Shown here piece by piece: positions 1 through 64,000 of a DNA stretch of 64,000 bases. Numbering within the stretch: position 1 is the stretch's first letter; every line of letters starts with the position of its first letter. The stretch is from Quadrisphaera sp. RL12-1S. Its GTDB lineage: Bacteria; Actinomycetota; Actinomycetes; Actinomycetales; Quadrisphaeraceae. The notes under the pieces were generated by a model. The model made no database searches. It was not told the DNA's origin and was given only the letters and a program-made list of their open reading frames with translations. The stretch is taken from positions 496,001-560,000 of the forward strand of contig NZ_JACNME010000002.1 in NCBI RefSeq assembly GCF_014270065.1, given 5' to 3'. The translations under genes and the position numbers were made by a program.

Positions 1-224
1 CTGCGCGCGGGCACCTGCAGCACGGCGCTGCCCAGGCCGATGGTGCTGGTCCGCCCGGCCAGCCAGGCGAGCACGCTGACGGCGTCGGAGCCGTAGGCCT
101 CGCTGACCCACGCCGAGGCGAACCCCAGCTGCTCGGCGCGCTGCACCAGCGCCAGCGCGTCCGCCGCCTGGTCGGCCACGGGCCGGTCCGAGCCGAAGTA
201 CCCCAGCGACAGCGCCAGCTCCAT
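1..224 (-). CDS. LLM class flavin-dependent oxidoreductase, N-terminal fragment
   Basis: Reading leftwards from the ATG at 224 gives 74 codons beginning MELALSLGYFGSDRP, then QRAEQLGFASAWVSEAYGSD and LAGRTSTIGLGSAVLQVPAR, and the frame leaves the window still open. The xxLGFxxxWVxE and AGRTxxIxLGSAVxQ strings are typical of the first beta strands of the bacterial luciferase / F420- or FMN-dependent monooxygenase fold. The likely role is oxidation of a small substrate with reduced flavin or F420. The substrate cannot be told from this part. The next gene is divergent. Confidence 0.85.
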   Translation of the reverse strand, partial: MELALSLGYFGSDRPVADQAADALALVQRAEQLGFASAWVSEAYGSDAVSVLAWLAGRTSTIGLGSAVLQVPAR

Positions 225-308
225 GCGCGCCGACCCTAGGGGGTGGCTGCGGGCAGGCCGGTCCGGGCCCCGGGACCGCCCCGGCGGCGGTGACGCTACG
301 TTGCCGCG

Positions 309-1244
309 GTGGAGCAGCGCACCCTCGGAAGGTCGGGGCTGCGCGTCTCGGCGCTCGGTCTGGGCACCATGGGCTGGGGCGGCGACGGCGTGACCGACGC
401 GCACGAGGCGCGCGACCTGCTGGCGCCGTTCGTGGAGGCCGGCGGCACCCTCGTGGACACCGCCGACGTCTACGGCGGCGGCGCCGCCGAGCAGCTGCTC
501 GGGGAGCTCCTGGACGACGTCGTCCCCCGCGACGACGTGGTGCTCGTGGTCAAGTCCGGGCGCGGACGCCGGCCGGGTCCTGACACCTCCGCCCGCGCCC
601 TGCTCGCCGGGCTGGACGCCTCCCTGCGGCGCCTGGGCACCGACCGGGCCGACGTGTGGATGGTGCACGCCTGGGACGGCGCCACGCCGCCGGAGGAGGT
701 CGCCTCCGCCCTGGCCCGCGCGGTGAGCAGCGGGCGGGCCCGCTACGCCGGTGTCGGTGACCACTCCGGCTGGCAGCTGGCCACGGCCGCCGCCGCCGCG
801 CGCGCCGCGGGACATCCGCTGGTGGCCGCCGGGGTGGAGCTGAGCGTGCTGGCCGGGGACCACGCCGACGTGCTGCCCGCCGCCGCCCACCACGGGCTGG
901 GGGTGCTGGCGTGGGCACCGCTGGGCCGCGGCGTGCTCACCGGGAAGTACCGCACGAGCGTCCCGTCGGACTCGCGCGGGGCCTCCGAGCACCTGGCCGC
1001 GTGGGTGCAGCCCTACCTGGGCCCCGGCGCGCGCCGGGTGGCGCAGGCGGTGGCCACCGCCGCGGACGGGCTGGGCGCCGCGCCGCTGGAGGTGGCGCTC
1101 GCCTGGGTGCGCGACCACCCCGGGGTGTCCAGCGCCGTGGTCGGCGCGCGCACCCCGGGCCAGCTGCTCGGCAGCCTCGCGGCCGCTGAGCTCGAGCTCC
1201 CCGCAGAGATCCGCGCGGTGCTCGACGAGCTCAGCGCCGGCTGA
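309..1244 (+). CDS. aldo/keto reductase
   Basis: 311-residue NAD(P)H-dependent oxidoreductase with the TIM-barrel AKR fold. The family catalytic tetrad is visible as D50, Y55 (TADVYG), K82 (VVKSG) and H120 (WMVHAWD). The N terminus EQRTLGRSGLRVSALGLGTM is the standard AKR opening, and LGVLAWAPLGRGVLTGKY and the C-terminal VVGARTPGQLLGSLAA (cofactor phosphate loop) also fit. GTG at 309 is chosen because the family N terminus begins there. The gene stands alone between two minus-strand genes. The substrate is unknown; it is probably an aldehyde or ketone handled in the cytosol. Confidence 0.93.
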   Translation: MEQRTLGRSGLRVSALGLGTMGWGGDGVTDAHEARDLLAPFVEAGGTLVDTADVYGGGAAEQLLGELLDDVVPRDDVVLVVKSGRGRRPGPDTSARALLAGLDASLRRLGTDRADVWMVHAWDGATPPEEVASALARAVSSGRARYAGVGDHSGWQLATAAAAARAAGHPLVAAGVELSVLAGDHADVLPAAAHHGLGVLAWAPLGRGVLTGKYRTSVPSDSRGASEHLAAWVQPYLGPGARRVAQAVATAADGLGAAPLEVALAWVRDHPGVSSAVVGARTPGQLLGSLAAAELELPAEIRAVLDELSAG

Positions 1245-1259
1245 GGCGCCCCGGCCGGC

Positions 1260-1571
1260 TCAGCGGCCGGCGGCAGGGCCCTCGTCGTCGTCGTCCTCGG
1301 GGGCGTCGTCGTCGAGGTCGTCGTCCTCGTCGTCGTCCTCGTCCTCGTCGTCGTCCTCGAGGTCGTCGTCCTCGTCGAACAGCTCGAACGGGGTGACCTC
1401 CTCGTAGGCGGTGTAGAGGGCCTCCTCGTACACCTCGAACGCGTCGGCCAGGGCGGTGTAGGCCGCCTCGACCGCCGGGTCGTCGTCACCCTGGCGCCGC
1501 TGGGCGGCTGCCAGGTGGGACTCCAGCGCAGCGACGAGTCGGTCGAGGGCCGCGCGCGGATCGGTCGCCAT
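1260..1571 (-). CDS. small protein with a long acidic C-terminal tail
   Basis: 103 residues. The first ~65 look helical (MATDPRAALDRLVAALESHL, then EAAYTALADAFEVYEEALY). The last ~38 are almost entirely Asp and Glu. Similar actinobacterial proteins are often labelled primosomal protein, a name with no support visible here. The tail may mimic nucleic acid or bind basic proteins or metal, but that is inference. ATG at 1571 is divergent from the DUF5703 gene, with only ~36 nt between the two starts. Confidence 0.75.
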   Translation of the reverse strand: MATDPRAALDRLVAALESHLAAAQRRQGDDDPAVEAAYTALADAFEVYEEALYTAYEEVTPFELFDEDDDLEDDDEDEDDDEDDDLDDDAPEDDDDEGPAAGR

Positions 1572-1607
1572 GGCCCGAACGGTAGCGGGTGGGCATCATG
1601 GACGGCG

Positions 1608-1844
1608 ATGGAGCAGATCCCCTCGCCCCGCAGCAGCGGCCGTCGCCCCGGCCGGTCCGACGTCGAGTACGAGTACCGCACGATCACCATGCCCCGCGAG
1701 ACCTCGCGCAGCGAGGCCCGCCGGCTCATCACCGAGGCCGCCGAGCACGGCCACTGGGAGCTCGCGCGGGTGCGCCTCTACCTGGGCGGGCGGCGCCAGG
1801 TGCAGCTGAGGCGGCGCATCGTCAGGGTGCCCCGCCCCAGCTGA
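1608..1844 (+). CDS. DUF5703 family protein
   Basis: 78 residues from ATG 1608. The core VEYEYRTITMPRETSRSEAR, then RLITEAAEHGHWELARVRLY and VQLRRRIVRVPR, matches the short actinobacterial DUF5703 family, whose function is unknown. It is basic and has no membrane segment or signal. The frame is open upstream to 1515, but the conserved part starts shortly after 1608 and an earlier start would overlap the divergent acidic-tail gene. It ends 13 nt from the convergent end of the M20 peptidase gene. Confidence 0.8.
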   Translation: MEQIPSPRSSGRRPGRSDVEYEYRTITMPRETSRSEARRLITEAAEHGHWELARVRLYLGGRRQVQLRRRIVRVPRPS

Positions 1845-1857
1845 CGCGGGGTGCGGC

Positions 1858-3228
1858 TCAGGCGCTGGCCACGAAGCGCTGCAGCACGCGCGTGCCGAAG
1901 CGCAGCGCGTCCAGCGGCACGCGCTCGTCGACGCCGTGGAACAGGCCCGCGAAGTCGAGGCCGACGGGCAGGCGCAGCGGCGCGAAGCCGTAGCCAGGGA
2001 TGCCCAGCTGGCTGAAGGACTTGTTGTCCGTGCCCCCCGACAGGCAGTACGGCAGCACGCGGGCGCCCGGGTCCTCGGCGAGCAGCGCCTCGACCATGCG
2101 GTCGACCAGGGGGACGTCGAACGGGGTCTCCAGGGCGACGTCGCGGTGGACGTCCTGCACCTCGACGAACTCCCCCGCGAGCTCCCTGACGGTCTGCACG
2201 AGGCGCTCCTCGTGGCCGGGCAGGAAGCGGCAGTCGAGCAGGGCGGTCGCGGTGCCGGGGATGACGTTGTGCTTGTACCCGGCCTCCAGCAGCGTCGGGT
2301 TGGCGGTGTCGCGCAGCGTCGCGCCGACCCAGCGCGCCGTCGTGCCGAGCTGGTCCAGCAGGGCGCTGGGGTCGGCCGGGTCGAACTCGACGCCGGTGAT
2401 GTCGGTGACGCCGTCCAGGAAGGCCCGCACGGTGGGGGTGACCTCCACGGGCCACGGGTGGGCGCCGATGCGGGCCACCGCCTCGCACAGGCGGGTCACG
2501 GCGTTGTCGGTGTTGACCTGGCTGCCGTGGCCGGCGCGACCGTGCGCGACGAGCCGCAGCCACGCGATGCCCTTCTCGGCCGTCTGCAGCAGGTAGGCGC
2601 GCTGGCCGCTGCCGGCCCCGGAGCCGCCGCCGATGGTGGTGGAGAACCCGCCGACCTCGCTCACCGCGGCGGTGACGCCCTCGAACAGGCCCGGGTGGTG
2701 GTCGACCAGCCAGTGCGCGCCCTGCACGCCCCCGGCCTCCTCGTCGGCCATGAACGCCAGCACGAGGTCGCGCGGGGGCCGCTCGCCGCGGCGCACGAGG
2801 TCGCGCACCACCGCCAGCAGCATCGCGTCCATGTCCTTCATGTCCACCGCGCCGCGGCCCCACAGGAACTCCTGCTCGGGGGACTCCGGGTCGGCGGTGG
2901 TCTCGGTGGTGACCTCCCCGGAGAACGGGTGGACGCTCCAGTCGTCCGCGCGGGCGGGGACGACGTCGAGGTGCCCGTGCAGCAGCAGGGCCCCGCGCTC
3001 CGCGGTGCCCGCCGGGTCCCCCTCGACCCTCACGACGACGCTGGCCCGGCCCGGCTCGCTCTCGAAGAGCTGCGGCTCCAGGCCCACCTCGGCCAGCAGG
3101 CCCGCCACGAGCTCCGCGGCGGCGCGCTCGCCCGGGCCGGACCCGTCTCCGGGGTTGGTGGTGTCGATGCGCAGCAGGTCGCGGCAGATGCTGACGACCT
3201 CGTCCTGCGGGTCCGGGGTGGAGCTCAT
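1858..3228 (-). CDS. M20/M25/M40 family metallo-hydrolase
   Basis: 456-residue zinc-dependent peptidase or amidohydrolase of the ArgE/DapE/carboxypeptidase G2 superfamily. The metal site shows H86 and D88 (LLHGHLDVVP), D129 (WGRGAVDMKD, bridging ligand), the catalytic E163 and ligand E164 (MADEEAGG), and a C-terminal His in GLFHGVDERVP. A dimerisation domain lies around residues 220-340. ATG at 3228 starts the protein, with the opening DLLRIDTTNPGDGSGPGE that is common in this group. Likely an intracellular dipeptidase or acyl-amino-acid hydrolase; the exact substrate is undefined. The gene appears monocistronic. Confidence 0.92.
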   Translation of the reverse strand: MSSTPDPQDEVVSICRDLLRIDTTNPGDGSGPGERAAAELVAGLLAEVGLEPQLFESEPGRASVVVRVEGDPAGTAERGALLLHGHLDVVPARADDWSVHPFSGEVTTETTADPESPEQEFLWGRGAVDMKDMDAMLLAVVRDLVRRGERPPRDLVLAFMADEEAGGVQGAHWLVDHHPGLFEGVTAAVSEVGGFSTTIGGGSGAGSGQRAYLLQTAEKGIAWLRLVAHGRAGHGSQVNTDNAVTRLCEAVARIGAHPWPVEVTPTVRAFLDGVTDITGVEFDPADPSALLDQLGTTARWVGATLRDTANPTLLEAGYKHNVIPGTATALLDCRFLPGHEERLVQTVRELAGEFVEVQDVHRDVALETPFDVPLVDRMVEALLAEDPGARVLPYCLSGGTDNKSFSQLGIPGYGFAPLRLPVGLDFAGLFHGVDERVPLDALRFGTRVLQRFVASA

Positions 3229-3264
3229 CGCCCCACCGTACGCAGGCCGCAGGTCAGCAGCCTC

Positions 3265-5148
3265 TCAGTTGATGCCGGCCGGGGCCCCGACGATGCAGGT
3301 GGCCGGCTCACCGGCGTTGGTGGAGGTCTCCTCCGCCAGCACCGTGCCGTCGGAGTCCTTGATGCGGCAGCCGACGGTGCCGCCGGTGGCGCGGTCGAAG
3401 TTCGACACGGCCACGTACCAGCCGGGCCAGTCCTTCGAGCCGGTCATGGTCTTGGTGAAGGTGGAGCCGAGGTCCTTGCGGACGTCCCGGGAGTCCTTGG
3501 TGCCCATCTCGACGTAGGTGTCCTTCGCGGTGCCGAAGCCCTCGTAGGTGACGTCGCCCAGGGGCGTGGTGCGGGCGCTGGCCGCCGGCGCCGAGGAGGC
3601 CGGGGCCGCGGGCTGCGACGCGGCCGGGGAGGCGCCGGTCTTCTGCGCCGCCGCGGCGGCCTGGTCCGCCACCGCGGCGCCGCCGGCGGCCTTCGCCGGG
3701 GCGGACTCCGCGGTGGAGCCGGTGGGGCGGGCGGCGATGGGCGTGGCCGCGGCCGGCGTCGCCGCCCCGGGCTGGCCCCCGCTGGCCGAGGCCAGCGCAG
3801 CGGTGATCTCCTCGTGCCCGGGCGCGCCGGGCATGGTCCCGACGACGACGGCTGCGGCCAGCGCCACCGCTGCGGCGAGGATGCCGACCGGCATGCCCAG
3901 CGCGCGGCGCTGGTGCCAGCGACGGCCGCCGTCAGCACGGCCGCTCGGACGACCGCTCGGACGGCCGCTCGGACGGGCCGAGCTCTCCGGGCGGCCCGTG
4001 GCGCGGCCGGTGGTGCGGGCGGCGGTCCGGCCGGTCGTGCGGCCGTGGCGCGGCTCGGCCGGCGCGACCGCCGAGGTGCTGTCCGCGGGGGCCACGGGGG
4101 CGGCTGCGCCGGGGACGGCGGGGGCGGCGCTCGTGGCGGAGCGCAGCACCGCGAGGTCGGCGGCGGTCAGGGCGGCGGCGGGGCCGGAGACCGGCTGCGG
4201 GCGGGGAGCGGCCGCGGCGGGCAGACCGGTCGTCAGCTGATCAGGCGACCCAGACAGCCCAGGCAGCCCAGGCAGCCCGGGCACCAGGTAGGAGGTGCGG
4301 CCGGTGGGCTCGGCGCTGACGCGGTCGGGCATGGGCGGCGGGACCGGCGCGGTGGACAGGCGCGCTGCGCGGGCGCGCACCGCGGCCTCGACCTCTGCGG
4401 CGGGCGGCGGCGGGGGCAGCTCGCGCTCGCCCGCGGGGAACGCCGGGAAGCTGGGCGGCTCGACGGGCGAGGCGCTGGCCGGGCGCTGGGCGCGACGGCT
4501 CACGACGGGCTCGGTGGTCCAGGGCGGCTCGCGGCGGGGCTCGGCGGGCGTCGTCGTCCCGACCACGGGCAGGGGCCCGGACACGGCGGGGGCGGGCCGG
4601 CGGCGGGGCACGTACACCGCCGGCGCCGCGGACGCGGAGTCGGCGGAGCCGGAGGTGGTGGCCGTGGAGAGGCCGGCGGGCGGCGTCAGCGAGTCGAGGT
4701 GCTCGGTGAGGGTGCGGGCCAGGGCGTGCGTCAGCGGTGAGGGGCGGGCGATGGCGCTGGCCGTGCGCGGGTCCTCCAGGGCGGGCGAGGTGCGCCAGGC
4801 GGCGGACTCCGAGGCCTGCGCCGACGCCTGGACCGCGGCCTCGTCGAGGGCGGTGGGGCGGCGCAGCGCGGCGCGGTCGCGACGGCTCGGCAGCGGGGTG
4901 CCCAGCGGCGGGGTGGTCAGCGGCGGGGCGGCGGCGCTGGGCGTGCGGTGCTCGGTGCGGCCCTCGGGCGCGGCCGCGGGCCAGACCGCCCGGGTGCCGT
5001 CAGCGGGGGTGGTGAAGGGGTCCGGCGCGCCGAAGCCCTCCGGGACCGGTGCCGCGTGGCCGGGGACCCGGCGTCCGGAACCGGTGCGCTCGGCGTCCAG
5101 CGCGCGCCGGCGCTCACCGCCCTCGTTGGTCTGCCCCGCCACGGCCAC
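3265..5148 (-). CDS. membrane-anchored Ala/Pro-rich protein with MmpS-like C-terminal domain
   Basis: 627 residues from GTG 5148. Residues 1-410 are low-complexity, rich in Ala, Pro, Ser and Arg, and include a short RPSG repeat. One transmembrane helix lies near 418-440 (GMPVGILAAAVALAAAVVVG). A second low-complexity linker leads to a compact domain at about 530-627 containing DVTYEGFGTAKDTYVEMGT and VGCRIKDSDGTVLAEETSTN, ending in a CIV strand. That pattern resembles the beta-sandwich of MmpS-type accessory proteins: two Cys and a C-x-I-x-D-G-x-V-x-A-E-x-T-S motif. Topology suggests a cytoplasmic N terminus and an exported C domain. No MmpL partner is adjacent, so function is open. Confidence 0.7.
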   Translation of the reverse strand: MAVAGQTNEGGERRRALDAERTGSGRRVPGHAAPVPEGFGAPDPFTTPADGTRAVWPAAAPEGRTEHRTPSAAAPPLTTPPLGTPLPSRRDRAALRRPTALDEAAVQASAQASESAAWRTSPALEDPRTASAIARPSPLTHALARTLTEHLDSLTPPAGLSTATTSGSADSASAAPAVYVPRRRPAPAVSGPLPVVGTTTPAEPRREPPWTTEPVVSRRAQRPASASPVEPPSFPAFPAGERELPPPPPAAEVEAAVRARAARLSTAPVPPPMPDRVSAEPTGRTSYLVPGLPGLPGLSGSPDQLTTGLPAAAAPRPQPVSGPAAALTAADLAVLRSATSAAPAVPGAAAPVAPADSTSAVAPAEPRHGRTTGRTAARTTGRATGRPESSARPSGRPSGRPSGRADGGRRWHQRRALGMPVGILAAAVALAAAVVVGTMPGAPGHEEITAALASASGGQPGAATPAAATPIAARPTGSTAESAPAKAAGGAAVADQAAAAAQKTGASPAASQPAAPASSAPAASARTTPLGDVTYEGFGTAKDTYVEMGTKDSRDVRKDLGSTFTKTMTGSKDWPGWYVAVSNFDRATGGTVGCRIKDSDGTVLAEETSTNAGEPATCIVGAPAGIN

Positions 5149-5282
5149 CAGTCTGCGGCAGAGGGGACGCTGTGTCCGCCATCTGGCAGAACTCGACGTC
5201 CCCCGTCCGGCGCGTCGCCCCGGCGCGGCGCCCCCCGTGCCGCATCATGTGCCGCGCTCCGCTGGCCGCCGGCGGCGACGCC

Positions 5283-6014
5283 TCAGCGCGCGCAGGTCCC
5301 GTCCGCCGCCACCGCGCGGGCGGCGCCGAGCAGCGCGGGCAGCTCGTGCATGGACCTGAAGGTGGTGGCGGCGCCCACGGCCACGAGCGCCTCGGGGGTG
5401 CTGCTGGCGGGCCCCCCGGAGCAGTAGCCGAGGACCAGGGCGCCGGCGGCCACCCCGGCGCGGACCCCCGCCGGGGAGTCCTCCACCACGGCGCAGCGGC
5501 GGGGGTCCGCACCGAGCGCCGCGGCGGCCTGCAGGTAGACGTCGGGCGCGGGCTTGCTGCGGGGCAGCTCCAGGCCGCTGAACACCCGGTCCGCGAAGTG
5601 CGGCGCGAGCCCGGTGACGTCCAGCTGCATCTGCACCTTGGCGCGGTCGGCACCGGAGGCGCAGGCCAGGCGCTGGCCGTACGCGGCGGCGACGGCCGCC
5701 ACGGCGGCGGCCGCGCCCTCCACCGCCTGCACGCGCACCGCCAGCTGCTCGCTGCGGCGGCGGCGGAACTCCTCCAGCCACGCCTGCGTGATGCGCACGC
5801 CGGTGCGCTCCTCGATGAGGTCGGCCTGGTCGGCCACGGCCACCCCCACGAAGCGGCGCATCCCCTCCTGCTCGGACAGGGACCACCCGAGCTCGGCGAG
5901 CATGGTGCGCAGCACCGCGTTGGTGATGGGCTCGGAGTCGACGAGGACGCCGTCGCAGTCGAAGAGGACGGCGTCGTAGGGCAGGTCGAGGGGTGAGGGG
6001 CTGGGCGGGGTCAC
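5283..6014 (-). CDS. HAD-family hydrolase (beta-phosphoglucomutase-like)
   Basis: 243-residue haloacid dehalogenase superfamily phosphatase. Motif I is FDCDGVLVDSE with nucleophile D19 and general acid D21. Motif II is ACASGADRAK, motif III the Lys in SKPAPDVYL, and motif IV VVEDSPAGVRAG. The insertion at about 30-95 is a helical C1 cap, as in phosphatases acting on sugar phosphates. GTG at 6014 overlaps the stop of the upstream nickel permease gene by 4 nt (GTGA), so the two are probably translationally coupled. Substrate unknown. Confidence 0.92.
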   Translation of the reverse strand: MTPPSPSPLDLPYDAVLFDCDGVLVDSEPITNAVLRTMLAELGWSLSEQEGMRRFVGVAVADQADLIEERTGVRITQAWLEEFRRRRSEQLAVRVQAVEGAAAAVAAVAAAYGQRLACASGADRAKVQMQLDVTGLAPHFADRVFSGLELPRSKPAPDVYLQAAAALGADPRRCAVVEDSPAGVRAGVAAGALVLGYCSGGPASSTPEALVAVGAATTFRSMHELPALLGAARAVAADGTCAR

Positions 6015-7072
6015 GCCCGGGCACGCTTCCAGACCAGCCGCGAGGCCGCGAACACGACCGCGAAGAACCCGGCGAGCACGTACCCGGCGTGCTCGGTGTC
6101 GAGCGAGGTGAGCAGGCCCACCAGCCCGCCGCGCACGCCGAGCTGCTCGCTGAGCAGGGACGCGGCGGCCAGCGCCCCCACGAGCAGCCCGGACAGGACG
6201 CCGACACCGGTGATGACGAGGTTGTAGGTGATCTTCCGGGCCGGGTCCTCCTGGGCCGCGGTGTACATCCGCAGCATCATGAGGCCGTTGGCGGTGTCGC
6301 CCAGCGTCATGGCCGCGGTGAAGAGCACGGGCAGGCAGAGCAGCGCCACCAGCGGGGCGCCCGCCAGCGCAGCGCCGGCGGTGAGCACGAGCACCCCGAT
6401 CTGGCTGGAGGTGTCGAACCCCAGCGAGAAGAGGAACCCCACCACGTACACGTGCCAGGGGTGGCGGACGCGGCGCAGCGGCGCGGTCATCACCACCGCG
6501 GCCGGGCCGCGCGGGGTGAGGGCGTGGGGTGGGACGTGCAGGTCGGGGTCGCGCCGCAGCGCGCGGCGCAGCGACCAGGCCCGGCAGAACGTGGCGAGGT
6601 TGGCGACGGCGACGAGCACGAGGTAGAGCCCGGAGACGCTGACGCCGATGACGCCCAGCACGCGCGCGGCCCCGGAGGACTCGTCCAGCGCGGTGCGCAC
6701 GAACCCGGCGCCGGCGATGACGAGCACCCCGGTGAGCACCACCACCGTGGAATGGCCCAGGGAGAACGCCAGGCCCACCGACGCCGGGCTGCGCCCCTCG
6801 GAGACGAACTTGCGGGTGCTGTTGTCGATCATCGAGATGTGGTCGAAGTCGAAGGAGTGCACCAGCCCCCGCAGGTAGGCCACCGCCGCGAGCCCCACCG
6901 TGACGGCGCCCGCGCCCCCGGCGAGCACCCCGAGCGAGAGCAGGCCCAGCCCCACCAGGTGCAGGACCGCGACGACGGCGAAGGCCGCGCCCACCCGCCG
7001 GCGGAACGGCAGCGCCGCCCGGCCGCTGCTGGTGAGCAGCGGGTGCCTCCCCGTGGCCGTGGCGGTGCCCAT
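6011..7072 (-). CDS. HoxN/HupN/NixA-type nickel/cobalt permease
   Basis: 353 residues from ATG 7072, with about eight hydrophobic helices. Hallmark NiCoT motifs are present: HSFDFDHI (~72-79, matching HX4DH), then GFLFSLGFDTSSQI and LPVLFTAAMTLGDTANG. Imports Ni2+ or Co2+ across the cytoplasmic membrane, for instance for urease, hydrogenase or cobalamin. The long frame runs further upstream, but residues before MGTATATG look non-coding and would overlap the divergent arsR-type gene. Divergence from that metalloregulator suggests metal-dependent control. Confidence 0.93.
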   Translation of the reverse strand: MGTATATGRHPLLTSSGRAALPFRRRVGAAFAVVAVLHLVGLGLLSLGVLAGGAGAVTVGLAAVAYLRGLVHSFDFDHISMIDNSTRKFVSEGRSPASVGLAFSLGHSTVVVLTGVLVIAGAGFVRTALDESSGAARVLGVIGVSVSGLYLVLVAVANLATFCRAWSLRRALRRDPDLHVPPHALTPRGPAAVVMTAPLRRVRHPWHVYVVGFLFSLGFDTSSQIGVLVLTAGAALAGAPLVALLCLPVLFTAAMTLGDTANGLMMLRMYTAAQEDPARKITYNLVITGVGVLSGLLVGALAAASLLSEQLGVRGGLVGLLTSLDTEHAGYVLAGFFAVVFAASRLVWKRARA

Positions 7073-7106
7073 GGGCGGGATGCTAGGCGCTGGACGTCCG
7101 CCACGG

Positions 7107-7120
7107 GTGTGCGGGCACAC
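7107..7120. promoter_or_regulatory. palindrome between nickel permease and ArsR gene, putative operator
   Basis: Perfect 6-bp arms GTGTGC and GCACAC separated by GG, inside the 78-bp gap between the divergent permease (start 7072) and ArsR gene (start 7151). Position and symmetry fit an ArsR-family operator controlling both promoters. This is inferred from sequence only. Confidence 0.45.
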
Positions 7121-7150
7121 ACACGACGTGGTCGCGGTGAGGAGGCGCTG

Positions 7151-7495
7151 GTGGGTGCTGACCCGCTGGAGGCGGTGGCGCGCGACGCCGTCACCGCGGC
7201 CCGCCCGCGCCTGGAGCGCGCGCTCGCGCGGTTCGCGGCGCTGTCGGACCCGACGCGCCTGGAGCTGCTGGTGGCCATCCACGCCGCCCCCGGCGCCCCC
7301 GTGAAGGTGCTGGCCGCCGCGGCGGGGCTCACCCCGAACACGGCCACGCAGGCGCTGGCGGCCCTGCGCGCCTGCGGACTGGTGGACCGCGTGCGCGACG
7401 GCCGGCTCAGCCGCTGGCACCTCGCCGACGACACCGCGCACGAGCTGCTGCACCAGCTCGGCGCCGCCCACTCCCCCCTCCACCCCGAGCACTGA
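7151..7495 (+). CDS. ArsR/SmtB family transcriptional regulator (probable metal sensor)
   Basis: 114 residues from GTG 7151, which follows a GAGGAGG ribosome-binding site. The winged-helix core reads FAALSDPTRLELLVAIH, then VKVLAAAAGLTPNTATQALAAL (recognition helix) and GLVDRVRDGRLSRWHLADD. The C terminus is His-rich (DDTAHELLHQLGAAHSPLHPEH), which could supply an alpha-5 type metal site as in NmtR or SmtB. Its position, divergent from a Ni/Co permease, supports a nickel or cobalt sensor that represses uptake or senses surplus. The effector itself is inferred. Confidence 0.88.
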   Translation: MGADPLEAVARDAVTAARPRLERALARFAALSDPTRLELLVAIHAAPGAPVKVLAAAAGLTPNTATQALAALRACGLVDRVRDGRLSRWHLADDTAHELLHQLGAAHSPLHPEH

Positions 7496-7506
7496 CCGCC
7501 CTCGGC

Positions 7507-7556
7507 GTGATCATGGGCGGTCCGCCACCCCCAGGTGACGGACCGCCCATGATCAC
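7507..7556. repeat. palindromic repeat family A, copy 1 (likely bidirectional terminator)
   Basis: 18-bp perfect inverted repeat, left arm GTGATCATGGGCGGTCCG (7507-7524), right arm 7539-7556, loop of 14 nt. It fills the gap between the convergent ends of the ArsR gene (7495) and the copC gene (7573), so it can terminate both. The CATGATCAC core recurs near 48.8 and 59.9 kb, and related copies lie near 35.2 and 35.9 kb. Confidence 0.85.
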
Positions 7557-7572
7557 GGACGGGGTGCCGGGG

Positions 7573-8217
7573 TCAGCGGCGCCGGCGGAGCACCGCGGCG
7601 GCGACGGCGGCCAGGAGCGCCAGCACCACCACGGCACCGACGACGACGAGCCACCCCGGCGTCCCCGACGACGACGCCGACACCGCCGAGGAGTCCACCG
7701 GGGTGGACGTCGGCGCGGGAGCGTCGCTCGTGGACGGGCTGGTCGACGGGTTGGCGGGCGGGCTGGTCGACGGGCTGGTCGCCGTCGCCGCCGCTGGGCC
7801 GGACGCGGTGTAGGTGAAGGTCCCCGAGACGGGGTGCCCGTCGTCGGAGGTGACGCGCCACTCCACGCGGTAGGTGCCCGCGGGGAGGTCACCGGTGAGC
7901 TGCTGGGTGACGGTGTCGTCGACGAACTGCGGGTCCCCGGTGGAGACGACCGCGCCGCCCGGCCCGGTGACCAGCACCTTCGAGCCGAGCGCGACGGCCG
8001 GCTCCTCGAAGGTCAGCACCACCGAGGTCGGCGCGGCGGCCACGGTCGCTCCGTCGGCGGGCGCTGTCGTGGAGAGCCGGTCGTGCGCCTGCGCCGGCAG
8101 GGCGGGCAGCAGCACGAGCAGCGCCCCGGCGAGCAGCGCGAGGCCCCGCCTCCGGCGGGCACCGGTCACAGGCCAGGGCGCACGCCGGGTCACACGCCCA
8201 GTCACAGGCGTGGTCAC
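7573..8217 (-). CDS. CopC-domain copper-binding protein with C-terminal membrane anchor
   Basis: 214 residues. A signal peptide (hydrophobic 25-40) ends at AQA, leaving His45 as the mature N terminus. The CopC beta-barrel covers about 45-140, and the Cu(II) site residues of the family are present: H45, D126 and H128 (SDDGHPVSG). A Ser/Thr/Pro linker follows, then a transmembrane helix near 187-207 and an RRRR stop. The protein should sit outside the membrane and bind copper. GTG 8217 overlaps the stop of the YcnI gene by 4 nt (GTGA), making them one operon. Confidence 0.92.
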   Translation of the reverse strand: MTTPVTGRVTRRAPWPVTGARRRRGLALLAGALLVLLPALPAQAHDRLSTTAPADGATVAAAPTSVVLTFEEPAVALGSKVLVTGPGGAVVSTGDPQFVDDTVTQQLTGDLPAGTYRVEWRVTSDDGHPVSGTFTYTASGPAAATATSPSTSPPANPSTSPSTSDAPAPTSTPVDSSAVSASSSGTPGWLVVVGAVVVLALLAAVAAAVLRRRR

Positions 8218-8996
8218 GAGGTCGCCGTCGCGGGCCGGCGGCGCACGAGGGAGACGACGAGGGCGGCGGCGCCGAGCACGGCGCCGGTGGCGCCCAGCCA
8301 GGTGCCGGCCCCGGTGGAGGCCCCCGCCGCGGTCGCACCGCCGCTGCCGGAGGCGGTGGCGGCCGCGGAAGCGCCGGCGTCGTCGTGCTGGTGGCCGGTG
8401 GAGGCGGCCGTCGTGGTGAAGACCGGGGCGGGGTTCTCCGGCTCGACGCCGCTGCTGGGGACGGGCTGGTCCCAGGCCACCACGGTGCCGTCGGAGTAGG
8501 TCTGCGTGGTGGGCAGCTGCACGGTGGTGCCGGCAGCCGGCAGGGCGCCGACGGAGACCGGGAACTGCTGGAACTGGCCCGGGGCGATGCCGCCACCGGC
8601 CTGCGCGGTCCACGTGATGGTGCGGGGCGCCTTGGTGAGCGTGGTGCCGTCCACCACCACGGGGGCGGGCAGCGGGGCCTCGGCGACCTGGGCGGTCCAC
8701 CCCGGCACGGGCTGCACGGCGGCGTAGGTGAAGGGGTGGTCGGTGGGCAGCGACATCTGCACCTGCGTGGTGCTGGCGCTGGAGGACTCGTTCGGCACGC
8801 GCACCTCCAGCAGGGCGTAGCCGCCCGCCGCGGTGCTGTCGGGGGTGACGTGCACGTGGGCCGAGGCCGCGGCCACGGGGACGAGCAGGAGGCCCGCCGC
8901 GAGCGCGGTGGTGGCTCCCGCGCGCAGCGCGCGGGCGCTGCGCGACGACGGGGACGACGACGGGGTGGACGGAGACGACGGGGACAGCGAAGGCAC
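8214..8996 (-). CDS. YcnI family (DUF1775) copper-binding protein
   Basis: 260 residues from GTG 8996, preceded by an AGGAG site. A Ser/Pro-rich N region and a hydrophobic helix end at AAASA, leaving mature His47 (HVHVTPDS), the N-terminal histidine of the YcnI copper site. A downstream Glu (VPNE) and Trp (ITWTAQ) fit that family. The C terminus has a Gly/Ala linker, a transmembrane helix and an RRR tail. An extracytoplasmic copper chaperone is expected. It lies between an unknown membrane protein gene and copC on the same strand. Confidence 0.92.
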   Translation of the reverse strand: MPSLSPSSPSTPSSSPSSRSARALRAGATTALAAGLLLVPVAAASAHVHVTPDSTAAGGYALLEVRVPNESSSASTTQVQMSLPTDHPFTYAAVQPVPGWTAQVAEAPLPAPVVVDGTTLTKAPRTITWTAQAGGGIAPGQFQQFPVSVGALPAAGTTVQLPTTQTYSDGTVVAWDQPVPSSGVEPENPAPVFTTTAASTGHQHDDAGASAAATASGSGGATAAGASTGAGTWLGATGAVLGAAALVVSLVRRRPATATS

Positions 8997-9070
8997 GGTG
9001 GTGCTCCTGGGTGTGCGGCCGGGGTCCGGCGGGGGTGGGTGGCGCGAGGCCGGCCGCACCCCGGGCGGGG

Positions 9071-9718
9071 TCAGCCGGCGGCGAGCACCGGGGGTCCGCG
9101 CCGCCGCACGGCGCGCAGGACCACGCGGTCGCCGGGGACGGCCTCGGCAGCTGCCGGCAGCGGGCGCAGCCGCGGCGCCACCGGCAGAGCGGCGAGGGCG
9201 ACGACGACGGCCGCCAGCGGCGCCAGCCAGGCGCACAGCGCCCAGACGGCGTCCTCGCCGCGGCTGTAGACCAGCGCCAGGGCGGTGGCCACCGCGACGT
9301 GCGCGAGGAGCATGGTGGCGTCGGCGGTGGAGGGGCCGCCGAGCCACAGGGCCGGGGCCGCGGAGACGTGGCCGGCGTGCTCGCCCAGGGCCGCGGCCCC
9401 GCCGGGGACGGCGGGCACGGCGGTAGAAGCGGCGACCAGCCCGGTGGCGTGGTCGGCGGTCGGGGCGAGGGCCTCGAGGGCGGCGTGCAGCACCACCTGG
9501 CTGCCGGCCAGCAGCGGCACGGCGGCACCCGCCGGCAGCTGCCAGCGGGTGGCGAGCCAGCAGCACGCCACCACCCCCGCGACCAGCGCGGCACCACCGG
9601 CGGGACCGGGCAGGTGGCCGCCGGCGGCGGCGTGGCCGACGGCCGACAGCCCCACCACGAACAGCGCCAGCACCAGGGACCGGGCAGCGCGCAGCGCGCC
9701 GCGGTCCGGGGTGGTCAC
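9071..9718 (-). CDS. integral membrane protein of the copper operon, function unknown
   Basis: 215 residues from GTG 9718 (VTTPDRGALRAARSLVLALF). About five to six hydrophobic helices are visible, with an extracellular-looking loop GEHAGHVSAAPALW and a basic C terminus. It lies 74 nt upstream of the YcnI gene on the same strand, so it probably belongs to a membrane protein-YcnI-CopC unit, perhaps as a copper transport or CopD-like partner. No recognised CopD motif was found. The start is 58 nt from the divergent FUSC gene. Confidence 0.75.
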   Translation of the reverse strand: MTTPDRGALRAARSLVLALFVVGLSAVGHAAAGGHLPGPAGGAALVAGVVACCWLATRWQLPAGAAVPLLAGSQVVLHAALEALAPTADHATGLVAASTAVPAVPGGAAALGEHAGHVSAAPALWLGGPSTADATMLLAHVAVATALALVYSRGEDAVWALCAWLAPLAAVVVALAALPVAPRLRPLPAAAEAVPGDRVVLRAVRRRGPPVLAAG

Positions 9719-9776
9719 GCGCCCACGGTACCGAGGGGGCGCACCGCACGGTCGCAGCGGCGGTGAGGATGGGGGC

Positions 9777-10943
9777 GTGTCGGAAGCGGGGTCGAGGGCC
9801 GGACCGACGGCGAGGTCGGGAGCGGCGGTGCGGGCGCTGGTCCGGCACACCCCGCAGTCGGCGACGCTCCCCGCCGCCCTGCGGGCGGGGCTCACGGTGG
9901 CCGTGCCGCTGGGTGCGCTCGTGGTAATGCAGCGGGCGGACCTCGCGCTGTACGCGACCTTCGGCGCGTTCACGGCTGTGTACGGGCGCCGTCCCGACGG
10001 GTCCGCCGACCCCCGGGTGCAGGCGCGCCTGGCCGTCGTCCTCGTCTCGGCCGTGGCGACGGGGGTGCTGGTCTCGCTGAGCGGGGCCGGCGCCTGGCTG
10101 GGCGTGGCGGCCGCGGCCGGGTGGGCGGCGCTGGCGGCCCACCTGTCCGACCGGCAGGGCTGGCGCCCGCCCGGTCCCCTCTTCGCGGTCTTCGCGGTGG
10201 GCGCGTGCTCCGCGGTGCCGGTCAGCGGTGCGACGGCGGCCGTGGAGGCCGTCGCGACCGCGGTGGCCGCGGCGGTGGTCGCGCTGGCGCTGACAGCGGC
10301 GTCCGGGCCGCTGGTCCGCCGCCTGCCGCGACACGTGCGGACGGCACCCCGCGCGACCCCGGTGGCACCGGCCGCCCCGGGGGTGCCGGCGCGCCGGACG
10401 CGGGTGCAGGTGCTCCGCTGCGCCGCGGCGGTGGCCGTGGCGGGAGCGCTCGGCGTGGCCACCACCAGCCAGCACCCGTACTGGGCCGCGGTCGCCGCGG
10501 TGGCGCCGCTGGCGGCGCCCACCCTGTCCTCGCAGCTGGTCCGCGCCACCCACCGCGCGCTCGGCACGGTGCTCGGGCTGGGGGTGGCGGCGGTGCTCCT
10601 GGCGCTGCCGCTGGGCGCGCTGGCCACCGCAGCCACCGCCGTGCTCCTGCAGGTGCTCGCCGAGCTCCTGGTGGTGCGCCACTACGGCGCGGCGATGCTC
10701 GTCATCACCCCGCTGGCGCTGCTGATGGGCCAGCTGGCGCACCCCGTACCGGTCGGCGGCCTGCTGGCCGACCGCGGTGCGGAGACGCTGCTGGGCGTGG
10801 CCGTCGGCGTGGCCGTGGTGCTCGTGACGCGTCCGCGCGCGGGCAGGGGCTCAGCCGCGCAGCGCGGCGACGCGGGCGAGCAGCGCCCCGGTGGCAGGCT
10901 CCGCCGCGTCCAAGGCACCCCCGACGTCGGACGCATCGGCTGA
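9777..10943 (+). CDS. FUSC family membrane protein
   Basis: 388 residues from GTG 9777. Two blocks of hydrophobic helices (about 35-170 and 215-350) are joined by a Pro/Arg-rich linker. The first block has LALYATFGAFTAVYGRRPDG and the second SQHPYWAAVAAVAPLAAPTL with RATHRALGTVLG, the pattern of fusaric-acid-resistance / aromatic acid exporter (FUSC, ArAE) proteins. Likely exports a weak organic acid or other amphiphile, or is a structural relative. Its end overlaps the convergent end of the next gene by about 90 nt. Confidence 0.87.
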   Translation: MSEAGSRAGPTARSGAAVRALVRHTPQSATLPAALRAGLTVAVPLGALVVMQRADLALYATFGAFTAVYGRRPDGSADPRVQARLAVVLVSAVATGVLVSLSGAGAWLGVAAAAGWAALAAHLSDRQGWRPPGPLFAVFAVGACSAVPVSGATAAVEAVATAVAAAVVALALTAASGPLVRRLPRHVRTAPRATPVAPAAPGVPARRTRVQVLRCAAAVAVAGALGVATTSQHPYWAAVAAVAPLAAPTLSSQLVRATHRALGTVLGLGVAAVLLALPLGALATAATAVLLQVLAELLVVRHYGAAMLVITPLALLMGQLAHPVPVGGLLADRGAETLLGVAVGVAVVLVTRPRAGRGSAAQRGDAGEQRPGGRLRRVQGTPDVGRIG

Positions 10944-11462
10944 CAGCTGCTGCCTCAGCCGGGACAGGACCGGGTAGGCGGGCAGCACCGCTGCGTCCGC
11001 AGGTCCCCCGCTCCCCTGCTGGGTGCCGGGCCCGGTGCTGGGGCAGGTGCGGGCCAGGTGGACGGCGACGACGCCGAGGGCCTGGTCCGCTCCGGCGCGG
11101 CCGAACCCGTCGGCCAGGAGCGCGCAGCGCAGCCGCGCCGCCCAGGCCCCCCGCAGCCAGTGCTCCAGGGGAACCCCCGAGCCGGCGGCGAGCCGCCACG
11201 CGACGGCGTCGCGACGGGCCACCTCCGCGGCGGTGCGCTGCAGCGCCACCACGAGCGCCTCCCAGCGAGCCGCCCCGCCGTCCGGGCCGCCGTCCGCGCC
11301 CGCGTCCGGGCCGCCGTCCGGGCCGTCGCACGCGCGGTCGAGCTCGCCCACCACGGCGCGGACCGCGTCCAGCGGGGCCGCGGCGGCCACCTCGTCGCGC
11401 TCGTCGTCGTCCTGCGGGGAGCCTGCGGAGGGCGCCGGGCCACCGGTGGGACTGTCGAGCAC
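10851..11462 (-). CDS. hypothetical protein in TetR operon
   Basis: 203 residues from GTG 11462 (VLDSPTGGPAPSAG). Unrecognised. An N-terminal Asp-rich linker with a short PDGG-type repeat at ~60-75 is followed by a mostly helical, Ala- and Arg-rich body with VPLEHWLRGAWAARLRCALL and GVVAVHLARTCP. No signal peptide or membrane helix. It follows the TetR gene on the same strand after 34 nt, and a TetR-type palindrome lies 10 nt upstream of its start, so it may be directly regulated. The 3' end overlaps the FUSC gene on the other strand. Confidence 0.6.
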   Translation of the reverse strand: MLDSPTGGPAPSAGSPQDDDERDEVAAAAPLDAVRAVVGELDRACDGPDGGPDAGADGGPDGGAARWEALVVALQRTAAEVARRDAVAWRLAAGSGVPLEHWLRGAWAARLRCALLADGFGRAGADQALGVVAVHLARTCPSTGPGTQQGSGGPADAAVLPAYPVLSRLRQQLSADASDVGGALDAAEPATGALLARVAALRG

Positions 11463-11471
11463 GGCCAGATT

Positions 11472-11484
11472 CTTACACCGTAAG
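11472..11484. promoter_or_regulatory. putative TetR operator 1
   Basis: Perfect palindrome CTTACACCGTAAG, just downstream of the tetR stop and 10 nt upstream of the next gene's GTG. Its 11-bp core is the exact reverse complement of the core of the second site at 12372-12382. Confidence 0.65.
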
Positions 11485-11496
11485 ACCGCGGGTCGC

Positions 11497-12288
11497 TCAG
11501 GCCCCGCTGCCGCCCACGACCTGCACGGTGATCCTGTCGATGAGGCTCTCCAACGACTCTTCGAACTCCTGCAGCGACCTGTCGTCGGCGAGCAGCTCGC
11601 TGAGGCGCTCCACCGTCGGGGCGCCTCGCAGGCCGTGCGGAGGCACCTCCTCCTCCACGAGGTCCAGCGGGCCCACCGCGCCACCGCGCTGGGAGACCTC
11701 CAGGAGCAGGTTGCCCAGCAGGAAGCTCGTGAAGGCCCGGTAGACCGCCACCGCCTGCTCGTCCTCGAAGCCCTCGGACAGCAGCCCGGACAGGAAGGTC
11801 TCCACCCAGCGCACCGAGCGCAGCGGCGGGCGCAGCCAGGGCGCCTCCGGCGGAGTGGAGGCGATGAGCGGGAACGCGCGGGGGTGGGCGATGGCCATCC
11901 GGCGCACGCCGTGCGCCATGCGCTGCAGGAAGTCCTGCCAGCCGTGCGCGGGGGTCCGCAGCACGTCCTCGTCGTGGTCGAGCTCGGAGACGAGGGTGTC
12001 GACCACACCGTCGAGCAGGTCCTCGCGGCCCGGCACGTAGCGGTACAGCGACATCGCCTCCACGCCCAGGCGCGCCCCGAGCCGGCGCATGGTCAGCGAC
12101 CCCACGCCCTCCTCGTCGATGAACGCCAGGGCCGCCGCCAGGATGCGCTCGCGGCTCAGGGGCACCCGGGCCGAGGGAGGCTCCTTGCCCTGCACGGCCA
12201 GCTCGTCAGCGTCGGGCACGTCGGCACCGCGGCTGCTGCTCGCGCTGCCGTCCGGGCCGCTGCCGTCCGGGCCCCCGCTGGTGGTCAC
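11497..12288 (-). CDS. TetR family transcriptional regulator (TetR C-terminal domain class)
   Basis: 263 residues. After a disordered N terminus the helix-turn-helix spans about 43-95: LSRERILAAALAFIDEEGVG, then SLTMRRLGARLGVEAMSLYR with YVPGREDLLDGVVD. The rest matches the tetracycline-repressor-type ligand domain (WQDFLQRMAHGVRRMAIAHP, then FLSGLLSEGFEDEQAV). GTG 12288 is the only clear start. It is divergent from the Asp23 gene. Matching palindromes on both sides suggest autoregulation plus control of both neighbours. Ligand unknown. Confidence 0.92.
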   Translation of the reverse strand: MTTSGGPDGSGPDGSASSSRGADVPDADELAVQGKEPPSARVPLSRERILAAALAFIDEEGVGSLTMRRLGARLGVEAMSLYRYVPGREDLLDGVVDTLVSELDHDEDVLRTPAHGWQDFLQRMAHGVRRMAIAHPRAFPLIASTPPEAPWLRPPLRSVRWVETFLSGLLSEGFEDEQAVAVYRAFTSFLLGNLLLEVSQRGGAVGPLDLVEEEVPPHGLRGAPTVERLSELLADDRSLQEFEESLESLIDRITVQVVGGSGA

Positions 12289-12370
12289 CCGCTGAGGTTG
12301 TCACCCACCGGCGCCGGGCGCAGGTCGTCGGGCCCGTCCGGAGCAGGCCCTCTGGGGTGGCGGGTCGCCT

Positions 12371-12383
12371 TTTACGGTGTAAG
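12371..12383. promoter_or_regulatory. putative TetR operator 2
   Basis: TTTACGGTGTAAG with perfect core TTACGGTGTAA (12372-12382), in the 157-bp gap between the divergent tetR (start 12288) and Asp23 gene (start 12446). The core is identical, on the other strand, to that of the site at 11472. Confidence 0.65.
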
Positions 12384-12445
12384 CCTGGTGCTCCGGCTCA
12401 CGGCGCCCGGTGGCCACCCCGGCCACCGCCGTGACGAGGAGGATC

Positions 12446-12886
12446 ATGACCGAGATCGCCGACCCGAGCACCTCGACGCTCCACGGCACCGCGAGCGCCT
12501 CCAGCGGCCTCTCGACCCGTGCCCCCGGCGTGCGGGCCGCGGGCGCCACCACCACCACGGACGCCGTCATCGCCACGCTCGCCGGCCTGGCCGCCCGGGA
12601 GGTGCCGGGCGTCCACGCCCTGGGCATCCCCACGGGGCGCACCGCCACGGCGCTCGGCCAGCTCATCCCCGGTTCCTCGCGCGGCGGCTGCGCCGGCGTG
12701 GAGGTCGAGGTGGGCGAGCGGCAGGCGGCCGTCGAGGTGGCCGTGGTGACCGAGCTGGGACGCAGCGCCCCGGCCGTGGCCGAGCAGGTGCGCACCGCCG
12801 TCGCGCAGGCCCTGCACGACCTCGTGGGCCTGGAGGTCACCGCGGTGGACGTCGAGGTGGTCGACGTCGCCGAGCCCCCTCGCTGA
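12446..12886 (+). CDS. Asp23/Gls24 family envelope stress response protein
   Basis: 146 residues from ATG 12446, directly after GACGAGGAGGATC. The central segment TTTTDAVIATLAGLAAREVP, then GVHALGI, followed by GVEVEVGERQAAVEVAVVTE and VAEQVRTAVAQALHDLVGLE, is the alkaline-shock protein 23 domain. In Gram-positives these proteins sit beneath the membrane and help with cell-envelope stress. It is divergent from a TetR gene with a palindrome between them, so induction through that repressor is likely. Confidence 0.88.
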   Translation: MTEIADPSTSTLHGTASASSGLSTRAPGVRAAGATTTTDAVIATLAGLAAREVPGVHALGIPTGRTATALGQLIPGSSRGGCAGVEVEVGERQAAVEVAVVTELGRSAPAVAEQVRTAVAQALHDLVGLEVTAVDVEVVDVAEPPR

Positions 12887-13039
12887 GCCCCTCACCGGGC
12901 CGCGGCCCCCGGTCGCGGGACGGCGACAGGTCGCCCACGATAGGACCGCTGACGGCGCGGGCACTGCCCGCGCCGTTCCCATGACGGCACTCCCCCGGTC
13001 CTGCTCGGACGCGGGGCACAGACAAGGAGAGGACCTTTC

Positions 13040-13819
13040 ATGAGCTCGACGGTGCAGAAGATCGGCGCTGAGTTCCTCGGGACGTTCTGGCTGGTGTTCG
13101 CCGGCTGCGGCGCAGCCGTCCTGGCCACCACGGCCGCCCCCGGAGACACCGGCGCGCAGGTGGCCATCGGGTGGCTCGGCGTCGCCCTGGCCTTCGGCCT
13201 GGCCGTGACCACCGGCGCGTACGCGCTCGGCCACATCTCCGGCGGCCACTTCAACCCCGCCATCTCCCTCGGCCTGTCGGTCGCGGGCCGCCTGCCCTGG
13301 CGCGAGCTGCCCGTCTACGTGGTCTCCCAGCTGGTGGGAGCCGTCGCCGGTGCCGCCGTGCTGTACGGGATCGCCAGCGGCCGCGCGGGCTTCGACCCCA
13401 CCGGCGCCTTCGCCACCAACGGCTACGCCGACCGCTCCCCCGAGGGCTACGGCCTGGTCGCCGCGCTGCTCGTCGAGGTGGTGCTGACGGCGGTGTTCGT
13501 GCTCGTGGTCCTGGGCACCACCGGCCCGAAGGGCGCCCCGGGGCTCGCCCCGCTGGCCATCGGCCTGACCCTCGTGGTGATCCACCTCATCTCGATCCCG
13601 GTGGACAACACCTCCGTGAACCCCGCCCGCTCCATCGCCCCGGCGCTGTTCGCCGGCTCGGCGGCTCTCGGCCAGGTGTGGCTGTTCATCGTCGCCCCGC
13701 TGGTGGGCGGCGTCATCGCGGCGCTCGTGCACAAGGGCCTGCTGGCCACCAGCGAGGAGCGCGGTGACGTCCGCGTGGAGCAGACCGCCCACCGCGAGCG
13801 GGTCGCCGGGCGGGCCTGA
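13040..13819 (+). CDS. aqpZ: aquaporin Z
   Basis: 259 residues, six transmembrane helices and two half-helices. The NPA motifs are at N72 ([11 protein letters not shown]) and N194 ([11 protein letters not shown]). The selectivity-filter residues match water-selective AqpZ: F52, H182, T191 and R197. A strong AAGGAGAGG site precedes ATG 13040. The C terminus extends about 25 residues beyond the usual end, with a charged tail. Expected role is rapid water flux for osmotic balance. It is monocistronic and followed by a strong hairpin. Confidence 0.95.
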
Positions 13820-13855
13820 CCGCCCCTGGCCACCGCTCTGCCACCGATCGACCAC

Positions 13856-13907
13856 TGACGACGACGAGGGCCGGCCGCTGAGAAGCGGCCGGCCCTCGTC
13901 GTCGTCA
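13856..13907. terminator. 24-bp perfect hairpin, bidirectional terminator
   Basis: Left arm 13856-13879 and right arm 13884-13907 are exact reverse complements with a GAGA tetraloop. It sits between the convergent ends of aqpZ (13819) and the kinase-GH13 gene (13912). There is no U-run, as is usual in this GC-rich context. Confidence 0.85.
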
Positions 13908-13911
13908 GCCC

Positions 13912-16900
13912 TCAGCGCTGGGTGCCGGAGCGGCGCAGGTCCTCCTCCGGGGCGCCCGGGTCCTTGAGGAGCAGGAACAGGCCGCTGTAGGGGCTCAGCC
14001 ACACGCTGAAGCTCAGCAGGTCGTCCACCCAGCCGATCTCACCCTCGTCGCGGGCGTCGAGCACCGCCATGCGCGGGGTGAAGTGCTGCGAGCGGACCGT
14101 GCCCTCGATGGTCTCGCCGGTGAAGTTCAGCACCGTGACCTGCAGCTGCGCCGAGCGGTTCGGGTCTCCACCGTCGAGGCGGTGCACCATGACCAGCATG
14201 CCGGGGTGGGCGACGGCGGGGACGTCCACCTGCGTGGCGGTGGCGATGCCGTGCTGGGCGCGCAGCGCCAGGAGCCCCTGCAGGCGCCGGGCGAAGGAGG
14301 CCTCGTCCGCCAGCTGCTCGGGCAGGGAGCCGTAGAGCACCCGGGCGCGCGGCATCCCACTGGCCGAGTGCGTGGCCTGCGGGTCGACGTCGAGCAGGTC
14401 GTGCGCGCCGCGCTCCACCCAGCGGGTGTCGCCGGTGTCGGTGAGGGCGGCCACCTGCTGGATCGGCACCGGCAGGGCCCCCACGAGGTCCCACCCGGAC
14501 AGGGCGAACACCCCGGGCTGCCAGGCGTTGAACATGGCCAGCAGCAGGTGCGCCCGCCGGATCATCTCGACGTCGTCGTCGCCGATCTCCTCCAGCGTCC
14601 GGTGCCCGCGGGTCGCGGCGATCACCGAGGCGGTGGTGCACGCGATGCCGTTGGTGGTGAAGACGTGGTTGTAGTCCGCGGCCTCACCGGTGATGCCGCG
14701 CAGCAGGTCGCCGCGCACGGCCTCGGCCAGCTCGGCGCCGGTGGTGGGGCGGCCCCGGAAGAGGTACTCGTCGTTGGTGTGCGCGGTGGCCCAGTGGACC
14801 AGCTCGTAGGTGAGCTCGTCGTGGTTCTGCATGCCGTGCACCAGGGACGCCGGGTCTACTCCCACCTCCAGGGAGGTGCGCAGCGTCAGGCGCAGGAACT
14901 CGGTGTCCCCGGTGACCAGGGCGTGCTGGTAGGCGGGGCGGTTGACGAAGTCGTACGACAGGTCCGCGCCCACGCGGCCGGTGTCGCGGATGTCCTCGAT
15001 GCCGAGGTTCAGCTCCTGGAAGGTGAACCCGCCCACCTTGCGCACGGTGCTGGCGATGACGTGGTTGGCCGCCTCCGACAGCGGGTGGCCCTCCGACCAC
15101 GCCGGGCCGCCGCCACCGGACTTCTCCACCCCGAGGAAGCCGTTGGCGTCCAGGCGCAGCGCGCTGGTGCCCAGCTCGGCCAGGGAGTGCAGCGCGTCGC
15201 CGATGACCAGGCGCATGCCCGCGAACGTCGGGTCGAGCCAGTTGATGGAGGGCTGGCCCTGCTTGAAGTAGTGCAGGTACACCCAGCGCCGCACCTGGCC
15301 GTCCACCCCGGTGACCTCGGCGGTGGCGCTCCAGTTGGTCTCCTTGACGCCCGGCGCGTAGAAGATCACGCGCTGCAGCGCGCCGATGATGTAGCCGGCG
15401 TCGGCCAGGCGGGCCTCGGTGATGGCGTCGAGGTTGACCGCGTCGCGGCCGGCCGGCACGTCGGGGAGCAGGTGCCAGTCCTCCCGGGGGATCTCCACCA
15501 TGTGGTAGATGCCGGGGTAGTCGCCGTGGCCCATCTCCGCCAGGCGGAAGTCGGCGCCCTTGCCCGTGTGGCCGGGGACGATGTCGTCGATGACGGAGCC
15601 GCCGTGGGCGTCGGCCACCTCGCACACGCCGCGGAACTCGTCCTCGGTGCCGAAGAGCGGGTCGATCTGGGTGCTGATCCTGTCGAAGTGCCCGTCGACG
15701 CTGGGGGTCTCCTCCCAGCCGGTGATGCCGCCGGCCTTCTTCACCGGGCCGGTGTGGATGCCGTCGATGCCGATCTCCTCGAAGGCGCTCCACAGGCGCT
15801 CGTCGGCCACCGAGGCCAGGAACGACTCCCCCTGGCGGGTGATGAGGGAGATCGGGTACGCGGTGAACCACACCGACGCCGTGGCGACCGCGCGCCGCGC
15901 GTCGGGGCGGGCGTAGGGGTTGCGCCACATGGCGGGGGTGCCGGACAGCTGCCGGCTCAGGCCCTCGGCGTCGGCCAGCATCGACTGCTGCACGAGCCAG
16001 GCCACGTAGGCCGGGTTGGTGCCGTCCGCGGTGCGGCGGTGCGTCGCCCGACCGCGCCGCACCTCCAGCTGGGCGGCCGGGCGCAGCCGGCGCGGACGGG
16101 CCGGGTAGCGCTGCTCGTCGTAGGTGATGTCGCTGGGCTCACCGCCCTCCTCGACGGCGGAGATGCCCGTCGGGGTGGCGGCGGGGACGACGAGCGGGCG
16201 CGGCGCGACGACGACCTCCTCGCGCAGCACCCCCGCCAGCCCGGCGCCGGCGACGACGATGCGGGCGCGCTCCCACGGGCGCTGCTCGGCGATGAAGGGC
16301 AGCTCCTCGGCCTGCCACTCGTGCCAGAACCGCGTGGCGGCCTCGCGCTCGCCGTTGACGCCGAGGGCGACGTCCCTGTCGATGCCGAGGCGCTCCGCCT
16401 CGGCCGGGTCTGACTGCACCCACAGGACGACGTCGACGTGGTCGGCGAGCTCGCGGCGACCGGCGCCGACGCCCTCGAGGAACAGCCACCGCGTGCCCTC
16501 CGGCACGTCCAGGGTGCCCTCTCGGCCGTGCTCGGCCCACGCCGGCGGGCGGAAGCTCACCGCCTGCCCGTCCCGGGCCGGCTGGAGCACGCCCTCGACG
16601 AGCAGGTCGGTCCAGTCGAAGAAGCCGTGGTGCCAGGCGATGTCGTCGGTGCGCACGAGCACCCCGTCCTCCACGGCGGCGAGCAGCCGGTCCGCGAGCG
16701 CCGACTTGCCGCTGCCACCGCGCCCGTCCACGGCCACCACGCGCGGACGGTCGGCCGGCACGTCGGCCGAGTGCTCCAGCAGCGCCACGAGCCCGGACAG
16801 CGGCACCTGCCGCCACGGGCCCGCCAGGGGCTCGCCGTCGGGGAGCACCACCCCGGTGGGGACCACCTGGGTGGCGTCGGAGCTCGTCTCGGGGTCGGGA

Positions 16901-16932
16901 AGGGCCTGGTCGTCGGAGGGCGCCGTCAGCAC
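13912..16932 (-). CDS. P-loop kinase / GH13 trehalose-synthase-like fusion protein
   Basis: One unbroken frame of 1006 residues. Residues ~60-235 are a uridine-kinase-like P-loop domain: [20 protein letters not shown] (Walker A 70-77), then [16 protein letters not shown] and [12 protein letters not shown]. Residues ~300-990 form a GH13 (alpha-amylase family) domain of the maltose glucosyltransferase / trehalose-synthase-like type. Region I is [11 protein letters not shown], the nucleophile D595 is in [11 protein letters not shown], the acid/base E640 in FTFQELNLG, and H704-D705 in [10 protein letters not shown]. Both parts look catalytically complete. It may couple sugar phosphorylation to maltose/trehalose interconversion. 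Divergent from a sugar ABC operon. GTG 16932 is the start. Confidence 0.88.
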
Positions 16933-17280
16933 GGCTGACCACGCTACCCATGCGCGGGGGCAGCGGCGCGCGGAGATCCGAGCCCGGTCGGCAGGGCGCC
17001 GACGCCCGGGGTCGGGATGAGCGGTCGCAGGCCCTCCCCCGGTGGTCTCGCAGCGGACCGGGAGGCCCTGCGCAGGTGATCACGAGGTGCTCTTCAGCAT
17101 CCGCCGCCGTCCCCCGCGAGGGACACCTCCCCGCTGCGACGACTTCACCAGACGATCACCTCAGGGCCTCCCACGGGTCCCCCGGCTGCCGCAGCGTCCT
17201 CCTGGCCCCGGGGAGTCCGACCGGCTGCCCGACCGGCTGGCAGCACCGGACCGCTCGCAGCAGCAGGAGGAGGAGGGTCG
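16933..17280. other. divergent intergenic region between GH13 fusion and ABC operon
   Basis: About 350 bp with no convincing gene. It should hold both divergent promoters. The only structure seen is a long imperfect inverted repeat (17056-17179) and, at its right edge, a very strong AGGAGGAGGAGG ribosome-binding site serving the leader ORF at 17281. Confidence 0.6.
17056..17179. repeat. long imperfect inverted repeat upstream of ABC operon
   Basis: Left arm 17056-17083 contains GGGAGGCCCTG and AGGTGATC. Right arm 17154-17179 contains GATCACCT and CAGGGCCTCCC. The arms pair over about 22 positions with small bulges and are separated by ~70 nt. It lies in the presumed 5' leader or promoter of the ABC operon and could be a regulator site or an mRNA structure. 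Confidence 0.5.
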
Positions 17281-17328
17281 ATGGACCGCACGAGGACGCG
17301 GCGCCCGGCGCGGGACGTGCAGCGATGA
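17281..17328 (+). CDS. 15-codon Arg-rich leader peptide
   Basis: ATG 17281 lies directly behind an AGGAGGAGGAGG tract and encodes MDRTRTRRPARDVQR followed by TGA, whose last bases overlap the permease start (ATGA at 17325-17328). Six of the fifteen residues are Arg. The permease ATG has no good ribosome-binding site of its own, so its translation probably depends on reading this leader. Too short to be judged by homology; the call rests on the ribosome site and the overlap. Confidence 0.55.
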   Translation: MDRTRTRRPARDVQR

Positions 17329-18248
17329 CGGCGCTGACCGAGCGCCCAGCGCCACCGCGCCGGCAGGCGCTGCGCCGCAGGAGCCGCCGCGAGGCCCTGT
17401 GGTTCTGGGCACTGGCCGGTCCCAACGTGCTGCTCATCCTCGTGTTCACCTACCGGCCCCTGATCTCCAACGCCTACTACTCGACGCTGGACTGGACGCT
17501 CGGCTCGCCGACCGCCACCCCGGTGGGGCTGGGCAACTACGTGGAGTTCTTCACCTCGGGCAGCGCCGGCCCCGTGCTGACGACCACGGCGGTCTTCGGC
17601 GTCGCCACGGTCGGCGGATCGATGCTCCTGGGACTGCTCCTGGCCCTCGCGCTCAACACGAAGGTCACTGGCAGCGGCCTGGCCCGCGCTGCCGTGTTCT
17701 CCCCCTACGTGCTGTCCGGGGTGGGTGTCGGACTCGTCTGGCTGTTCATCATGGACCCGGTCATCGGGGTCCTCGGTGCCGTGCTCCGCGCGTTCGGCGG
17801 GTCCAGCCCCGCCTGGTTCAACGACCCGCACCTCACCCTGACGATGGTCGTCGTCGTCTACGTCTGGAAGAACCTCGGCTACGCGGCTGTCGTCTACCTG
17901 GCCGGGCTGCAGTCCATCGACCCGGACGTGCTCGAGGCCGCCGCCCTCGACGGCGCCGGCCCCGTGCGGCGGCTGGTGTCCGTCGTGGTGCCGCTGCTGT
18001 CGCCCACGACGTTCTTCCTGCTCGTCACCACGGCGCTCAGCTCCCTGCAGGCCTTCGACCTCCTCAAGGTGATGAGCCCGCTCGGGCGCGGCACGGACAC
18101 CCTCGTGTACGAGTCGTACCTGCAGGCCTTCGAGGGCTCCAACCGGGCCGGCTACTCCGCCGCCCTCTCGACGGTGCTCTTCGTGCTGCTCGCGGGCCTG
18201 ACCCTCTTCCAGCTGCTGGTCCTCGAGAAGCGGGTGCACTACCGGTGA
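17325..18248 (+). CDS. sugar ABC transporter permease (UgpA/MalF type)
   Basis: 307 residues with six transmembrane helices. The cytoplasmic coupling (EAA) loop reads LEAAALDGAGPVRRLVSVVV with P following. The N terminus WFWALAGPNVLLILVFTYRP, then LISNAYYS, is typical of carbohydrate-uptake family 1 permeases. It starts within the stop of the leader ORF and its own stop overlaps the next permease start (GTGA). With the second permease and the lipoprotein it forms an importer. No ATPase gene is present, so a shared ATPase such as an MsiK type is presumably encoded elsewhere. Confidence 0.93.
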   Translation: MTALTERPAPPRRQALRRRSRREALWFWALAGPNVLLILVFTYRPLISNAYYSTLDWTLGSPTATPVGLGNYVEFFTSGSAGPVLTTTAVFGVATVGGSMLLGLLLALALNTKVTGSGLARAAVFSPYVLSGVGVGLVWLFIMDPVIGVLGAVLRAFGGSSPAWFNDPHLTLTMVVVVYVWKNLGYAAVVYLAGLQSIDPDVLEAAALDGAGPVRRLVSVVVPLLSPTTFFLLVTTALSSLQAFDLLKVMSPLGRGTDTLVYESYLQAFEGSNRAGYSAALSTVLFVLLAGLTLFQLLVLEKRVHYR

Positions 18249-19192
18249 GCACCACCACCTCCCCCCACCACGTCCCCGGCAGCCCGGCCGGAGGGGCGCC
18301 CCCCGCGCCGCAGACCTCGCCCGACGCACAGGGGGCCCTGCCCCGGCGGTCACGGCACCGGCTGCGCCGGGCGCTGCGCACCGTCGCGGTCGGCTACCTG
18401 CCGGTGTGGCTGTCCACGCTGGTCGTGGTGCTGCCACTGCTGTGGATGGTGCTCTCCTCGGTCAAGACGCCCGCAGAGCTCATCAGCCAGACCCCGCAGC
18501 TGCTGCCCGCCCACCCCTCGCTGCACAACTACGTCACCGCAGCGGACCGGGTGCCCTTCCCGCGCTTGTTCGTCAACTCCATCATCGTGACGACGGTCGG
18601 CGCCGGCCTCAAGGTCGTGCTGGCGGTGTGCTGCGCCTACGCCCTCGTCTTCGTGAGGTTCCGGTTCTCGCGCGCGGTGTTCTTCCTGGTGCTGGCCACG
18701 CTCATGGTGCCCTCCCAGGTCTCCCTGCTGCCCAACTTCGTGCTCGTCAGCAGCCTGGGCGGTCAGGACACCTACTGGGGGATCATCCTCCCCGGGCTCG
18801 GCAGCGGGTTCGGCGCCTTCCTGCTGCGCCAGCAGTTCCTCTCCGTGCCCCCCTCGCTGCTGGAAGCCGCTGAGCTGGACGGCGCCGGGCACTGGCGGCG
18901 ACTCACGCGGATCATCGTCCCGGTCTGCGCACCGGCGATCGCCACGGTGACCCTCGTCAGCATCGTCTACGAGTGGAACGAGTACCTCTGGCCGCTGGTC
19001 ATCGTCTCCGAGCCCAGCATGATGACGCTCCCCGTGGGCCTGACCCTGCTGCAGAACAGCGAGAGCGGAGCGGCCGCCTACGGCGTGCTGATGGCCGGGA
19101 CCGTGCTGGTCATCGTCCCGGTGCTCGTCGTGTTCACCGCCTTCCAGCGGTACATCGTCGCGGGTCTCGCGCAGGGCGCCGTCAAGGAATGA
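18245..19192 (+). CDS. sugar ABC transporter permease (UgpE/MalG type)
   Basis: 315 residues. A Pro/Ala-rich ~45-residue cytoplasmic N tail precedes six transmembrane helices. The EAA loop is LLEAAELDGAGHWRRLTRII with VP following, and the downstream YEWNEYLWPLVIVSEPSMMT is the MalG-family signature. GTG 18245 overlaps the preceding stop by 4 nt. It pairs with the upstream permease in the membrane channel. The C-terminal YIVAGLAQGAVKE is the usual end of this family. Confidence 0.94.
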   Translation: MSTTTSPHHVPGSPAGGAPPAPQTSPDAQGALPRRSRHRLRRALRTVAVGYLPVWLSTLVVVLPLLWMVLSSVKTPAELISQTPQLLPAHPSLHNYVTAADRVPFPRLFVNSIIVTTVGAGLKVVLAVCCAYALVFVRFRFSRAVFFLVLATLMVPSQVSLLPNFVLVSSLGGQDTYWGIILPGLGSGFGAFLLRQQFLSVPPSLLEAAELDGAGHWRRLTRIIVPVCAPAIATVTLVSIVYEWNEYLWPLVIVSEPSMMTLPVGLTLLQNSESGAAAYGVLMAGTVLVIVPVLVVFTAFQRYIVAGLAQGAVKE

Positions 19193-19294
19193 CCCGCTCC
19201 GCGGCTCGCCCTCGACCGCGACCGCGCCCTCCAGCCCCCCGGACACCCCGGGCCCTGTCACCACCCCCCGTCACCCAGCCACGAGGAGACCCCT

Positions 19295-20668
19295 GTGCTC
19301 TCGCCCCTGTCCCACCCCCTCGACCGACGCCGGTTCCTCGGCCTGGCCAGCCTCGGCGTGGCCGCCACCGCGCTGACCGCCTGCGCCGGCCCCAGCACCA
19401 GCGGAGCCGCCCCAGGCGCCGCAGCGTCCAGCTCCAGCAGCGTCGACTGGGCCTCGGTGAAGCCCGCAGCGACCATCCAGTTCTGGTCGAGCAACCCCGG
19501 CTCCTCCCAGCAGGTGACCCAGCAGATCGTCGACGCGTACAACGCGTCCCAGAGCGCCACCAAGGTCACGCTGGTCACCGCCGGGGCCAGCTACGAGGAC
19601 ATCGCCGCCAAGTTCCAGACGGCCCAGGCCAGCGGGCAGCTGCCGGACCTCATGGTGCTCTCCGACGTCTGGTGGTTCCGCTACTTCCTCCAGGGCTCCA
19701 TCACCCCGCTCAACGACCTGCTCGAGGCCGCGGAGGTGCAGACGTCGGACTACCGGAAGACCTTCCTCGACGACTACTCCTACGCCGGCTCCACGTGGGC
19801 GGTGCCGTGGGCGCGCTCCACGCCGCTCTTCTACTACAACAAGGACCACTGGAAGGCCGCAGGCCTGCCGGACCGCGCTCCCGCCACGTGGCAGGAGCTG
19901 GCGGAGTGGGCCCCGAAGCTGCAGGCCGCGGGCCTGGGCACGCAGCACGCCTACCAGCTTCCCGCCGTCGCGGGCTACGCCGGCTGGACGCTGCAGAACA
20001 ACCTGTGGGGCTGGGGCACCGGGTGGAGCCAGAAGGACTCCTTCACCATCACCTGCGACTCCTCCGCCGCCCAGCAGGCGCTGCAGTTCCTCCAGGACGC
20101 CGTCTACAAGGACCGCTGGGCCGGTGTGGCCAGCACCTCGGCCATCACCGACCTCACCGCCAAGGCCGTGAGCGCGACCACCTCCTCCACCGGGGACCTG
20201 CGCACCGCTCTCAAGGCGGGGACCATCGACCTCGGCGTCGGCTTCCTGCCGGGTGGGCCGGCGGCCACCGAGCCCGTCTGCCCCACCGGTGGCGCGGGCC
20301 TGGCCATCCCCAGCGGCATCGACCCGGGGCGCCAGCTGGCCGCGATGCAGTTCATCAAGTTCCTCACGTCCCCGGAGAACACCGTGACGTTCTCCGACGC
20401 CACCGGCTACATCCCGGTGCGGACGTCTGCCGACACCACGCAGCTGCTCACCACGACGCCCCAGCTCAAGACTGCGATCGACCAGCTGTCCCTTACCCGG
20501 CCCCAGGACTGGGCGCGGGTGTTCCTCCCCGGCGCCGACCAGGAGATGGGCAAGACCGCCGCCGCGGTCTTCACCGGCCAGGCCGACGTCGCCAGCTCGC
20601 TGAGCCAGCTGAAGGCGACCCTCGAGGGGATCTACACGCGCGACGTGGAGCCGAAGCTGAAGAAGTGA
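19295..20668 (+). CDS. extracellular solute-binding lipoprotein (UgpB-like)
   Basis: 457 residues from GTG 19295, preceded by CGAGGAG. The N terminus has a twin-arginine-like RRRFLGLASLG and a lipobox LTAC with Cys30, so it is an exported lipoprotein. The body is a cluster-1 sugar-binding fold: IQFWSSNPGSSQQVTQQIVD, then WAVPWARSTPLFYYNKDHWK and TWQELAEWAPKLQAAG. It most resembles glycerol-3-phosphate or oligosaccharide binding proteins. The true ligand is not decidable here. It completes the ABC operon and is followed by a hairpin. Confidence 0.92.
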   Translation: MLSPLSHPLDRRRFLGLASLGVAATALTACAGPSTSGAAPGAAASSSSSVDWASVKPAATIQFWSSNPGSSQQVTQQIVDAYNASQSATKVTLVTAGASYEDIAAKFQTAQASGQLPDLMVLSDVWWFRYFLQGSITPLNDLLEAAEVQTSDYRKTFLDDYSYAGSTWAVPWARSTPLFYYNKDHWKAAGLPDRAPATWQELAEWAPKLQAAGLGTQHAYQLPAVAGYAGWTLQNNLWGWGTGWSQKDSFTITCDSSAAQQALQFLQDAVYKDRWAGVASTSAITDLTAKAVSATTSSTGDLRTALKAGTIDLGVGFLPGGPAATEPVCPTGGAGLAIPSGIDPGRQLAAMQFIKFLTSPENTVTFSDATGYIPVRTSADTTQLLTTTPQLKTAIDQLSLTRPQDWARVFLPGADQEMGKTAAAVFTGQADVASSLSQLKATLEGIYTRDVEPKLKK

Positions 20669-20699
20669 CCTCCGCCGCCGCTCGGCGCTGAGCGCCGCT

Positions 20700-20733
20700 C
20701 GTCCCGGTCCGACCACTGCGGCGGACCGGGACG
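20700..20733 (+). terminator. hairpin terminator after ABC operon
   Basis: 12-bp perfect inverted repeat, arms CGTCCCGGTCCG (20700-20711) and its complement (20722-20733), 10-nt loop, 32 nt past the binding-protein stop and just before the convergent gene end at 20744. Confidence 0.75.
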
Positions 20734-20743
20734 GGTGCGCCCG

Positions 20744-21163
20744 TCATCGCGGCAGGCCCTCGCGCAGCAGGCGGACCACCTCGGAGACGAACTCCGCGCG
20801 GCGGGCGCCGTCGCCGTCCAGGACGGCCTGGACCTCCTCGGCGAGGTGGGGCAGCTGGTGCGGCGCCACCGGGTGGCCGGGGTGGTCGCTGAGGCTCCCG
20901 TGGATGCGGCTGGGCCACTCGCGCCCGATCGCGTGCGCCAGCACCACGGGGATCCGCGAGTGGTGGCGGTGCTCCTCGTGGCGCCACGGCTCGCTGGCGG
21001 CGGCGAGCAGGCGCAGCTGCTCGTGCAGGTCCAGGGACGCCAGCTCCGGTGCGGTGCTGACGGCGCTGACGAGCTGGTGCACGACCGGCTCGGCAGCGCC
21101 GCTGACCGCCACCGCGCCGAGTGCGGCGGGGGCGCCGGTGCTGGTGCCGCTCGCTGTGCTCAC
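20744..21163 (-). CDS. hypothetical protein
   Basis: 139 residues from GTG 21163. Unrecognised. It is helical and His-rich in the centre (SEPWRHEEHRHHSRIPVVLA, then HAIGREW and DHPGHPVAPHQLPHLAEEV). No signal peptide or membrane helix. It begins 10 nt after the csbD stop on the same strand, with GAGGCGG upstream, so the two are likely cotranscribed, perhaps in a stress regulon. A metal-binding role for the histidines is possible but unsupported. Confidence 0.6.
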   Translation of the reverse strand: MSTASGTSTGAPAALGAVAVSGAAEPVVHQLVSAVSTAPELASLDLHEQLRLLAAASEPWRHEEHRHHSRIPVVLAHAIGREWPSRIHGSLSDHPGHPVAPHQLPHLAEEVQAVLDGDGARRAEFVSEVVRLLREGLPR

Positions 21164-21173
21164 GGCAGCCGCC

Positions 21174-21347
21174 TCAGCCCTTGAAGGCGTCCTTCGCCTT
21201 CTCCACGTTCTGGCGCTGGGCGCCCATGGCCTGGTCCTTCTGGCCCTGCGCGGTCAGCTCGGCGTCGTCGGTCTTCTTGCCGACGGCCTCCTCGACCTTG
21301 CCCACGGTCTGCTGCACGACGTTCTTGGCCTTGTCCACTGCGGACAC
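21174..21347 (-). CDS. CsbD family stress-response protein
   Basis: 57 residues from GTG 21347, preceded by GTGGAGG. The sequence DKAKNVVQQTVGKVEEAVGK, then KTDDAELTAQGQKDQAMG, is the CsbD repeat. These small hydrophilic proteins are typically induced by general stress; their biochemical role is unknown. The frame stays open further upstream, but the family start and ribosome site fit 21347. First gene of a likely two-gene unit. Confidence 0.87.
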   Translation of the reverse strand: MSAVDKAKNVVQQTVGKVEEAVGKKTDDAELTAQGQKDQAMGAQRQNVEKAKDAFKG

Positions 21348-21512
21348 GTCAGCCTCCACTCCTCGAAGGTCGCCGGCGGACGCCGGCGCTCCCGACGCTA
21401 GGTAGGTCGCGTCCGACACGCTCGCCGAGGGCGGCCCGGGCGGCTGAGGGCCATCTCACACCCGCTCGACTGGCGCAGCGCGCCTCCCGCTGGGTGGCGC
21501 TGGCCGGCCGGG

Positions 21513-22235
21513 TCAGGAGGGGGCGGGTGGGCGCAGTGCCGTGAACCGGGTGGTGCGGCGCAGGTGGAAGCCGAGCTGCTCGTACAGGCGGATGGCCCCC
21601 GTGTTCTCCGCTGAGGCGTGCAGGAAGGGCACCTCGCCGCGCGTCCGGACCCCGTGGGCCACCGCGTGCACGAGCCGCGTGCCCAGCCCCTGCCCGCGCC
21701 AGGCGGCGTCGGTGCACACGGCGCTGATCTCCACGGCCCCCGGTGGGTGCAGCCGCTCCCCCGCCATCGCCACGAGCCGTCCCGCGCGGCGGATGCCGAG
21801 GTAGGTGCCCATCGCCAGGGTCCGCTCGAAGAACGGGCCGGGCCGGGTCCGCTCCACCAGGGCGAGCGCCTCGGCGACGTCGGCGGGGTCGGTGACGTCC
21901 AGCACCACGGCCTCCGGGTCGGGCGCCGACGCGACGGCATCGGTGGCGACCATCTGCACGCCGGGGATGTCGACGAGCGCGGTCCAGCCCGGCGGGGGCT
22001 CGGGGACGTCGCCGGTGAGCAGCAGGACGCCGTCAGCTCCCACGAGGGCCGCGGCGTCCGCCCAGTCGCCCGGCGCCGGGTCCTCGGGGAGGGAGGAGAA
22101 CTGCGCGACGTCGGCGGGGTAGGTCACCACGCGGCCGCGCCGCACCGCCAGCCCCGCGTGGGGGCCGTGCAGGGCGTTCCACACCGACCTGTCGAGCTGG
22201 TCGAGCGGGTCGAGCGCCGAGGAGGCCGCGGTCAC
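21513..22235 (-). CDS. GNAT family N-acetyltransferase
   Basis: 240 residues. The C-terminal acetyltransferase domain has the acetyl-CoA loop AVCTDAAWRGQGLGTRLVHA and the FR47-like end ASAENTGAIRLYEQLGFHLR. The N-terminal half (DRSVWNALHGPHAGLAVRRG) is a second, degenerate domain. GTG 22235 overlaps the stop of the upstream monooxygenase gene by 4 nt; an alternative GTG lies at 22247. Last gene of the luciferase-like monooxygenase operon, so it probably acetylates a substrate or product of that pathway, perhaps a sulfur-containing amine or amino acid. Confidence 0.88.
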   Translation of the reverse strand: MTAASSALDPLDQLDRSVWNALHGPHAGLAVRRGRVVTYPADVAQFSSLPEDPAPGDWADAAALVGADGVLLLTGDVPEPPPGWTALVDIPGVQMVATDAVASAPDPEAVVLDVTDPADVAEALALVERTRPGPFFERTLAMGTYLGIRRAGRLVAMAGERLHPPGAVEISAVCTDAAWRGQGLGTRLVHAVAHGVRTRGEVPFLHASAENTGAIRLYEQLGFHLRRTTRFTALRPPAPS

Positions 22236-23389
22236 CGCCTCCCCCACTCGGCGGCCAGCAGCTCGTAGGAGCGGACGCGGGCGGCGTGGTCGTGGGTGGT
22301 GGTGGTGATGAGCAGCTCGTCGGCGCCGGTGGCGTCGCGCAGGCGCTCCAGGCCCTCCGCGACGGTCCGCGCCGACCCCACGAAGCGCGTCGCGAGCCGG
22401 TCGCGGACCAGCGCGTCGTCGTCGGCGCTCCAGTGCTCCGGCGAGGTGAGCTCGGCGGCCTCGTCGGGCGTCGGGTAGGGGATGGCCCCGGCGGCGGTGC
22501 GGATGGAGCGCACCCAGGGCCCGTAGCCGGCGGCCAGGTGCTCGGCCTCGGCGCCGGTCTCGGCGACGACGACGTCAGCGGACACCGCCAGGTGCGGCCG
22601 CGCCAGACCGTGCGCGCCCTCGGAGGGGCGGAAGGCGGCCCGGTACGCGCGGGCGGCGTCGAGGACGCCCTGCGGGGCCACGTGGTAGTTGGCGCCGAAC
22701 CGCAGCCCGCGCTCGCCCGCCACCGCGGCGGTGGTGCCGCCGGTGCTGCCGAACAGCCACACCTGCAGGTCGGCGCCGGTGCCGGGGTGCGCCTGGAGCG
22801 GAACTCCGGACGACGACGTGAAGGTGCCGGCGAGGAGGTCGAGCACCGTGTCGACCTGCTCACCGAAGGAGGGGCCGCCGGAGGCCGGCGGCGGGACGAG
22901 CTCGGGGACCGCCGCGAACCGCGCCGAGGTGAGGATCGGCGCGAGCGGGAACGGACCGGGGATGCGCACGCCGTCGACCACCGTCCCGGCGGCCTGCTCG
23001 GGGGTGGGCGGCGGAGGCGGCGCCGGCAGCGATCCGTCGGGCCCGCGCGGCGGACCGCCGGGCCTGCCGAGGCCGAGGTCGACGCGGCCGGGGTGCACGG
23101 CGTCGAGGAGGGCGAAGTCCTCCACGGCGGACAGCACCGTGCGGTGGCCGGTCTGCAGCGCGGCCGACCCGAGGCGGATCGTGCTCGTCCGCCCAGCCAC
23201 GAGGGCCAGGACGACCGCGGGCGAGACGCCCACCACGCCGGGGTTGAGGTGGTGCTCGGCCACCCAGTAGCGGGCGTACCCGAACCGCTCCGCGGACTCG
23301 GCGAGGTCGGCGCTGTTGGCCAGCGCCTGCGCGGCCGAGCCGCCCGAGGGGACGGGCGTCAGGTCGAGGACCGCCAGCGGCGTGCTCAC
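22232..23389 (-). CDS. LLM class flavin-dependent oxidoreductase (MsnO8-like)
   Basis: 385 residues from GTG 23389. Luciferase-like features: LAVLDLTPVPSGGSAAQAL, then RFGYARYWVAEHHLNPGVVG, LVAGRTSTIRLGSAALQTGH and HPGRVDLGLGR. A Gly/Pro-rich insert lies around 115-135. It should use reduced FMN and O2 to oxidise a small organic compound. It overlaps its upstream neighbour by 4 nt (GTGA at 23386-23389) and the GNAT gene downstream likewise. The upstream riboswitch suggests a sulfur-compound substrate. Confidence 0.92.
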   Translation of the reverse strand: MSTPLAVLDLTPVPSGGSAAQALANSADLAESAERFGYARYWVAEHHLNPGVVGVSPAVVLALVAGRTSTIRLGSAALQTGHRTVLSAVEDFALLDAVHPGRVDLGLGRPGGPPRGPDGSLPAPPPPPTPEQAAGTVVDGVRIPGPFPLAPILTSARFAAVPELVPPPASGGPSFGEQVDTVLDLLAGTFTSSSGVPLQAHPGTGADLQVWLFGSTGGTTAAVAGERGLRFGANYHVAPQGVLDAARAYRAAFRPSEGAHGLARPHLAVSADVVVAETGAEAEHLAAGYGPWVRSIRTAAGAIPYPTPDEAAELTSPEHWSADDDALVRDRLATRFVGSARTVAEGLERLRDATGADELLITTTTHDHAARVRSYELLAAEWGRR

Positions 23390-24744
23390 GCGCGGGCCCC
23401 CGTCGTCGTCAGGGGTCGCAGGCCGAGGTGGTCGCGCAGGGTGGTGCCCTCGTACTCGGTGCGGTGCACGCCGCGCTCCTGCAGGATCGGCACCACCCGG
23501 TCGACGAACGGGTCCAGGCCTCCCGGCGTGAGGTGGGGCACGAGGATGAACCCGTCGGAGGCCTCCGCCTCCACGAGGTGCTGGACCTGGTCGGCCACGG
23601 TGACCGGCGACCCGACGAAGGTCTGCCGCGCGGTCTGCTCGATCATCAGCTCGCGGATCGACAGGCCCTCCGCCTCGGCGCGCTCGCGCCACGCCCTCGC
23701 CGTGGCCAGCGGGTCGCGGTGCATCCGGACGCTGGCGCGGCCCTGGCTCATCACCTGCTCGCCGACCACGGGGTCGACGTCGGGCAGCGGGCCGTCGGGG
23801 TCGAGGTGCGACAGGTCGCGGTTCCACACCTGCTCGAGGAAGACGATGGCGGTGGCGCCGCTGACCTGCGCGCGGCGCACCTCGCGGGCCAGCTCCTCGG
23901 CCTCGGCGTCGGTGTCGCCGAGCACGAAGGTGGCGGCGGGCAGCACGAGCAGGTCGTCGCGCTGGCGCCCGTGCTTCGCCAGCCGGGCCTTGACGTCGGC
24001 GTAGAACGGCCTGCCCTCCTCCAGCGTCGCGTGGCGGCTGAAGATGGCGTCGGCGTGCTCGGCGGCGAACTCCCGGCCCTCCTCGGAGTCACCGGCCTGG
24101 AAGACGACCGGCCGACCCTGGGGGCTGCGGGGCACGGTGGTGTGCCCGGCGATGTCGAAGAACGCGTCGCGGTGGGAGAACGCCCCGGGCCCGGGGGCTC
24201 GCAGGAACCGGCCGGTGGCCTGGTCGGCGAGGACCTCGTCACCCCGCCAGGAGTCGAACAGCTCCAGCGCCGTCTCCAGGAAGGAGCGGGCGCGGTCGTA
24301 GCGCTGGTCCGCCCCAAGGAAGCCGCCGCGGCGGAAGTTCTCCCCCGTGAACGCGTCCCAGCTGGTGACGACGTTCCACGCCGCCCGACCGTCGGAGAGG
24401 TGGTCGAGGGTGGCGAACTGGCGTGCCACCTCGTACGGCTCGTTGAACGTCGAGTTGATCGTCCCGGTGAGCCCGAGGTGCGTGGTGACGCCGGCGAGCG
24501 CCGCGAGGATGGTGAAGGTGTCGGGGCGGCCGACCACGTCGAGGTCGTAGATGCGTCCGGCGTGCTCGCGCAGCCGCAGCCCCTCCGCGAGGAACATGAA
24601 GTCGAGCTTCCCGCGCTCGGCGGTCTGCGCGAACCTGACGAACGAGTCGGGGTCGATGTGGCTGCCCGCGGCGGGGTCGGACCACACGGTGGTGTTGTTG
24701 ACACCGGGGAAGTGCGCCGCGAGGTGCACCTGGCGCTTGCTCAT
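23386..24744 (-). CDS. NtaA/SnaA/DszA-type FMN-dependent monooxygenase
   Basis: 452 residues from ATG 24744. Hallmarks of the DszA/NtaA/SnaA subgroup: VHLAAHFPGVNNTTVWSDPA, then LDHLSDGRAAWNVVTSWDAF, GRPVVFQAGDSEEGREFAAE and HADAIF. Members split C-S bonds (dibenzothiophene sulfone, dimethyl sulfide) or oxidise aminocarboxylates with FMNH2 from a separate reductase. No flavin reductase is adjacent. It overlaps its neighbours by 4 nt on both sides (ATGA at 24741-24744). Together with the SAM-sensing leader this argues for organosulfur scavenging. Confidence 0.93.
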   Translation of the reverse strand: MSKRQVHLAAHFPGVNNTTVWSDPAAGSHIDPDSFVRFAQTAERGKLDFMFLAEGLRLREHAGRIYDLDVVGRPDTFTILAALAGVTTHLGLTGTINSTFNEPYEVARQFATLDHLSDGRAAWNVVTSWDAFTGENFRRGGFLGADQRYDRARSFLETALELFDSWRGDEVLADQATGRFLRAPGPGAFSHRDAFFDIAGHTTVPRSPQGRPVVFQAGDSEEGREFAAEHADAIFSRHATLEEGRPFYADVKARLAKHGRQRDDLLVLPAATFVLGDTDAEAEELAREVRRAQVSGATAIVFLEQVWNRDLSHLDPDGPLPDVDPVVGEQVMSQGRASVRMHRDPLATARAWRERAEAEGLSIRELMIEQTARQTFVGSPVTVADQVQHLVEAEASDGFILVPHLTPGGLDPFVDRVVPILQERGVHRTEYEGTTLRDHLGLRPLTTTGARA

Positions 24745-25904
24745 CTGCTGACCCCCTGGGCGTAGCGGTTGGCGGGACGCGGCAGGCCGAGGCGCTCGCG
24801 CAGGGTCGTCCCGGCGTACGCGGTGCGGAAGGCGCCGCGGCGCTGAAGCTCGGGCACGAGCTGGCGGGTGATCGCCCGCAGGTCGTCGGGGAGGACGGCG
24901 GGCCGCAGCCGCAGCCCGTCCAGCCCCGCTTCCCGCCACGCCAGGGCCAGGTCGGCGAGCTCGCCGGGCGTTCCCGCGAAGACCAGCGCGTCGCTGGTCT
25001 GCGCCAGGGGCGCCCCGGCGGTCCCGTCGAGGCGGGCCAGCCGCTCCGCTGCGGCCCCCGGGCGGGGGTCGAGGACGACGACGACGTCGCCGAGCAGGCG
25101 CAGCGGCTGGTCGCCGAGCCCGTCCGGCCAGGCCGGCTGGACCTCGCGCTCGTCGCGGACGGCCGCGACGAGGCGGCGCGCGTCGTCGTGGGGGGTGAGG
25201 AAGCCCAGGTCAGCGCAGCGCGCGACGAACCGGTGCGCCACGGGCACGTGGGACAGGGCCGCCACGAGCGGCTGGCCCTGCGGCGGGCGCTGGGTGATGG
25301 CCGGGCCGCGCACGGAGAAGTGCGGGCCGGAGAAGTCGATGGGGTGGAGCTTGGCGGCGTCGACGAACCGGCCGGTGGCGACGTCGCGGATCTCGGCGTC
25401 GTCCTCCCAGGAGTCCCAGAGGCGGCGGAGCACCTCCACCCAGTCACGGGCCTCGTCGAGGGCGTCGGGCAGGTCGGGAGCGGGGCGGCGGCCGAACTGG
25501 GCGGCCTCGTCGGGGCTCAGGGAGACCTGCACGCGCACCCCAGCGCGCCCGCGGGTGGCGTGGTCGAGCGTGGCGACGGCCTTGGACAGGTGGAACGGCT
25601 CGGTGTGCGTGGCCGTGGCGCTCGGCACGAGGCCGATGTGCTCGGTGACCAGCGCGAGCCGCGCCGCGAGGAGCACGGCGTCGAGGCGGCCCACCACCAC
25701 GTCCGTGCGGTCGGCGGACTGCACGCGCAACGCGTCCTCGATGGTCACCAGGTCGAGCAGACCTGCCTCGGCCTCGCGGACGAGGTCGGTCCAGTAGGCC
25801 GCGGTGAACAGGTCGCGCGGACGGGCGGTGGGCTCGCGCCAGGCGGCGGGGTGCCACCCCGCGCCGTCCAGCGCGAGGGCGAGGTGCAGGTGCTGCGTGC
25901 TCAC
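24741..25904 (-). CDS. LLM class flavin-dependent oxidoreductase
   Basis: 387 residues from GTG 25904. The luciferase-like barrel is visible in HLHLALALDGAGWHPAAWRE, then LVREAEAGLLDLVTIEDALR and TEHIGLVPSATATHTEPFHL with RAGVRVQVS. It ends with the operon-shared motif TAYAGTTLRERLGLPRP, also seen in both neighbours as YEGTTLRDHLGL and YRGADLRDRLG. That shared tail suggests these proteins arose by duplication. The stop overlaps the next start (ATGA). FMN or F420 use and substrate are unknown. Confidence 0.88.
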   Translation of the reverse strand: MSTQHLHLALALDGAGWHPAAWREPTARPRDLFTAAYWTDLVREAEAGLLDLVTIEDALRVQSADRTDVVVGRLDAVLLAARLALVTEHIGLVPSATATHTEPFHLSKAVATLDHATRGRAGVRVQVSLSPDEAAQFGRRPAPDLPDALDEARDWVEVLRRLWDSWEDDAEIRDVATGRFVDAAKLHPIDFSGPHFSVRGPAITQRPPQGQPLVAALSHVPVAHRFVARCADLGFLTPHDDARRLVAAVRDEREVQPAWPDGLGDQPLRLLGDVVVVLDPRPGAAAERLARLDGTAGAPLAQTSDALVFAGTPGELADLALAWREAGLDGLRLRPAVLPDDLRAITRQLVPELQRRGAFRTAYAGTTLRERLGLPRPANRYAQGVSR

Positions 25905-25947
25905 GCCGTGCTCAGCCCCGGCGGGGGCGGGCTTGTTCCAGCGCCCC

Positions 25948-26856
25948 TCACGCGGCGGCGGCCGCTGCCGCGGGCTCGCCGAGGCGGTCGCGCAGGTCGG
26001 CGCCGCGGTAGGAGCGGCGGAAGGCCCGGCGGCGCTGCAGCTCGGGCACCAGGCCGCGGGTCACGCCCCGGACGTCCCGTGCCGGGTCGACCGGGTGCAG
26101 CCGCAGGCCTGCCAGCCCAGCGGCCCGCCAGCCCAGGGCCAGGTCCGCGAGCTGCCCGGGGGTGCCGGCGAAGACGCGCGCGCCCTCGGGTGCGGTGCTC
26201 GGCGCCTCCCCGGTCGAGCGCTCCCAGCGCTGCCGGGCGCGGGCGGAGCTGTCGTCGATGACGACGACGAGGTCCCCGAGCAGGTGGCGGGGCGCGCCGG
26301 CGCTGCGGGCCGCGGCCACCAGCTGCTGGGCGTCCACCGTGGTGCGCGGCGTCACGAAGCCGAGGTCGGCGGCGTCCGCGGGCAGCGCGCGGTGGTCGCG
26401 ACCGCCGCGTCCGGGCAGAGCCACGACGGGCAGGCGACTGCCGGCCGGCCAGCTGCGGCGCACCGCCTGCACCCAGCCCTGCTCGTCGGCGGGCACCGGG
26501 ACCCGCAGGAGCACCCCGGCGCGGCCGGGGGCGGTGGTGTGGAGCTCGTGGACGGCGCGGGCGATGGTCCACGGCTCGGTGCGCCCGGCGTGCACGGTGG
26601 GCAGCAGCCCGACGGTGCGCGTGGCCGCGGCCAGCCGGACGGCGGCCAGGACGGCGCCGACCCCGCCGCCGAGGCCGCTGCCAGCCTCGTCGGGAGCGCG
26701 GTCCTCGGGCGCGTCGAGGGTGACGAGGTCGAGCAGGCCGACCTCGGCCTCGCGGACGTGGTGGACCAGCTCGGCGGTGGTGGCTGCGGCGGTGCCGGCT
26801 GAGGGGAGGCTCGGTCGGGCGCCGTCGAGGGCGAGCGCCAGCTGGATCTGCGACAC
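25948..26856 (-). CDS. LLM class flavin-dependent oxidoreductase, short and divergent
   Basis: 302 residues from GTG 26856, first gene behind the riboswitch. It resembles its downstream neighbour (QIQLALALDGARPSLPSAG, then VHHVREAEVGLLDLVTLDAP and the tail RRSYRGADLRDRLGE) but lacks about 85 residues of the central barrel. It may be a degenerate paralogue or a non-catalytic partner in a heterodimer, as LuxB is to LuxA. The ribosome site is GAAGAGG. A gap of 43 nt separates it from the next gene. Confidence 0.82.
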   Translation of the reverse strand: MSQIQLALALDGARPSLPSAGTAAATTAELVHHVREAEVGLLDLVTLDAPEDRAPDEAGSGLGGGVGAVLAAVRLAAATRTVGLLPTVHAGRTEPWTIARAVHELHTTAPGRAGVLLRVPVPADEQGWVQAVRRSWPAGSRLPVVALPGRGGRDHRALPADAADLGFVTPRTTVDAQQLVAAARSAGAPRHLLGDLVVVIDDSSARARQRWERSTGEAPSTAPEGARVFAGTPGQLADLALGWRAAGLAGLRLHPVDPARDVRGVTRGLVPELQRRRAFRRSYRGADLRDRLGEPAAAAAAA

Positions 26857-26886
26857 GGGTGGACCTCTTCCGCCCCGGACGGGGCC

Positions 26887-27006
26887 TCGCGCTTACCGGC
26901 CTCCGCTGGCAGCGGGGTCCGGTCGGGTCGTCACCTGGGGCACCCCGCCGCAGAGCGAGGGTTGCCGGTCAGCTAGCCAGGGCTTGTCGCTGACGCTCAT
27001 GACCTG
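26887..27006 (-). ncRNA. SAM-IV-type riboswitch
   Basis: On the minus strand the leader begins GGTCATGAGCGTCAGCG, continues with AAGCCC and a GCTGAC strand, then CGGCAACCCTC, GGGGTGCCCC, GGTGACGACC and a final CCGGTAAGCGCG. P1 (GGTC/GACC), P2 (GTCAGC/GCTGAC) and P3 (GGCAACC/GGTGCC) all form, and P5 pairs ACCGG with CCGGT around an inner CCGCT/AGCGG. This layout, with the extra P5 after P1, matches the actinobacterial SAM-IV relative of the S-box. A GC hairpin at 26872-26886 lies just before the ribosome site and could be the expression switch. Confidence 0.87.
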
Positions 27007-27116
27007 TGGGACTGGTGGAACGTGTGGTGCGGGACGAGCGTGACGGATCGGGTGCCGGCCCGTCAAGGGCGGACTCACGGGCCGGCCCGGCAGATCGCGG
27101 TGGCGGCCCCCGACCG

Positions 27117-27575
27117 TCACGCGAGGGTGTTCACGCTCAGGACCGCGGTGAGTTCGTCGTCGAGGCGCTGCCGGTCGCGGTGGGCCCGGTGCTCGTGGCG
27201 CGCGTCCTCAGCCCGCGGCCTGGTGGTGAGCTCCACGCTGTCAGCGACGGGCTGGGCGAGGTGCTGCGCGTCCGGCTCTGAGGCCCGCGGGGTGCGCGGG
27301 GTGCGCGCCTGTGACGCCGCCTCGGTCTGGCGCTGCTCACGGACCAGAGCCGCCTGGGCCTGCGCCAGCGCACCGCCGGCGAAGTCCACCGCCGCCTGGT
27401 CGATCTTCATGACCTGGGCGTCGGCGCGCTGCAGGGCGTCCGTCCGCAGCCGCTCCACGGCCTGCGCGTACGCCTTCTGCGCCCGCTGCACGGCTTGTTC
27501 GGCGGGGGTTCCGCTGGCCGCGCCGCCGCGGCCGGGCAGGCGCAGCGACCCGGCCGAGATGGCCTGTGCGCTCAT
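27117..27575 (-). CDS. hypothetical coiled-coil protein
   Basis: 152 residues from ATG 27575, preceded by GGAGGA. Unrecognised. Residues ~25-95 form a long amphipathic helix rich in Ala and Gln (AEQAVQRAQKAYAQAVERLR, then ADAQVMKIDQAAVDFAGGAL), probably a coiled coil. The C-terminal third is charged and polar (DARHEHRAHRDRQRLDDELT). No signal or membrane helix. It stands alone, with over 100 nt of non-coding sequence on each side. Confidence 0.65.
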   Translation of the reverse strand: MSAQAISAGSLRLPGRGGAASGTPAEQAVQRAQKAYAQAVERLRTDALQRADAQVMKIDQAAVDFAGGALAQAQAALVREQRQTEAASQARTPRTPRASEPDAQHLAQPVADSVELTTRPRAEDARHEHRAHRDRQRLDDELTAVLSVNTLA

Positions 27576-27729
27576 CGCCGTCGGTCCTCCTCGCCGGTGG
27601 TCGGTGCGGGAGCGGGCTGCTCCCGTCCGTGATCCGCATCGGCGGCCGACGCCGCCGCTGCGGGCGCCGGCCGGCCGATCACCCGGCCGGACGCACACCA
27701 CAGTCGTCGTGAGCCCCGGGGGGACGGGC

Positions 27730-28425
27730 TCAGGAGGAGACGACGCCGCGCACGCGGTGGCCCGTGGCGATCGACTCCCCCGAGATCGCGGCGGTGCGCG
27801 GGGAGAGGAGGAAGGTGACGAGGTCGGCGATCTGGTCCGGGCTGGACTCACCGCCGCGACCGGGCTGCACCTCGGCGGCCGGGGTGGGGGTGACGGTGCC
27901 GGGGCTGACGGTGTTCACCGTGACGCCCGTGCCGGCGACCGCGTCGGCGAGGTTCTTGGCCACCACGATGAGCGCCGCGTTGCGGACCGCGCCGGTGGTG
28001 TTGCCGGTGAGGAAGGCGTTCTGCCCGCTGATGCCCACCACGCGCCCGTAGCCGGCCGCGCGCATCACCGGCAGCGCCGCGGTGGCCAGGCGGAGGAAGA
28101 CGACGGCCTTCGCGTCGAACGCCTCCAGCACCTGGGCCGGGTCGTCGTTGCGGGAGGCGTCCAGGGTCTGCGCGCTGGGCGCGGCCGTGACCACGAGGCC
28201 GTCGAGCCGGCCGTGCCGGGCCAGGACGGCCTCGACGGCAGCGGCCGCCGAGGCGTCGTCGCGGGCGTCGAGGCGCAGGCGGGTGCCGGCGTCGTCGGGG
28301 TCGGTGGAGCGGGAGGCGACCACGGCGGTGGCGCCCTCCTCGGTCAGCCGCCGCACCACGGCGGAGCCGATGAGCCCCCGCCCACCGACGACGAGCACGA
28401 CGCGTCCACGCAGGTCCAGGTCCAC
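27730..28425 (-). CDS. SDR family protein lacking the usual YxxxK pair
   Basis: 231 residues from GTG 28425 (VDLDLRGRVVLVVGGRGLIG). The Rossmann nucleotide loop is GGRGLIG, followed by ASRSTD, LDARDD and LVVTAAPSA. The substrate region reads VVGISGQNAFLTGNTTGAVR then NAAL. Aligning NAAL with the usual KAAL places Gly and Asn where the catalytic Tyr and Lys should be, while the Ser of ISG is kept. It may therefore be a divergent SDR with altered chemistry or a binding role. The C terminus has NTVSPGTVTPT as in the family. A longer frame upstream looks non-coding. Confidence 0.85.
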   Translation of the reverse strand: MDLDLRGRVVLVVGGRGLIGSAVVRRLTEEGATAVVASRSTDPDDAGTRLRLDARDDASAAAAVEAVLARHGRLDGLVVTAAPSAQTLDASRNDDPAQVLEAFDAKAVVFLRLATAALPVMRAAGYGRVVGISGQNAFLTGNTTGAVRNAALIVVAKNLADAVAGTGVTVNTVSPGTVTPTPAAEVQPGRGGESSPDQIADLVTFLLSPRTAAISGESIATGHRVRGVVSS

Positions 28426-28628
28426 GGGTGAAGGCTCAGCCAGGCGACGGCGCCGCGCCAGCCGAGGCGACGGCGCCCTGCACCCGCCGCCCCGCGCGCG
28501 CACCCCACCAGGGCCCTCCGGCCCTGTGCCGCCCGTCAACCACTGCCTACGGTCAGTCACATCCCCAGGTCACGGCGTGGTGCACCCCGCGCTGCGACCC
28601 CGACGCACTCCGGCAGAGCGGAGCGACC

Positions 28629-29045
28629 ATGACCACCTCGACCCTCGAGGCGTCCGGACCACGCCCGCTGCTGGCGGTGGCGGTGGCGGTCCACCCACCC
28701 GCCGGCGGCGTCTCGCTCTGCGTCGTGACGCTCGTGGGGGACCTGGACCTCGTGTCCGCTCCCCGGCTCCGACGCGCCACCGAGGAAGCGCTGCCGGACG
28801 ACCGCCAGGCAGCGGGCGTCCGCGACGTGGTGGTGGACCTGACCGACGTCGGCTTCGTCGACTCCGCCGGCCTCGGAGCGCTCCTCACCGCGCTGCGCCG
28901 CACCACCGTCCGCGGCGGACGGTTCGCGGTGGTCGGCGCCAGCGAGCAGGCGAGGCGGCTGCTCACCCTCACCGGCGTGCACCGCGTCATCTCCCTGCAC
29001 GCCACCCTGGCCGAGGCCGTCAAGGCCCGGGAAGCTCGAGGCTGA
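28629..29045 (+). CDS. STAS-domain anti-sigma factor antagonist
   Basis: 138 residues from ATG 28629. The STAS fold is visible: SLCVVTLVGDLDLVSAPRLR, then DVVVDLTDVGFVDSAGLGAL with the conserved phosphorylatable Ser in VDSAG, and FAVVGASEQARRLLTLTGVH. Such proteins release a sigma factor from a kinase-type anti-sigma when unphosphorylated. No kinase or sigma gene is next to it. A ~200-bp gap lies upstream. Confidence 0.9.
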   Translation: MTTSTLEASGPRPLLAVAVAVHPPAGGVSLCVVTLVGDLDLVSAPRLRRATEEALPDDRQAAGVRDVVVDLTDVGFVDSAGLGALLTALRRTTVRGGRFAVVGASEQARRLLTLTGVHRVISLHATLAEAVKAREARG

Positions 29046-29125
29046 CCGGGCCGGTCCCGCCGGCCAGGGCCCGCCGGTAGCGCCGGCGGTACACGCGCCG
29101 GGCCACCAAAGCGCCATCCTGCCGA

Positions 29126-29557
29126 TCATCTGACGGGCGCGGTGAGCGGATCCGGTGCCTGGCGGCTGCGGCCGGTGTCGCTGGCGACGGCGAAGCCCTC
29201 GCGCACCCAGTACTCGTAGCCGCCGACGAGCTCCTTCACGCAGCCGTAGCCGGCTCGCGCGAGCGCCAGCCCCGCGCGGGTGCTGCCGTTGCAGCCGGGG
29301 CCCCAGCAGTAGACGACCACATCGGCGTCGGGGTCGGGGGCGTGCTCGCCGATGCGGTCGGTGAGCTCGGCGAGGGGGATGTGCACGGCGCCGGGGATGC
29401 GGCCGGCCGCCCACCCGGCGGCGGAGCGGACGTCGACGACGAGCGGCGCCGCACCGGAGGCGCGGGCGTGGGCGAGGTCGGCAGGGTCGGTCTGGTGGGC
29501 GAGGCGCGCGGCGAAGAAGTCGGCGGCGGAGGTCGCGGGGCTGGTCATGACGTCCAT
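29126..29557 (-). CDS. rhodanese-like domain protein
   Basis: 143 residues from ATG 29557 (an ATG at 29548 is possible). Rhodanese features: PLVVDVRSAAGWAAGRIPGA, then VHIPLAEL and VVVYCWGPGCNGSTRAGLAL. The active-site loop carries two Cys (YCWGPGC). The first occupies the usual persulfide position, the second is unusual. The C-terminal GYGCVKELVGGYEYWVREGF is also typical. Likely transfers sulfane sulfur or has a related sensing role. Divergent from an Lrp-type regulator. Confidence 0.88.
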   Translation of the reverse strand: MDVMTSPATSAADFFAARLAHQTDPADLAHARASGAAPLVVDVRSAAGWAAGRIPGAVHIPLAELTDRIGEHAPDPDADVVVYCWGPGCNGSTRAGLALARAGYGCVKELVGGYEYWVREGFAVASDTGRSRQAPDPLTAPVR

Positions 29558-29642
29558 GGAAGCGGGGTGGCGCTGCGCTGGACAGGGGTGTTCCACGGCG
29601 GTTGAGCCCTTGCGCCGTGGATCCGCTGGCATCCTGGCCTGC

Positions 29643-30101
29643 GTGCCGTCGAACCCGCAGATCGTGCTGGACGCCGTCGACCGGGGCGTCGTGGAGGCCC
29701 TCCAGAAGGACGGGCGGATGAGCGTCGCGGACCTCGCCCGGGCGGTGAACCTCTCCCCCAGCGCGACCGCGGACCGGCTGCGCCGGCTGACCGACCTCGG
29801 CGTCATCACCGGGTACACCGCGGTGGTCGACCCGGAGGCGCTCGGCTACGCCGTGCAGGCGTTCGTGCGGCTGGCGTACCCGAGCGGCAACTACAAGCCG
29901 TTCCACGACCTGCTCGCCGTGCTGCCCGAGGTGGTGGAGGCGCACCACGTCACCGGTGACGACTGCTTCATCCTCAAGGTGCTCGCCCGCAGCATGCGCG
30001 ACCTGGAGCGCATCACCGGGAAGCTGGCGACGCTCGGCGGCATCACCACGAGCGTCGTCTACTCGAGCCCGCTGCCCCGCCGGGACCTCACGCCCGCCTG
30101 A
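29643..30101 (+). CDS. Lrp/AsnC family transcriptional regulator
   Basis: 152 residues from GTG 29643. The N-terminal helix-turn-helix is AVDRGVVEALQKDGRMSVAD with LARAVNLSPSATADRLRRL; the C-terminal RAM ligand domain follows (VQAFVRLAYPSGNYKPFHDL, then VVEAHHVTGDDCFILKVLAR). The 85-bp gap to the divergent rhodanese gene should contain the shared regulatory site. Ligand unknown, probably an amino acid. Confidence 0.92.
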   Translation: MPSNPQIVLDAVDRGVVEALQKDGRMSVADLARAVNLSPSATADRLRRLTDLGVITGYTAVVDPEALGYAVQAFVRLAYPSGNYKPFHDLLAVLPEVVEAHHVTGDDCFILKVLARSMRDLERITGKLATLGGITTSVVYSSPLPRRDLTPA

Positions 30102-30116
30102 CCGCCCCCACCCCGT

Positions 30117-30169
30117 TGGCCCAGGGTGGCCCTGGTCCCCTGGGAGTGGACCAGGGCCACCCTGGGCCA
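30117..30169. terminator. 22-bp perfect hairpin after Lrp gene
   Basis: Arms 30117-30138 and 30148-30169 are exact reverse complements (internal motif CCAGGGTGGCCCTGG), 9-nt loop, 15 nt past the Lrp gene stop. The remaining ~230 bp to the convergent VOC gene at 30400 contains no gene that I can support. Confidence 0.7.
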
Positions 30170-30399
30170 TGCCGGGAGCGGACCAGATCCACCCGGGGCA
30201 GGTGGACGACGACGAACGTCGGCGGCCACGCTCGTCCGATGGGACGCGGCCTGCAGAAGGCGATGAACGACGGCCGGGGCGAGGCGGGCGCGCTCGTCGG
30301 CGCCCAGCGCCCACCCCGTCCCGGACCGCCGGCTGCAGCAGCATCGGCGCCGCCTCCCCCTGCACGGAGCCTCGCGCTCGCCACCCCTGGCGGCGCGGG

Positions 30400-30807
30400 T
30401 CAGGAGGCGACCAGCTCGACCTCGTAGCCGTCCTCGTCCTCGAGGTAGGCCGCGCAGTGGTCAGGCCCCCCGGCGAAGGGGTGCTGCTCGGGGAACAGCA
30501 GCCGCCAGCCGTGGCCGGCAGACGCGGCGACCAGCGCGTCGAGCTGCTCGCGCCTGCCGGCGTGGAAGGCGAGGTGGTTCAGGCCCGGTCGCAGGCGCTC
30601 GTGCCGCTCACCCACCAATGCCGGGGACTGCTCGAGCACCAGGTAGGTCGCGCCCAGCCGGAAGCTCGCGCCTCCCTCCCACGCCTGGAGGGGCACGTGC
30701 CCCAGCTCGCCGAGCAGCCACGACCAGCGCGGCAGCGCCCGCGCCAGGTCCGGCACCCACAGCTCGACGTGGTGCAGCGCGCCGCGCGGTGGCGAGGTCC
30801 CGTTCAC
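30400..30807 (-). CDS. VOC family (glyoxalase-like) protein
   Basis: 135 residues from GTG 30807. The two beta-alpha-beta-beta-beta units are seen in LHHVELWVPDLARALPRWSW with LLGELG, and in LNHLAFHAGRREQLDALVAA with YLEDEDGYEVELVAS. His in LHHVEL and LNHLAF and the Glu in VELV fit the metal site. It may be a lyase, isomerase, dioxygenase or resistance binding protein. GTG overlaps the stop of the upstream tyrosine-phosphatase frame (GTGA). Confidence 0.85.
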   Translation of the reverse strand: MNGTSPPRGALHHVELWVPDLARALPRWSWLLGELGHVPLQAWEGGASFRLGATYLVLEQSPALVGERHERLRPGLNHLAFHAGRREQLDALVAASAGHGWRLLFPEQHPFAGGPDHCAAYLEDEDGYEVELVAS

Positions 30808-31564
30808 GCGGCGCCGGTCGGGCGCAGCAGCGATCGGAGGGCCGTGACCTGCCGGTCGTCCAGGCCGAGCCACCACAGGTAGGCCTCTGACCCGCCCCAC
30901 CGGGCGTGTACGTGGTCGAGCATCGCGTCGATGTCCGGACCACCTCGCCGACGCGGCGGCGGTGCCGTCGCCGGGTCGACGACGGGCCTGCCGCTGCCGG
31001 CGCGGTGGTAGTCGTCGACCACGGCCTCCCGCTCGACGCCCGCGAGGTCGAGCAGCAGTGCGGCCACCATGCCCGTCCTGTCGCGACCGGCCGCGCAGCA
31101 CACGAGGACGGCCTCGGCGCTCGGTGCGCTGACGGCGCGGTCTGCGAGGTCAGCGAGGTCAGCGAGGGCGCCGAACACCAGCGCCAGGGTCCTGCGGTTC
31201 CGCTCGAGGCTCCGCGAGTAGAGGTCGCCGAAGGTGGCCTCCGCACCGGTGTCGCGCAGCGCCTCAGCGGCCGGGTCGACCAGCGGCAGCAGCCGGTAGT
31301 GGCGCAGGTCGGCCAGCGGGTGGGGAAGCAGGCGCGCCTCCTCCTCCCCGCGCAGGTCGACGACCGCGCCCACCCCGAACTGCTGCGCAGCCCCCGGTCG
31401 TCGACGAGCAGGTCGACGGGCACGGCGGAGCGGACCACGCGCCGCAGCACGGTCGTCCCGCCGTCCCCCAGCGGGAGACCACCCAGGTCGGCCGAGCCGG
31501 GAAAGCCGGACAGGACCCCCAGGCGCACCGCGCCGCGCTGCTCACCGGGCCACCCGTCGTGCAC
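30804..31564 (-). pseudogene. tyrosine-protein phosphatase with an internal frameshift
   Basis: The 3' part (31373 to 30804) encodes GAVVDLRGEEEARLLPHPLA and the active-site loop VCCAAGRDRTGMVAALLLDL (Cys-X5-Arg). The family's N-terminal part is present in another frame from GTG 31564: GFPGSADLGGLPLGDGGTTV, then LRRVVRSAVPVDLLVDDRG. The frames meet at a GGGGG run (31391-31395), after which the second frame reads AAQQFGVGAVVDLRG. A single-base change there would restore a ~253-residue protein of normal family length. This could be real decay, a sequencing error or frameshifting. Confidence 0.8.
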
Positions 31565-31582
31565 GCGGGCTAGCGTCGCAGG

Positions 31583-32449
31583 GTGCTGCCCGCCGACGGC
31601 CACGTCCACAGCCAGTTCTCCTGGGACGCCCCCACCGGCGACATGCACGCCACCTGCGCCCGCGCCGTGGAGATCGGGCTGCCCGCGCTGGCGTTCACCG
31701 AGCACGTCGACCTGACGCGGTGGAACCTCCACGGCCAGCCGCTGCCCGAGCGCTACCGCGGCCACGTCGACGCACACGGCCGCTTCCTCGGCGACGCCCT
31801 GCAGGTGGAGGCCTACCTGGCCGAGGTGGGCCGCTGCCGCGAGGACTTCCCCGACTTGCGGATCTGGTCCGGCCTCGAGCTCAGCGAGCCGCACTGGCAC
31901 CCCGGCGCCGTGGCCGACCTCGTCCGAGCCACCGGCGCGGAGCGGCTGGTCGGCTCGGTGCACGCCCTGCCCGACCTGCACCCGGACGCCGCGTCGACGA
32001 CACCCGGTGAGGTCGTCGAGCACGTGGAGACCGGCCACGGCTACCTCCAGCGCCCACCGCTGGACGTCGTCCGCGCCTACCTCGCGGAGGTCGCCGCCCT
32101 GGCCGCCAGCGATGCGCCGTTCGCGGTGCTCGCCCACGTCGACTACCCGCTGCGCACCTGGCCCACCTCCGAGGGGCCGGTGCCCTGGGACGCGCTGGAG
32201 GACGACGTCCGCACCGCCCTGGCAGCACTGGCCGCCTCCGGCCGGGCGCTGGAGCTCAACACCCGCCGTCCCCTGGAGGGCCGGGTGCTGCGCTGGTGGC
32301 ACGAGGCCGGCGGTGACGCGGTGGCGTTCGGCAGCGACGCGCACCACCCCGAGGCCCTCGCCCACGGCTTCCGCGAAGCGGCCGACCTCGCGCAGGCCTG
32401 CGGGTTCAGGCCCGGGCCGACGCCGTTCGATCTGTGGGGCCGCGCCTGA
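31583..32449 (+). CDS. PHP-domain histidinol-phosphatase-like protein
   Basis: 288 residues from GTG 31583 (VLPADGHVHSQFSWDA). Metal-binding PHP motifs: DGHVHS, AFTEHVDL, WSGLELSEPHW, VGSVHAL, LAHVDYPLRTW and FGSDAHHPEAL. These match the HisK/HolPase-type PHP phosphoesterases. It could dephosphorylate histidinol phosphate or another phosphoester. No his genes are near. It is divergent from the frameshifted phosphatase with a 19-bp gap, so promoters overlap. Confidence 0.9.
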   Translation: MLPADGHVHSQFSWDAPTGDMHATCARAVEIGLPALAFTEHVDLTRWNLHGQPLPERYRGHVDAHGRFLGDALQVEAYLAEVGRCREDFPDLRIWSGLELSEPHWHPGAVADLVRATGAERLVGSVHALPDLHPDAASTTPGEVVEHVETGHGYLQRPPLDVVRAYLAEVAALAASDAPFAVLAHVDYPLRTWPTSEGPVPWDALEDDVRTALAALAASGRALELNTRRPLEGRVLRWWHEAGGDAVAFGSDAHHPEALAHGFREAADLAQACGFRPGPTPFDLWGRA

Positions 32450-32473
32450 CGCGACGGCCGCCGTCGTCGTCCG

Positions 32474-32818
32474 TCAGGGGCGCCGGTCGAGCTTCTCGTG
32501 GACCGTGCGGTTGAGCTGCTCGCGCCAGTCCTGGGTGTAGGTGCGGGCGTTGCGGAGCAGCTCGTCGCAGAAGCCGGCGACGTCGTCCCCGGTGACCTCC
32601 AGCGCGCGGCGGCCGTCGGTGGCGCCGGTCTCGAAGAGGCCGAGGAGGCCCTCGAGAAGGGCGACGATCGACCGGCCGTCGCCCCCGGCGAGGTTGAAGA
32701 CGTACTTCTTGATCTCCGCGTACATGACGCGGTAGTCCTCGGGGAGTGCGGCGGCGCGGGCCTCCATGAGGCGCCACTCCTTCTTCTCGCCGATGAGCTT
32801 GGTGAGCAGGTCACGCAC
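32474..32818 (-). CDS. DUF1048 family protein
   Basis: 114 residues from GTG 32818. The sequence EKKEWRLMEARAAALPEDYR, then VMYAEIKKYVFNLAG and VAGFCDELLRNARTYTQDWR, matches DUF1048, a small helical family usually encoded right after a PadR gene. It overlaps the PadR stop by 8 nt. Function unknown; the constant pairing suggests it acts with or is controlled by that repressor. Confidence 0.87.
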   Translation of the reverse strand: MRDLLTKLIGEKKEWRLMEARAAALPEDYRVMYAEIKKYVFNLAGGDGRSIVALLEGLLGLFETGATDGRRALEVTGDDVAGFCDELLRNARTYTQDWREQLNRTVHEKLDRRP

Positions 32819-33122
32819 GGGGGCCCTCCCGCAGGTCGTCGATGGTGGTGGACAGGAAGTCCCACGTGCTCCAGAACGCGGCCAGGCGCTGCCGGCCGGC
32901 GTCGTTCAGGGCGTAGAACTTGCGCGGCGGTCCGCTGGTCGACGGCCGCTTGTCAGTGCTGACCAGGCCGTTCTTCTCCAGTCGCAGCAGGATCGCGTAG
33001 ACGGTGCCCTCGACCACGCCCGTGAGGCCGAGCCCCTGCAGCGTCGAGGTGATCTCGTAGCCGTAGGTCTCGCCACGGTCGATGACCTGCAGCACGCAGC
33101 CCTCGAGGACTCCCTTGAGCAT
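32811..33122 (-). CDS. PadR family transcriptional regulator
   Basis: 103 residues from ATG 33122. The winged helix is MLKGVLEGCVLQVIDRGETY, then GYEITSTLQGLGLTGVVEGT and VYAILLRLEKNGLVSTDKRP. The short C-terminal helix (AGRQRLAAFWSTWDFLSTTI) gives the dimer interface of the small PadR subclass. Two matching palindromes upstream strongly suggest autorepression together with the DUF1048 gene. Confidence 0.93.
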   Translation of the reverse strand: MLKGVLEGCVLQVIDRGETYGYEITSTLQGLGLTGVVEGTVYAILLRLEKNGLVSTDKRPSTSGPPRKFYALNDAGRQRLAAFWSTWDFLSTTIDDLREGPRA

Positions 33123-33170
33123 CTCGGTCAGGTTGTCCAGGACGACCCCCTCAGATCGGTGTCTGATCGC

Positions 33171-33213
33171 TACTCAGCGCCACTGAGTACCAGTACTCTG
33201 CGACACTGAGTAC
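33171..33213 (-). promoter_or_regulatory. tandem PadR operators overlapping the padR promoter
   Basis: Two near-identical 19-bp sites: TACTCAGCGCCACTGAGTA (33171-33189) and TACTCTGCGACACTGAGTA (33194-33212, extended by flanking G and C). Their centres are 23 bp apart, about two helical turns. A TTGACA (minus strand, 33219-33224) lies just upstream and could be the -35 box, so bound PadR would block transcription. Confidence 0.75.
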
Positions 33214-33264
33214 AGCGCTGTCAAGCACCGATGAGTCCCCGCCACCGGGGCGGTCACCACCGGC

Positions 33265-33648
33265 ATGAGCGAGCCGATGACGACGAGGGTGCTGAGCGTG
33301 TCTGTCCCCGTGGCCGACCAGGACGCCGCGCTGCGCTTCTACACCGAGGTGCTCGGCTGCACCGTGCGCACCGACGTGGAGGCGATGCCCGGCGCCCGGT
33401 ACGTGGAGGTGGTGCCGCCGGGCTCGGAGGTCGGCATCGTGCTGCTGCCCCCCGGCAGCCCGCTGCCGATGGCCGTCCGCCTGGGCACGTCCGACGCCGA
33501 CGCGGCGCACGCCCGGCTGCGCGAGACCCCGGGCGTCGTGATGCACAACCCCGAGGTGCTGCGCTGGGAGGGCGTGCCGCCGATGTTCTCCTTCGAGGAC
33601 CCGGACGGCAACGGCCTGGTCCTCCTCGAGGACGAGCACGCGACCTGA
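33265..33648 (+). CDS. VOC family (glyoxalase/bleomycin resistance-like) protein
   Basis: 127 residues from ATG 33265. VLSVSVPVADQDAALRFYTE with VLGCTVRTD begins the fold, and FSFEDPDGNGLVLLED ends it, the classic VOC ending. It is a single small protein that would dimerise. A metal-dependent enzyme or a ligand-binding protein are both possible. It is divergent from the PadR unit and shares that regulatory gap, so PadR may also affect it. Confidence 0.9.
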   Translation: MSEPMTTRVLSVSVPVADQDAALRFYTEVLGCTVRTDVEAMPGARYVEVVPPGSEVGIVLLPPGSPLPMAVRLGTSDADAAHARLRETPGVVMHNPEVLRWEGVPPMFSFEDPDGNGLVLLEDEHAT

Positions 33649-33723
33649 ACGGGTCGTGAGACCGACCACAGGGTCTCGATGACCTGCCGTGACGTGCGCT
33701 GACGGCGTGCGACGATCGGGAGC

Positions 33724-34389
33724 GTGGCCGAACCCCGCAAGATCGACCGCGCCGAGCGCGCCGCCCGCGCCGCAGCAGCCCGCAAGGAGGCCGAGCGCCG
33801 CGAGAAGCGGCACCGGACGGTCGTCATCAGCGTGGCCGCCGGAGCCATCGCCGTCGTCGTGGCGACGGTGGCGACCGTCATCGTCGTCGACCAGAAGCAG
33901 GACGCCGCCCTCGAGGCCGAGGCGGCCCAGCCCATCCAGGGCGTGCAGGAGTTCGGCGGCCGGTACGGCAAGGACCTCGGCCGCGAGCACGTGACCGGCG
34001 CCGTCAGCTACCCGCAGACCCCGCCGGTGGGCGGGAACCACGACGCGGTCTGGCAGAACTGCGGCGTCTACGCCGACCAGTCGCAGGTGGCCGACCGCAA
34101 CGCCGTCCACTCCCTCGAGCACGGCGCGGTGTGGGTCACCTACGACCCGTCGTTGCCCGCCGACCAGGTGGCCACGCTGCGCGAGGCCGTCTCCGCCAGC
34201 GACTACACGCTGCTCAGCCCGTACGCCGGTGTCCCCAGCCCGGTGGTGGCGAGCGCCTGGGGTGAGCAGCTGCAGCTGCCCAGCGCCGACGACCCGCGCC
34301 TGGCCACCTTCCTGCGCAAGTACGTCCAGGGCCCGCAGACCCCCGAGCCGGGCGCCCCGTGCAGCGGCGGGGTCGGCACGCCCGCGTGA
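33724..34389 (+). CDS. DUF3105 family membrane-anchored protein
   Basis: 221 residues from GTG 33724. A basic coiled N terminus (AERAARAAAARKEAERREKR) precedes one transmembrane helix (~36-58). The outer domain carries the DUF3105 signature: YPQTPPVGGNHDAVWQNCGV, then YADQ and AVHSLEHGAVWVTYDPSLPA. The His-rich signature may bind metal. The stop overlaps the next gene's GTG (GTGA), linking it to a DUF305 protein, a pairing often seen in actinobacteria. Confidence 0.9.
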   Translation: MAEPRKIDRAERAARAAAARKEAERREKRHRTVVISVAAGAIAVVVATVATVIVVDQKQDAALEAEAAQPIQGVQEFGGRYGKDLGREHVTGAVSYPQTPPVGGNHDAVWQNCGVYADQSQVADRNAVHSLEHGAVWVTYDPSLPADQVATLREAVSASDYTLLSPYAGVPSPVVASAWGEQLQLPSADDPRLATFLRKYVQGPQTPEPGAPCSGGVGTPA

Positions 34390-35198
34390 GCGCGCCCCCC
34401 GCCGGTCTTCCGGACGACGACGACGCCGAGCCCCGCGAGGACCAGCCCGGCGTCGCCAGCGAGCAGCGGCCCGCGAGGGCCGGGCGCTCACCGGTGGTGG
34501 TGGCGCTGGCGGCGTTCGCCGCGGTGGCGCTGGCCGCGGCTGCGGTGCTGGGGGTCTTGCTCGTGACGCGGACCGGTCCTGGCGCGTCCGCGGCCAGCGC
34601 CGGAGCGCCGTCCGACACGTCTGTGGAGGCCGGCTTCGCCCGGGACATGCAGGCGCACCACCGCCAGGCGGTGACGATGTCGCTGTCCGTGCTGGGTGCC
34701 ACCGACGACGCCGAGGTGCGCCAGCTGGCCACCGACATCATGCTCACGCAGCAGCAGCAGGCCGGGCAGATGCACGGCTGGCTGGAGCTGTGGGGGCTGC
34801 CGCAGACGGGCTCGGAGCCGGTGATGGCGTGGATGGGCCACTCCGCCGAGAGCTCCGGCGGTCACGACATGGGCGGCATGCAGGGGATGGACCACGGCGG
34901 CTCCGCGAGCGCGAGCGCCGGGGTCAGTGGCGTGGACGCGATGCCGGGCATGGCCACCGCCGACCAGCTCGCCCAGCTCCGGGCGGCGAAGGGCACCGAC
35001 GCCGAACGCCTCTACCTGCAGCTCATGATCCCCCACCACGAGGCGGGGGTGGAGATGGCGCAGGCCGCGCTGGCGCTGCTGCCCGAGGCCGACACCGCGG
35101 AGCGCTCGCTGGCGCAGGCGGTGGTCAGCTCCCAGACCAGCGAGCTGGCCGTGCTGCGCTCCCTGCTCGACGCCCGCGGTGGCCCCCTCACCTCCTGA
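34386..35198 (+). CDS. DUF305 domain protein, membrane-anchored
   Basis: 270 residues from GTG 34386. An acidic N tail and a transmembrane helix (~38-60) lead to a four-helix DUF305 (ferritin-like) domain: FARDMQAHHRQAVTMSLSVL, then YLQLMIPHHEAGVEMAQAAL. The paired His residues plus a loop rich in Met, His and Asp (GHDMGGMQGMDHGG) suggest copper or other metal binding outside the cell. Translationally coupled to the DUF3105 gene and followed by a palindromic repeat. Confidence 0.92.
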   Translation: MSAPPAGLPDDDDAEPREDQPGVASEQRPARAGRSPVVVALAAFAAVALAAAAVLGVLLVTRTGPGASAASAGAPSDTSVEAGFARDMQAHHRQAVTMSLSVLGATDDAEVRQLATDIMLTQQQQAGQMHGWLELWGLPQTGSEPVMAWMGHSAESSGGHDMGGMQGMDHGGSASASAGVSGVDAMPGMATADQLAQLRAAKGTDAERLYLQLMIPHHEAGVEMAQAALALLPEADTAERSLAQAVVSSQTSELAVLRSLLDARGGPLTS

Positions 35199-35223
35199 CC
35201 ACCCCCACCTCCCCGCGCCTCCC

Positions 35224-35283
35224 CCCGCGACGATCAAGGACGTCACACCCACGGGTGCGTGCAACGTCCTTGATCGTCGCGGG
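35224..35283. repeat. palindromic repeat family A, copy 2
   Basis: 20-bp perfect arms (35224-35243 and 35264-35283) containing CGACGATCAAGGACGT, with a 20-nt loop holding CACCCACGGGTGCGTG. It lies 25 nt after the DUF305 stop and 54 nt before the next start, as a terminator would. Confidence 0.85.
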
Positions 35284-35337
35284 AGCGGGGTGGGGTGAGG
35301 GCGAGGACGACGGGCCCGCGCGTGGGAGGGTGCCGAC

Positions 35338-35880
35338 GTGGCGTCACCGCAGACCCTCAGCGAGGCGGACCGCCGGTGCGTGGCCGCGTGGGCGGCCGAC
35401 TGCGCCGAGAGGGTGCTGCCGCTCTTCGAGGCCGAGGCCGCCGGCGACGGGCGTCCGCGCGACGGCATCACCCGCGCCCGCGCGTTCAGCCGTGGCGACC
35501 TCGACGCCGCCGGGGAGATCCGGCGGCGGTTCGAGGCGGGGCGGGCCGCGAGCGCCGTCCGCTCGCCGGTTGCGAAGGCGGCCGCGTGGGCCGCGGGTCA
35601 GGCGAGCGGCGTGGCGCACGTGGGGGCGCACGCCCTGGGGGCTGCCGCGTACGCCGCGAAGGCGGTGTCGCTGGCAGCACCGGCCGATGACCGCGCGGGC
35701 GCGCTGGAGTGGGAGGTCGCGGCGCAGGTGGCGCTCCTGACCCCGCAGGTGCGGACAGCGCTGCGGCAGCTGCCGGCACTGGGTGAGGACTCCGCCGGAC
35801 CGCTGGGCCCGGGGCTGCTCAGCTTCGGCGTGCTGGCCGACGTGATCCGAGCCCTCCAGGGGGAGATCGGCACGGCCTGA
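35338..35880 (+). CDS. Imm-5-like putative immunity protein
   Basis: 180 residues from GTG 35338 with GGGAGGG upstream. Helical. LSEADRRCVAAWAADCAERV, then LPLFEAEAAGDGRPRDGITR and ARAFSRGD, resembles the Imm-5-like family of predicted immunity proteins. The middle has AHVGAHALGAAAYAAKAVSL and the C-terminal part is Leu-rich. No toxin gene is adjacent, so the immunity role is only suggested by family resemblance. It is flanked on both sides by copies of the same palindromic repeat. Confidence 0.65.
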   Translation: MASPQTLSEADRRCVAAWAADCAERVLPLFEAEAAGDGRPRDGITRARAFSRGDLDAAGEIRRRFEAGRAASAVRSPVAKAAAWAAGQASGVAHVGAHALGAAAYAAKAVSLAAPADDRAGALEWEVAAQVALLTPQVRTALRQLPALGEDSAGPLGPGLLSFGVLADVIRALQGEIGTA

Positions 35881-35900
35881 CCCGCCCCACCTCCCTCGCG

Positions 35901-35948
35901 ACGATCAAGGAGGTCGCACCCACAGGTGTGTGCCGCTTCCTTGATCGT
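35901..35948. repeat. palindromic repeat family A, copy 3 (degenerate)
   Basis: Arms ACGATCAAGGA (35901-35911) and TCCTTGATCGT (35938-35948) around CACCCACAGGTGTGTG, clearly related to the copy at 35224 but with shorter pairing. It lies 20 nt past the Imm-5-like gene. Confidence 0.75.
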
Positions 35949-36050
35949 TACCGGGTTGGTGGGACGGGAGGGGCGGGTGGAAGCGGGCTGGGCGCCCGAT
36001 CGGCGGCCTGCGAGGTGCCCGGGGCGATCTCCGTGGCGCAGACTCCTCGG

Positions 36051-36953
36051 ATGGCTGCCTCCCCCTCGTCTCCGAACCCGCGGCGCCGGGGCGTCGTCGT
36101 CGCGATCGCCGCGGCCGTGGCGGTGGTGCTCGTGGCGGCAGCAGCGCTGGCCTACCGCGAGCTGCGCCAGCGCGGGGAGGACCAGGTCAGCGTGGGCGGG
36201 GTGCCGGTGGCGGGTCCGCCGTCGTCGTCGCCCAGCGGGTCGGCGAGCTGCGACGGGCAGACGAGCGGCGACCTGCGCTTCGACACCGAGATGACCGGCG
36301 CCGACGGCGAGGCCGTCCCGTACAGCGTGAGCCTGCCGGCGGACTACTACACCGCCTGCAAGACCTACCCCGTGCTGTACGCGCTGCACGGGCGCGACCA
36401 GTCGAACGCCACCTTCCTGCCCGAGGCGGAGCGGCTGCGGGCGGCGGTGGACGCGGGGGCGCTGCGCGACGTCGTCATCGTCACGCCGGACAGCAACAAG
36501 GACGGCCGGTGGGAGGGCGTGTACGACACGCACTTCATCGACGACCTCATCCCCCACGTCGAGCAGACCTACCGCGTCGAGCCCGGCGCGGCGCAGCGCC
36601 TGCTGGTGGGCTGGTCGATGGGTGGGCACGGCGCGTTCCGGTTCGGGGTGGAGCACCCCGACGGCTTCGCGGCGGTGTGGTCGGTGGACGGCGCGATGAG
36701 CCGCGACCCGCAGTCGTACCTGACCTTCCTGCCGGGGGTGCGGGCCACCCCTCCGCAGATCCACCTCACCGGCGGTGACCTCAACGGCGACCGCGTGGAG
36801 GCCGTGGTGGACCTCTTCGCCCAGCAGGGCGTGCAGTTCCCCTACGAGCGCGAGCCGCTGGGCCACGACTTCAAGCTCTTCGTCGAGGCCGACCAGAAGG
36901 CCGGGTGGACCCAGCTGCGCTGGCTCGACTCCCAGCTGGGCCGTCAGCTCTGA
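36051..36953 (+). CDS. putative esterase (alpha/beta hydrolase, esterase D/antigen-85-like)
   Basis: 300 residues from ATG 36051 (GTG 36033 is an alternative). One N-terminal transmembrane or signal-anchor helix (~16-36). The domain has YPVLYALHGRDQSNATF, then IVTPDSNKDGRWEGVYDTHF, the nucleophile Ser in LVGWSMGGHGAFRFG, and the likely catalytic His in LGHDFKLF near the end. Probably a secreted or membrane-tethered carboxylesterase. Its 3' end overlaps the convergent MFS gene by 10 nt. Confidence 0.88.
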   Translation: MAASPSSPNPRRRGVVVAIAAAVAVVLVAAAALAYRELRQRGEDQVSVGGVPVAGPPSSSPSGSASCDGQTSGDLRFDTEMTGADGEAVPYSVSLPADYYTACKTYPVLYALHGRDQSNATFLPEAERLRAAVDAGALRDVVIVTPDSNKDGRWEGVYDTHFIDDLIPHVEQTYRVEPGAAQRLLVGWSMGGHGAFRFGVEHPDGFAAVWSVDGAMSRDPQSYLTFLPGVRATPPQIHLTGGDLNGDRVEAVVDLFAQQGVQFPYEREPLGHDFKLFVEADQKAGWTQLRWLDSQLGRQL

Positions 36954-38143
36954 CGTCCAGGCCCGCGTGACGGCCGGGCGACCAGCAGGACGACGACGAC
37001 GCCCGCCACCGCCAGCACCCCGTAGCCAGCGCTGATCTGCACCAGCGTGAGGGTGCCGGTGAGGCGGCCCGCCACGAGGCTGGGGCCGGCGGCGCAGCTG
37101 TAGCTGACCAGGAAGACCGTGGACAGCACGCCCGCGCGGTCGGCCGGCCCGGTGCGGGCGAGCAGCGCGCGCATGCCGCCGGTCTGTGCCACGCCCTGGG
37201 CGAGACCGGCGGCCAGGCTCGCCGAGAGGAACGGTCCCGTGGCCGCCGCGGCGAGCGCGCCGAGGATCCCTCCCACGCACAGCAGGTACACCACCGCGCC
37301 CCCGCGCAGGGCGAGGTCGGGGCGGAAGCGGGCTGACAGCGGACCACCCAGCACGGCCAGCACCGTGAACGACGCGAAGACCGCCGCGGCCAGCAGCGCG
37401 GTGCTGGACCCCAGCTGCTGCTCGGCGATGGTGGGCCCGAACGCCTGGTAGAAGCCGCCGAGCGACCAGGTGGCGAGGATGAACCCCGCGACGGCGCCCA
37501 GCTGCCGGCCCGCTCCGGCCGGCACCGTGACGTGCGGCCGCAGGGAGCGCAGCGCGGTGCGCACCGACGTGGCCGCGACCGTCTCCGGACCGACCGCCAC
37601 GCCGACGGCCACCGCGAGGAGCAGCACGAGCACGGTGCTGTAGCTGAGCAGGTGCGGCGCCGGCGCGTGGTCGACGAGCACCCCGGACAGCAGCGCACCG
37701 AGCGGGATGCCGAGGGTCGGCGCGGCGCTGGTCACCACCGCCGGCAGCCACCGCCGGCGCAGCGGGGCGGTGTCGACGACGAGCGCGCCCAGCGCGCTGG
37801 ACGCCATCCCCGTGGCCAGGCCCTGCAGCAGCCGCCCGACCGCCAGCGGTGCGACGCCGTCCACCCCCAGCAGGACGACGAGGCCCAGCGCCGAGCAGAC
37901 CAGCGCCGCGACGCCCACGGCCCTGCGGCCCAGGTGGTCCGACAGCCGGCCGAGGACCAGCAGCGACAGCGCGGCGGCGCCCAGGTACGCGGCGGTGACG
38001 ACGGTGAGGTCGGCGGTGGAGAGCCCGTCCTCGGCGCGGTAGAGGTTGTACAGCGGGATCGGGGTGCCCGCGGAGACGAAGGTGAGCACCAAGGCCGCCG
38101 AGGCGACGGCGAACCCGGCGCCGGGAGGGCGTGCGCTGTCCAG
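36944..38143 (-). CDS. MFS transporter (sugar/drug efflux type), start uncertain
   Basis: About 400 residues with 12 hydrophobic helices, an MFS motif A (GRLSDHLGRRAVG) between helices 2 and 3, and TPIPLYNLYRAEDGLSTADL early on. Probably drug or metabolite efflux. No ATG, GTG or TTG occurs in frame between 38380 and helix 1. The coordinate given is a CTG at 38143 that yields normal MFS length. The only standard start, GTG 38380, would overlap the divergent sigma gene by ~50 nt and add low-complexity sequence. An upstream frameshift is possible. Confidence 0.8.
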   Translation of the reverse strand: MDSARPPGAGFAVASAALVLTFVSAGTPIPLYNLYRAEDGLSTADLTVVTAAYLGAAALSLLVLGRLSDHLGRRAVGVAALVCSALGLVVLLGVDGVAPLAVGRLLQGLATGMASSALGALVVDTAPLRRRWLPAVVTSAAPTLGIPLGALLSGVLVDHAPAPHLLSYSTVLVLLLAVAVGVAVGPETVAATSVRTALRSLRPHVTVPAGAGRQLGAVAGFILATWSLGGFYQAFGPTIAEQQLGSSTALLAAAVFASFTVLAVLGGPLSARFRPDLALRGGAVVYLLCVGGILGALAAAATGPFLSASLAAGLAQGVAQTGGMRALLARTGPADRAGVLSTVFLVSYSCAAGPSLVAGRLTGTLTLVQISAGYGVLAVAGVVVVLLVARPSRGPGRQS

Positions 38144-38328
38144 TGGTGGTCCCCGGGGTCGCGGTGGCGGGACCGCCAGCCTCGCACCCGCGGCGCCGTC
38201 CCGCCCCCGCGCCGTCCCGCCACCCGCGCCAGTGCGCCGCGCCGTGGTCGTCGTCGTCGTGCAACCTCCGGAGAGGCCTGGCGCGTAGTACTGCTGTGAC
38301 GCTGCTGCACGGAGTCCGAGGAGGTGCT

Positions 38329-38862
38329 GTGACCGCAGGGCCGGAGGCCTCCTTCGACGCGTTCGCCACGTCCGCCGCACCGCAGCTGCGGCGGCTGGCC
38401 CGCACGTGGTGCCGCGACGCGCACCGCGCCGACGACCTCGTGCAGGAGGCGCTGGAGCGCCTGTGGTCGGCGTGGCCGCGGGTGCGCGCCGACGGCAACC
38501 CGGCCGCGTACGCGCGCACCACGCTGGTGCGGGTGCTCATCTCCGACGCGCGCCGCCCGTGGCGGCGCCTGGAGGTGCTGCAGGACCTGCTGCCGGAGCG
38601 GCCGTCCGCCGGCGCGGCGCCGTCCGGCGGGAGCGACGCGTCCGACCGCGTGCTCGAGGCCGTCCGGTCCCTGCCGCCGCGCCAGCGCGCCGTGGTCCTG
38701 CTGCGGTACGCCGAGGACCAGTCCGTCGCGCAGGTCGCCGAGGCGCTCGGCTGCAGCGAGGGCACCGTCAAGAGCCAGGCCTCTCGCGCGCTCGGCACGC
38801 TGCGCGCCCGCCTCGGCGCCACCCACCCCAGCACCACGGCCAGCGAAGGAGCCGTCCTGTGA
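38329..38862 (+). CDS. ECF RNA polymerase sigma factor, SigE-type
   Basis: 177 residues from GTG 38329, positioned 5 nt after GAGGAGG (an upstream GTG at 38296 lacks such a site). Region 2 is FDAFATSAAPQLRRLARTWC, then DLVQEALERLWSAWPRV. Region 4 is VRSLPPRQRAVVLLRYAEDQ, then VAQVAEALGCSEGTVKSQAS. This is the SigE/Sig-70 group-4 type common in actinobacteria. It overlaps the next gene by GTGA, so sigma and partner are coupled. Confidence 0.93.
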   Translation: MTAGPEASFDAFATSAAPQLRRLARTWCRDAHRADDLVQEALERLWSAWPRVRADGNPAAYARTTLVRVLISDARRPWRRLEVLQDLLPERPSAGAAPSGGSDASDRVLEAVRSLPPRQRAVVLLRYAEDQSVAQVAEALGCSEGTVKSQASRALGTLRARLGATHPSTTASEGAVL

Positions 38863-39929
38863 CCACCGACGAGCCCGTCCAGGACCTCGACCGGGACGAC
38901 GACGACGCCCGCGGCGGGGGTGCGGGCGCGGCGGGGCCGGCGTCGTCGTCCTTCGAGGCGGGACTGCGAGACGCGCTGCGGCGCGTGGACGGCCAGACCG
39001 GCGCCCGCCCGCTGGACCTGGAGGCCGTGCGGCGCCGCGGGGCGCGCCGGCGCCCGGCGCGCGCTCCCGGCGTCCCCCGGGTGCCGGTGCTGGCCGGTGT
39101 CATCGCCGCGGCGTGCGCGACGGGGATCGTGGCGGTCACCGTGAGCGCGCTGCCGACGTCAGCGCCGATCGGTGGCCCGGCGGTGTCGGTGCAGCCGACG
39201 GCGACGGCCGTCCCCACGTCAGCGCCGCCGCTGGCGACCCCCACACCGAGCCCAGCCTTCCCGCACACCCCGGACTACGCCGCGCTCGGCGAGACACCCG
39301 GCGGGACACCCAGCGGACCGAACGCGACCGTCGTGCCGCTCGCGCCGGGCGAGACCTTCCCCGCGCGCGACACCCCGGGCTGGAACCCGTTCGCGGTGGC
39401 GTACGAGATCCCGGACGTGGCCACCTCGGCCGCCACCGCAGGGGAGCTGCCCCCTGGCGTGCAGCTGGGCCAGGACCTCGGGCAGTACCGGCTGGAGCCG
39501 ACCGTTCCGGGCCAGTACTGCGACGGAGCCGACGACGACGCGGTGGCCGGACGGCAGTGGAGCTGGGCGGCGGACCCGCAGTCGAACGACCCGGCCCAGG
39601 TCAGCGTGTCGCTGGTGGTCACCGGGTGGCCCACCGGTGCCGGCGGGCGCGCCTTCAGCGACGCGGTCGAGGACACCGGGGCCTGCCGGTGGACGAGCGT
39701 CCCGGTCTCCCCCGCCGCGGTCAGCGCCCCCGGTGCCGACGAGGCGTGGACGGCGACCTTCCGCGACGGCGGGGACTTCACGCGCGGCGCCGCGCGCGTG
39801 GGCGACCTGGTGGTGGGCGTGGAGGTGTGGAACCCGCCGAGCGGCAGCACGGCGGAGGTGCAGCGGCTGCTGGCCGCGGTCAGCGCGCAGCTGGCCGCGT
39901 CCGGGCTGCCGGCAGCCGCAGGTCGCTGA
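38859..39929 (+). CDS. membrane protein, probable anti-sigma partner
   Basis: 356 residues from GTG 38859. The Asp-rich N terminus and SFEAGLRDALRRVDGQTGAR (~30-50) sit in the cytoplasm. One transmembrane helix lies near 72-95 (VLAGVIAAACATGIVAVTVS), then a Thr/Pro linker and an exported domain with paired Cys (QYCDGADDDAV and TGACRWTSV). No zinc anti-sigma motif. Coupling to the sigma gene and its topology suggest it binds and restrains that sigma factor, an inference from position. Confidence 0.75.
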   Translation: MTTDEPVQDLDRDDDDARGGGAGAAGPASSSFEAGLRDALRRVDGQTGARPLDLEAVRRRGARRRPARAPGVPRVPVLAGVIAAACATGIVAVTVSALPTSAPIGGPAVSVQPTATAVPTSAPPLATPTPSPAFPHTPDYAALGETPGGTPSGPNATVVPLAPGETFPARDTPGWNPFAVAYEIPDVATSAATAGELPPGVQLGQDLGQYRLEPTVPGQYCDGADDDAVAGRQWSWAADPQSNDPAQVSVSLVVTGWPTGAGGRAFSDAVEDTGACRWTSVPVSPAAVSAPGADEAWTATFRDGGDFTRGAARVGDLVVGVEVWNPPSGSTAEVQRLLAAVSAQLAASGLPAAAGR

Positions 39930-39961
39930 CGGCCACCGGCGTCCGACGGCACCCGTCCAGG

Positions 39962-40029
39962 GAGCTCGGAGGATCGGCCCCTTCGGCGTGACGGCTCCGT
40001 CACAGCGAAGGGGCCGATCCTCCGAGCTC
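39962..40029. repeat. palindromic repeat family B, copy 1
   Basis: 24-bp perfect arms (39962-39985 and 40006-40029) containing CTCGGAGGATCGGCCCCTTC, with a further inner stem GTGACGG/CCGTCAC in the loop. It lies at the convergent ends of the anti-sigma gene (39929) and the PheRS-like gene, whose last codons and stop (40000) fall inside the element. Confidence 0.85.
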
Positions 40030-41265
40030 GCCACCGGCACACGGGCGAGCCAGCTCCGCGTGGGGCCCGCAGTGCAGCGCCCGGTAGACCGCGTCTCTCG
40101 CGAGGTCGGCCTCCCACGACGTCAGCGTGCGCTCCAGCGGACGCAGAACCAGCCGGAGCAGGGCGTTGACCTGGCCCGGCACGGTCCCGAGGCGCTCCTG
40201 GACCCGAGGCGGCAGGTCCTCGTGTGCGGTCACCGCCACCACCTGCACCCGCTCCAGGTCTGACGCCCGCTCGCCGAGCGCCGTCCTGACGCGGTCGCCG
40301 AGCACCTCCTCGTCGAGCAGCGGACCGCCCGCCGGGGGGTCGACGGCGTCGCGGTCCAGCACCACGGACAGGTCGCGGCGCGCAGCCGGCAGGGTCGACA
40401 CCGGCCGCCACGGCTCCAGGTCGAGCATCTGGCTGGCAGCGCGCGGGTGGGCGGAGCGCAGCCAGCGGATGTCGTCGACGCCCTTGCGCAGCATCACCGC
40501 GCGGTCCAGCCCCAGTCCCAGGGCCAGGCCCGACCAGCCGATCGGGTCCAGGCCCGAGCCCCGCAGCACGGCCGGGGCGACGAGGCCGCACTCCGCCAGC
40601 TCGAGCCACTCGCCGCCGACCTCGACGTCCACCTGCAGCCCGTCGGTCGTGTACGGGTGGGTGGTCGGGACCGCCCGCCAGGAGGCTCCCGGCAGGACGG
40701 CCTGGACCACGGCGCCAGCCATCGCGAGCAGCGCTTCCCGGTCGCTGGCGCGGTCGGTGCGCAGGGTCCGGATCCGCCACAGGTCCACCTGGTACGGCGC
40801 TCCGACGTGGGTCCTGTCCACCACGTCGCGCCGGTGGACCAGTCCCGGCGCCACGAGGAGCTCGTCCACGGCGGGCGCCCGGCGTCCGTCGAGCCGAGCG
40901 CGGGCGCGCTCGGCGGCGACAGCGCGGTAGCGGTCCAGCTCGTGGGGCATCGCCGCGCTGGTGTGGCTGCGCAGCATCGTGGTCGGGCTGGCGTAGCGGG
41001 TGTACCGGCGGGCGCGGGTGACGTCGTCGGTCCGGTAGCCGAGCCGGTCGTAGTTGTCGGCGACGGCTACCAGCGGCCCTGGCCGCACGCTGCGCACGGG
41101 GCAGCCCCACAGCCTGGACAGCGTGCTGGTGACGGCGTCGAGCAGCAGCTGCGCAGCGTGCGGTCCCTGGGCGGGGTCGGTGAGGTCCCGCAGGGTCAGG
41201 GCGGCGACCAGCTCAGGCGTGCTGAGCAGGTCGGCGGTGGTGCGGTGGGAGGTGGAGGTGGGCAC
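40000..41265 (-). CDS. stand-alone PheRS-like protein: PheS core plus FDX-ACB domain
   Basis: 421 residues from GTG 41265, which follows CAGGAGACC. Class II synthetase motif 2 is PTTMLRSHTSAAMPHEL (~94-110), then LVHRRDVVDRTHVGAPYQVD and, with motif 3, GWSGLALGLGLDRAVML with DIRWL. Residues ~300-405 form an FDX-ACB anticodon-binding domain (TLPAARRDLSVVLDRD and RPLERTLTSWEAD). This is the architecture of monomeric mitochondrial PheRS, not bacterial PheS/PheT. The pocket motif is changed (APYQVD for FHQxEG), so amino-acid choice may differ. It may be a spare or resistant synthetase, or an amino-acid ligase. Confidence 0.85.
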   Translation of the reverse strand: MPTSTSHRTTADLLSTPELVAALTLRDLTDPAQGPHAAQLLLDAVTSTLSRLWGCPVRSVRPGPLVAVADNYDRLGYRTDDVTRARRYTRYASPTTMLRSHTSAAMPHELDRYRAVAAERARARLDGRRAPAVDELLVAPGLVHRRDVVDRTHVGAPYQVDLWRIRTLRTDRASDREALLAMAGAVVQAVLPGASWRAVPTTHPYTTDGLQVDVEVGGEWLELAECGLVAPAVLRGSGLDPIGWSGLALGLGLDRAVMLRKGVDDIRWLRSAHPRAASQMLDLEPWRPVSTLPAARRDLSVVLDRDAVDPPAGGPLLDEEVLGDRVRTALGERASDLERVQVVAVTAHEDLPPRVQERLGTVPGQVNALLRLVLRPLERTLTSWEADLARDAVYRALHCGPHAELARPCAGGELGGSAPSL

Positions 41266-41487
41266 GGCGGGTCTCCTGGCGCTCGGTCGGTGGGTGGTCA
41301 ACCCCCGGCCGGCGGCTGCGGAGCGCTACGCGACGTGGCGTGCAGCAGTGGCCCCGCAGCCGGTGGTCGGCCGGGGGCGCCCAAATCGACGCGTGCGTCG
41401 GAGCGGCGCTGCCACAGGACCAGGGTAGGCCGGAGCGGCACCCGGGGGCCAGGACCACCGCTCCGGCAGGCCGGGCAGACTGCAGCG

Positions 41488-41976
41488 GTGGTCGTGCTGC
41501 GCCCCCAGCTCCCCGAGGACCTGCCGCTGCTCACGGGCGGCGAGAGCCCCTTCGACGACTTCGGCCCGTCAGCCGCGCGGGCCGCCCCTGCGGGGTGCGA
41601 CCTGGAGAGGCACGGCGCGCTCACCGTGGTGACCGACGACGGCGACGTCGCCGGCGAGGTCAGCTGGCACTGGCAGGAGCGCCGCTGGGGCCCGAACGCC
41701 GCGTCGGGCTGCCCGATGATCGGCGTCTGGTTGCGTCCGGCGCACCGCGGCAGGGGCATCGGCACGCAGGCGCAGCGCCGGCTCGTGGAGCTGCTGTTCG
41801 CCCACACCGCGGCGCACCGCGTCGAGGCGCACACCGACGTGGAGAACCTCGCCGAGCAGCGCAGCCTGGAGAAGGCGGGGCTGCTGCGCGAGGGCGTGGT
41901 CCGCGGTGGGCAGTGGCGCGACGGCGCCTTCCGGGACGGCGTGCTCTACGCCGTGCTGCGCACCGACCTCACGTGA
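41488..41976 (+). CDS. GNAT family N-acetyltransferase (RimJ/RimL-like)
   Basis: 162 residues from GTG 41488 (GTG 41494 also possible). The acetyl-CoA loop is GVWLRPAHRGRGIGTQAQRR, and AHTDVENLAEQRSLEKAGLL then REGVVRGGQWRDG is typical of RimJ/RimL-type enzymes that acetylate protein N termini or antibiotics. Divergent from the PheRS-like gene and convergent, with an 8-nt overlap, with the APH-fold kinase. Confidence 0.9.
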   Translation: MVVLRPQLPEDLPLLTGGESPFDDFGPSAARAAPAGCDLERHGALTVVTDDGDVAGEVSWHWQERRWGPNAASGCPMIGVWLRPAHRGRGIGTQAQRRLVELLFAHTAAHRVEAHTDVENLAEQRSLEKAGLLREGVVRGGQWRDGAFRDGVLYAVLRTDLT

Positions 41977-42865
41977 AGACGTCGAGGAGGCGGCGGCACC
42001 TCGGCGGGTCGAGCGTGAGCCCGCGCCGCAGGCCCCACAGGAGGTAGGACGCCGACCGCACGAGCACCCAGTCGCGGGCCCGCTCGCGCGGCACACCCGC
42101 CACGTCGACGAAGCGGTCGAAGAGCGCCACCACGCCGGCGTCGTCGTCGACCTCGTCCAGGCGGCTCCACAGGACCCGGGCGAGGTCGTGCTCGAGGTCT
42201 CCCCGCAGCAGCAGCGGGTCCACCACCAGCCAGGGAGCGCGGCGCCCGCGCAGCACCTGCTCGGGGTGGAGGTCGCCGTCGACGGCGAGGTCCGGGAAGG
42301 GCGCGGTAGCCCTGGAAAGGGCGGCGCGGAGCACCGCGTCGACCTGGGGGCGCGGAAAGGGGCGCCCCAGCGCCTCCCACTCCCCCGGCAGCGACGCTGC
42401 GAGCTCGGCAGCGGCCGACGCGGTGCTCGGCACGTCCGCCGCGACGGGCACCGCGAGCGTCACGGCCAGCTCGGCGAGCACCTCGACCGCCTCGGGCAGC
42501 GGGACGCCGGCGAGCGTCGCGCTGCCGTCGAGGCGCTCGAGCAGGAGGGCGCGCTGGTCGTCGTCGTCGACGTCGTGGAGGAGCACCGCTCCGCGCCCGG
42601 CCCACAGGCGCAGCGCACGCGCCTGACCGGTGACGTCGTCTCCCGGCGGCGCGAGGCGCAGGGCCAGCGGCTCCCCCGGACCGGACCGCTCGACGACGGG
42701 GACGACGAGCGCGTTCGACCCGTGCCACGGGGGGCCGTCCACGGCGAGCGACCAGCGACGGCACTGGTCGGCGACGAGCGCGGGGAGCTCCTCAAGCCAG
42801 GCGCGGCCCGCGTCGTCGTGCCACCAGCGGGGCATCGCGCGGAACGCCTCCGGCACCTCGACCAC
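41969..42865 (-). CDS. APH(6)/hydroxyurea-type antibiotic phosphotransferase-like kinase
   Basis: 298 residues from GTG 42865. Matches the streptomycin 6-kinase / hydroxyurea phosphotransferase group: AMPRWWHDDAGRAWLEELPA, then LLHDVDDDDQRALLLERLDG. The catalytic loop is LAVDGDLHPEQVLRG, with the metal Asp in WLVVDPLLLRGDLEHDLARV. It may inactivate aminoglycosides or phosphorylate a natural small molecule. The substrate cannot be inferred. It is divergent from the HTH-arr operon, and the three resistance-like genes sit together. Confidence 0.88.
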   Translation of the reverse strand: MVEVPEAFRAMPRWWHDDAGRAWLEELPALVADQCRRWSLAVDGPPWHGSNALVVPVVERSGPGEPLALRLAPPGDDVTGQARALRLWAGRGAVLLHDVDDDDQRALLLERLDGSATLAGVPLPEAVEVLAELAVTLAVPVAADVPSTASAAAELAASLPGEWEALGRPFPRPQVDAVLRAALSRATAPFPDLAVDGDLHPEQVLRGRRAPWLVVDPLLLRGDLEHDLARVLWSRLDEVDDDAGVVALFDRFVDVAGVPRERARDWVLVRSASYLLWGLRRGLTLDPPRCRRLLDVFT

Positions 42866-42921
42866 GAGGTCACTCTAGAGGGGTTGACGTCAGGGCTACC
42901 TGACGAGGAGGCTGCGGGCTC

Positions 42922-43317
42922 GTGACCACACCTGGTGCCCTGGAGCGCGAGCACACGCTGATGACCGCCGCGGCGCGCTACGACGCGCTGCGCCGCCAGG
43001 AGATCGCTGACTCCGCCGGTGTGGACGCCGCCGTCGGTGACCCCGCCAGCGCGCTGGAGCTGCTCGCGCTGAGCGAGGTGCTGGTCCGCAAGGCCGGGTA
43101 CGGCCGCCAGCTCACCGTGCGCGGTGCGCGGGCGGCCGGCGCGAGCTGGGCGCAGATCGGGCAGGCGCTGGGGGTGAGCAAGCAGTCGGCGTGGGAGGGC
43201 CACCAGCGCTGGATCGACGAGCAGGTCCGCCAGCACGCCGCGGTCGACCACGAGGGCATGGACGACGACGAGGCCGCGGCCGCGCGCGAGCTCGCGGGCC
43301 GGAGCTCGGACCAGTGA
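42922..43317 (+). CDS. small helix-turn-helix protein upstream of arr
   Basis: 131 residues from GTG 42922, with GAGGAGG upstream. A helix-turn-helix is seen in AGASWAQIGQALGVSKQSAW, preceded by a helical region (RYDALRRQEIADSAGVDAAV). The acidic C terminus (EGMDDDEAAAARELAG) may be flexible. The stop overlaps the arr start by 4 nt (GTGA), so it is probably a DNA-binding regulator cotranscribed with arr. A TTGACG 40 nt upstream could be a -35 box. Confidence 0.75.
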   Translation: MTTPGALEREHTLMTAAARYDALRRQEIADSAGVDAAVGDPASALELLALSEVLVRKAGYGRQLTVRGARAAGASWAQIGQALGVSKQSAWEGHQRWIDEQVRQHAAVDHEGMDDDEAAAARELAGRSSDQ

Positions 43318-43766
43318 GCGAGAGCGCGCGGGTGCCGGTGACGCTCGACCACTGCGACCACGTGGCGGGGCCGTTCCTCCACGGGACGCGGGCGGTGCTG
43401 GCGGTCGGTGACGAGCTGGTGCCCGGTCACCGGTCGGCCTTCCGGGACCGCGCCCTGCGGCACGTCTACTTCACCACCAAGGAGGAGACGGCGGCCTGGG
43501 GCGCGGAGCTGTCCACCGCGCTGACCGGCGAGACCGGGCGCGGGCACCTGTACGTCGTGGAGCCGCTCGGCCCGTTCGAGGACGACCCGAACGTCACCGA
43601 CAAGAAGTTCCCCGGCAACCCCACGGAGTCGTACCGGACGCTGCACCCGCTGCGCGTGGTCGGGGAGGTGGCCGACTGGCAGGGCCACTCCCCCGAGGTG
43701 GTGCAGGGCATGCTCGACGGCCTCGCCCGCCTGCGCGAGAACGGCCTGGACGTCATCGAGGACTGA
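43314..43766 (+). CDS. arr: rifamycin ADP-ribosyltransferase
   Basis: 150 residues from GTG 43314. The sequence is close to known Arr enzymes: GPFLHGTRAVLAVGDELVPG, then LRHVYFTTKEETAAWGAEL and VVEPLGPFEDDPNVTDKKFP with GNPTESYRTLHPLRVVGEV. H23, Y52 and the D90-D91 pair fit the catalytic residues. It transfers ADP-ribose from NAD+ to the C23 hydroxyl of rifamycins, inactivating them. Coupled to an upstream HTH gene and followed after 17 nt by an APH-fold kinase. Confidence 0.95.
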   Translation: MSESARVPVTLDHCDHVAGPFLHGTRAVLAVGDELVPGHRSAFRDRALRHVYFTTKEETAAWGAELSTALTGETGRGHLYVVEPLGPFEDDPNVTDKKFPGNPTESYRTLHPLRVVGEVADWQGHSPEVVQGMLDGLARLRENGLDVIED

Positions 43767-43783
43767 GCCCGAGACTGCTGCGG

Positions 43784-44710
43784 GTGGCCCGGGACCTGGA
43801 CCTGCCCGCCGAGCTGGTCGACGTGCTGCGCCGCGAGCTGGGTCGCGCACCGGTGGCGGCGACGGCGGCAGCGGGGGTCTACGCGTCGGACGCGGCCGCC
43901 GTCGTCGTCCTCGAGGACGGCGAGGAGGTGTTCGTCAAGGCGTCGCGAGACCCCGAGCGCCGCCACGACTACCTGACCGAGGCGCGCATCGGCGCGCAGC
44001 TGCCCGCCGGGCTGGTGACCCCGCGGCTGCGCGGGTGGACGGTCGACGGCGCGTGGGTGGTGCTGTGGTTCGATGCGCTGCACGCGCACCTGGCGGCGCA
44101 GCCGTGGACCGCGGACGACGTCGCGGCCGTGGTGGCGGCGGTCGAGGCGCGGGTGGCACTGCTGGTGCCGAGCCCGGTGGTGCCGCTGCGGTCGGTGGCG
44201 GAGATGGTCGGGCCGGCGTTCACCGTGTGGGGCGACCTGGCCGGCGGGCGCCCGCGGGCCCTGGCGGTGGACGACCTGGACGCGTGGACCCGCGAGCACC
44301 TCGACGAGCTCGCGGCGCTGGAGGCCTCCTGGCCGGGGGCGTCGGCCGGGGAGGCGTTGTGCCACTTCGACCCGCGCACCGACAACTACCTTCTCGACGA
44401 CGCCACCGGTGCGGTGTGGACCATCGACTGGAGCCGCGGCTGCCTCGCGGCGCCGTGGGTGGACCTGGTGACGTTCCTCGTCACCGCGCGGGGCGACGGG
44501 CACGACGCGGCGGCGCTGTTCGCCGCGAGCCCGCTGTCCTGCGGCGCGGAGGCGCGCGCCGTCGACGCGCACCTCGCGGTGCTCGCCGGGTACTGGACGG
44601 AAGCGGCGTTCCGCGCCCGGCCGGACAGCTTCCCCGAGCTGCTCGACTACCAGCGCCGGTCGCTGGCAGGGTCGCTCGCGTGGCTGCGGGAGCGGTGGAC
44701 GACCCAATGA
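43784..44710 (+). CDS. aminoglycoside phosphotransferase-fold kinase
   Basis: 308 residues from GTG 43784. The N-lobe contains VVVLEDGEEVFVKASRDPER. The catalytic loop is ALCHFDPRTDNYLLDD, followed by GAVWTIDWSRGCLAAPWVDL, the Asp that binds Mg. The C-terminal YQRRSLAGSLAWLRERW is usual for this group. Substrate unknown. It follows arr and overlaps the next gene by ATGA, so it is part of a four-gene run. Confidence 0.9.
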   Translation: MARDLDLPAELVDVLRRELGRAPVAATAAAGVYASDAAAVVVLEDGEEVFVKASRDPERRHDYLTEARIGAQLPAGLVTPRLRGWTVDGAWVVLWFDALHAHLAAQPWTADDVAAVVAAVEARVALLVPSPVVPLRSVAEMVGPAFTVWGDLAGGRPRALAVDDLDAWTREHLDELAALEASWPGASAGEALCHFDPRTDNYLLDDATGAVWTIDWSRGCLAAPWVDLVTFLVTARGDGHDAAALFAASPLSCGAEARAVDAHLAVLAGYWTEAAFRARPDSFPELLDYQRRSLAGSLAWLRERWTTQ

Positions 44711-45567
44711 GCAGTGTCGACGTGCTGGGCACGTCGATGGCGTACCGGGAGGCGGGGCGCGGGCGGCCGGTGGTGCTGCTGCACGGCAACCCGACGTCCT
44801 CGTGGCTGTGGCGGCACGTGCTCGCGCGCGCGACCGCTGAGGACACGGGCGCGCGGTGGGTCGCGCCGGACCTCATCGGCATGGGCGCCTCCGCCAAGCC
44901 CGACCTCTCGTACTCCTTCGGCGACCACGCCGCGCACCTCGACGCCTTCATCGAGGCGCTGGGGCTGGACGACGTGGTGCTGGTCGGGCACGACTGGGGC
45001 GTCGCGCTGGCGCTCGACCACCTGCGTCGGCACCCAGACCGGGTCCGGGCGGTGGCGCTCATGGAGGGGCACCTGCGCCCGCTGGCCGGCTGGGAGGACT
45101 TCGACGACGGCGGGCGCGACCTCTTCCAGCGGCTCCGCACACCCGGTGTCGGCGAGCGGATGGTGCTCGAGGAGGACTTCTTCCTGAGCACGCTGCTGCC
45201 CGCGGCGCTCGTGCGGTCGCTCCCGGACGACGAGCTGGCCGTCTACCGCGCTCCCTACCCGGACGCCGCCTCGCGGCGGCCGCTGCTGGCGTGGGCGCGG
45301 CAGGTCCCCGTCGCCGGCGCGCCCGCGGCGGTGGCGACGGCCATGGTGGCAGCGCTGGAGCACCTGAGCGCCAGCGCTGTGCCGACGCTGCTCCTGCACG
45401 GGACGCCTGGCGTGCTCGTCACCGAGCGGACCGTCGCGTGGTGCCGCGAGCACGTCCCGGGCCTGGAGGTCGTCGACGTCGGCGGCCCAGCGGGGCACTT
45501 CCTCCCCGAGGACTGTCCGGCGGAGGTCGCGGAGGCGCTGGCGCGGTGGGTGGCTCAGCTGCCCTGA
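44707..45567 (+). CDS. haloalkane-dehalogenase-type alpha/beta hydrolase
   Basis: 286 residues from ATG 44707. HLD-II features: HGNPTSSWLWRHV with halide-binding N28, VGHDWGVALAL with nucleophile D96 and halide-binding W97, acid E120 (LMEGHLRP) and base H264 (GGPAGHFLPED). The cap region is 140-210. It should hydrolyse C-halogen bonds to alcohol and halide, although natural roles in actinobacteria are often unknown. Translationally coupled to the upstream kinase. Confidence 0.93.
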   Translation: MSSVDVLGTSMAYREAGRGRPVVLLHGNPTSSWLWRHVLARATAEDTGARWVAPDLIGMGASAKPDLSYSFGDHAAHLDAFIEALGLDDVVLVGHDWGVALALDHLRRHPDRVRAVALMEGHLRPLAGWEDFDDGGRDLFQRLRTPGVGERMVLEEDFFLSTLLPAALVRSLPDDELAVYRAPYPDAASRRPLLAWARQVPVAGAPAAVATAMVAALEHLSASAVPTLLLHGTPGVLVTERTVAWCREHVPGLEVVDVGGPAGHFLPEDCPAEVAEALARWVAQLP

Positions 45568-45596
45568 CGCCCGGGGCTCAGCTGAGCCCTGGGCGT
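45567..45596. terminator. near-perfect palindrome at convergent gene ends
   Basis: ACGCCCGGGGCTCAG and CTGAGCCCTGGGCGT are reverse complements apart from one base. It covers the end of the dehalogenase gene and the stop of the next minus-strand gene (45578), so it probably terminates both. Confidence 0.7.
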
Positions 45597-47083
45597 CCGC
45601 CGACTCGGCGAGCGGTGACCAGGTGGGAGGCCCGCCGTGCGAGGGCTGCGGCGGCAGCCACCAGCAGCGCCACCGCGCCCGCGAGCAGCACGAGCGCCAG
45701 CACCTGGAGCACCAGGGCCCCGCGACCGTGGTCGTAGCCGGGCGAGGGCGCGGTCCCGTGCTGCCCCGCGGCACCGGCGAGCGCGACCGCCGGGACCTGC
45801 AGGCGCGAGACGACGTAGTTCGCAGACGCGGTCGGCACTCCGGACAGCACCGTCCGCCCACCGCTGACGGCGTCGACGGCGACGACGGGCTGCGGGTCGA
45901 GCTCCGCGCCGGAGGCGTCGACCGGCTCGTCGACGACCACCGCGCTCGGCGTCGCCCAGCCCACGAAGCGGCTGCTCGACGACAGGCCCGGAACGCACTC
46001 CGCGGCCGATCCCACCGACCCGGACGGCGCCACAGGGTCGGTGGGCGCAGGGCTGGTGGGCACCAGACCCACGGCGCACGCGCGCCGGACGGCCAGCCAC
46101 CGGCCGTCCGGTGACCAGGCGGCCTGCCCCAGCAGCGATCCCGTCGCCTCCAGCGTGCGCAGGTCCTCGCTGCCCCTGTCGAGCACCACGAGGGAGCCGC
46201 CCTCCGCCTGGAGGGCCACCTGCCGGCCGTCAGGGGAGAACGCAGCTTCGACCACCGCGCTGGGAGCACCCGGGGGGAGAGTGGAGACGGCCCCGTCCAC
46301 GCCGACGAGCACGGGCGTGCCGGAGGCACCGCGTTCGGCGTCGACGGAGTAGGGGTTCCACGGCGCGTCCCGCACAACGGCGAGCAGCGCCCGGCTGTCC
46401 GGTGACCACGCCAGCGGGAGCACGGCCCGACCCGCCACCACCGCCGAGTGCGTGACCGCCCCCGAGGTGAGGTCCTGGAGGGCGATGTCAGGAGCGTCGT
46501 CGTCGTAGCGGCCGACGGCCACGCGGCGGCCGTCGGGAGACAGCAGCATCGCGCCGGGGTCGCCCTGGGCCCCCTCCCCGCGTGCCTCGGCCAGGTCGAG
46601 CCGGCGCACCGCCCCGCCGGCGCCGACCACCACGGCCTGCGGGGCGTCCGCGAGCTCCACGCCGTACCCCTGCTGGTACAGCGCGACGGCGGGACCGGGA
46701 GGTGACGACGACGCGCTCGCCGTGACGTAGGAGTAGCCGGGCAGGACGTCGGGGAGCGCCACGGGCTCGCTCTGGCGCACGGCCGCGGCGGGCAGGACCA
46801 GCCAGACCAGACCGGTCACCAGCACCAGCGCCCCGGCCGAGGTGCCCGGGGCACGTCGGGCGAGGGCCGCCGTGGCGCGGGACCACGCCAGCGCCGCGGC
46901 GCCCGCCAGGTCCAGGCCCTGCGCGGCGTCCAGGCGCTGCTGCCCAGGCCGGGAGGCGTTGAGGAGCACGGTCAGCACCTCCTCCTCGCGCCTGTGGCGC
47001 CAGCCGGAGGGGAACACGCGGAGCCAGCGGCGGCAGGAGCGCTCGAACGGGTCGGACGAGGCCGAAGATGCGGGGCGCGTCAC
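45578..47083 (-). CDS. membrane protein with WD40/PD40-like beta-propeller repeats
   Basis: 501 residues from GTG 47083. The cytoplasmic N domain (RSCRRWLRVFPSGWRHRREE then EVLTVLLNA) resembles the permease-prefix segment of PadR partners. One transmembrane helix lies at ~85-102, then an external propeller with repeats LLSPDGRRVAVGRYD, LAWSPDSRALLAVV, AFSPDGRQVALQAE and AWSPDGRWLAVRRA. A second helix is near 460-480. It overlaps the PadR gene by GTGA. Function unknown, perhaps envelope sensing. Confidence 0.82.
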   Translation of the reverse strand: MTRPASSASSDPFERSCRRWLRVFPSGWRHRREEEVLTVLLNASRPGQQRLDAAQGLDLAGAAALAWSRATAALARRAPGTSAGALVLVTGLVWLVLPAAAVRQSEPVALPDVLPGYSYVTASASSSPPGPAVALYQQGYGVELADAPQAVVVGAGGAVRRLDLAEARGEGAQGDPGAMLLSPDGRRVAVGRYDDDAPDIALQDLTSGAVTHSAVVAGRAVLPLAWSPDSRALLAVVRDAPWNPYSVDAERGASGTPVLVGVDGAVSTLPPGAPSAVVEAAFSPDGRQVALQAEGGSLVVLDRGSEDLRTLEATGSLLGQAAWSPDGRWLAVRRACAVGLVPTSPAPTDPVAPSGSVGSAAECVPGLSSSSRFVGWATPSAVVVDEPVDASGAELDPQPVVAVDAVSGGRTVLSGVPTASANYVVSRLQVPAVALAGAAGQHGTAPSPGYDHGRGALVLQVLALVLLAGAVALLVAAAAALARRASHLVTARRVGGRPGLS

Positions 47084-47412
47084 GACGTCCAGCCCAGGGC
47101 CCCGAGGCGACCGAGTGCGGCGACGCTCTGCTCCTGGCGCCGCCTGGCCTCGGCCACCAGGACGTCGGCTCCCTGGCGGGTGAGCCGGTAGCTGCGCCTC
47201 AGCCGGGAGTCGACGACCTCCTCCGCGGCCACCTCGACCAGTCCCTGCTCGGCGAGGCGCTCGAGAGCGCCGTACAAAGTGCCCACCCCGAGCCGGGTCG
47301 AGCCGCCGGAGGTCGTCTTGACGTCTTTCAGGATGGCGTAGCCGTGCATCGGGCCACTGGCCAGCGCCGTCAGCACCAGGAAGGACGGCTCCTGGAGCCG
47401 CTGGGTACCCAT
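47080..47412 (-). CDS. PadR family transcriptional regulator
   Basis: 110 residues from ATG 47412. The winged helix is EPSFLVLTALASGPMHGYAI, then LGVGTLYGALERLAEQGLVE. RRSYRLTRQGADVLVAEARR closes the wing. It is coupled by GTGA to the beta-propeller membrane protein, which it probably represses along with itself. This small PadR plus membrane-protein arrangement is common in actinobacteria. Confidence 0.93.
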   Translation of the reverse strand: MGTQRLQEPSFLVLTALASGPMHGYAILKDVKTTSGGSTRLGVGTLYGALERLAEQGLVEVAAEEVVDSRLRRSYRLTRQGADVLVAEARRRQEQSVAALGRLGALGWTS

Positions 47413-47422
47413 GACTTCAAAG

Positions 47423-47443
47423 ATATTCCGTTGATCAGAGTAT
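47423..47443 (-). promoter_or_regulatory. AT-rich inverted repeat upstream of padR, putative operator
   Basis: ATATTC and GAGTAT form an imperfect 6-bp inverted repeat with a 9-nt spacer containing TTGATC, 11 nt upstream of the PadR ATG. It lies in a short, unusually AT-rich stretch, as expected for a promoter/operator. Confidence 0.4.
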
Positions 47444-47497
47444 GACGAGACCTGCTGCCCGTTGATCGCCGCGAGGTCACCACGCCAGGGTGGCCCG

Positions 47498-47947
47498 GTG
47501 GCCCTCCTGCTCGTCCCCCACGACGACCCTCGCCTGCTCGCGCTCGTGCGCGCGCAGGAGCGCGAGGTGATGGCGCGCTACGGCGTCGCCGACGCCGGGC
47601 CGGGGCTCGGCCCCTCCTCCACGTGCCTGCTCGCGACGGAGGACGACGACGACGCGGGCTGCGTGGGCGTCGCCCCGCTGGCGCCGGGCGTCGGGGAGGT
47701 CAAGCGGATGTACGTGGCGCCGCGGCACCGCGGCCGCCGCCTGGCGGCTCGGCTGCTCGCCGCTGTCGAGGAGGAGGCGCTGCGGCGCGGGTTCCACGCG
47801 CTGCGCCTGGAAGCGGGCACCCAGCAGCCGGAGGCGGTGGCGGTCTACGAGCGGGCGGGCTACCAGCGCATCCCCTGCTACGGGAACTTCGCCGACGACC
47901 CGAGCACCCTCTGCTTCGAGAAGCACCTCACCGAGCCGCAGGGCTGA
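47498..47947 (+). CDS. GNAT family N-acetyltransferase
   Basis: 149 residues from GTG 47498 (VALLLVPHDDPRLLALVRAQ). The acetyl-CoA binding segment is VGEVKRMYVAPRHRGRRLAA with RLLAAVEEEALRRG, and the end AVAVYERAGYQRIPCYGNFA is typical for amino-acid or small-amine acetyltransferases. The frame extends to a TTG at 47462, which is less likely. It lies 7 nt upstream of a methyltransferase gene, so the two may be cotranscribed. Confidence 0.9.
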   Translation: MALLLVPHDDPRLLALVRAQEREVMARYGVADAGPGLGPSSTCLLATEDDDDAGCVGVAPLAPGVGEVKRMYVAPRHRGRRLAARLLAAVEEEALRRGFHALRLEAGTQQPEAVAVYERAGYQRIPCYGNFADDPSTLCFEKHLTEPQG

Positions 47948-47954
47948 TCGAGCT

Positions 47955-48725
47955 GTGGACCGCGCCCTCGTCGGCGACCTCGCCCACGCCGACCACCCCG
48001 TCGCCGCCCCGCTGGACGACGCGAGCGTCGACCGGCTGCTGCGCACCGCCCTGGCCGTGCCGCCGGGCCCCCGCTCGGTGCTGGACCTGGGCTGCGGTGA
48101 CGGGACGTGGCTGCTGCGCGCCCTCCGCCTGAGCCCGGACCTGAGCCCAGACCTGCGCGCGGTGGGCGTCGACCTCTCGGGGGCGGGGTTCGAGCGGACG
48201 CGGACCGCCGCTGACGCGGAGGGGCTGGGTGACCGGCTGCAGCTGCACGTCGCGGACGCGGCGACCTGGTCGGCGGGCGAGCGCTTCGACGTCGTCCTGA
48301 GCATCGGAGCGACCCACGCGTTCGGCGGACTCGTCCCGACCGTGGAGGCCGCCGCGTCGCACCTGCACCCGGGCGGGCGCCTGCTGGTGGGCGAGTGCTT
48401 CTGGGAGCAGCCCCCCAGCGCCCGCGCGCTCGCGGCGCTCGGCGCGAGCGCCGACGACTACCGCGACCTCGCCGGGACCGTCGACGCCCTCCGCTCGGCG
48501 GGGTGGGAGCCGCTGACCGGGCACGTCAGCAGCCTGGCGGAGTGGGACGCGTACGAGTGGTCGTGGACGGGCTCGCTCACGCGGTGGGCGCTGGAGCACC
48601 CGGACGACCCGTCCAGCGGCGAGGTGCTGGAGCTGGCGGCGCAGCACCGCGAGGCGTGGCTCGGCGGCTACCGCGGGACGCTCGGCTTCGTCACCCTGCT
48701 CCTGGCGCGACGCCCCGGAAGATGA
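47955..48725 (+). CDS. SAM-dependent methyltransferase (class I)
   Basis: 256 residues from GTG 47955. Motif I is VLDLGCGDGTWLLRAL, with VGVDLSGAGFERTR, LHVADAATWSAGERFDVVLS and LHPGGRLLVGECFWEQPPSA. This is a small-molecule type enzyme with a helical C-terminal half (WDAYEWSWTGSLTRWALEHP). Acceptor unknown. It follows a GNAT gene after 7 nt and ends before two direct copies of the repeat family A half-site. Confidence 0.88.
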   Translation: MDRALVGDLAHADHPVAAPLDDASVDRLLRTALAVPPGPRSVLDLGCGDGTWLLRALRLSPDLSPDLRAVGVDLSGAGFERTRTAADAEGLGDRLQLHVADAATWSAGERFDVVLSIGATHAFGGLVPTVEAAASHLHPGGRLLVGECFWEQPPSARALAALGASADDYRDLAGTVDALRSAGWEPLTGHVSSLAEWDAYEWSWTGSLTRWALEHPDDPSSGEVLELAAQHREAWLGGYRGTLGFVTLLLARRPGR

Positions 48726-48819
48726 GCGCACCCGGCGCCAGGTCCCGTCACGGCGGCAGACCTCAGAGGCCGGATCCGAACAGCGGACCCTGGTGCTGCG
48801 GCTGTACCCGGGACGGAGG

Positions 48820-48879
48820 TGTGCACAACGTCCATGATCACGGTCGGAAAGTGCTTCGGAGGTCCATGATCACGGACGG
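48820..48879. repeat. repeat family A, copy 4 (two direct half-sites)
   Basis: GTCCATGATCACGGTCGG (48830-48847) and GTCCATGATCACGGACGG (48862-48879) are direct repeats 32 nt apart; the first is preceded by GTGTGCACAAC. The gap is between convergent gene ends (48725 and 48889). The half-site matches the arms at 7507-7556 and the single copy at 59923. Confidence 0.8.
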
Positions 48880-48888
48880 GAGGGGCGG

Positions 48889-49896
48889 TCAGGGGCGGAC
48901 GTGGACCTTCGGGCCGGGGCCGGCGCCGGGCGGGCGGTGACCGGCCAGGACGTCGAGCACGTCCTCCAGACCCACGGTCGCCGCCACCAGCGGACGCGGG
49001 TCGACAGCGCCTGACGCGTAGGTCGCGATGGTCTCCTCCAGCCCCGGGGAGGCCGAGAGCACCCCGACCGCGGTGACGTCGGCGAGCAGCAGCTCACGGG
49101 TGTCCAGCGGGGTCGGCTCGTGGGCGATGCCGATGAACACCAGCCGGCCACCGGGCTCCACCAGCGACAGCGCGAGCCCCGGCGCCTCGGTCCCGGTGGA
49201 GCAGTCGACGACCGCGTCGAACGGCAGCGGCGGCAGCTGCTCGCGCGTCCACACCTCGCCGACCCCGAGCCCGCGGGCGAACTCCAGCGCAGCCCCGGGC
49301 AGCCCCAGCACGTGCACCTCCGCACCGGCCGCCCGCAGGAACATCGCGACGAGGCAGCCGATGGCGCCGGGCCCGATGACCAGCACGCGGTCACCGGGCC
49401 CGGCACCGGCGGCCCGCGCCGCGCGGAGCGCGTTGCCGCCGGGCTCGACCAGCGCACCGAGCACTGGGTCGACCGCGTCGGGCAGGGCGTGCAGGGACGT
49501 CGCCGGCACCGCGAGCTGCTCCGCGAGCGCGCCGCTGCGGCCGCCGCGGATGCCGACCTCCTGCCGCTGCTCGCACACGTGCTGCAGGCCGCGGCGGCAC
49601 CGGCGGCACGCGCCGCAGCCGAGCATGGTGTCGCCCATCACCCGCCGCCCCACCCAGGAGGCGTCGACACCGCGGCCGACCGCGGCGACCGTCCCCGACC
49701 ACTCGTGGCCGAGCACCACGGGGTAGCGGGCGTGCCCGGAGTGCAGGTACGTCATGGCGCCGGTGAAGAACTCCGCGTCGGTGCCGCACACGCCGGCTCG
49801 CTCGACGTCCACCACCACCTCGCCGGGACGCGCCTGCGGGGCAGGCACGTCCTGCACGCCGCCCTCACCGGGCCCGGTCAGCACGAACGCGCGCAC
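48889..49896 (-). CDS. zinc-dependent alcohol dehydrogenase (MDR, threonine/polyol dehydrogenase-like)
   Basis: 335 residues from GTG 49896 with AGGAGGTGGGG upstream. The catalytic zinc site is AGVCGTDAEFF (C37) and VVLGHEWSGTVAAVGRGVD (His-Glu). The structural zinc Cys are in LGCGACRRCRRGLQHVCEQR. The NAD-binding loop is VLVIGPGAIGCLVAMFL. Likely oxidises a polyol or sugar. Divergent from an IlvD/Edd dehydratase, it suggests an oxidative pentose or sugar-acid pathway, though this pairing is inference. Confidence 0.92.
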   Translation of the reverse strand: MRAFVLTGPGEGGVQDVPAPQARPGEVVVDVERAGVCGTDAEFFTGAMTYLHSGHARYPVVLGHEWSGTVAAVGRGVDASWVGRRVMGDTMLGCGACRRCRRGLQHVCEQRQEVGIRGGRSGALAEQLAVPATSLHALPDAVDPVLGALVEPGGNALRAARAAGAGPGDRVLVIGPGAIGCLVAMFLRAAGAEVHVLGLPGAALEFARGLGVGEVWTREQLPPLPFDAVVDCSTGTEAPGLALSLVEPGGRLVFIGIAHEPTPLDTRELLLADVTAVGVLSASPGLEETIATYASGAVDPRPLVAATVGLEDVLDVLAGHRPPGAGPGPKVHVRP

Positions 49897-49985
49897 GTCT
49901 GCCCCACCTCCTGCGCGACCCCCGTCGTCGTCGCCACGCCCAGCAGTAGAGCATCGTGGGCCGGGACGACAGGGAGGGGCTCGAC

Positions 49986-51698
49986 GTGGAGCTCAGGAGC
50001 GCGCACTGGTACGCCGGCACCGACCGCAACGCCTCGATCCACCGGGCGTGGATGCGCCGCGGGGTGCCCGGCTCGGCGTTCGAGGGGCGCCCGCAGATCG
50101 CCATCGCCAACACCGCCTCCGACCTCACGCCCTGCAACCGGCACCTGTCCGAGGTGGCGCGGTCGGTGCGCGACGGCGTCTACGAGGCCGGCGGCATCCC
50201 GCTGGAGATGCCCGTGGTGTCCCTGGGCGAGACCAACGTCCGGCCCACGGCGATGCTCTGGCGGAACATGGCCGCGATGGCCACCGAGGAGCTGCTCCGG
50301 GCCAACCCCGTCGACGGCGTGGTGCTGCTCGGCGGCTGCGACAAGACGATCCCCGCCCTGCTCATGGCCGCGGCGAGCGTGGACCTGCCCGCCGTCGTCG
50401 TCCCCGGCGGACCCATGCTCACCGGCACGTTCCGCGGGCAGCCGCTCGGCTGCGGCACGGACACCTGGCGCCTGAGCGAGGAGGTGCGCGCCGGGACCAT
50501 GAGCCAGGCCGCGTTCCTGGAGTCCGAGCGGTCGATGATCCGCAGCCGCGGGCACTGCAACACCATGGGCACGGCCTCGACGATGGGCCTGCTCGCCGAG
50601 GCCCTCGGGACGACGGTGCCCGGCACCGCTGGCACGCCCGCGCCCGACAGCCGGCTGCTGGAGGCCGCGCACACCACCGGGATGCTCGCCGTGGAGCTGG
50701 TAGAGCAAGACCGCCGGCCCAGCGCGCTGCTGACCCGGGCGTCCTTCCACAACGCCGTGGTGGCGCTCGCGGCGATCGGCGGGTCGACCAACGCCGTCGT
50801 CCACCTGCTGGCGATCGCCGGGCGGCTCGGGGTGCCGCTGACCCTGGACGACGTCGACGCCATCGGCTCCCGGGTGCCCGCGCTGGTGGACCTGCAGCCC
50901 GCCGGTCGGTTCCTCATGGAGGACCTGCACCGCGCGGGCGGGTTCCTCGCGGTGCTGCGCGAGGTGGAGGACCTGCTCGACCCCACCGCGCTCACCGTGA
51001 TGGGGACGCGGCTGGTCGAGCACCTGCGCGACGCCGAGGTGTACGACCGCGAGGTCATCCGCCCGCGCTCGGCGCCGCTGCTGGCCGAGGGCGGCATCGC
51101 GGTGCTGCGCGGCAACCTCGCGCCCGACGGCGCGATCATCAAGCCCGCCGCCGCGTCACCGCACCTGCTGCGCCACCGAGGGAAGGCGGTGGTGTTCGAC
51201 TCCATCGAGGACTTCCGCGCGCGCGTGGACGACCCCGACCTCGAGGTGGACGCCGACTCGGTGATGGTGCTGCGCGGGTGCGGGCCGAAGGGCTACCCGG
51301 GCATGCCCGAGGTGGCCAACATGCCGCTGCCCACGAAGCTGCTGGAGCAGGGGGTGCGCGACGTGGTGCGCATCTGCGACGGGCGCATGAGCGGCACGGC
51401 GTACGGGACGGTGGTGCTGCACGTGGCGCCGGAGGCCGCCGCGGGCGGCCCGCTGGCCCGGGTGCGCACGGGCGACTGGGTGGAGCTGGACGTCCCCGGC
51501 CGGCGCCTGCACCTGGACGTCGACGACGACGAGCTGGCGCAGCGCGCCCCGAGCCCGGCCAGCGCTGCGGCGTACGCGGCGCCGCGGCGCGGGTGGGAAC
51601 GGCTCTACGTCGACCACGTGCAGCAGGCCGACACCGGCGCCGACCTCGACTTCCTCGTCGGCTCCAGCGGACCGGAGGTCAGCCGGGAGTCGCACTGA
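49986..51698 (+). CDS. IlvD/Edd family sugar-acid dehydratase
   Basis: 570 residues from GTG 49986, preceded by GGGAGGGG (GTG 49956 also possible). Iron-sulfur Cys candidates are C50 (LTPCNRHLSEVA), C118 (LLGGCDKTIPALL) and C191 (RGHCNTMGTAS). The late motif VVRICDGRMSGTAYGTVVLH carries the catalytic Ser. ETNVRPTAMLWRNMAAM fits the aldonate (L-arabonate, D-xylonate, D-gluconate) dehydratase branch more than dihydroxyacid dehydratase. Removes water from a sugar acid to give a 2-keto-3-deoxy acid. Divergent from the zinc dehydrogenase. Confidence 0.9.
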   Translation: MELRSAHWYAGTDRNASIHRAWMRRGVPGSAFEGRPQIAIANTASDLTPCNRHLSEVARSVRDGVYEAGGIPLEMPVVSLGETNVRPTAMLWRNMAAMATEELLRANPVDGVVLLGGCDKTIPALLMAAASVDLPAVVVPGGPMLTGTFRGQPLGCGTDTWRLSEEVRAGTMSQAAFLESERSMIRSRGHCNTMGTASTMGLLAEALGTTVPGTAGTPAPDSRLLEAAHTTGMLAVELVEQDRRPSALLTRASFHNAVVALAAIGGSTNAVVHLLAIAGRLGVPLTLDDVDAIGSRVPALVDLQPAGRFLMEDLHRAGGFLAVLREVEDLLDPTALTVMGTRLVEHLRDAEVYDREVIRPRSAPLLAEGGIAVLRGNLAPDGAIIKPAAASPHLLRHRGKAVVFDSIEDFRARVDDPDLEVDADSVMVLRGCGPKGYPGMPEVANMPLPTKLLEQGVRDVVRICDGRMSGTAYGTVVLHVAPEAAAGGPLARVRTGDWVELDVPGRRLHLDVDDDELAQRAPSPASAAAYAAPRRGWERLYVDHVQQADTGADLDFLVGSSGPEVSRESH

Positions 51699-51745
51699 CC
51701 GGCGGGCGGTCCGCACCCGGCCCTCCGGGAGCCGCCGTCGAGCGC

Positions 51746-51807
51746 CTCGGAGGATGCGCCCCTTCGGCGTGACCGGACGGCTACGCGCAAGGGGCCGATC
51801 CTCCGAG
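51746..51807. repeat. palindromic repeat family B, copy 2
   Basis: Arms 51746-51764 and 51789-51807, 19 bp with a two-base CG/GC swap, share CTCGGAGGAT, GCCCCTTCGGCGTGAC and GGCCGATCCTCCGAG with the copy at 39962. It lies 48 nt past the dehydratase stop. Confidence 0.8.
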
Positions 51808-51846
51808 TCCGCGCCCGACCGCACCGGCGGCTGGCAGGGTGCCCCC

Positions 51847-52473
51847 GTGGCCGGACTCCGCAGGACTCCCCCGTCGCTCGACCTGGCCGCCGTGCCCCCG
51901 GACGTGCGCGCCGCCCTCGAGGCCGCGCTGGCCGGCGCGGAGGTGCCGCTGCACCGCGGCGGACGCGCGCTGGGCGTGCTCACCGTGCGTCCTGCCGTGC
52001 TGGAGGGTGAGGTGCTCGACGCGCCGCGGCTGCCGCCGCCGGACGTCGAGGTGCCCGAGGGGGTGCAGGTGGTGGCGACGGCGATGCGCCTGTCCCGCGA
52101 GGTCCGGCGCCGCCTCGCGGACTCCTTCGGGCCCGGGTACCTCGTGCTGGACCTGCACGAGGCTCCCGCCAGCACCGACGTGCTGCTGGTCAACCCGGTC
52201 AGCGTGCAGCTGCTGGAGGTGCTCCGGGCGCGCTTCCCGAGGGCGCGGGTGGTGGTGACGGAGGTCGAGGACGACGTGCTCGGCGTCGACTACGCCGGGC
52301 CCGTGGGCCGGATGCTGCGCGCCGGGGCGTCCGCGTACCTGCCGCCGCGCCCCGTCGCCGCCGTCGCCGCCGGGGTGCGCGCCCACCTGGAGGGCGGTGG
52401 CGCGCCAGCGCTGGAGGCGGGCGGAGCGCAGCCGGCGCGAGCGCTCCCGACGGGCACCGACCTCGACGGGTGA
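51847..52473 (+). CDS. hypothetical protein
   Basis: 208 residues from GTG 51847. Unrecognised. Segments such as GYLVLDLHEAPASTDVLLVN, then VSVQLLEVLRARFPRARVVV and TEVEDDVLGVDYAGPVGRML with RAGASAYLPPRP, suggest an alpha/beta fold, somewhat like a Rossmann or receiver-like domain. No signal or membrane helix. The C-terminal 35 residues are low-complexity. It is tandem with the dehydratase but separated by a palindromic repeat, so probably a separate unit. Confidence 0.65.
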   Translation: MAGLRRTPPSLDLAAVPPDVRAALEAALAGAEVPLHRGGRALGVLTVRPAVLEGEVLDAPRLPPPDVEVPEGVQVVATAMRLSREVRRRLADSFGPGYLVLDLHEAPASTDVLLVNPVSVQLLEVLRARFPRARVVVTEVEDDVLGVDYAGPVGRMLRAGASAYLPPRPVAAVAAGVRAHLEGGGAPALEAGGAQPARALPTGTDLDG

Positions 52474-52521
52474 GGCGAGCCGACCGCGGCCGCCGACTCG
52501 GTCAGCTGCCGTCAGCTGCCG

Positions 52522-52788
52522 TCAGTGGCCGGTGGCGTCCGCGTCCATGCCGCTCATGCCGTCCATGCCGTCCATGCCGCTCATGCCGTCCATCTGGCTC
52601 ATGTCGTGACCGCTCATCGACCCCGACCGCGAGTGGTCGGTCGGGGTGAGGGCCATGAGCGCGAACACGGCGAGCGTGACGAGGACGACGAAGGCCATGA
52701 CGAGGTTCTTGGCGCGGGTGCGGGTCACCCCCTCCTCATCGGTCGCGCGGACCGCCGCCTGAACCACCGCCTGCGCTGTGCTGGCCAC
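52522..52788 (-). CDS. small membrane protein with Met/Asp/His-rich tail
   Basis: 88 residues from GTG 52788. One transmembrane helix (~28-48, LVMAFVVLVTLAVFALMALT) is followed by an external tail made of MSGMDGM-type repeats with His at both ends (GHDMSQ and ATGH). Met-His tails of this kind often bind copper. The start overlaps the end of the PAP2 gene by ~53 nt. The GTG at 52788 is less certain than the frame itself. The tail resembles the loop of the DUF305 protein near 34.9 kb. Confidence 0.7.
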   Translation of the reverse strand: MASTAQAVVQAAVRATDEEGVTRTRAKNLVMAFVVLVTLAVFALMALTPTDHSRSGSMSGHDMSQMDGMSGMDGMDGMSGMDADATGH

Positions 52789-53689
52789 GGCGCAGCGTGA
52801 GGTAGAGGCGGTGGCCGGTGATGACCACGCCCAGCCACGCCAGCCCCAGCACCCACGCCACCAGGACGTCGGTGAACCAGTGGTGCCCCAGGAAGATGCG
52901 GCTCAGCCCGATCGTCACCGCGAACAGCACGGCGACGACGACGACGAGGCGGCGCGCCCACGCCGCGCGCAGCCTCCGCAGGAGCAGATAGGCCACGATC
53001 CCGGCGAACGCGGTGGCGTTGAGCGTGTGCCCGCTGGGGAAGCTGAAGCTGTGCTCGTAGGGCGGCACGGCGTCGGCCAGCGGCGGGCGGGCCCGCCCCA
53101 CGCTGGCCTTGCCGGCCATCGTCAGGGCCAGGGACCCGAGCATCGTGGTGACCAGCAGCGTCACCGGCGTCCAGCGCCGCCAGGCGATCGCCAGCGCGGC
53201 GGCCGTGGCGGCGGCCAGCAGCGGCATGCCGACCGGGCCGCCGATGTCGGTGTAGAAGGTGACGGCGGTGTCCAGGCCCGGCGAGCGGTGCTGCAGGGCC
53301 AGCTGCAGCGCGGGCTGGTCCAGCCCCGTCACGCCGTCCCCCTCCACCACGGCGTCGTAGACACCGGCGGCTGCCGCCGTGAACGCGGCGGTGACCACCA
53401 GGCCGACGACCAGGGTCAGCGCCCACACCTCGCGGGGGGCGAGCCAGCGCCGGGCGCGGACCGCCGCCGCGTGCAGCGCGCGGCCCGCCGCGGTGGGCCA
53501 GTGCGTGAGGTCGCGTCCACCGACGAAGTCGTCCTGGCGCCCGTCGTCCAGCAGCTCGTCGAGCACCTCGAGCTGCCCGGTCGGCCGCTCGTTCGGCTGC
53601 TCGGTCGGCGCTGGCCGGCGTGCGCGGGGACCGTGTGAGGGCGGGCGGGGCGGCGGGGCGCCACCGCTGCCGGGGGTCGTCGTGCTCAC
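52736..53689 (-). CDS. PAP2 family phosphatase, integral membrane
   Basis: 317 residues from GTG 53689 with AGGAGAG upstream. About six transmembrane helices. The three PAP2 motifs are KASVGRARPP (~K-X6-RP), FPSGH and SRIFLGHHWFTD. It should dephosphorylate a lipid such as undecaprenyl diphosphate or phosphatidic acid on the outer face. A 90-residue Pro/Arg-rich N tail is cytoplasmic. The frame is open further upstream but with no coding look. The 3' end overlaps the Met-rich protein gene. Confidence 0.92.
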   Translation of the reverse strand: MSTTTPGSGGAPPPRPPSHGPRARRPAPTEQPNERPTGQLEVLDELLDDGRQDDFVGGRDLTHWPTAAGRALHAAAVRARRWLAPREVWALTLVVGLVVTAAFTAAAAGVYDAVVEGDGVTGLDQPALQLALQHRSPGLDTAVTFYTDIGGPVGMPLLAAATAAALAIAWRRWTPVTLLVTTMLGSLALTMAGKASVGRARPPLADAVPPYEHSFSFPSGHTLNATAFAGIVAYLLLRRLRAAWARRLVVVVAVLFAVTIGLSRIFLGHHWFTDVLVAWVLGLAWLGVVITGHRLYLTLRRGQHSAGGGSGGGPRDR

Positions 53690-53810
53690 GGGTGGCTCTC
53701 CTGCTCCGGGCGCGCCCACCAGCGGTGCGCGCGAGCGACGAGTCTGTCCGCTGCCTCGGCCGCGCGCTCCCCGGGAGCACCCGGTCGTGCTCCCGGGTCG
53801 GGCTGCCCCG

Positions 53811-54182
53811 TCAGGACCGTCGCGCGCCAGAGCTCCGCGGGGACCGGCTCTGCGCCAGGGACGGTGCGGGGTGCAGCGGCCGACGCGGCTCGCGGTCACC
53901 CGCGGGGTCTCCGCCCTGCCCTGGCGGCTCGGGGAACGCGAAGCCGCCGTGGTGCCACATCCACACGTGCGCCCACCTGTCCACGAGGGGCAGCCGTCGC
54001 CACACCCGCACCCACCACGGCAGGTCGGCGTCGCGGAGCTCCAGCCCGCCCGGTGGCGTCCAGTCCCACCCGGGCAGGACCCCCGGCGGAGGGGTGATCC
54101 CGCCCGGGGTCACACCACCGTCCCGGTCGCGGTCCCGGCCGCGGTCCTCCGCGGGAGGCCAAGGGAACCGGCGTCGTCGCAC
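53811..54182 (-). CDS. hypothetical protein with Trp-rich motif
   Basis: 123 residues from GTG 54182 (VRRRRFPWPPAEDRGRDRDR). The core WDWTPPGGLELRDADLPWWV, then RVWRRLPLVDRWAHVWMWHH with GGFAFPEP, is unusually aromatic and looks like real coding sequence; similar Trp/His-rich strings occur in actinobacterial proteins of unknown function. No membrane helix is clear. The start is uncertain because no good ribosome site precedes it. It is divergent from the GH25 remnant. Confidence 0.6.
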   Translation of the reverse strand: MRRRRFPWPPAEDRGRDRDRDGGVTPGGITPPPGVLPGWDWTPPGGLELRDADLPWWVRVWRRLPLVDRWAHVWMWHHGGFAFPEPPGQGGDPAGDREPRRPLHPAPSLAQSRSPRSSGARRS

Positions 54183-54191
54183 GAGCCATGA

Positions 54192-54788
54192 TCGACGCGC
54201 CCGCCCGGTGGGGTCGAGGTCCCCGTCCGGAGGCCGCCCGTTCCGCAGCCTGCGCGGCGTGGAGCACGCGCCGGAGCCGACGACGTCGCGTACGTCAAGG
54301 CCAGCGAGGGCGGCGACGTCACCGACGAGCGGTTCGCCGAGAACTGGGCGGGGGCCGGGCGCGCCGGACTGCAGCGCGGCGCCTACCACTTCTTCACGCC
54401 GTGCCGTCCGGGCGGTGAGCAGGCCGAGCACTTCCTGCGGACCGCGCCGCCGGAGGCTGGTGCCCTGCCGCCGGCCGTGGACCTGGAGCTGGCCGGCAAC
54501 TGCTCCTCGCGCCCCGGTGGCGCGCAGGTCGACGCCGAGCTCGGTGCCTTCCTGGAGGCGGTGGGGCGGGCGTGGGGACGGCCGGTGGTGCTCTACGTCG
54601 GTGAGGACTGGGAACGCGTCTACCCGGTGCTCGAGGCGTCAGAGCGACCGCGGTGGCTGGTGAGCTTCACCGGACGCCCCGACGTGCGCTGGTCCGTGTG
54701 GCAGCACGCGTGGTGGGGACGGGTCGACGGTGTCAGCGGCCGCGTGGACCTGGACGTCGTCCGGCTCGCCGACCTCGCGCGCCCGTAG
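54192..54788 (+). pseudogene. GH25 lysozyme-like remnant lacking its start
   Basis: The open frame reads GADDVAYVKASEGGDVTDER, then FAENWAGAGRAGLQRGAYHF, PPAVDLELAGNC, RPVVLYVGEDWERVYPV and SVWQHAWWGRVDGVSGRVDL, which is the GH25 (lysozyme M1) fold including the Asp-x-Glu of VDLELAG. The family's first strand, with its catalytic Asp, is missing. No ATG/GTG/TTG occurs in frame from the stop at 54189 until GTG 54477, which would give only 103 residues. It is probably a truncated or frameshifted gene. Confidence 0.7.
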
Positions 54789-54799
54789 CGCCGCGCGGG

Positions 54800-55171
54800 T
54801 CACGGCAGCTGCAGGTACAGCTTGCGCAGAGGCTCGCGCACGGTCCAGGTGGTGCGGTCGCCTGCCCGCAGGTGCACCACGGACCCGGCGGCCAGCTCGA
54901 GCACCTCGTCGTCGTCGTCGAACGCCACGGTGGCGCGGCCGCTGAGGACGACGAAGAGCTCCTCGGACTCGGTGTCGCGGGCCGCCCCGGGCGTCATCTC
55001 CCAGAGGCCCACCTCGACGCCACCGCTCGCGGGACCACCGGAGAGCTCCCGGTAGCGCGCCGTCGGCGAGCCGGCCAGCACCTCCTCACCGGCGGGCAGA
55101 GCCTCGGGCAGGTCGGCGGTGAGCGCGTCCGCGCACAGCAGCCGGGTCGGACGCCCCGGCGAGGCGCTCAC
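54800..55171 (-). CDS. cupin-domain protein
   Basis: 123 residues from GTG 55171. The small cupin barrel is visible in VGLWEMTPGAARDTESEELF with VVLSGRATVAFDDDDE and LELAAGSVVHLRAGDRTTWT. The usual metal His is largely replaced, so it may not bind metal. It overlaps the stop of the FAD-dependent oxidoreductase gene by 4 nt (GTGA). Such pairs occur in amine and aminobutyrate breakdown, where the cupin has no proven enzymatic role. Confidence 0.87.
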   Translation of the reverse strand: MSASPGRPTRLLCADALTADLPEALPAGEEVLAGSPTARYRELSGGPASGGVEVGLWEMTPGAARDTESEELFVVLSGRATVAFDDDDEVLELAAGSVVHLRAGDRTTWTVREPLRKLYLQLP

Positions 55172-56607
55172 GAGTCGAAGCCCAGGCCGGCGGCGTCGAG
55201 GGCCTTGAGGAAGAGGTTGCGGCGGCCCTGGTGGTGGTCGGCGCTGTCCAGGGAGGCCCTGGTCAGGGCCACTCCCACCGCCGTCGCTGGCTCCGGGGGG
55301 AACGGCAGCGGCCTGCGGCGCACCATCTCCAGCTGGGTCCGCTCCGTCTCGGCGCCGGCGAGCAGGTCGAGCAGCACCTCCGCGGCGAAGCGCGTGGCCC
55401 CGACCCCCAGACCGGTGAACCCGCGGGCGTACGCGAGGTCGCCCTTGCGGGCCGTGCCGTAGTACGCGGCGAAGCGCGTGCAGGTGTCGATGGCCCCGGC
55501 CCAGCGGTGGCTGAAGCGGACGTCCTCCAGCTGCGGGAACATCGTGAAGAAGTGGCTGGCCAGGCGCTCGTAGCTGGCGGGGCGGTCCTCGTAGCGGCTG
55601 TTGACGTGCCCGCCCGCGTGGTGGATGGCGTCGTACCCGCCGAAGAGCACGCGGTCGTCCGCGGACAGGCGGATGTAGTGGAACTGGTTGGCGAGGTCCG
55701 TCAGCCCCTGGCGGTCCTCCCACCCCACCGCCCGCTTCTGCTCCGCCGTCAACGGCTCGCTCATCAGCACGTAGTCGTAGACCGGCACCGTCATGAGGCG
55801 GTCGCGGCGCAGCAGCGCGGGGAAGACCCCCGTGGCGAGCACCACCTGCCGAGCGGTGACGGAGGCCCGTGCGGTGCGCACCACCTGCGGACCGCCCTTG
55901 GCACCCGGCTTCTCCAGGGCGGTCACCGCGGAGTGCTCGAAGACGCGCACGCCCAGCTCGCGGGCCGCGCGGGCCAGCTCCCGGGCGAGGCGGGCGGGCT
56001 GGAGCAGGGCCACGTCGTCGCGGTCCCAGCGCCCGGCCAGGAAGATCGGGGAGTCGATGTGGGCACGGGTGGCGGCGGCGTCCAGGACGTCGTGGTCCGC
56101 CCCCTCGGACAGGCCCTCCGACAGCCATGGGACCTGGTGGGGCTCGACGGCGACGGCGAGGCTGCCGGTGCGCTCGAAGTGGCAGTCCAGGCCGAGCTCG
56201 GCGACGTCGCGGGCGAAGGCGTCGAGGTTCTCCCGGCCCAGGCGGTGCAGCTGGTCGTACTCGGACGGCCAGCGGTTGCGGCCGTTCTCCTCGCCGTGGG
56301 TGATGCTCGCCTCGCAGAAGCCGCCGTTGCGGCCCGACGCCGCCCAGCCCACGGTCTCCGCCTCGAGCACCACCACGCTGCGGCCCGGGTCCCGGCGCTT
56401 GGCCAGCACCGCCGTCCACAGGCCCAGGTAGCCGCCGCCGACCACCACGAGGTCCGCGGTGGTGCCAGCCGTCAGCTGCTGGGCGGAGGGGGGTGGGGGC
56501 GCCTCGTCGAGCCAGAAGACGCGCTGCTCGCTGCCCGCCAGGGCCTTGCTCACGAGGGCCGGGTCGGGCGCGGAGCGCTCCCACACCGTCGGGGTCGCCG
56601 CCACCAT
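55168..56607 (-). CDS. FAD-dependent oxidoreductase, DAO family (PuuB-like)
   Basis: 479 residues from ATG 56607. The FAD loop is ADLVVVGGGYLGLWTAVLAK, then VVVLEAETVGWAASGRNGGF, the covalent-flavin-independent glycine oxidase / gamma-glutamylputrescine oxidase pattern. The substrate part has VYDYVLMSEPLTAEQKRAVG and RFSHRWAGAIDTCTRFAAYY, and GFTGLGVGATRFAAEVLLDL closes the FAD site. It likely oxidises a secondary or primary amine with release of H2O2. Coupled to a cupin gene. Confidence 0.92.
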   Translation of the reverse strand: MVAATPTVWERSAPDPALVSKALAGSEQRVFWLDEAPPPPSAQQLTAGTTADLVVVGGGYLGLWTAVLAKRRDPGRSVVVLEAETVGWAASGRNGGFCEASITHGEENGRNRWPSEYDQLHRLGRENLDAFARDVAELGLDCHFERTGSLAVAVEPHQVPWLSEGLSEGADHDVLDAAATRAHIDSPIFLAGRWDRDDVALLQPARLARELARAARELGVRVFEHSAVTALEKPGAKGGPQVVRTARASVTARQVVLATGVFPALLRRDRLMTVPVYDYVLMSEPLTAEQKRAVGWEDRQGLTDLANQFHYIRLSADDRVLFGGYDAIHHAGGHVNSRYEDRPASYERLASHFFTMFPQLEDVRFSHRWAGAIDTCTRFAAYYGTARKGDLAYARGFTGLGVGATRFAAEVLLDLLAGAETERTQLEMVRRRPLPFPPEPATAVGVALTRASLDSADHHQGRRNLFLKALDAAGLGFDS

Positions 56608-56881
56608 GCGGGGATGGTGGCACAGGAACGGGGGTCGCCGTCACCCCTGCGCTGCGGATCCGAGCGCTTCGCGGGCTTGAGGTGGTGGCTTTCCGCAGCC
56701 TTCGGGGCTGGGAGATGCGCTATCCGCAGGCTGCGGGGATCGCCCCCATGGGAGTGACCACCCTGCGACGCCACGTGAGGACCAGGCATGCGGGTGAACC
56801 TCGACTTGCACGGATCATGCCCCTGTGCAGGCCCGTTGCACGCCCGTTCGACTGTCGGTGCCGACCCCTAGCGTGATCCAC

Positions 56882-58948
56882 ATGACCTGGACGGCCGCCG
56901 AGACGCCCCACGAGGGCGACTCCACCGGTGGCGCCAGCCCCGAGGCGAGCAGCCCTGAGGTGAGCAGCACCGAGGGGAGCAGCACCGACTGGGTCGCTGA
57001 GCCGCTGGCCCCCGGTGCCCTCGGCGCCGACCCCTGCGCTCCCCAGGACGACGATGGCACGTCTGCCGGTGAAGTGCCGCTGCCGCTGGCCGGTCCGCTG
57101 ACTGGTCCGCTGGCCCAGGCCATGACCACCACCCGCGCCGGAGCTGACCAGGCCGCAGCCGCCGCCTGCTACCTCGCCTCCCTCAGCCCCCACCAGCGGG
57201 TGGAGGCACTGCGCCAAGGCGCCCGCGCCCGCGACGTGCTGGAGGCGGCGCTGCTGCGCCTGACCGCCTCCTTCACCCCCGCAGACCTGCAGACCCTGGG
57301 AGCCACCTCGGTGGTGGACCTGCTGCTGACCCACACCGGTGCCGACCCCCGCCGCGCCAGCACCGAAGCAGGCCTGGCCACGGCACTGACCACGCCCCCG
57401 GCTCCGCTGCCGATCCCGGTCGGCGCCGACCTCAGCGCGGCCACCACCAGCCACGACGGCGTGGACGACGGCGTGGACGAGGGTGTGGACGAGGGTGTGG
57501 ACGAGGGCGTGGACGAGGGCGTGGACGACGGCGTGGACGACGGCGTGGATGAGGGTGTGGGGCTGGGTGTGGACCTGGACGCGGAGGTGGCCGCTGCAGC
57601 CGCGATGAGCCCAGCGCACACCCACTGCGGGGAGGGACTGGGACGCCTGGGAGCAGCCCACGCCGCCGGGCAGGTCTCCACCGACATCGCCGCCCTGGCC
57701 CGGCGCACCCTGGCCGCCCTGCCCGCGCGGCTGCGCCGCGCCCACGGGGCGCTGGCTGATGCGCTGCTGGCCAGCGCCCTGCCCGGGCTGAGCCACCCCC
57801 AGGCCGTCATCGCCTGCGAGGTGGTGGCCCGCACGATCGACCCCGACCGGCCCGAGCGCGGCTTCGACCCCGACGCCGTGGACAAGCGCTACCTGCACCT
57901 CACCGTGCACGCCGACGGGGTGGTGGACGTGCGCGCCCGCCTGGACGCGCTCACCGGCGCTGAGCTCAAAGCCGCCATCGACCACTACGCCCAGCCCGAC
58001 CCCACCGTGCACGCCCCCCTGGCCGATCAGCCCGCCGACCAGCCCACCGGCCAGCCCCTGCCGGGGTTCGGCGACCGTGAGGGCGCCACCGGAGGCGATG
58101 CCCAGCCGGCCGGGCAACCGGCCGGCGGCCGGGCGGGGGTGGCGGTGCGTGATCAGCGCACCGCGCCCCAGCGCCGCGCCGACGCCCTGGGACTGCTGGC
58201 CCGCTTGGGCCGGGTCGGGGACCAGGCCCGCGGTGGGGAGGCGGCGCGCCTCATCGTCACCGCCACCACCGACCAGCTCACCGGTGTGCCCGGGGCCGGG
58301 CAAGCCAGCTGTGAGACCACCCGGCGGGGACTGGGCACCACCGCGCTGCAGCACCTGGCGTGCACGGCGCTGCTGCACACGGTGACCCTGTCCTGTCAGG
58401 GCGGCAGTGCTGCGGTGCTGGCGCTGGGACGCAGCGTGCGGTTGTTCTCCCCGGCCCAGCGCCGGGCGATGCTGGCTCGTGATGGCGGGTGTGTGATCCC
58501 GGGGTGCACCTCCCCGCCGGGGTGGTGGGAGGCCCACCACACCCACGCCTGGGGGCACGGGGGTCCTACCGATGTGGACCAGGGGGTGTTGTTGTGCGGG
58601 CGTCACCACGTGCTGGTGACCCTCGGTGTGTGGCAGGTGCGGATGGTGGGCGGTGCCCCGCAGGTGCGTCCGCCGGTCAGTGTCGACCCGTTGCAGCGGT
58701 GGCTGCTCAACCCCCGCCGGGCGTTGGAGCACACCACTGCGCGGCGCACCGAGCAGCTGCTGCTGCTCACCGACCCCGGCGCCTTCGGCCACCAGGGACC
58801 ACACCAGGGACCCCGACCTGGAGCTGGGGCACCCGCGCCGGGTGAGCCGCCCGAGCCGCCCGAGCCGCCCGAGCCGGATGAGCAGGGCGAGCACGATGAG
58901 GGGCCACCCCCGGACATCCCCTCAGCCCGCCGCACCTGCGACTGCTGA
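56882..58948 (+). CDS. DUF222 / HNH endonuclease-domain protein
   Basis: 688 residues from ATG 56882. The DUF222 region (~70-430) includes ARRTLAALPARLRRAHGALA and VDVRARLDALTGAELKAAID. The HNH motif is near 535-585: CVIPGCTSPPGWWEAHHTHA, then HGGPTDVDQGVLLCGRHHVL, with Cys pairs and the His-His metal site. These actinobacterial genes are multi-copy and often linked to mobile introns or repeats. A tandem D[DE]GV repeat interrupts the protein at ~192-231. Role unknown, possibly a homing-like nuclease. Confidence 0.93.
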   Translation: MTWTAAETPHEGDSTGGASPEASSPEVSSTEGSSTDWVAEPLAPGALGADPCAPQDDDGTSAGEVPLPLAGPLTGPLAQAMTTTRAGADQAAAAACYLASLSPHQRVEALRQGARARDVLEAALLRLTASFTPADLQTLGATSVVDLLLTHTGADPRRASTEAGLATALTTPPAPLPIPVGADLSAATTSHDGVDDGVDEGVDEGVDEGVDEGVDDGVDDGVDEGVGLGVDLDAEVAAAAAMSPAHTHCGEGLGRLGAAHAAGQVSTDIAALARRTLAALPARLRRAHGALADALLASALPGLSHPQAVIACEVVARTIDPDRPERGFDPDAVDKRYLHLTVHADGVVDVRARLDALTGAELKAAIDHYAQPDPTVHAPLADQPADQPTGQPLPGFGDREGATGGDAQPAGQPAGGRAGVAVRDQRTAPQRRADALGLLARLGRVGDQARGGEAARLIVTATTDQLTGVPGAGQASCETTRRGLGTTALQHLACTALLHTVTLSCQGGSAAVLALGRSVRLFSPAQRRAMLARDGGCVIPGCTSPPGWWEAHHTHAWGHGGPTDVDQGVLLCGRHHVLVTLGVWQVRMVGGAPQVRPPVSVDPLQRWLLNPRRALEHTTARRTEQLLLLTDPGAFGHQGPHQGPRPGAGAPAPGEPPEPPEPPEPDEQGEHDEGPPPDIPSARRTCDC
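57455..57574 (+). repeat. in-frame 12-bp minisatellite in the HNH gene
   Basis: Ten copies of a 12-bp unit (GACGAGGGTGTG and variants with GACGGC or GATGAG) encode a D-[DE]-G-V tetrapeptide repeat. Because the unit is a multiple of three, length changes would keep the frame. The tract lies in the linker between the two halves of DUF222. Confidence 0.9.
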
Positions 58949-58978
58949 CCCCGCTGACCCGTCCCGCCAGCTCGCGCT

Positions 58979-59006
58979 CACCCCTGCCTCCCGTGAGGCA
59001 GGGGTG
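58979..59006 (+). terminator. hairpin terminator after HNH gene
   Basis: 12-bp perfect arms CACCCCTGCCTC and GAGGCAGGGGTG with a CCGT loop, 31 nt past the HNH stop. Confidence 0.8.
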
Positions 59007-59136
59007 GGCGGTCTGCCCGGAGCCGGCAGCCGCCGCAAGTGCCGCCGAAGATCGACGAAGGCCCGCGCCGAGGGTCGCTGCGGCCTAACCTGCGAGGGCT
59101 GGGCCGTTCCTCGTACGGTCACCACCAGGAGGTGCC

Positions 59137-59907
59137 ATGGCCGGCTCGCCGCCGGACGCAGCCGCAGAGCCAGCGGGCCCGCCGGCCCCCGCCACTCGGC
59201 GAGACCGCCGCGCGCACGGGCCCGGTCGTCGGCTGTTCGCGGCCGTCCGCGAGGCGCTCGTGGTGGTGACCTCCGCCCTCGTGCTGTCGCTGCTGGTGAA
59301 GACGCTGCTCCTGCAGGCCTTCTCGATCCCCTCCGAGTCCATGGAGGCGACCCTCGTCAGGGGCGACCGCATCCTCGTCAGCAAGCTCACCCCCGGCGTC
59401 GTCGACCTGCAGCGCGGTGACGTCGTGGTCTTTGCGGACCCGGGCGGGTGGCTGCCACCGGAGCAGACGGCCTCTCGCGGGCCCGTGGCGGGCGCTGCCC
59501 AGGAGGTCCTGACGTGGGTCGGGCTCGTGCCCGAGGGGACCGGTCACCTCGTGAAGCGGGTCATCGGGCTCCCTGGCGACTCCGTGGCCTGCTGCGACCA
59601 GCGGGGCCGCACCACCGTCAACGGCGCAGCGCTGGCAGAGGACTTCCTGGCGCCTGGCGCGATCCCCAGCCAGTTCCCGTTCTCCGTCACCGTGCCGCCG
59701 GGGTCCGTGTGGGTCGAGGGCGACAACCGCCAGCACTCGGCGGACTCCCGCTGGCACCAGGACGGTCCCGGTGGCGGGATGGTCCCGGTCGACGACGTCG
59801 TGGGACGTGCGGTGGTCATCGCCTGGCCGCTCGACCGCCTCGCGTGGCTGTCACGTCACGGCGGAGCCTTCGCCGGGGTGCCTGCTCCGCCCGGTGCGAC
59901 ACCGTGA
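59137..59907 (+). CDS. lepB: signal peptidase I
   Basis: 256 residues from ATG 59137 with CCAGGAGG upstream. One N-terminal transmembrane helix (~40-60). The catalytic Ser68 is in SIPSESMEATL and the general-base Lys140 in HLVKRVIGLPGD. The late boxes VPPGSVWVEGDNRQHSADSR and GRAVVIAWPLDRL also fit. It cleaves signal peptides outside the membrane. A Cys pair (VACCDQ) in the insert is unusual. It is probably a second copy beside a housekeeping enzyme, since it is not in the usual rplS-rnhB neighbourhood. Confidence 0.94.
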   Translation: MAGSPPDAAAEPAGPPAPATRRDRRAHGPGRRLFAAVREALVVVTSALVLSLLVKTLLLQAFSIPSESMEATLVRGDRILVSKLTPGVVDLQRGDVVVFADPGGWLPPEQTASRGPVAGAAQEVLTWVGLVPEGTGHLVKRVIGLPGDSVACCDQRGRTTVNGAALAEDFLAPGAIPSQFPFSVTVPPGSVWVEGDNRQHSADSRWHQDGPGGGMVPVDDVVGRAVVIAWPLDRLAWLSRHGGAFAGVPAPPGATP

Positions 59908-59922
59908 AGCCGGCCCGGACGG

Positions 59923-59949
59923 AGTGCGCACAACGCCCATGATCACGGG
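59923..59949. repeat. repeat family A, copy 5 (single half-site)
   Basis: GTGCGCACAAC followed by GCCCATGATCACGGG, nearly the same as 48821-48844, between the convergent ends of lepB (59907) and the aminotransferase gene (59943), whose stop falls inside it. Confidence 0.75.
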
Positions 59950-61145
59950 TGGTGGGAGGCGGCGGTGATGGCGGCGGCGAGACGACCGACGGCCGACGCC
60001 GGCACGCCTGCGAGGTTGATGCGCCCACCCGGCATGCCGTGCACGCCGTGCTCGACCCGCAGCACGTGCATCTGCGACGCAGCCAGCGGCAGCTGCAGGA
60101 ACATCCCGCGCTGCACGTCCACCGCCGCCGCCACCCCGCACGCGCCGCGGGAGCGCAGCCCGGCCACCAGATCCGAGCGCAGCCGGGTCAGCCGGTCCCG
60201 CGCGCCGTCGAGCTCGGCGCGCCAGAGGGCGCGCAGGTCGTCGTCGTCGAGGACCTCGGCCACCAGCTCCGCACCGTGCCCGGGCGGCTGGGAGTACAGC
60301 GACCGCGCGCTGGCCTCCAGCACGCTGCGCGCGGCGCCGGCGCCGGCGCCCGCGCCGGCAGGACCCTCGCCGACGACGACAGCGCAGCCCGTCCGCTCGC
60401 TGTACAGCCCGAACGCCTTCGACGCGCTGACCGCCACGAGCACCTCGGGCACGCGGTCGACCAGCAGGCGCAGCCCGGCGAGGTCGGCGTCGAGGCCGTC
60501 ACCCAGCCCGTAGTAGGCCAGGTCCACGAAGGGGGTGACCCCCGCGTCCAGGCAGGCGCTGGCCAGGGCGTCCCACAGGTCCACCGACATCGAGGTGCCG
60601 GTCGGGTTGTGGCAGCAGCCCTGCATCAGGTAGACGTCGCCGGGGCGGGCGGAGCGCACCGCGGCGAGCAGGCCGGCGGCGTCGAGGGCTCCGTCCGGCG
60701 TGGTCCACGGGTGCGTCACCACCTGCAGCCCCGCCCCGCGCAGCAGCGGGACGTGGTTGACGTACGCGGGCACCCCGAGCAGCACCCGCCGGGTGGGGCT
60801 GGCCGCTGCCACCAGCTCGGCGAGCAGCCGCAGCGCCCCCGTGCCCGCCACCGTCTGCACCGTGGTGGCGCGGGCCACGCGCTCGGCCGAGCCGAGCAGC
60901 AGCGACGTCATGGCGGCGTTGAACCGCCCGTTGCCCGCCAGGCCCTGGTAGCCCTTGGGCCCGCGGCGCGCCGCCAGCCGGTCGGTGGCGCGGGCGACGG
61001 CCTCCATGACCGGGACGCGGCCGTCGTCGTCCCGGTAGACCCCGACCGTGAGGTCCAGCGCTCCCGGGCGGGCGTCAGCGGCGGCCTGGGCGACCAGCGA
61101 CCAGACCGGGTCGGGCGGGAACGGGCGCAGCTGGGCGAGGAGCAT
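59943..61145 (-). CDS. aspartate/aromatic aminotransferase family protein
   Basis: 400 residues from ATG 61145. The family opening LLAQLRPFPPDPVWSLVAQA, then LDLTVGVYRDDDG, is present. PLP-binding Lys243 is in VSASKAFGLYSERTG, with PTGTSMSVDLWDALASACLD and PFVDLAYYGLGDGL (PLP-ring Asp). It should transfer amino groups between an aromatic or acidic amino acid and 2-oxoglutarate (AspC/TyrB type I). Its start lies 71 nt inside the end of the EamA gene, so both are probably cotranscribed. Confidence 0.92.
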   Translation of the reverse strand: MLLAQLRPFPPDPVWSLVAQAAADARPGALDLTVGVYRDDDGRVPVMEAVARATDRLAARRGPKGYQGLAGNGRFNAAMTSLLLGSAERVARATTVQTVAGTGALRLLAELVAAASPTRRVLLGVPAYVNHVPLLRGAGLQVVTHPWTTPDGALDAAGLLAAVRSARPGDVYLMQGCCHNPTGTSMSVDLWDALASACLDAGVTPFVDLAYYGLGDGLDADLAGLRLLVDRVPEVLVAVSASKAFGLYSERTGCAVVVGEGPAGAGAGAGAARSVLEASARSLYSQPPGHGAELVAEVLDDDDLRALWRAELDGARDRLTRLRSDLVAGLRSRGACGVAAAVDVQRGMFLQLPLAASQMHVLRVEHGVHGMPGGRINLAGVPASAVGRLAAAITAASHHP

Positions 61146-62073
61146 CGCGGACCTCCGGGGTCACGGGGCTGACAGGGCGAGCGGGACGGGCGTGGAAGGC
61201 GAGGACTCCGGTCACCACGAGCGCGCCACCGGCCAGCACGAGGGCGTCGACGCGCTCGCCCAGCAGCGGCGCCGCGAGCACCGCCACCAGCACCGGGCTC
61301 AGGGCGCCGAGGGTCGCGGCGCGCGGGGCGCCGAGCTCGCGGATGGCGACGGCGTAGGTGAGCCCGGCGACCACACCGACTCCCACGCCCTGCACCAGCG
61401 CGAACAGCAGGAGCGTGCGGTCGGGCGCGGTGCCCTGCAGCAGTCGCGACGGCAGGAGCCCGGTGGCCACCGCCAGCACCGCGACCACGGACGACGGCAG
61501 GCACACGGCCACCGCGGCGGCCACCGGGTCGAGCCGCGTGGCGCGCAGCCCGAGCGTGTAGACGCTCCACACGAGGCCGGCCACCAGCAGCACCGCCGTC
61601 CCGGCGGCGTGCCCGCCGGGCCCGCCCTGCAGCAGGTCCGCGGTCGCGATGGCCCCGATGCCGACGACGACGCCCGCGAGCGCGACCAGCTGCCGCCGGC
61701 CCGGGCGGGTCCGCCACAGCAGGGCCGCGAGCGCGGTGACGAACAGCGGGACGGACCCGGGGACGACGAGCCCGACGAGGGTCGCCGACGACAGCGCGCC
61801 GCCGGCCGCGGACAGCAGGAAGAACGGCAGGCCCGCGCCGACGGCGAGGGCGGCCAGCACCGCGGGGCGCTCTCCGCGCAGGCGCCGCAGCGACCGCGGC
61901 AGCCACGGCGCGAGCACGAGCAGCGGCACGCCGAAGCGGAGCAGCGCGACGTCGGCGGGGTCCCACGCCGAGGTGGCGATCGCGCGGACGCTGAGCGCGA
62001 ACGCCGCCCACACGAGCACCGTGAGCGCCATGGCCAGCAGGCCGGACCCGGGTCGCCGAGGGGTGGTGGGCAT
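61075..62073 (-). CDS. EamA/DMT family transporter
   Basis: 332 residues from ATG 62073 with about ten transmembrane helices in two EamA repeats. The first repeat has WAAFALSVRAIATSAWDPAD with VALLRFGVPLL; the second ends GALSPVLVAVLAAPLLGERV. The C tail is Pro/Arg-rich. Such proteins often export amino acids or metabolites. Divergent from an Lrp regulator and overlapping an aminotransferase gene, it may export an amino acid under Lrp control, an arrangement typical of LysE/EamA exporters. Confidence 0.92.
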   Translation of the reverse strand: MPTTPRRPGSGLLAMALTVLVWAAFALSVRAIATSAWDPADVALLRFGVPLLVLAPWLPRSLRRLRGERPAVLAALAVGAGLPFFLLSAAGGALSSATLVGLVVPGSVPLFVTALAALLWRTRPGRRQLVALAGVVVGIGAIATADLLQGGPGGHAAGTAVLLVAGLVWSVYTLGLRATRLDPVAAAVAVCLPSSVVAVLAVATGLLPSRLLQGTAPDRTLLLFALVQGVGVGVVAGLTYAVAIRELGAPRAATLGALSPVLVAVLAAPLLGERVDALVLAGGALVVTGVLAFHARPARPVSPVTPEVRDAPRPAAPVPARPGLVAGRPGRR

Positions 62074-62156
62074 GCTGCGACGCTAGCCAGGACAGCGCCG
62101 CAGGCGATTGCGTCTTCTGCCGTGTGTCATGCCGCCTGTGGCAGGATCTGCTGCTC

Positions 62157-62612
62157 GTGGATGACATCGACCGTCACATCCTCCATGAGCTGCAGCTCGA
62201 CGGGCGGATGTCGAACCAGGACCTGGCTGACCGGGTGGGCCTGTCGCCGTCGCCCTGCCTGCGCCGCGTGCGGCTGCTGGAGCAGCGCGGGCTCATCACC
62301 GGGTACCGGGCCGTGGTGTCCGGGCGCGAGGTGGGGCTGCCCATCACGGCGTTCGTGAGGCTGCGCCTGGTCTCGCACGCCCCCGAGGGCGTGACGGTCT
62401 TCGAGGAGCGGGTGCGGGCGCTGCCGGCGGTGGTCGAGGCGTACCTGCTCGCCGGTGACCATGACTACCTGCTCAAGGTGGCGGTCGCCAGCTTCGAGGC
62501 CTACGAGCTGTTCGTGCGCACGCAGCTGCGCGCCATCCCGGGCGTGGAGTCGATCGAGACGACGTTCGCGTACGGCACCACCAAGCCCCCGAGCCCCCTG
62601 CCCGTGGCATGA
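62157..62612 (+). CDS. Lrp/AsnC family transcriptional regulator
   Basis: 151 residues from GTG 62157 (VDDIDRHILHELQLDGRMSN; the frame runs further upstream). The helix-turn-helix continues QDLADRVGLSPSPCLRRVRL, and the RAM domain is VEAYLLAGDHDYLLKVAVAS. The 83-bp gap to the divergent EamA gene should hold the operator; a CTGCC/GGCAG inverted repeat is visible there. It probably senses an amino acid and controls the exporter and aminotransferase. Its stop overlaps the next start (ATGA). Confidence 0.93.
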   Translation: MDDIDRHILHELQLDGRMSNQDLADRVGLSPSPCLRRVRLLEQRGLITGYRAVVSGREVGLPITAFVRLRLVSHAPEGVTVFEERVRALPAVVEAYLLAGDHDYLLKVAVASFEAYELFVRTQLRAIPGVESIETTFAYGTTKPPSPLPVA

Positions 62613-63121
62613 GCGGGCGCGTCGACCTCGACCTCGAGCGGGTGCGCAGCCGCGTCAGCGCGTACGTCTACGGCAACGTGCTCGTCCTGGCCGCCGTGGT
62701 GGGCTGCGCCCCGGAGTCGGTGCGCAGCGGGCGCGCCGTCGTCGTCGTCCTCGCGACGATGGTGACGACGTACCTGGCGCACGTGGTGGCCCACCGGATC
62801 GGTGAGAGCGTCGGACGGGGCCAGCAGGAGGCGGAGCTGCACCTGCGGGCCGAGCTGCGCGACGCCACGCCCATCGTCACCTCCGGCGTGCTGCCGGCGC
62901 TGGTGCTGCTGGTGGCGTCGCTGGCCGGGTGGGAGGGGACGGCGGGCGCAGTCGCCCAGCTCCTGGCGGCGCTCGTGCCGGTGGTGCGGCTGGCGGCCAC
63001 GGGGTCGGTGACCTCGCGGATGGCGCGCCGGGGCTCCTCCCGCAGCGCCTTCTGGAGCGCCGTGGGGCTGGCCGTGGCGGGCTCGCTCATCGCCGTGGTC
63101 AAGGTGCTGCTGACGCACTGA
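62609..63121 (+). CDS. hypothetical integral membrane protein
   Basis: 170 residues from ATG 62609. Four hydrophobic helices (~20-58, 92-108, 112-130, 146-165). The first two strands carry VRSRVSAYVYGNVLVLAAVV and VVLATMVTTYLAHVVAHRIG. A polar cytoplasmic loop (GESVGRGQQEAELHLRAELR) separates the halves. Unrecognised beyond being a small polytopic protein. It is translationally coupled to the Lrp gene, an unusual partner, which suggests a shared regulon. Confidence 0.75.
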   Translation: MSGRVDLDLERVRSRVSAYVYGNVLVLAAVVGCAPESVRSGRAVVVVLATMVTTYLAHVVAHRIGESVGRGQQEAELHLRAELRDATPIVTSGVLPALVLLVASLAGWEGTAGAVAQLLAALVPVVRLAATGSVTSRMARRGSSRSAFWSAVGLAVAGSLIAVVKVLLTH

Positions 63122-63149
63122 GGGCGCCGCCGGCACGGGGGCGGGCGGG

Positions 63150-63374
63150 TCACACCGGGGCGCCGGTTCCCGCCTCGACGGGCTCGGCGGCGCTCAGGAC
63201 GGGCGCCGCCGAGGGTGCGGAGACGGGCTGGGTGGCGACGGGCTGGGCGGCGGCGCGGGGTGCCTGCGGGCGCAGGATCACGCGCTCGGCCAGCACCAGC
63301 AGCACGATGAGCACCGCCATGCCCGCCAGCGCCGCGGTGATGAGCTCGAGGGCGTGGTCGACGTCCGTGGTCAC
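63150..63374 (-). CDS. small single-pass membrane protein
   Basis: 74 residues from GTG 63374, preceded by CAGGAGGTGGCCC. A hydrophobic helix lies at ~11-33 (ITAALAGMAVLIVLLVLAER), then an Ala/Pro-rich tail (PQAPRAAAQPVATQPVSAP). Function unknown. It is convergent with the preceding gene and divergent from the partial gene at the window end. Confidence 0.65.
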   Translation of the reverse strand: MTTDVDHALELITAALAGMAVLIVLLVLAERVILRPQAPRAAAQPVATQPVSAPSAAPVLSAAEPVEAGTGAPV

Positions 63375-63472
63375 GGGCCACCTCCTGCTTCCTGGGTCGT
63401 AGCCGGTGCGACTCTCGGGCGGCGCGCCGGTGATCGCATCCCGGCCGCCACGACCGGGCCTACGCTGCGCGG

Positions 63473-64000
63473 GTGGGGGAAGATCACCGGCGACCCGACT
63501 CCTGGATCGGGTGGGCGTTCGCGCTCGTCGCGGCGGGCTGCCTGGTGGCCGCGGGGAACTGGTGGAACACGTGGCGCTCCGTCGAAGCGTCAGAACCTGG
63601 TGGCGCCTTCAGCGACCAGAGCGAGCAGCGGATGCTCTTCTGGCTCACCTGGACGGCGCTCGCCGCGATCGCCGCCGCAGTGGTGTGGGCCGTCCGGCGC
63701 TGGGGTCGCCGCAGCAACGGCGAGGCACCCGACGCGCTCCTGGACGGCCGCGACGCGCCAGCCGCGAGCAGCCCTGCGTCCACGGGCGCCGTCGTCGTCG
63801 GCGTTCCCCCGACGACCCGCCTGGACTGGAAGGTCCCCACCTCGCCGCGGCCACTGCACTGGACCGACAGGCTCCGGTGGGCGCTCGGCGTCGGCTGGGT
63901 GGCGCTGCTGCTGGTCGGGGTGCTGGCCGGGACGCGGGCCGGGACGTTCGAGGAGGTCCGCACCGCCGTCGCCTCCGGAGCGGTGCACGAGGTGACCGTG
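63473..64000 (+). CDS. membrane protein, truncated by window end
   Basis: 176 codons from GTG 63473 with no stop before 64000. Two or three transmembrane helices are visible: WIGWAFALVAAGCLVAAGNW (~12-31), MLFWLTWTALAAIAAAVVWA (~52-72) and LGVGWVALLLVGVLAGTRAG (~137-157), with a polar Arg/Asp-rich loop between. The last residues (TFEEVRTAVASGAVHEVTV) may start an extracellular domain. Unrecognised. Confidence 0.7.
   Translation, partial: MGEDHRRPDSWIGWAFALVAAGCLVAAGNWWNTWRSVEASEPGGAFSDQSEQRMLFWLTWTALAAIAAAVVWAVRRWGRRSNGEAPDALLDGRDAPAASSPASTGAVVVGVPPTTRLDWKVPTSPRPLHWTDRLRWALGVGWVALLLVGVLAGTRAGTFEEVRTAVASGAVHEVTV

Follow-up and report, generated by a model that had tools for sequence, protein, structure and literature searches.

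Bacterial phenylalanyl-tRNA synthetase (PheRS) is normally a PheS2-PheT2 complex in which PheT carries the editing site, and mitochondria use a one-chain enzyme of the FARS2 type. In gamma-proteobacteria, the leader of the pheST genes is pheM. Attenuation of this kind, with a Phe-codon leader ahead of the PheRS genes, is described in a 2005 survey (PMC1262725). Spare synthetases are represented by the auxiliary indolmycin-resistant TrpRS1 of Streptomyces (Kitabatake, 2002; Vecchione and Sello, 2009; Vecchione and Sello, 2010). A further PheS-like family is entered at NCBI as NF051887, 'PheS-related mystery ligase SrmL', and the entry gives no function. The family name is thus already known; what we add here is its missing phenylalanine, its leader and a proposed role. 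A literature search, with most subscription papers lying outside it, found no paper on SrmL, on a Phe-free PheRS or on a natural bacterial PheRS-resistance paralogue, and the term 'PheRS' does not occur in a review of duplicated synthetases (PMC9437257).

Results

Architecture and catalytic residues of SrmL

The window, by which we mean the whole 64,000-nucleotide stretch of the Quadrisphaera sp. RL12-1S genome analysed here, contains one srmL gene:

40000..41265, minus strand: srmL, encoding a 421-aa PheS-like stand-alone ligase with a C-terminal FDX-ACB domain and zero phenylalanine.

The encoded protein scored 471.9 bits against NF051887 (cut-off 300), with profile positions 1-348 of 349 covered, and is therefore a member of the family. 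A predicted model and a fold match placed a PheS-like core and an FDX-ACB domain within one chain, as the first-pass annotation had observed when it called the protein a mitochondrial-type PheRS. That label holds for the architecture but not for the sequence, which scored 89.1 bits against the mitochondrial PheRS model TIGR00469 (curated cut-off 258.35), and the likeness to FARS2-type enzymes is one of architecture only (24% identity in superposition). SrmL further differs from the FARS2 type in being nearly Phe-free and in being an extra copy rather than the sole PheRS. With bacterial PheS it has the catalytic core and motif residues in common, R145, R146, Q159, R255 and other motif residues being invariant (63/63 sequences), but its score against the bacterial PheS model TIGR00468 (75.2 bits) was also below the curated cut-off (237.45). 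Unlike bacterial PheS, SrmL is encoded without an adjoining PheT partner gene: the single pheT of the genome adjoins the other pheS, and since no partner gene is adjacent, no editing domain is in view for SrmL. The genome search thus found a normal housekeeping pheST besides srmL, which is a second copy, as expected of an auxiliary synthetase and as the first-pass annotation had supposed in calling it a paralogue.

The suspected alteration of the Phe pocket was also borne out, with PheS FPF appearing as HPY and PheS FHQ as P-H/Y-Q. H203 and Y205 are invariant in SrmL and stand at the positions of two PheS phenylalanines that we take to be Phe-pocket residues, and comparison of the alignments showed E225 at a position without Glu in PheS. 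A248, presumably the position of E. coli PheS A294, is also invariant. Because the pocket FPF reads HPY, the specificity of SrmL for phenylalanine is not certain. At residue 158 the window SrmL alone has Y (H in 58/63 and Q in 4), and the same protein sits on a long branch in the tree.

Occurrence of SrmL

With the window's own genome counted in each sample, SrmL above the cut-off was present in 1/13 genomes of its family, 6/198 of its order, 26/394 in a class sample and 2-3/396 in a phylum sample. A scan of 84,980 species gave 213 relatives; we retained 80, all of them from Actinobacteria. The scan patterns require Tyr at one of the PheS-Phe positions, a mild bias, and we therefore added a second sample from a profile search that uses no such pattern (25 loci, 21 of them from one family). 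Further copies were found on plasmids of Glutamicibacter and Azotobacter, in an uncultured 635-kb phage record and in four virus contigs of 415-578 kb. Near-identical copies occur across genera and on plasmids; Brevibacterium mcbrellneri has an SrmL identical to that of the Glutamicibacter plasmid. In a tree that took in no mitochondrial sequence, the five phage copies grouped together (99), and these copies and those of Azotobacter and Kribbella fell outside the remaining Actinobacteria, with no resolved order at the base.

Phenylalanine is nearly absent from SrmL

We counted phenylalanine in 85 full-length proteins, which are the 88 loci minus L043 and L104 (miscut boundaries) and L028 (frameshifted look). 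No phenylalanine was present in 76 of them, one in 8 and two in 1, amounting to 0.03% of 32,119 residues versus 2.81% of 220,899 residues in 560 script-picked neighbouring ORFs. Only 2/334 neighbours of at least 300 aa were free of phenylalanine. Tyrosine (1.22 times background) and tryptophan (1.06 times) were not depleted in the same 85 proteins. In the second sample, 23/25 SrmL had no phenylalanine and two had one. In the genome studied here, none of the 421 SrmL residues is phenylalanine, compared with 16 in the 379-residue open frame of PheS. For a tree of 66 sequences, approximately 389 arrivals at phenylalanine would be expected, against 13 phenylalanine cells present among 24,500. Lysine is the next lowest residue in cellular SrmL copies (0.29 times background; 85 proteins). 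The L028 copy, outside all counts, appears to shift frame roughly two thirds of the way through the core.

The phage homologues, four of five of which contain no or one phenylalanine, behave likewise (0 of 359 and 0 of 366 residues; 0 in L116; 1 of 376, near the start, in L114), and neighbours of phage srmL genes contain 3.7-5.7%. Azotobacter SrmL has one. The exceptions are phage L115 (6 of 384) and L126, from another actinobacterial order (5 in the open frame, about 3 of them inside the gene).

Ten alignment columns that hold phenylalanine in 4/4 PheS (the comparison set being four loci) hold W, Y, Y, Y/H, P, H, Y, L, L and I/V in nearly all of 63 SrmL, and across these columns a single phenylalanine is left, in one column of 1/63 SrmL. 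Since all ten columns are replaced, the altered pocket is part of a protein-wide removal of phenylalanine. The first-pass suggestion that the enzyme handles a different amino acid or is resistant can be made more precise: the changes in the pocket are one part of the removal throughout the protein, and the leader described below points to Phe-tRNA(Phe) as what is sensed.

A leader with one conserved Phe codon precedes srmL

Ahead of srmL, in the window as in its relatives, lies a short ORF, followed by strands that can pair in alternative ways:

41326..41415, minus strand: leader ORF, MAAPLRRTRRFGRPRPTTGCGATAARHVA, 29 codons and a stop, ahead of srmL.
41383..41385, minus strand: conserved leader Phe codon TTT, two codons before CCC CGG.
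41367..41378, minus strand: strand A (1), CCCCCGGCCG, within the leader ORF right after the Phe codon; pairs with B and D.
41352..41363, minus strand: strand B (2), CCGGCTGCGGGG; pairs with A or C.
41312..41327, minus strand: strand C (3), AGCGCTCCGCAGCCGC, anti-Shine-Dalgarno; pairs with B or with the Shine-Dalgarno region E.
41302..41312, minus strand: strand D, CCGGCCGGGGG, complementary to A.
41273..41277, minus strand: srmL Shine-Dalgarno AGGAG (E, 4), partner of C.

A script found the leader pattern F-x-x-P-[R/G/P] before srmL in 84/88 loci, and the leader was present in 25/25 loci of the second sample. Of the four misses, L041 and L103 start at too short a distance from srmL, and L043 and L104, which the script missed on its anchors, show a leader on inspection. 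The Phe codon was TTT in 82 and TTC in 2 of the 84 script leaders, one TTC being a wrong pick (the actual leader of L078, MNSAPRFSCPRPSGRLGSIAVPQRH, has TTT), and TTT was invariant across 63 aligned leaders (columns 16-18), whereas it makes up 6.2% of the Phe codons nearby (382 of 6210; 560 neighbouring ORFs). Residues outside F-x-x-P vary. In 65/84 leaders the Phe codon is preceded by CGA, which accounts for 7% of Arg codons nearby.

Pairing between strands of the same locus was stronger than between permuted partners for A:B (z = -9.5), A:D (-6.9), B:C (-6.8) and C:E (-10.8), with 0 of 2000 permutations reaching the observed value in each case in a test that ignores relatedness; six other strand combinations, used as controls, gave z from -2.2 to +2.4, most of them showing no such preference. 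RNAalifold recovered A:D alone, with a weak covariation term (-0.42), and of 63 sequences, 55 had CG and 8 had UA at the A:D column pair 27:118. When A:B was forced, pairing of C to the Shine-Dalgarno site rose (7.6 vs 5.9 expected pairs; 71/84 loci), and masking A as a ribosome would raised B:C pairing from 0.19 to 4.94 (up in 83/84 loci). Opening of the Shine-Dalgarno site under forced structures was small (0.32 to 0.35; 60/84 loci); in the window the value went from 0.30 to 0.47. Judged from sequence, the locus appears to combine a cognate-codon leader with alternative RNA structures, as an auxiliary synthetase would, but a simple accessibility model gave the stalled state no advantage (0.30 with the ribosome at the Phe codon vs 0.40 with it at the stop codon; the former higher in 21/84 loci). 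The geometry matches that of ermC-type translational attenuators.

Leaders of a different build were seen outside this group. Upstream of the phage copy L109 is the leader MNTNTTFNFFFSHKMV, with a run of Phe, followed by a terminator-like hairpin and T tract, for which shuffles average 0.1 sites. The Azotobacter plasmid copy has the leader MMNNRSHRFSRPWVRSDQDRAARA and then a hairpin with ATTTTCTTTT after it. No leader was seen for srmL of phage L115.

A covariance model built on the actinobacterial leader matched exactly the 6/198 genomes of the order that carry SrmL, once each. In a phylum sample of 296 genomes it matched the window's genome and G317 (E = 0.0023), and among 99 genomes of the order of G317 it gave four matches at E <= 0.05. 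As about five would be expected by chance at this level, the evidence for these matches is their position. Two of them, the leaders MRMRRFPCPGSFHPGMPVDRSPVDLP (L123) and MAALRFPCPGRTAWGR (L124), lie directly upstream of ordinary pheS in two distant Actinobacteria and read RF-x-x-PG, like those of srmL. Of the other two, L126 precedes an SrmL and L125 looks like chance. According to the 2005 survey, phenylalanine operons of Actinobacteria lack a conserved upstream RNA element (PMC1262725).

Tryptophanyl-tRNA synthetases as a positive control

We applied the same methods to TrpRS in seven genomes of one genus. The seven housekeeping copies contained 2-3 W and had no WW leader, and the second copies (n = 6; L135-L140) contained 0-1 W, with a WW leader in 5/6, for example MTTRTCTQLWWAA. 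A leader and low cognate content are therefore detectable by these methods, as the known auxiliary TrpRS design was recovered.

Genomic context

In bacteria srmL stands alone, with no neighbour common across genera, and in several genera it occupies a stable site among ordinary genes. Some mobile copies adjoin resistance genes: Cmx/CmrA scored above its cut-off beside srmL in L033, L037 and L066, and Tet(65) above its cut-off in L037. A neighbour search covering 105 of 137 listed neighbour ORFs, from 28 loci, gave transposase matches of the IS481 (4) and IS3 (3) families, and Tet(65) also matched in L032. The Glutamicibacter plasmid has an annotated Cmx/CmrA gene near srmL, and on a Corynebacterium plasmid erm(X) and tet(65) adjoin a 3' srmL fragment. 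Loci with resistance-gene or transposase neighbours are a minority of srmL loci.

The huge-phage genes of L113, L114 and L116 lie inside tRNA arrays. On both sides of the L114 srmL, tRNA-Phe(GAA) is the nearest tRNA, and in L116 tRNA-Phe is the second nearest tRNA upstream; no tRNA-Phe was found near srmL in the named bacterial loci (0/80). By eye, srmL of L113 follows directly on the end of a HisRS-looking ORF within its array.

Several further features were observed in the window itself. A rifampin ADP-ribosyltransferase (ARR) gene lies at 43245-43766 on the plus strand (181.6 bits vs the NCBI cut-off of 130), and three genes fall below NCBI cut-offs: an acetyltransferase-like gene (41449-41976, plus strand), an APH(6)-like gene (41972-42865, minus strand) and an APH(3')-like gene (43784-44710, plus strand). 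A near-palindromic repeat, GGAGGATCGGCCCCTTC, has five matches in the window (0.33 expected) and forms inverted pairs at two gene ends (39968-40023 and 51749-51804), the first of which overlaps the 3' end of srmL and gives weak matches to microRNA models.

Discussion

We consider it likely that SrmL is an auxiliary one-chain PheRS that is produced when charging of tRNA(Phe) fails, and that can be built without Phe-tRNA(Phe). It would probably load phenylalanine onto tRNA, as a spare enzyme of some soil bacteria and giant phages. We infer that it charges tRNA(Phe) with phenylalanine, that it is induced when Phe-tRNA(Phe) runs low and, with less confidence, that an inhibitor of the housekeeping PheRS is the usual trigger. 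The first-pass interpretation is in this way partly supported; the leader, the missing phenylalanine and the existing name of the family go beyond it.

In the proposed mechanism, a ribosome would translate the leader ahead of srmL. With ample Phe-tRNA(Phe) it would clear the Phe codon, allowing A:B to pair and C to cover the srmL Shine-Dalgarno site, so that the gene is off. With scarce Phe-tRNA(Phe) it would wait at the Phe codon and mask A, whereupon B:C would pair and the site would open. In the phage and Azotobacter plasmid copies the same logic appears to work on a terminator instead. SrmL would be almost free of phenylalanine because it is built while Phe-tRNA(Phe) is scarce, and the lack of the PheT editing site in such an enzyme could be a reason to keep srmL off.

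By analogy, the best explanation is that SrmL is the Phe counterpart of auxiliary TrpRS1. Both would be spare synthetases beside a housekeeping one, with a cognate-codon leader and low cognate content. They differ in amino acid and enzyme class, and resistance is demonstrated for TrpRS1 but proposed for SrmL. The srmL leader has a single Phe codon, and its switch seems at most loci to work through the ribosome-binding site; gamma-proteobacterial pheST attenuation likewise differs from the one conserved Phe codon and covered Shine-Dalgarno site of actinobacterial srmL. Next to the codon runs of classical leaders, one Phe codon makes a weak sensor. This counts against the best explanation, as do the accessibility results, the phenylalanines of L115 and L126, the HPY pocket and the absence of tRNA-Phe near the named bacterial loci.

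The need that the enzyme answers may be of several kinds. Resistance to a PheRS inhibitor through SrmL is plausible, as some copies lie beside resistance genes, and mobility together with these neighbours suggests such an inhibitor as the need. Our fuller version, which we hold tentatively, is that SrmL gives transferable resistance against a block of PheRS or its tRNA by a still-to-be-found natural antibiotic (or phage-host weapon), with the protein purged of phenylalanine for translation during the block and the leader gauging Phe-tRNA(Phe). Less likely than not, though a real possibility, is that the same enzyme and switch answer phenylalanine starvation or tRNA(Phe) damage rather than an antibiotic, with SrmL having a higher affinity for phenylalanine or accepting altered tRNA(Phe). 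The switch would read Phe-tRNA(Phe) whatever lowers its level, several genera keep srmL in a stable place among ordinary genes, and for the huge phages that hold it in tRNA arrays (L114, L116) host takeover is a likelier pressure than an antibiotic; the phages suggest tRNA(Phe) damage as the need. However, the sporadic occurrence of SrmL, its near-identical copies across genera and plasmids, and the Cmx and Tet(65) neighbours look more like a resistance gene.

It seems unlikely that SrmL attaches an amino acid other than phenylalanine to tRNA(Phe) or another tRNA, or acts on a substrate that is not tRNA, with the leader sensing something else that slows ribosomes there. The invariant H203 and Y205 in place of the pocket phenylalanines, the E225 where PheS lacks Glu and the function left open in NF051887 would fit such an enzyme, but the pocket changes belong to the removal of phenylalanine everywhere in SrmL, FDX-ACB is retained, A248 is invariant, and the conserved leader codon is that of Phe, with the same leader ahead of pheS in two genomes. 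Very improbable is an erm-like leader answering a ribosome-targeting drug, with SrmL serving that resistance in a role unrelated to tRNA(Phe) charging: Cmx, Tet(65) and erm(X) genes do adjoin some copies, but this explains neither the missing phenylalanine nor the Phe-run leader of the phage copy, and the leader varies outside F-x-x-P.

Read as an auxiliary PheRS, SrmL would be a very strong case of cognate-residue avoidance, and one that concerns a tRNA ligase instead of a biosynthetic enzyme; the idea that enzymes avoid the amino acid they handle is set out in an earlier study (PMC4209129). Such avoidance may be general in induced spare synthetases. The 'mystery ligase' family gains a testable function, which predicts a natural threat to phenylalanine charging that none of the papers found in our searches describes. 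Such a threat deserves attention, PheRS being a drug target. SrmL would also give engineers a small one-chain bacterial PheRS and, if the resistance reading is true, would mark where PheRS-blocking compounds are made and met.
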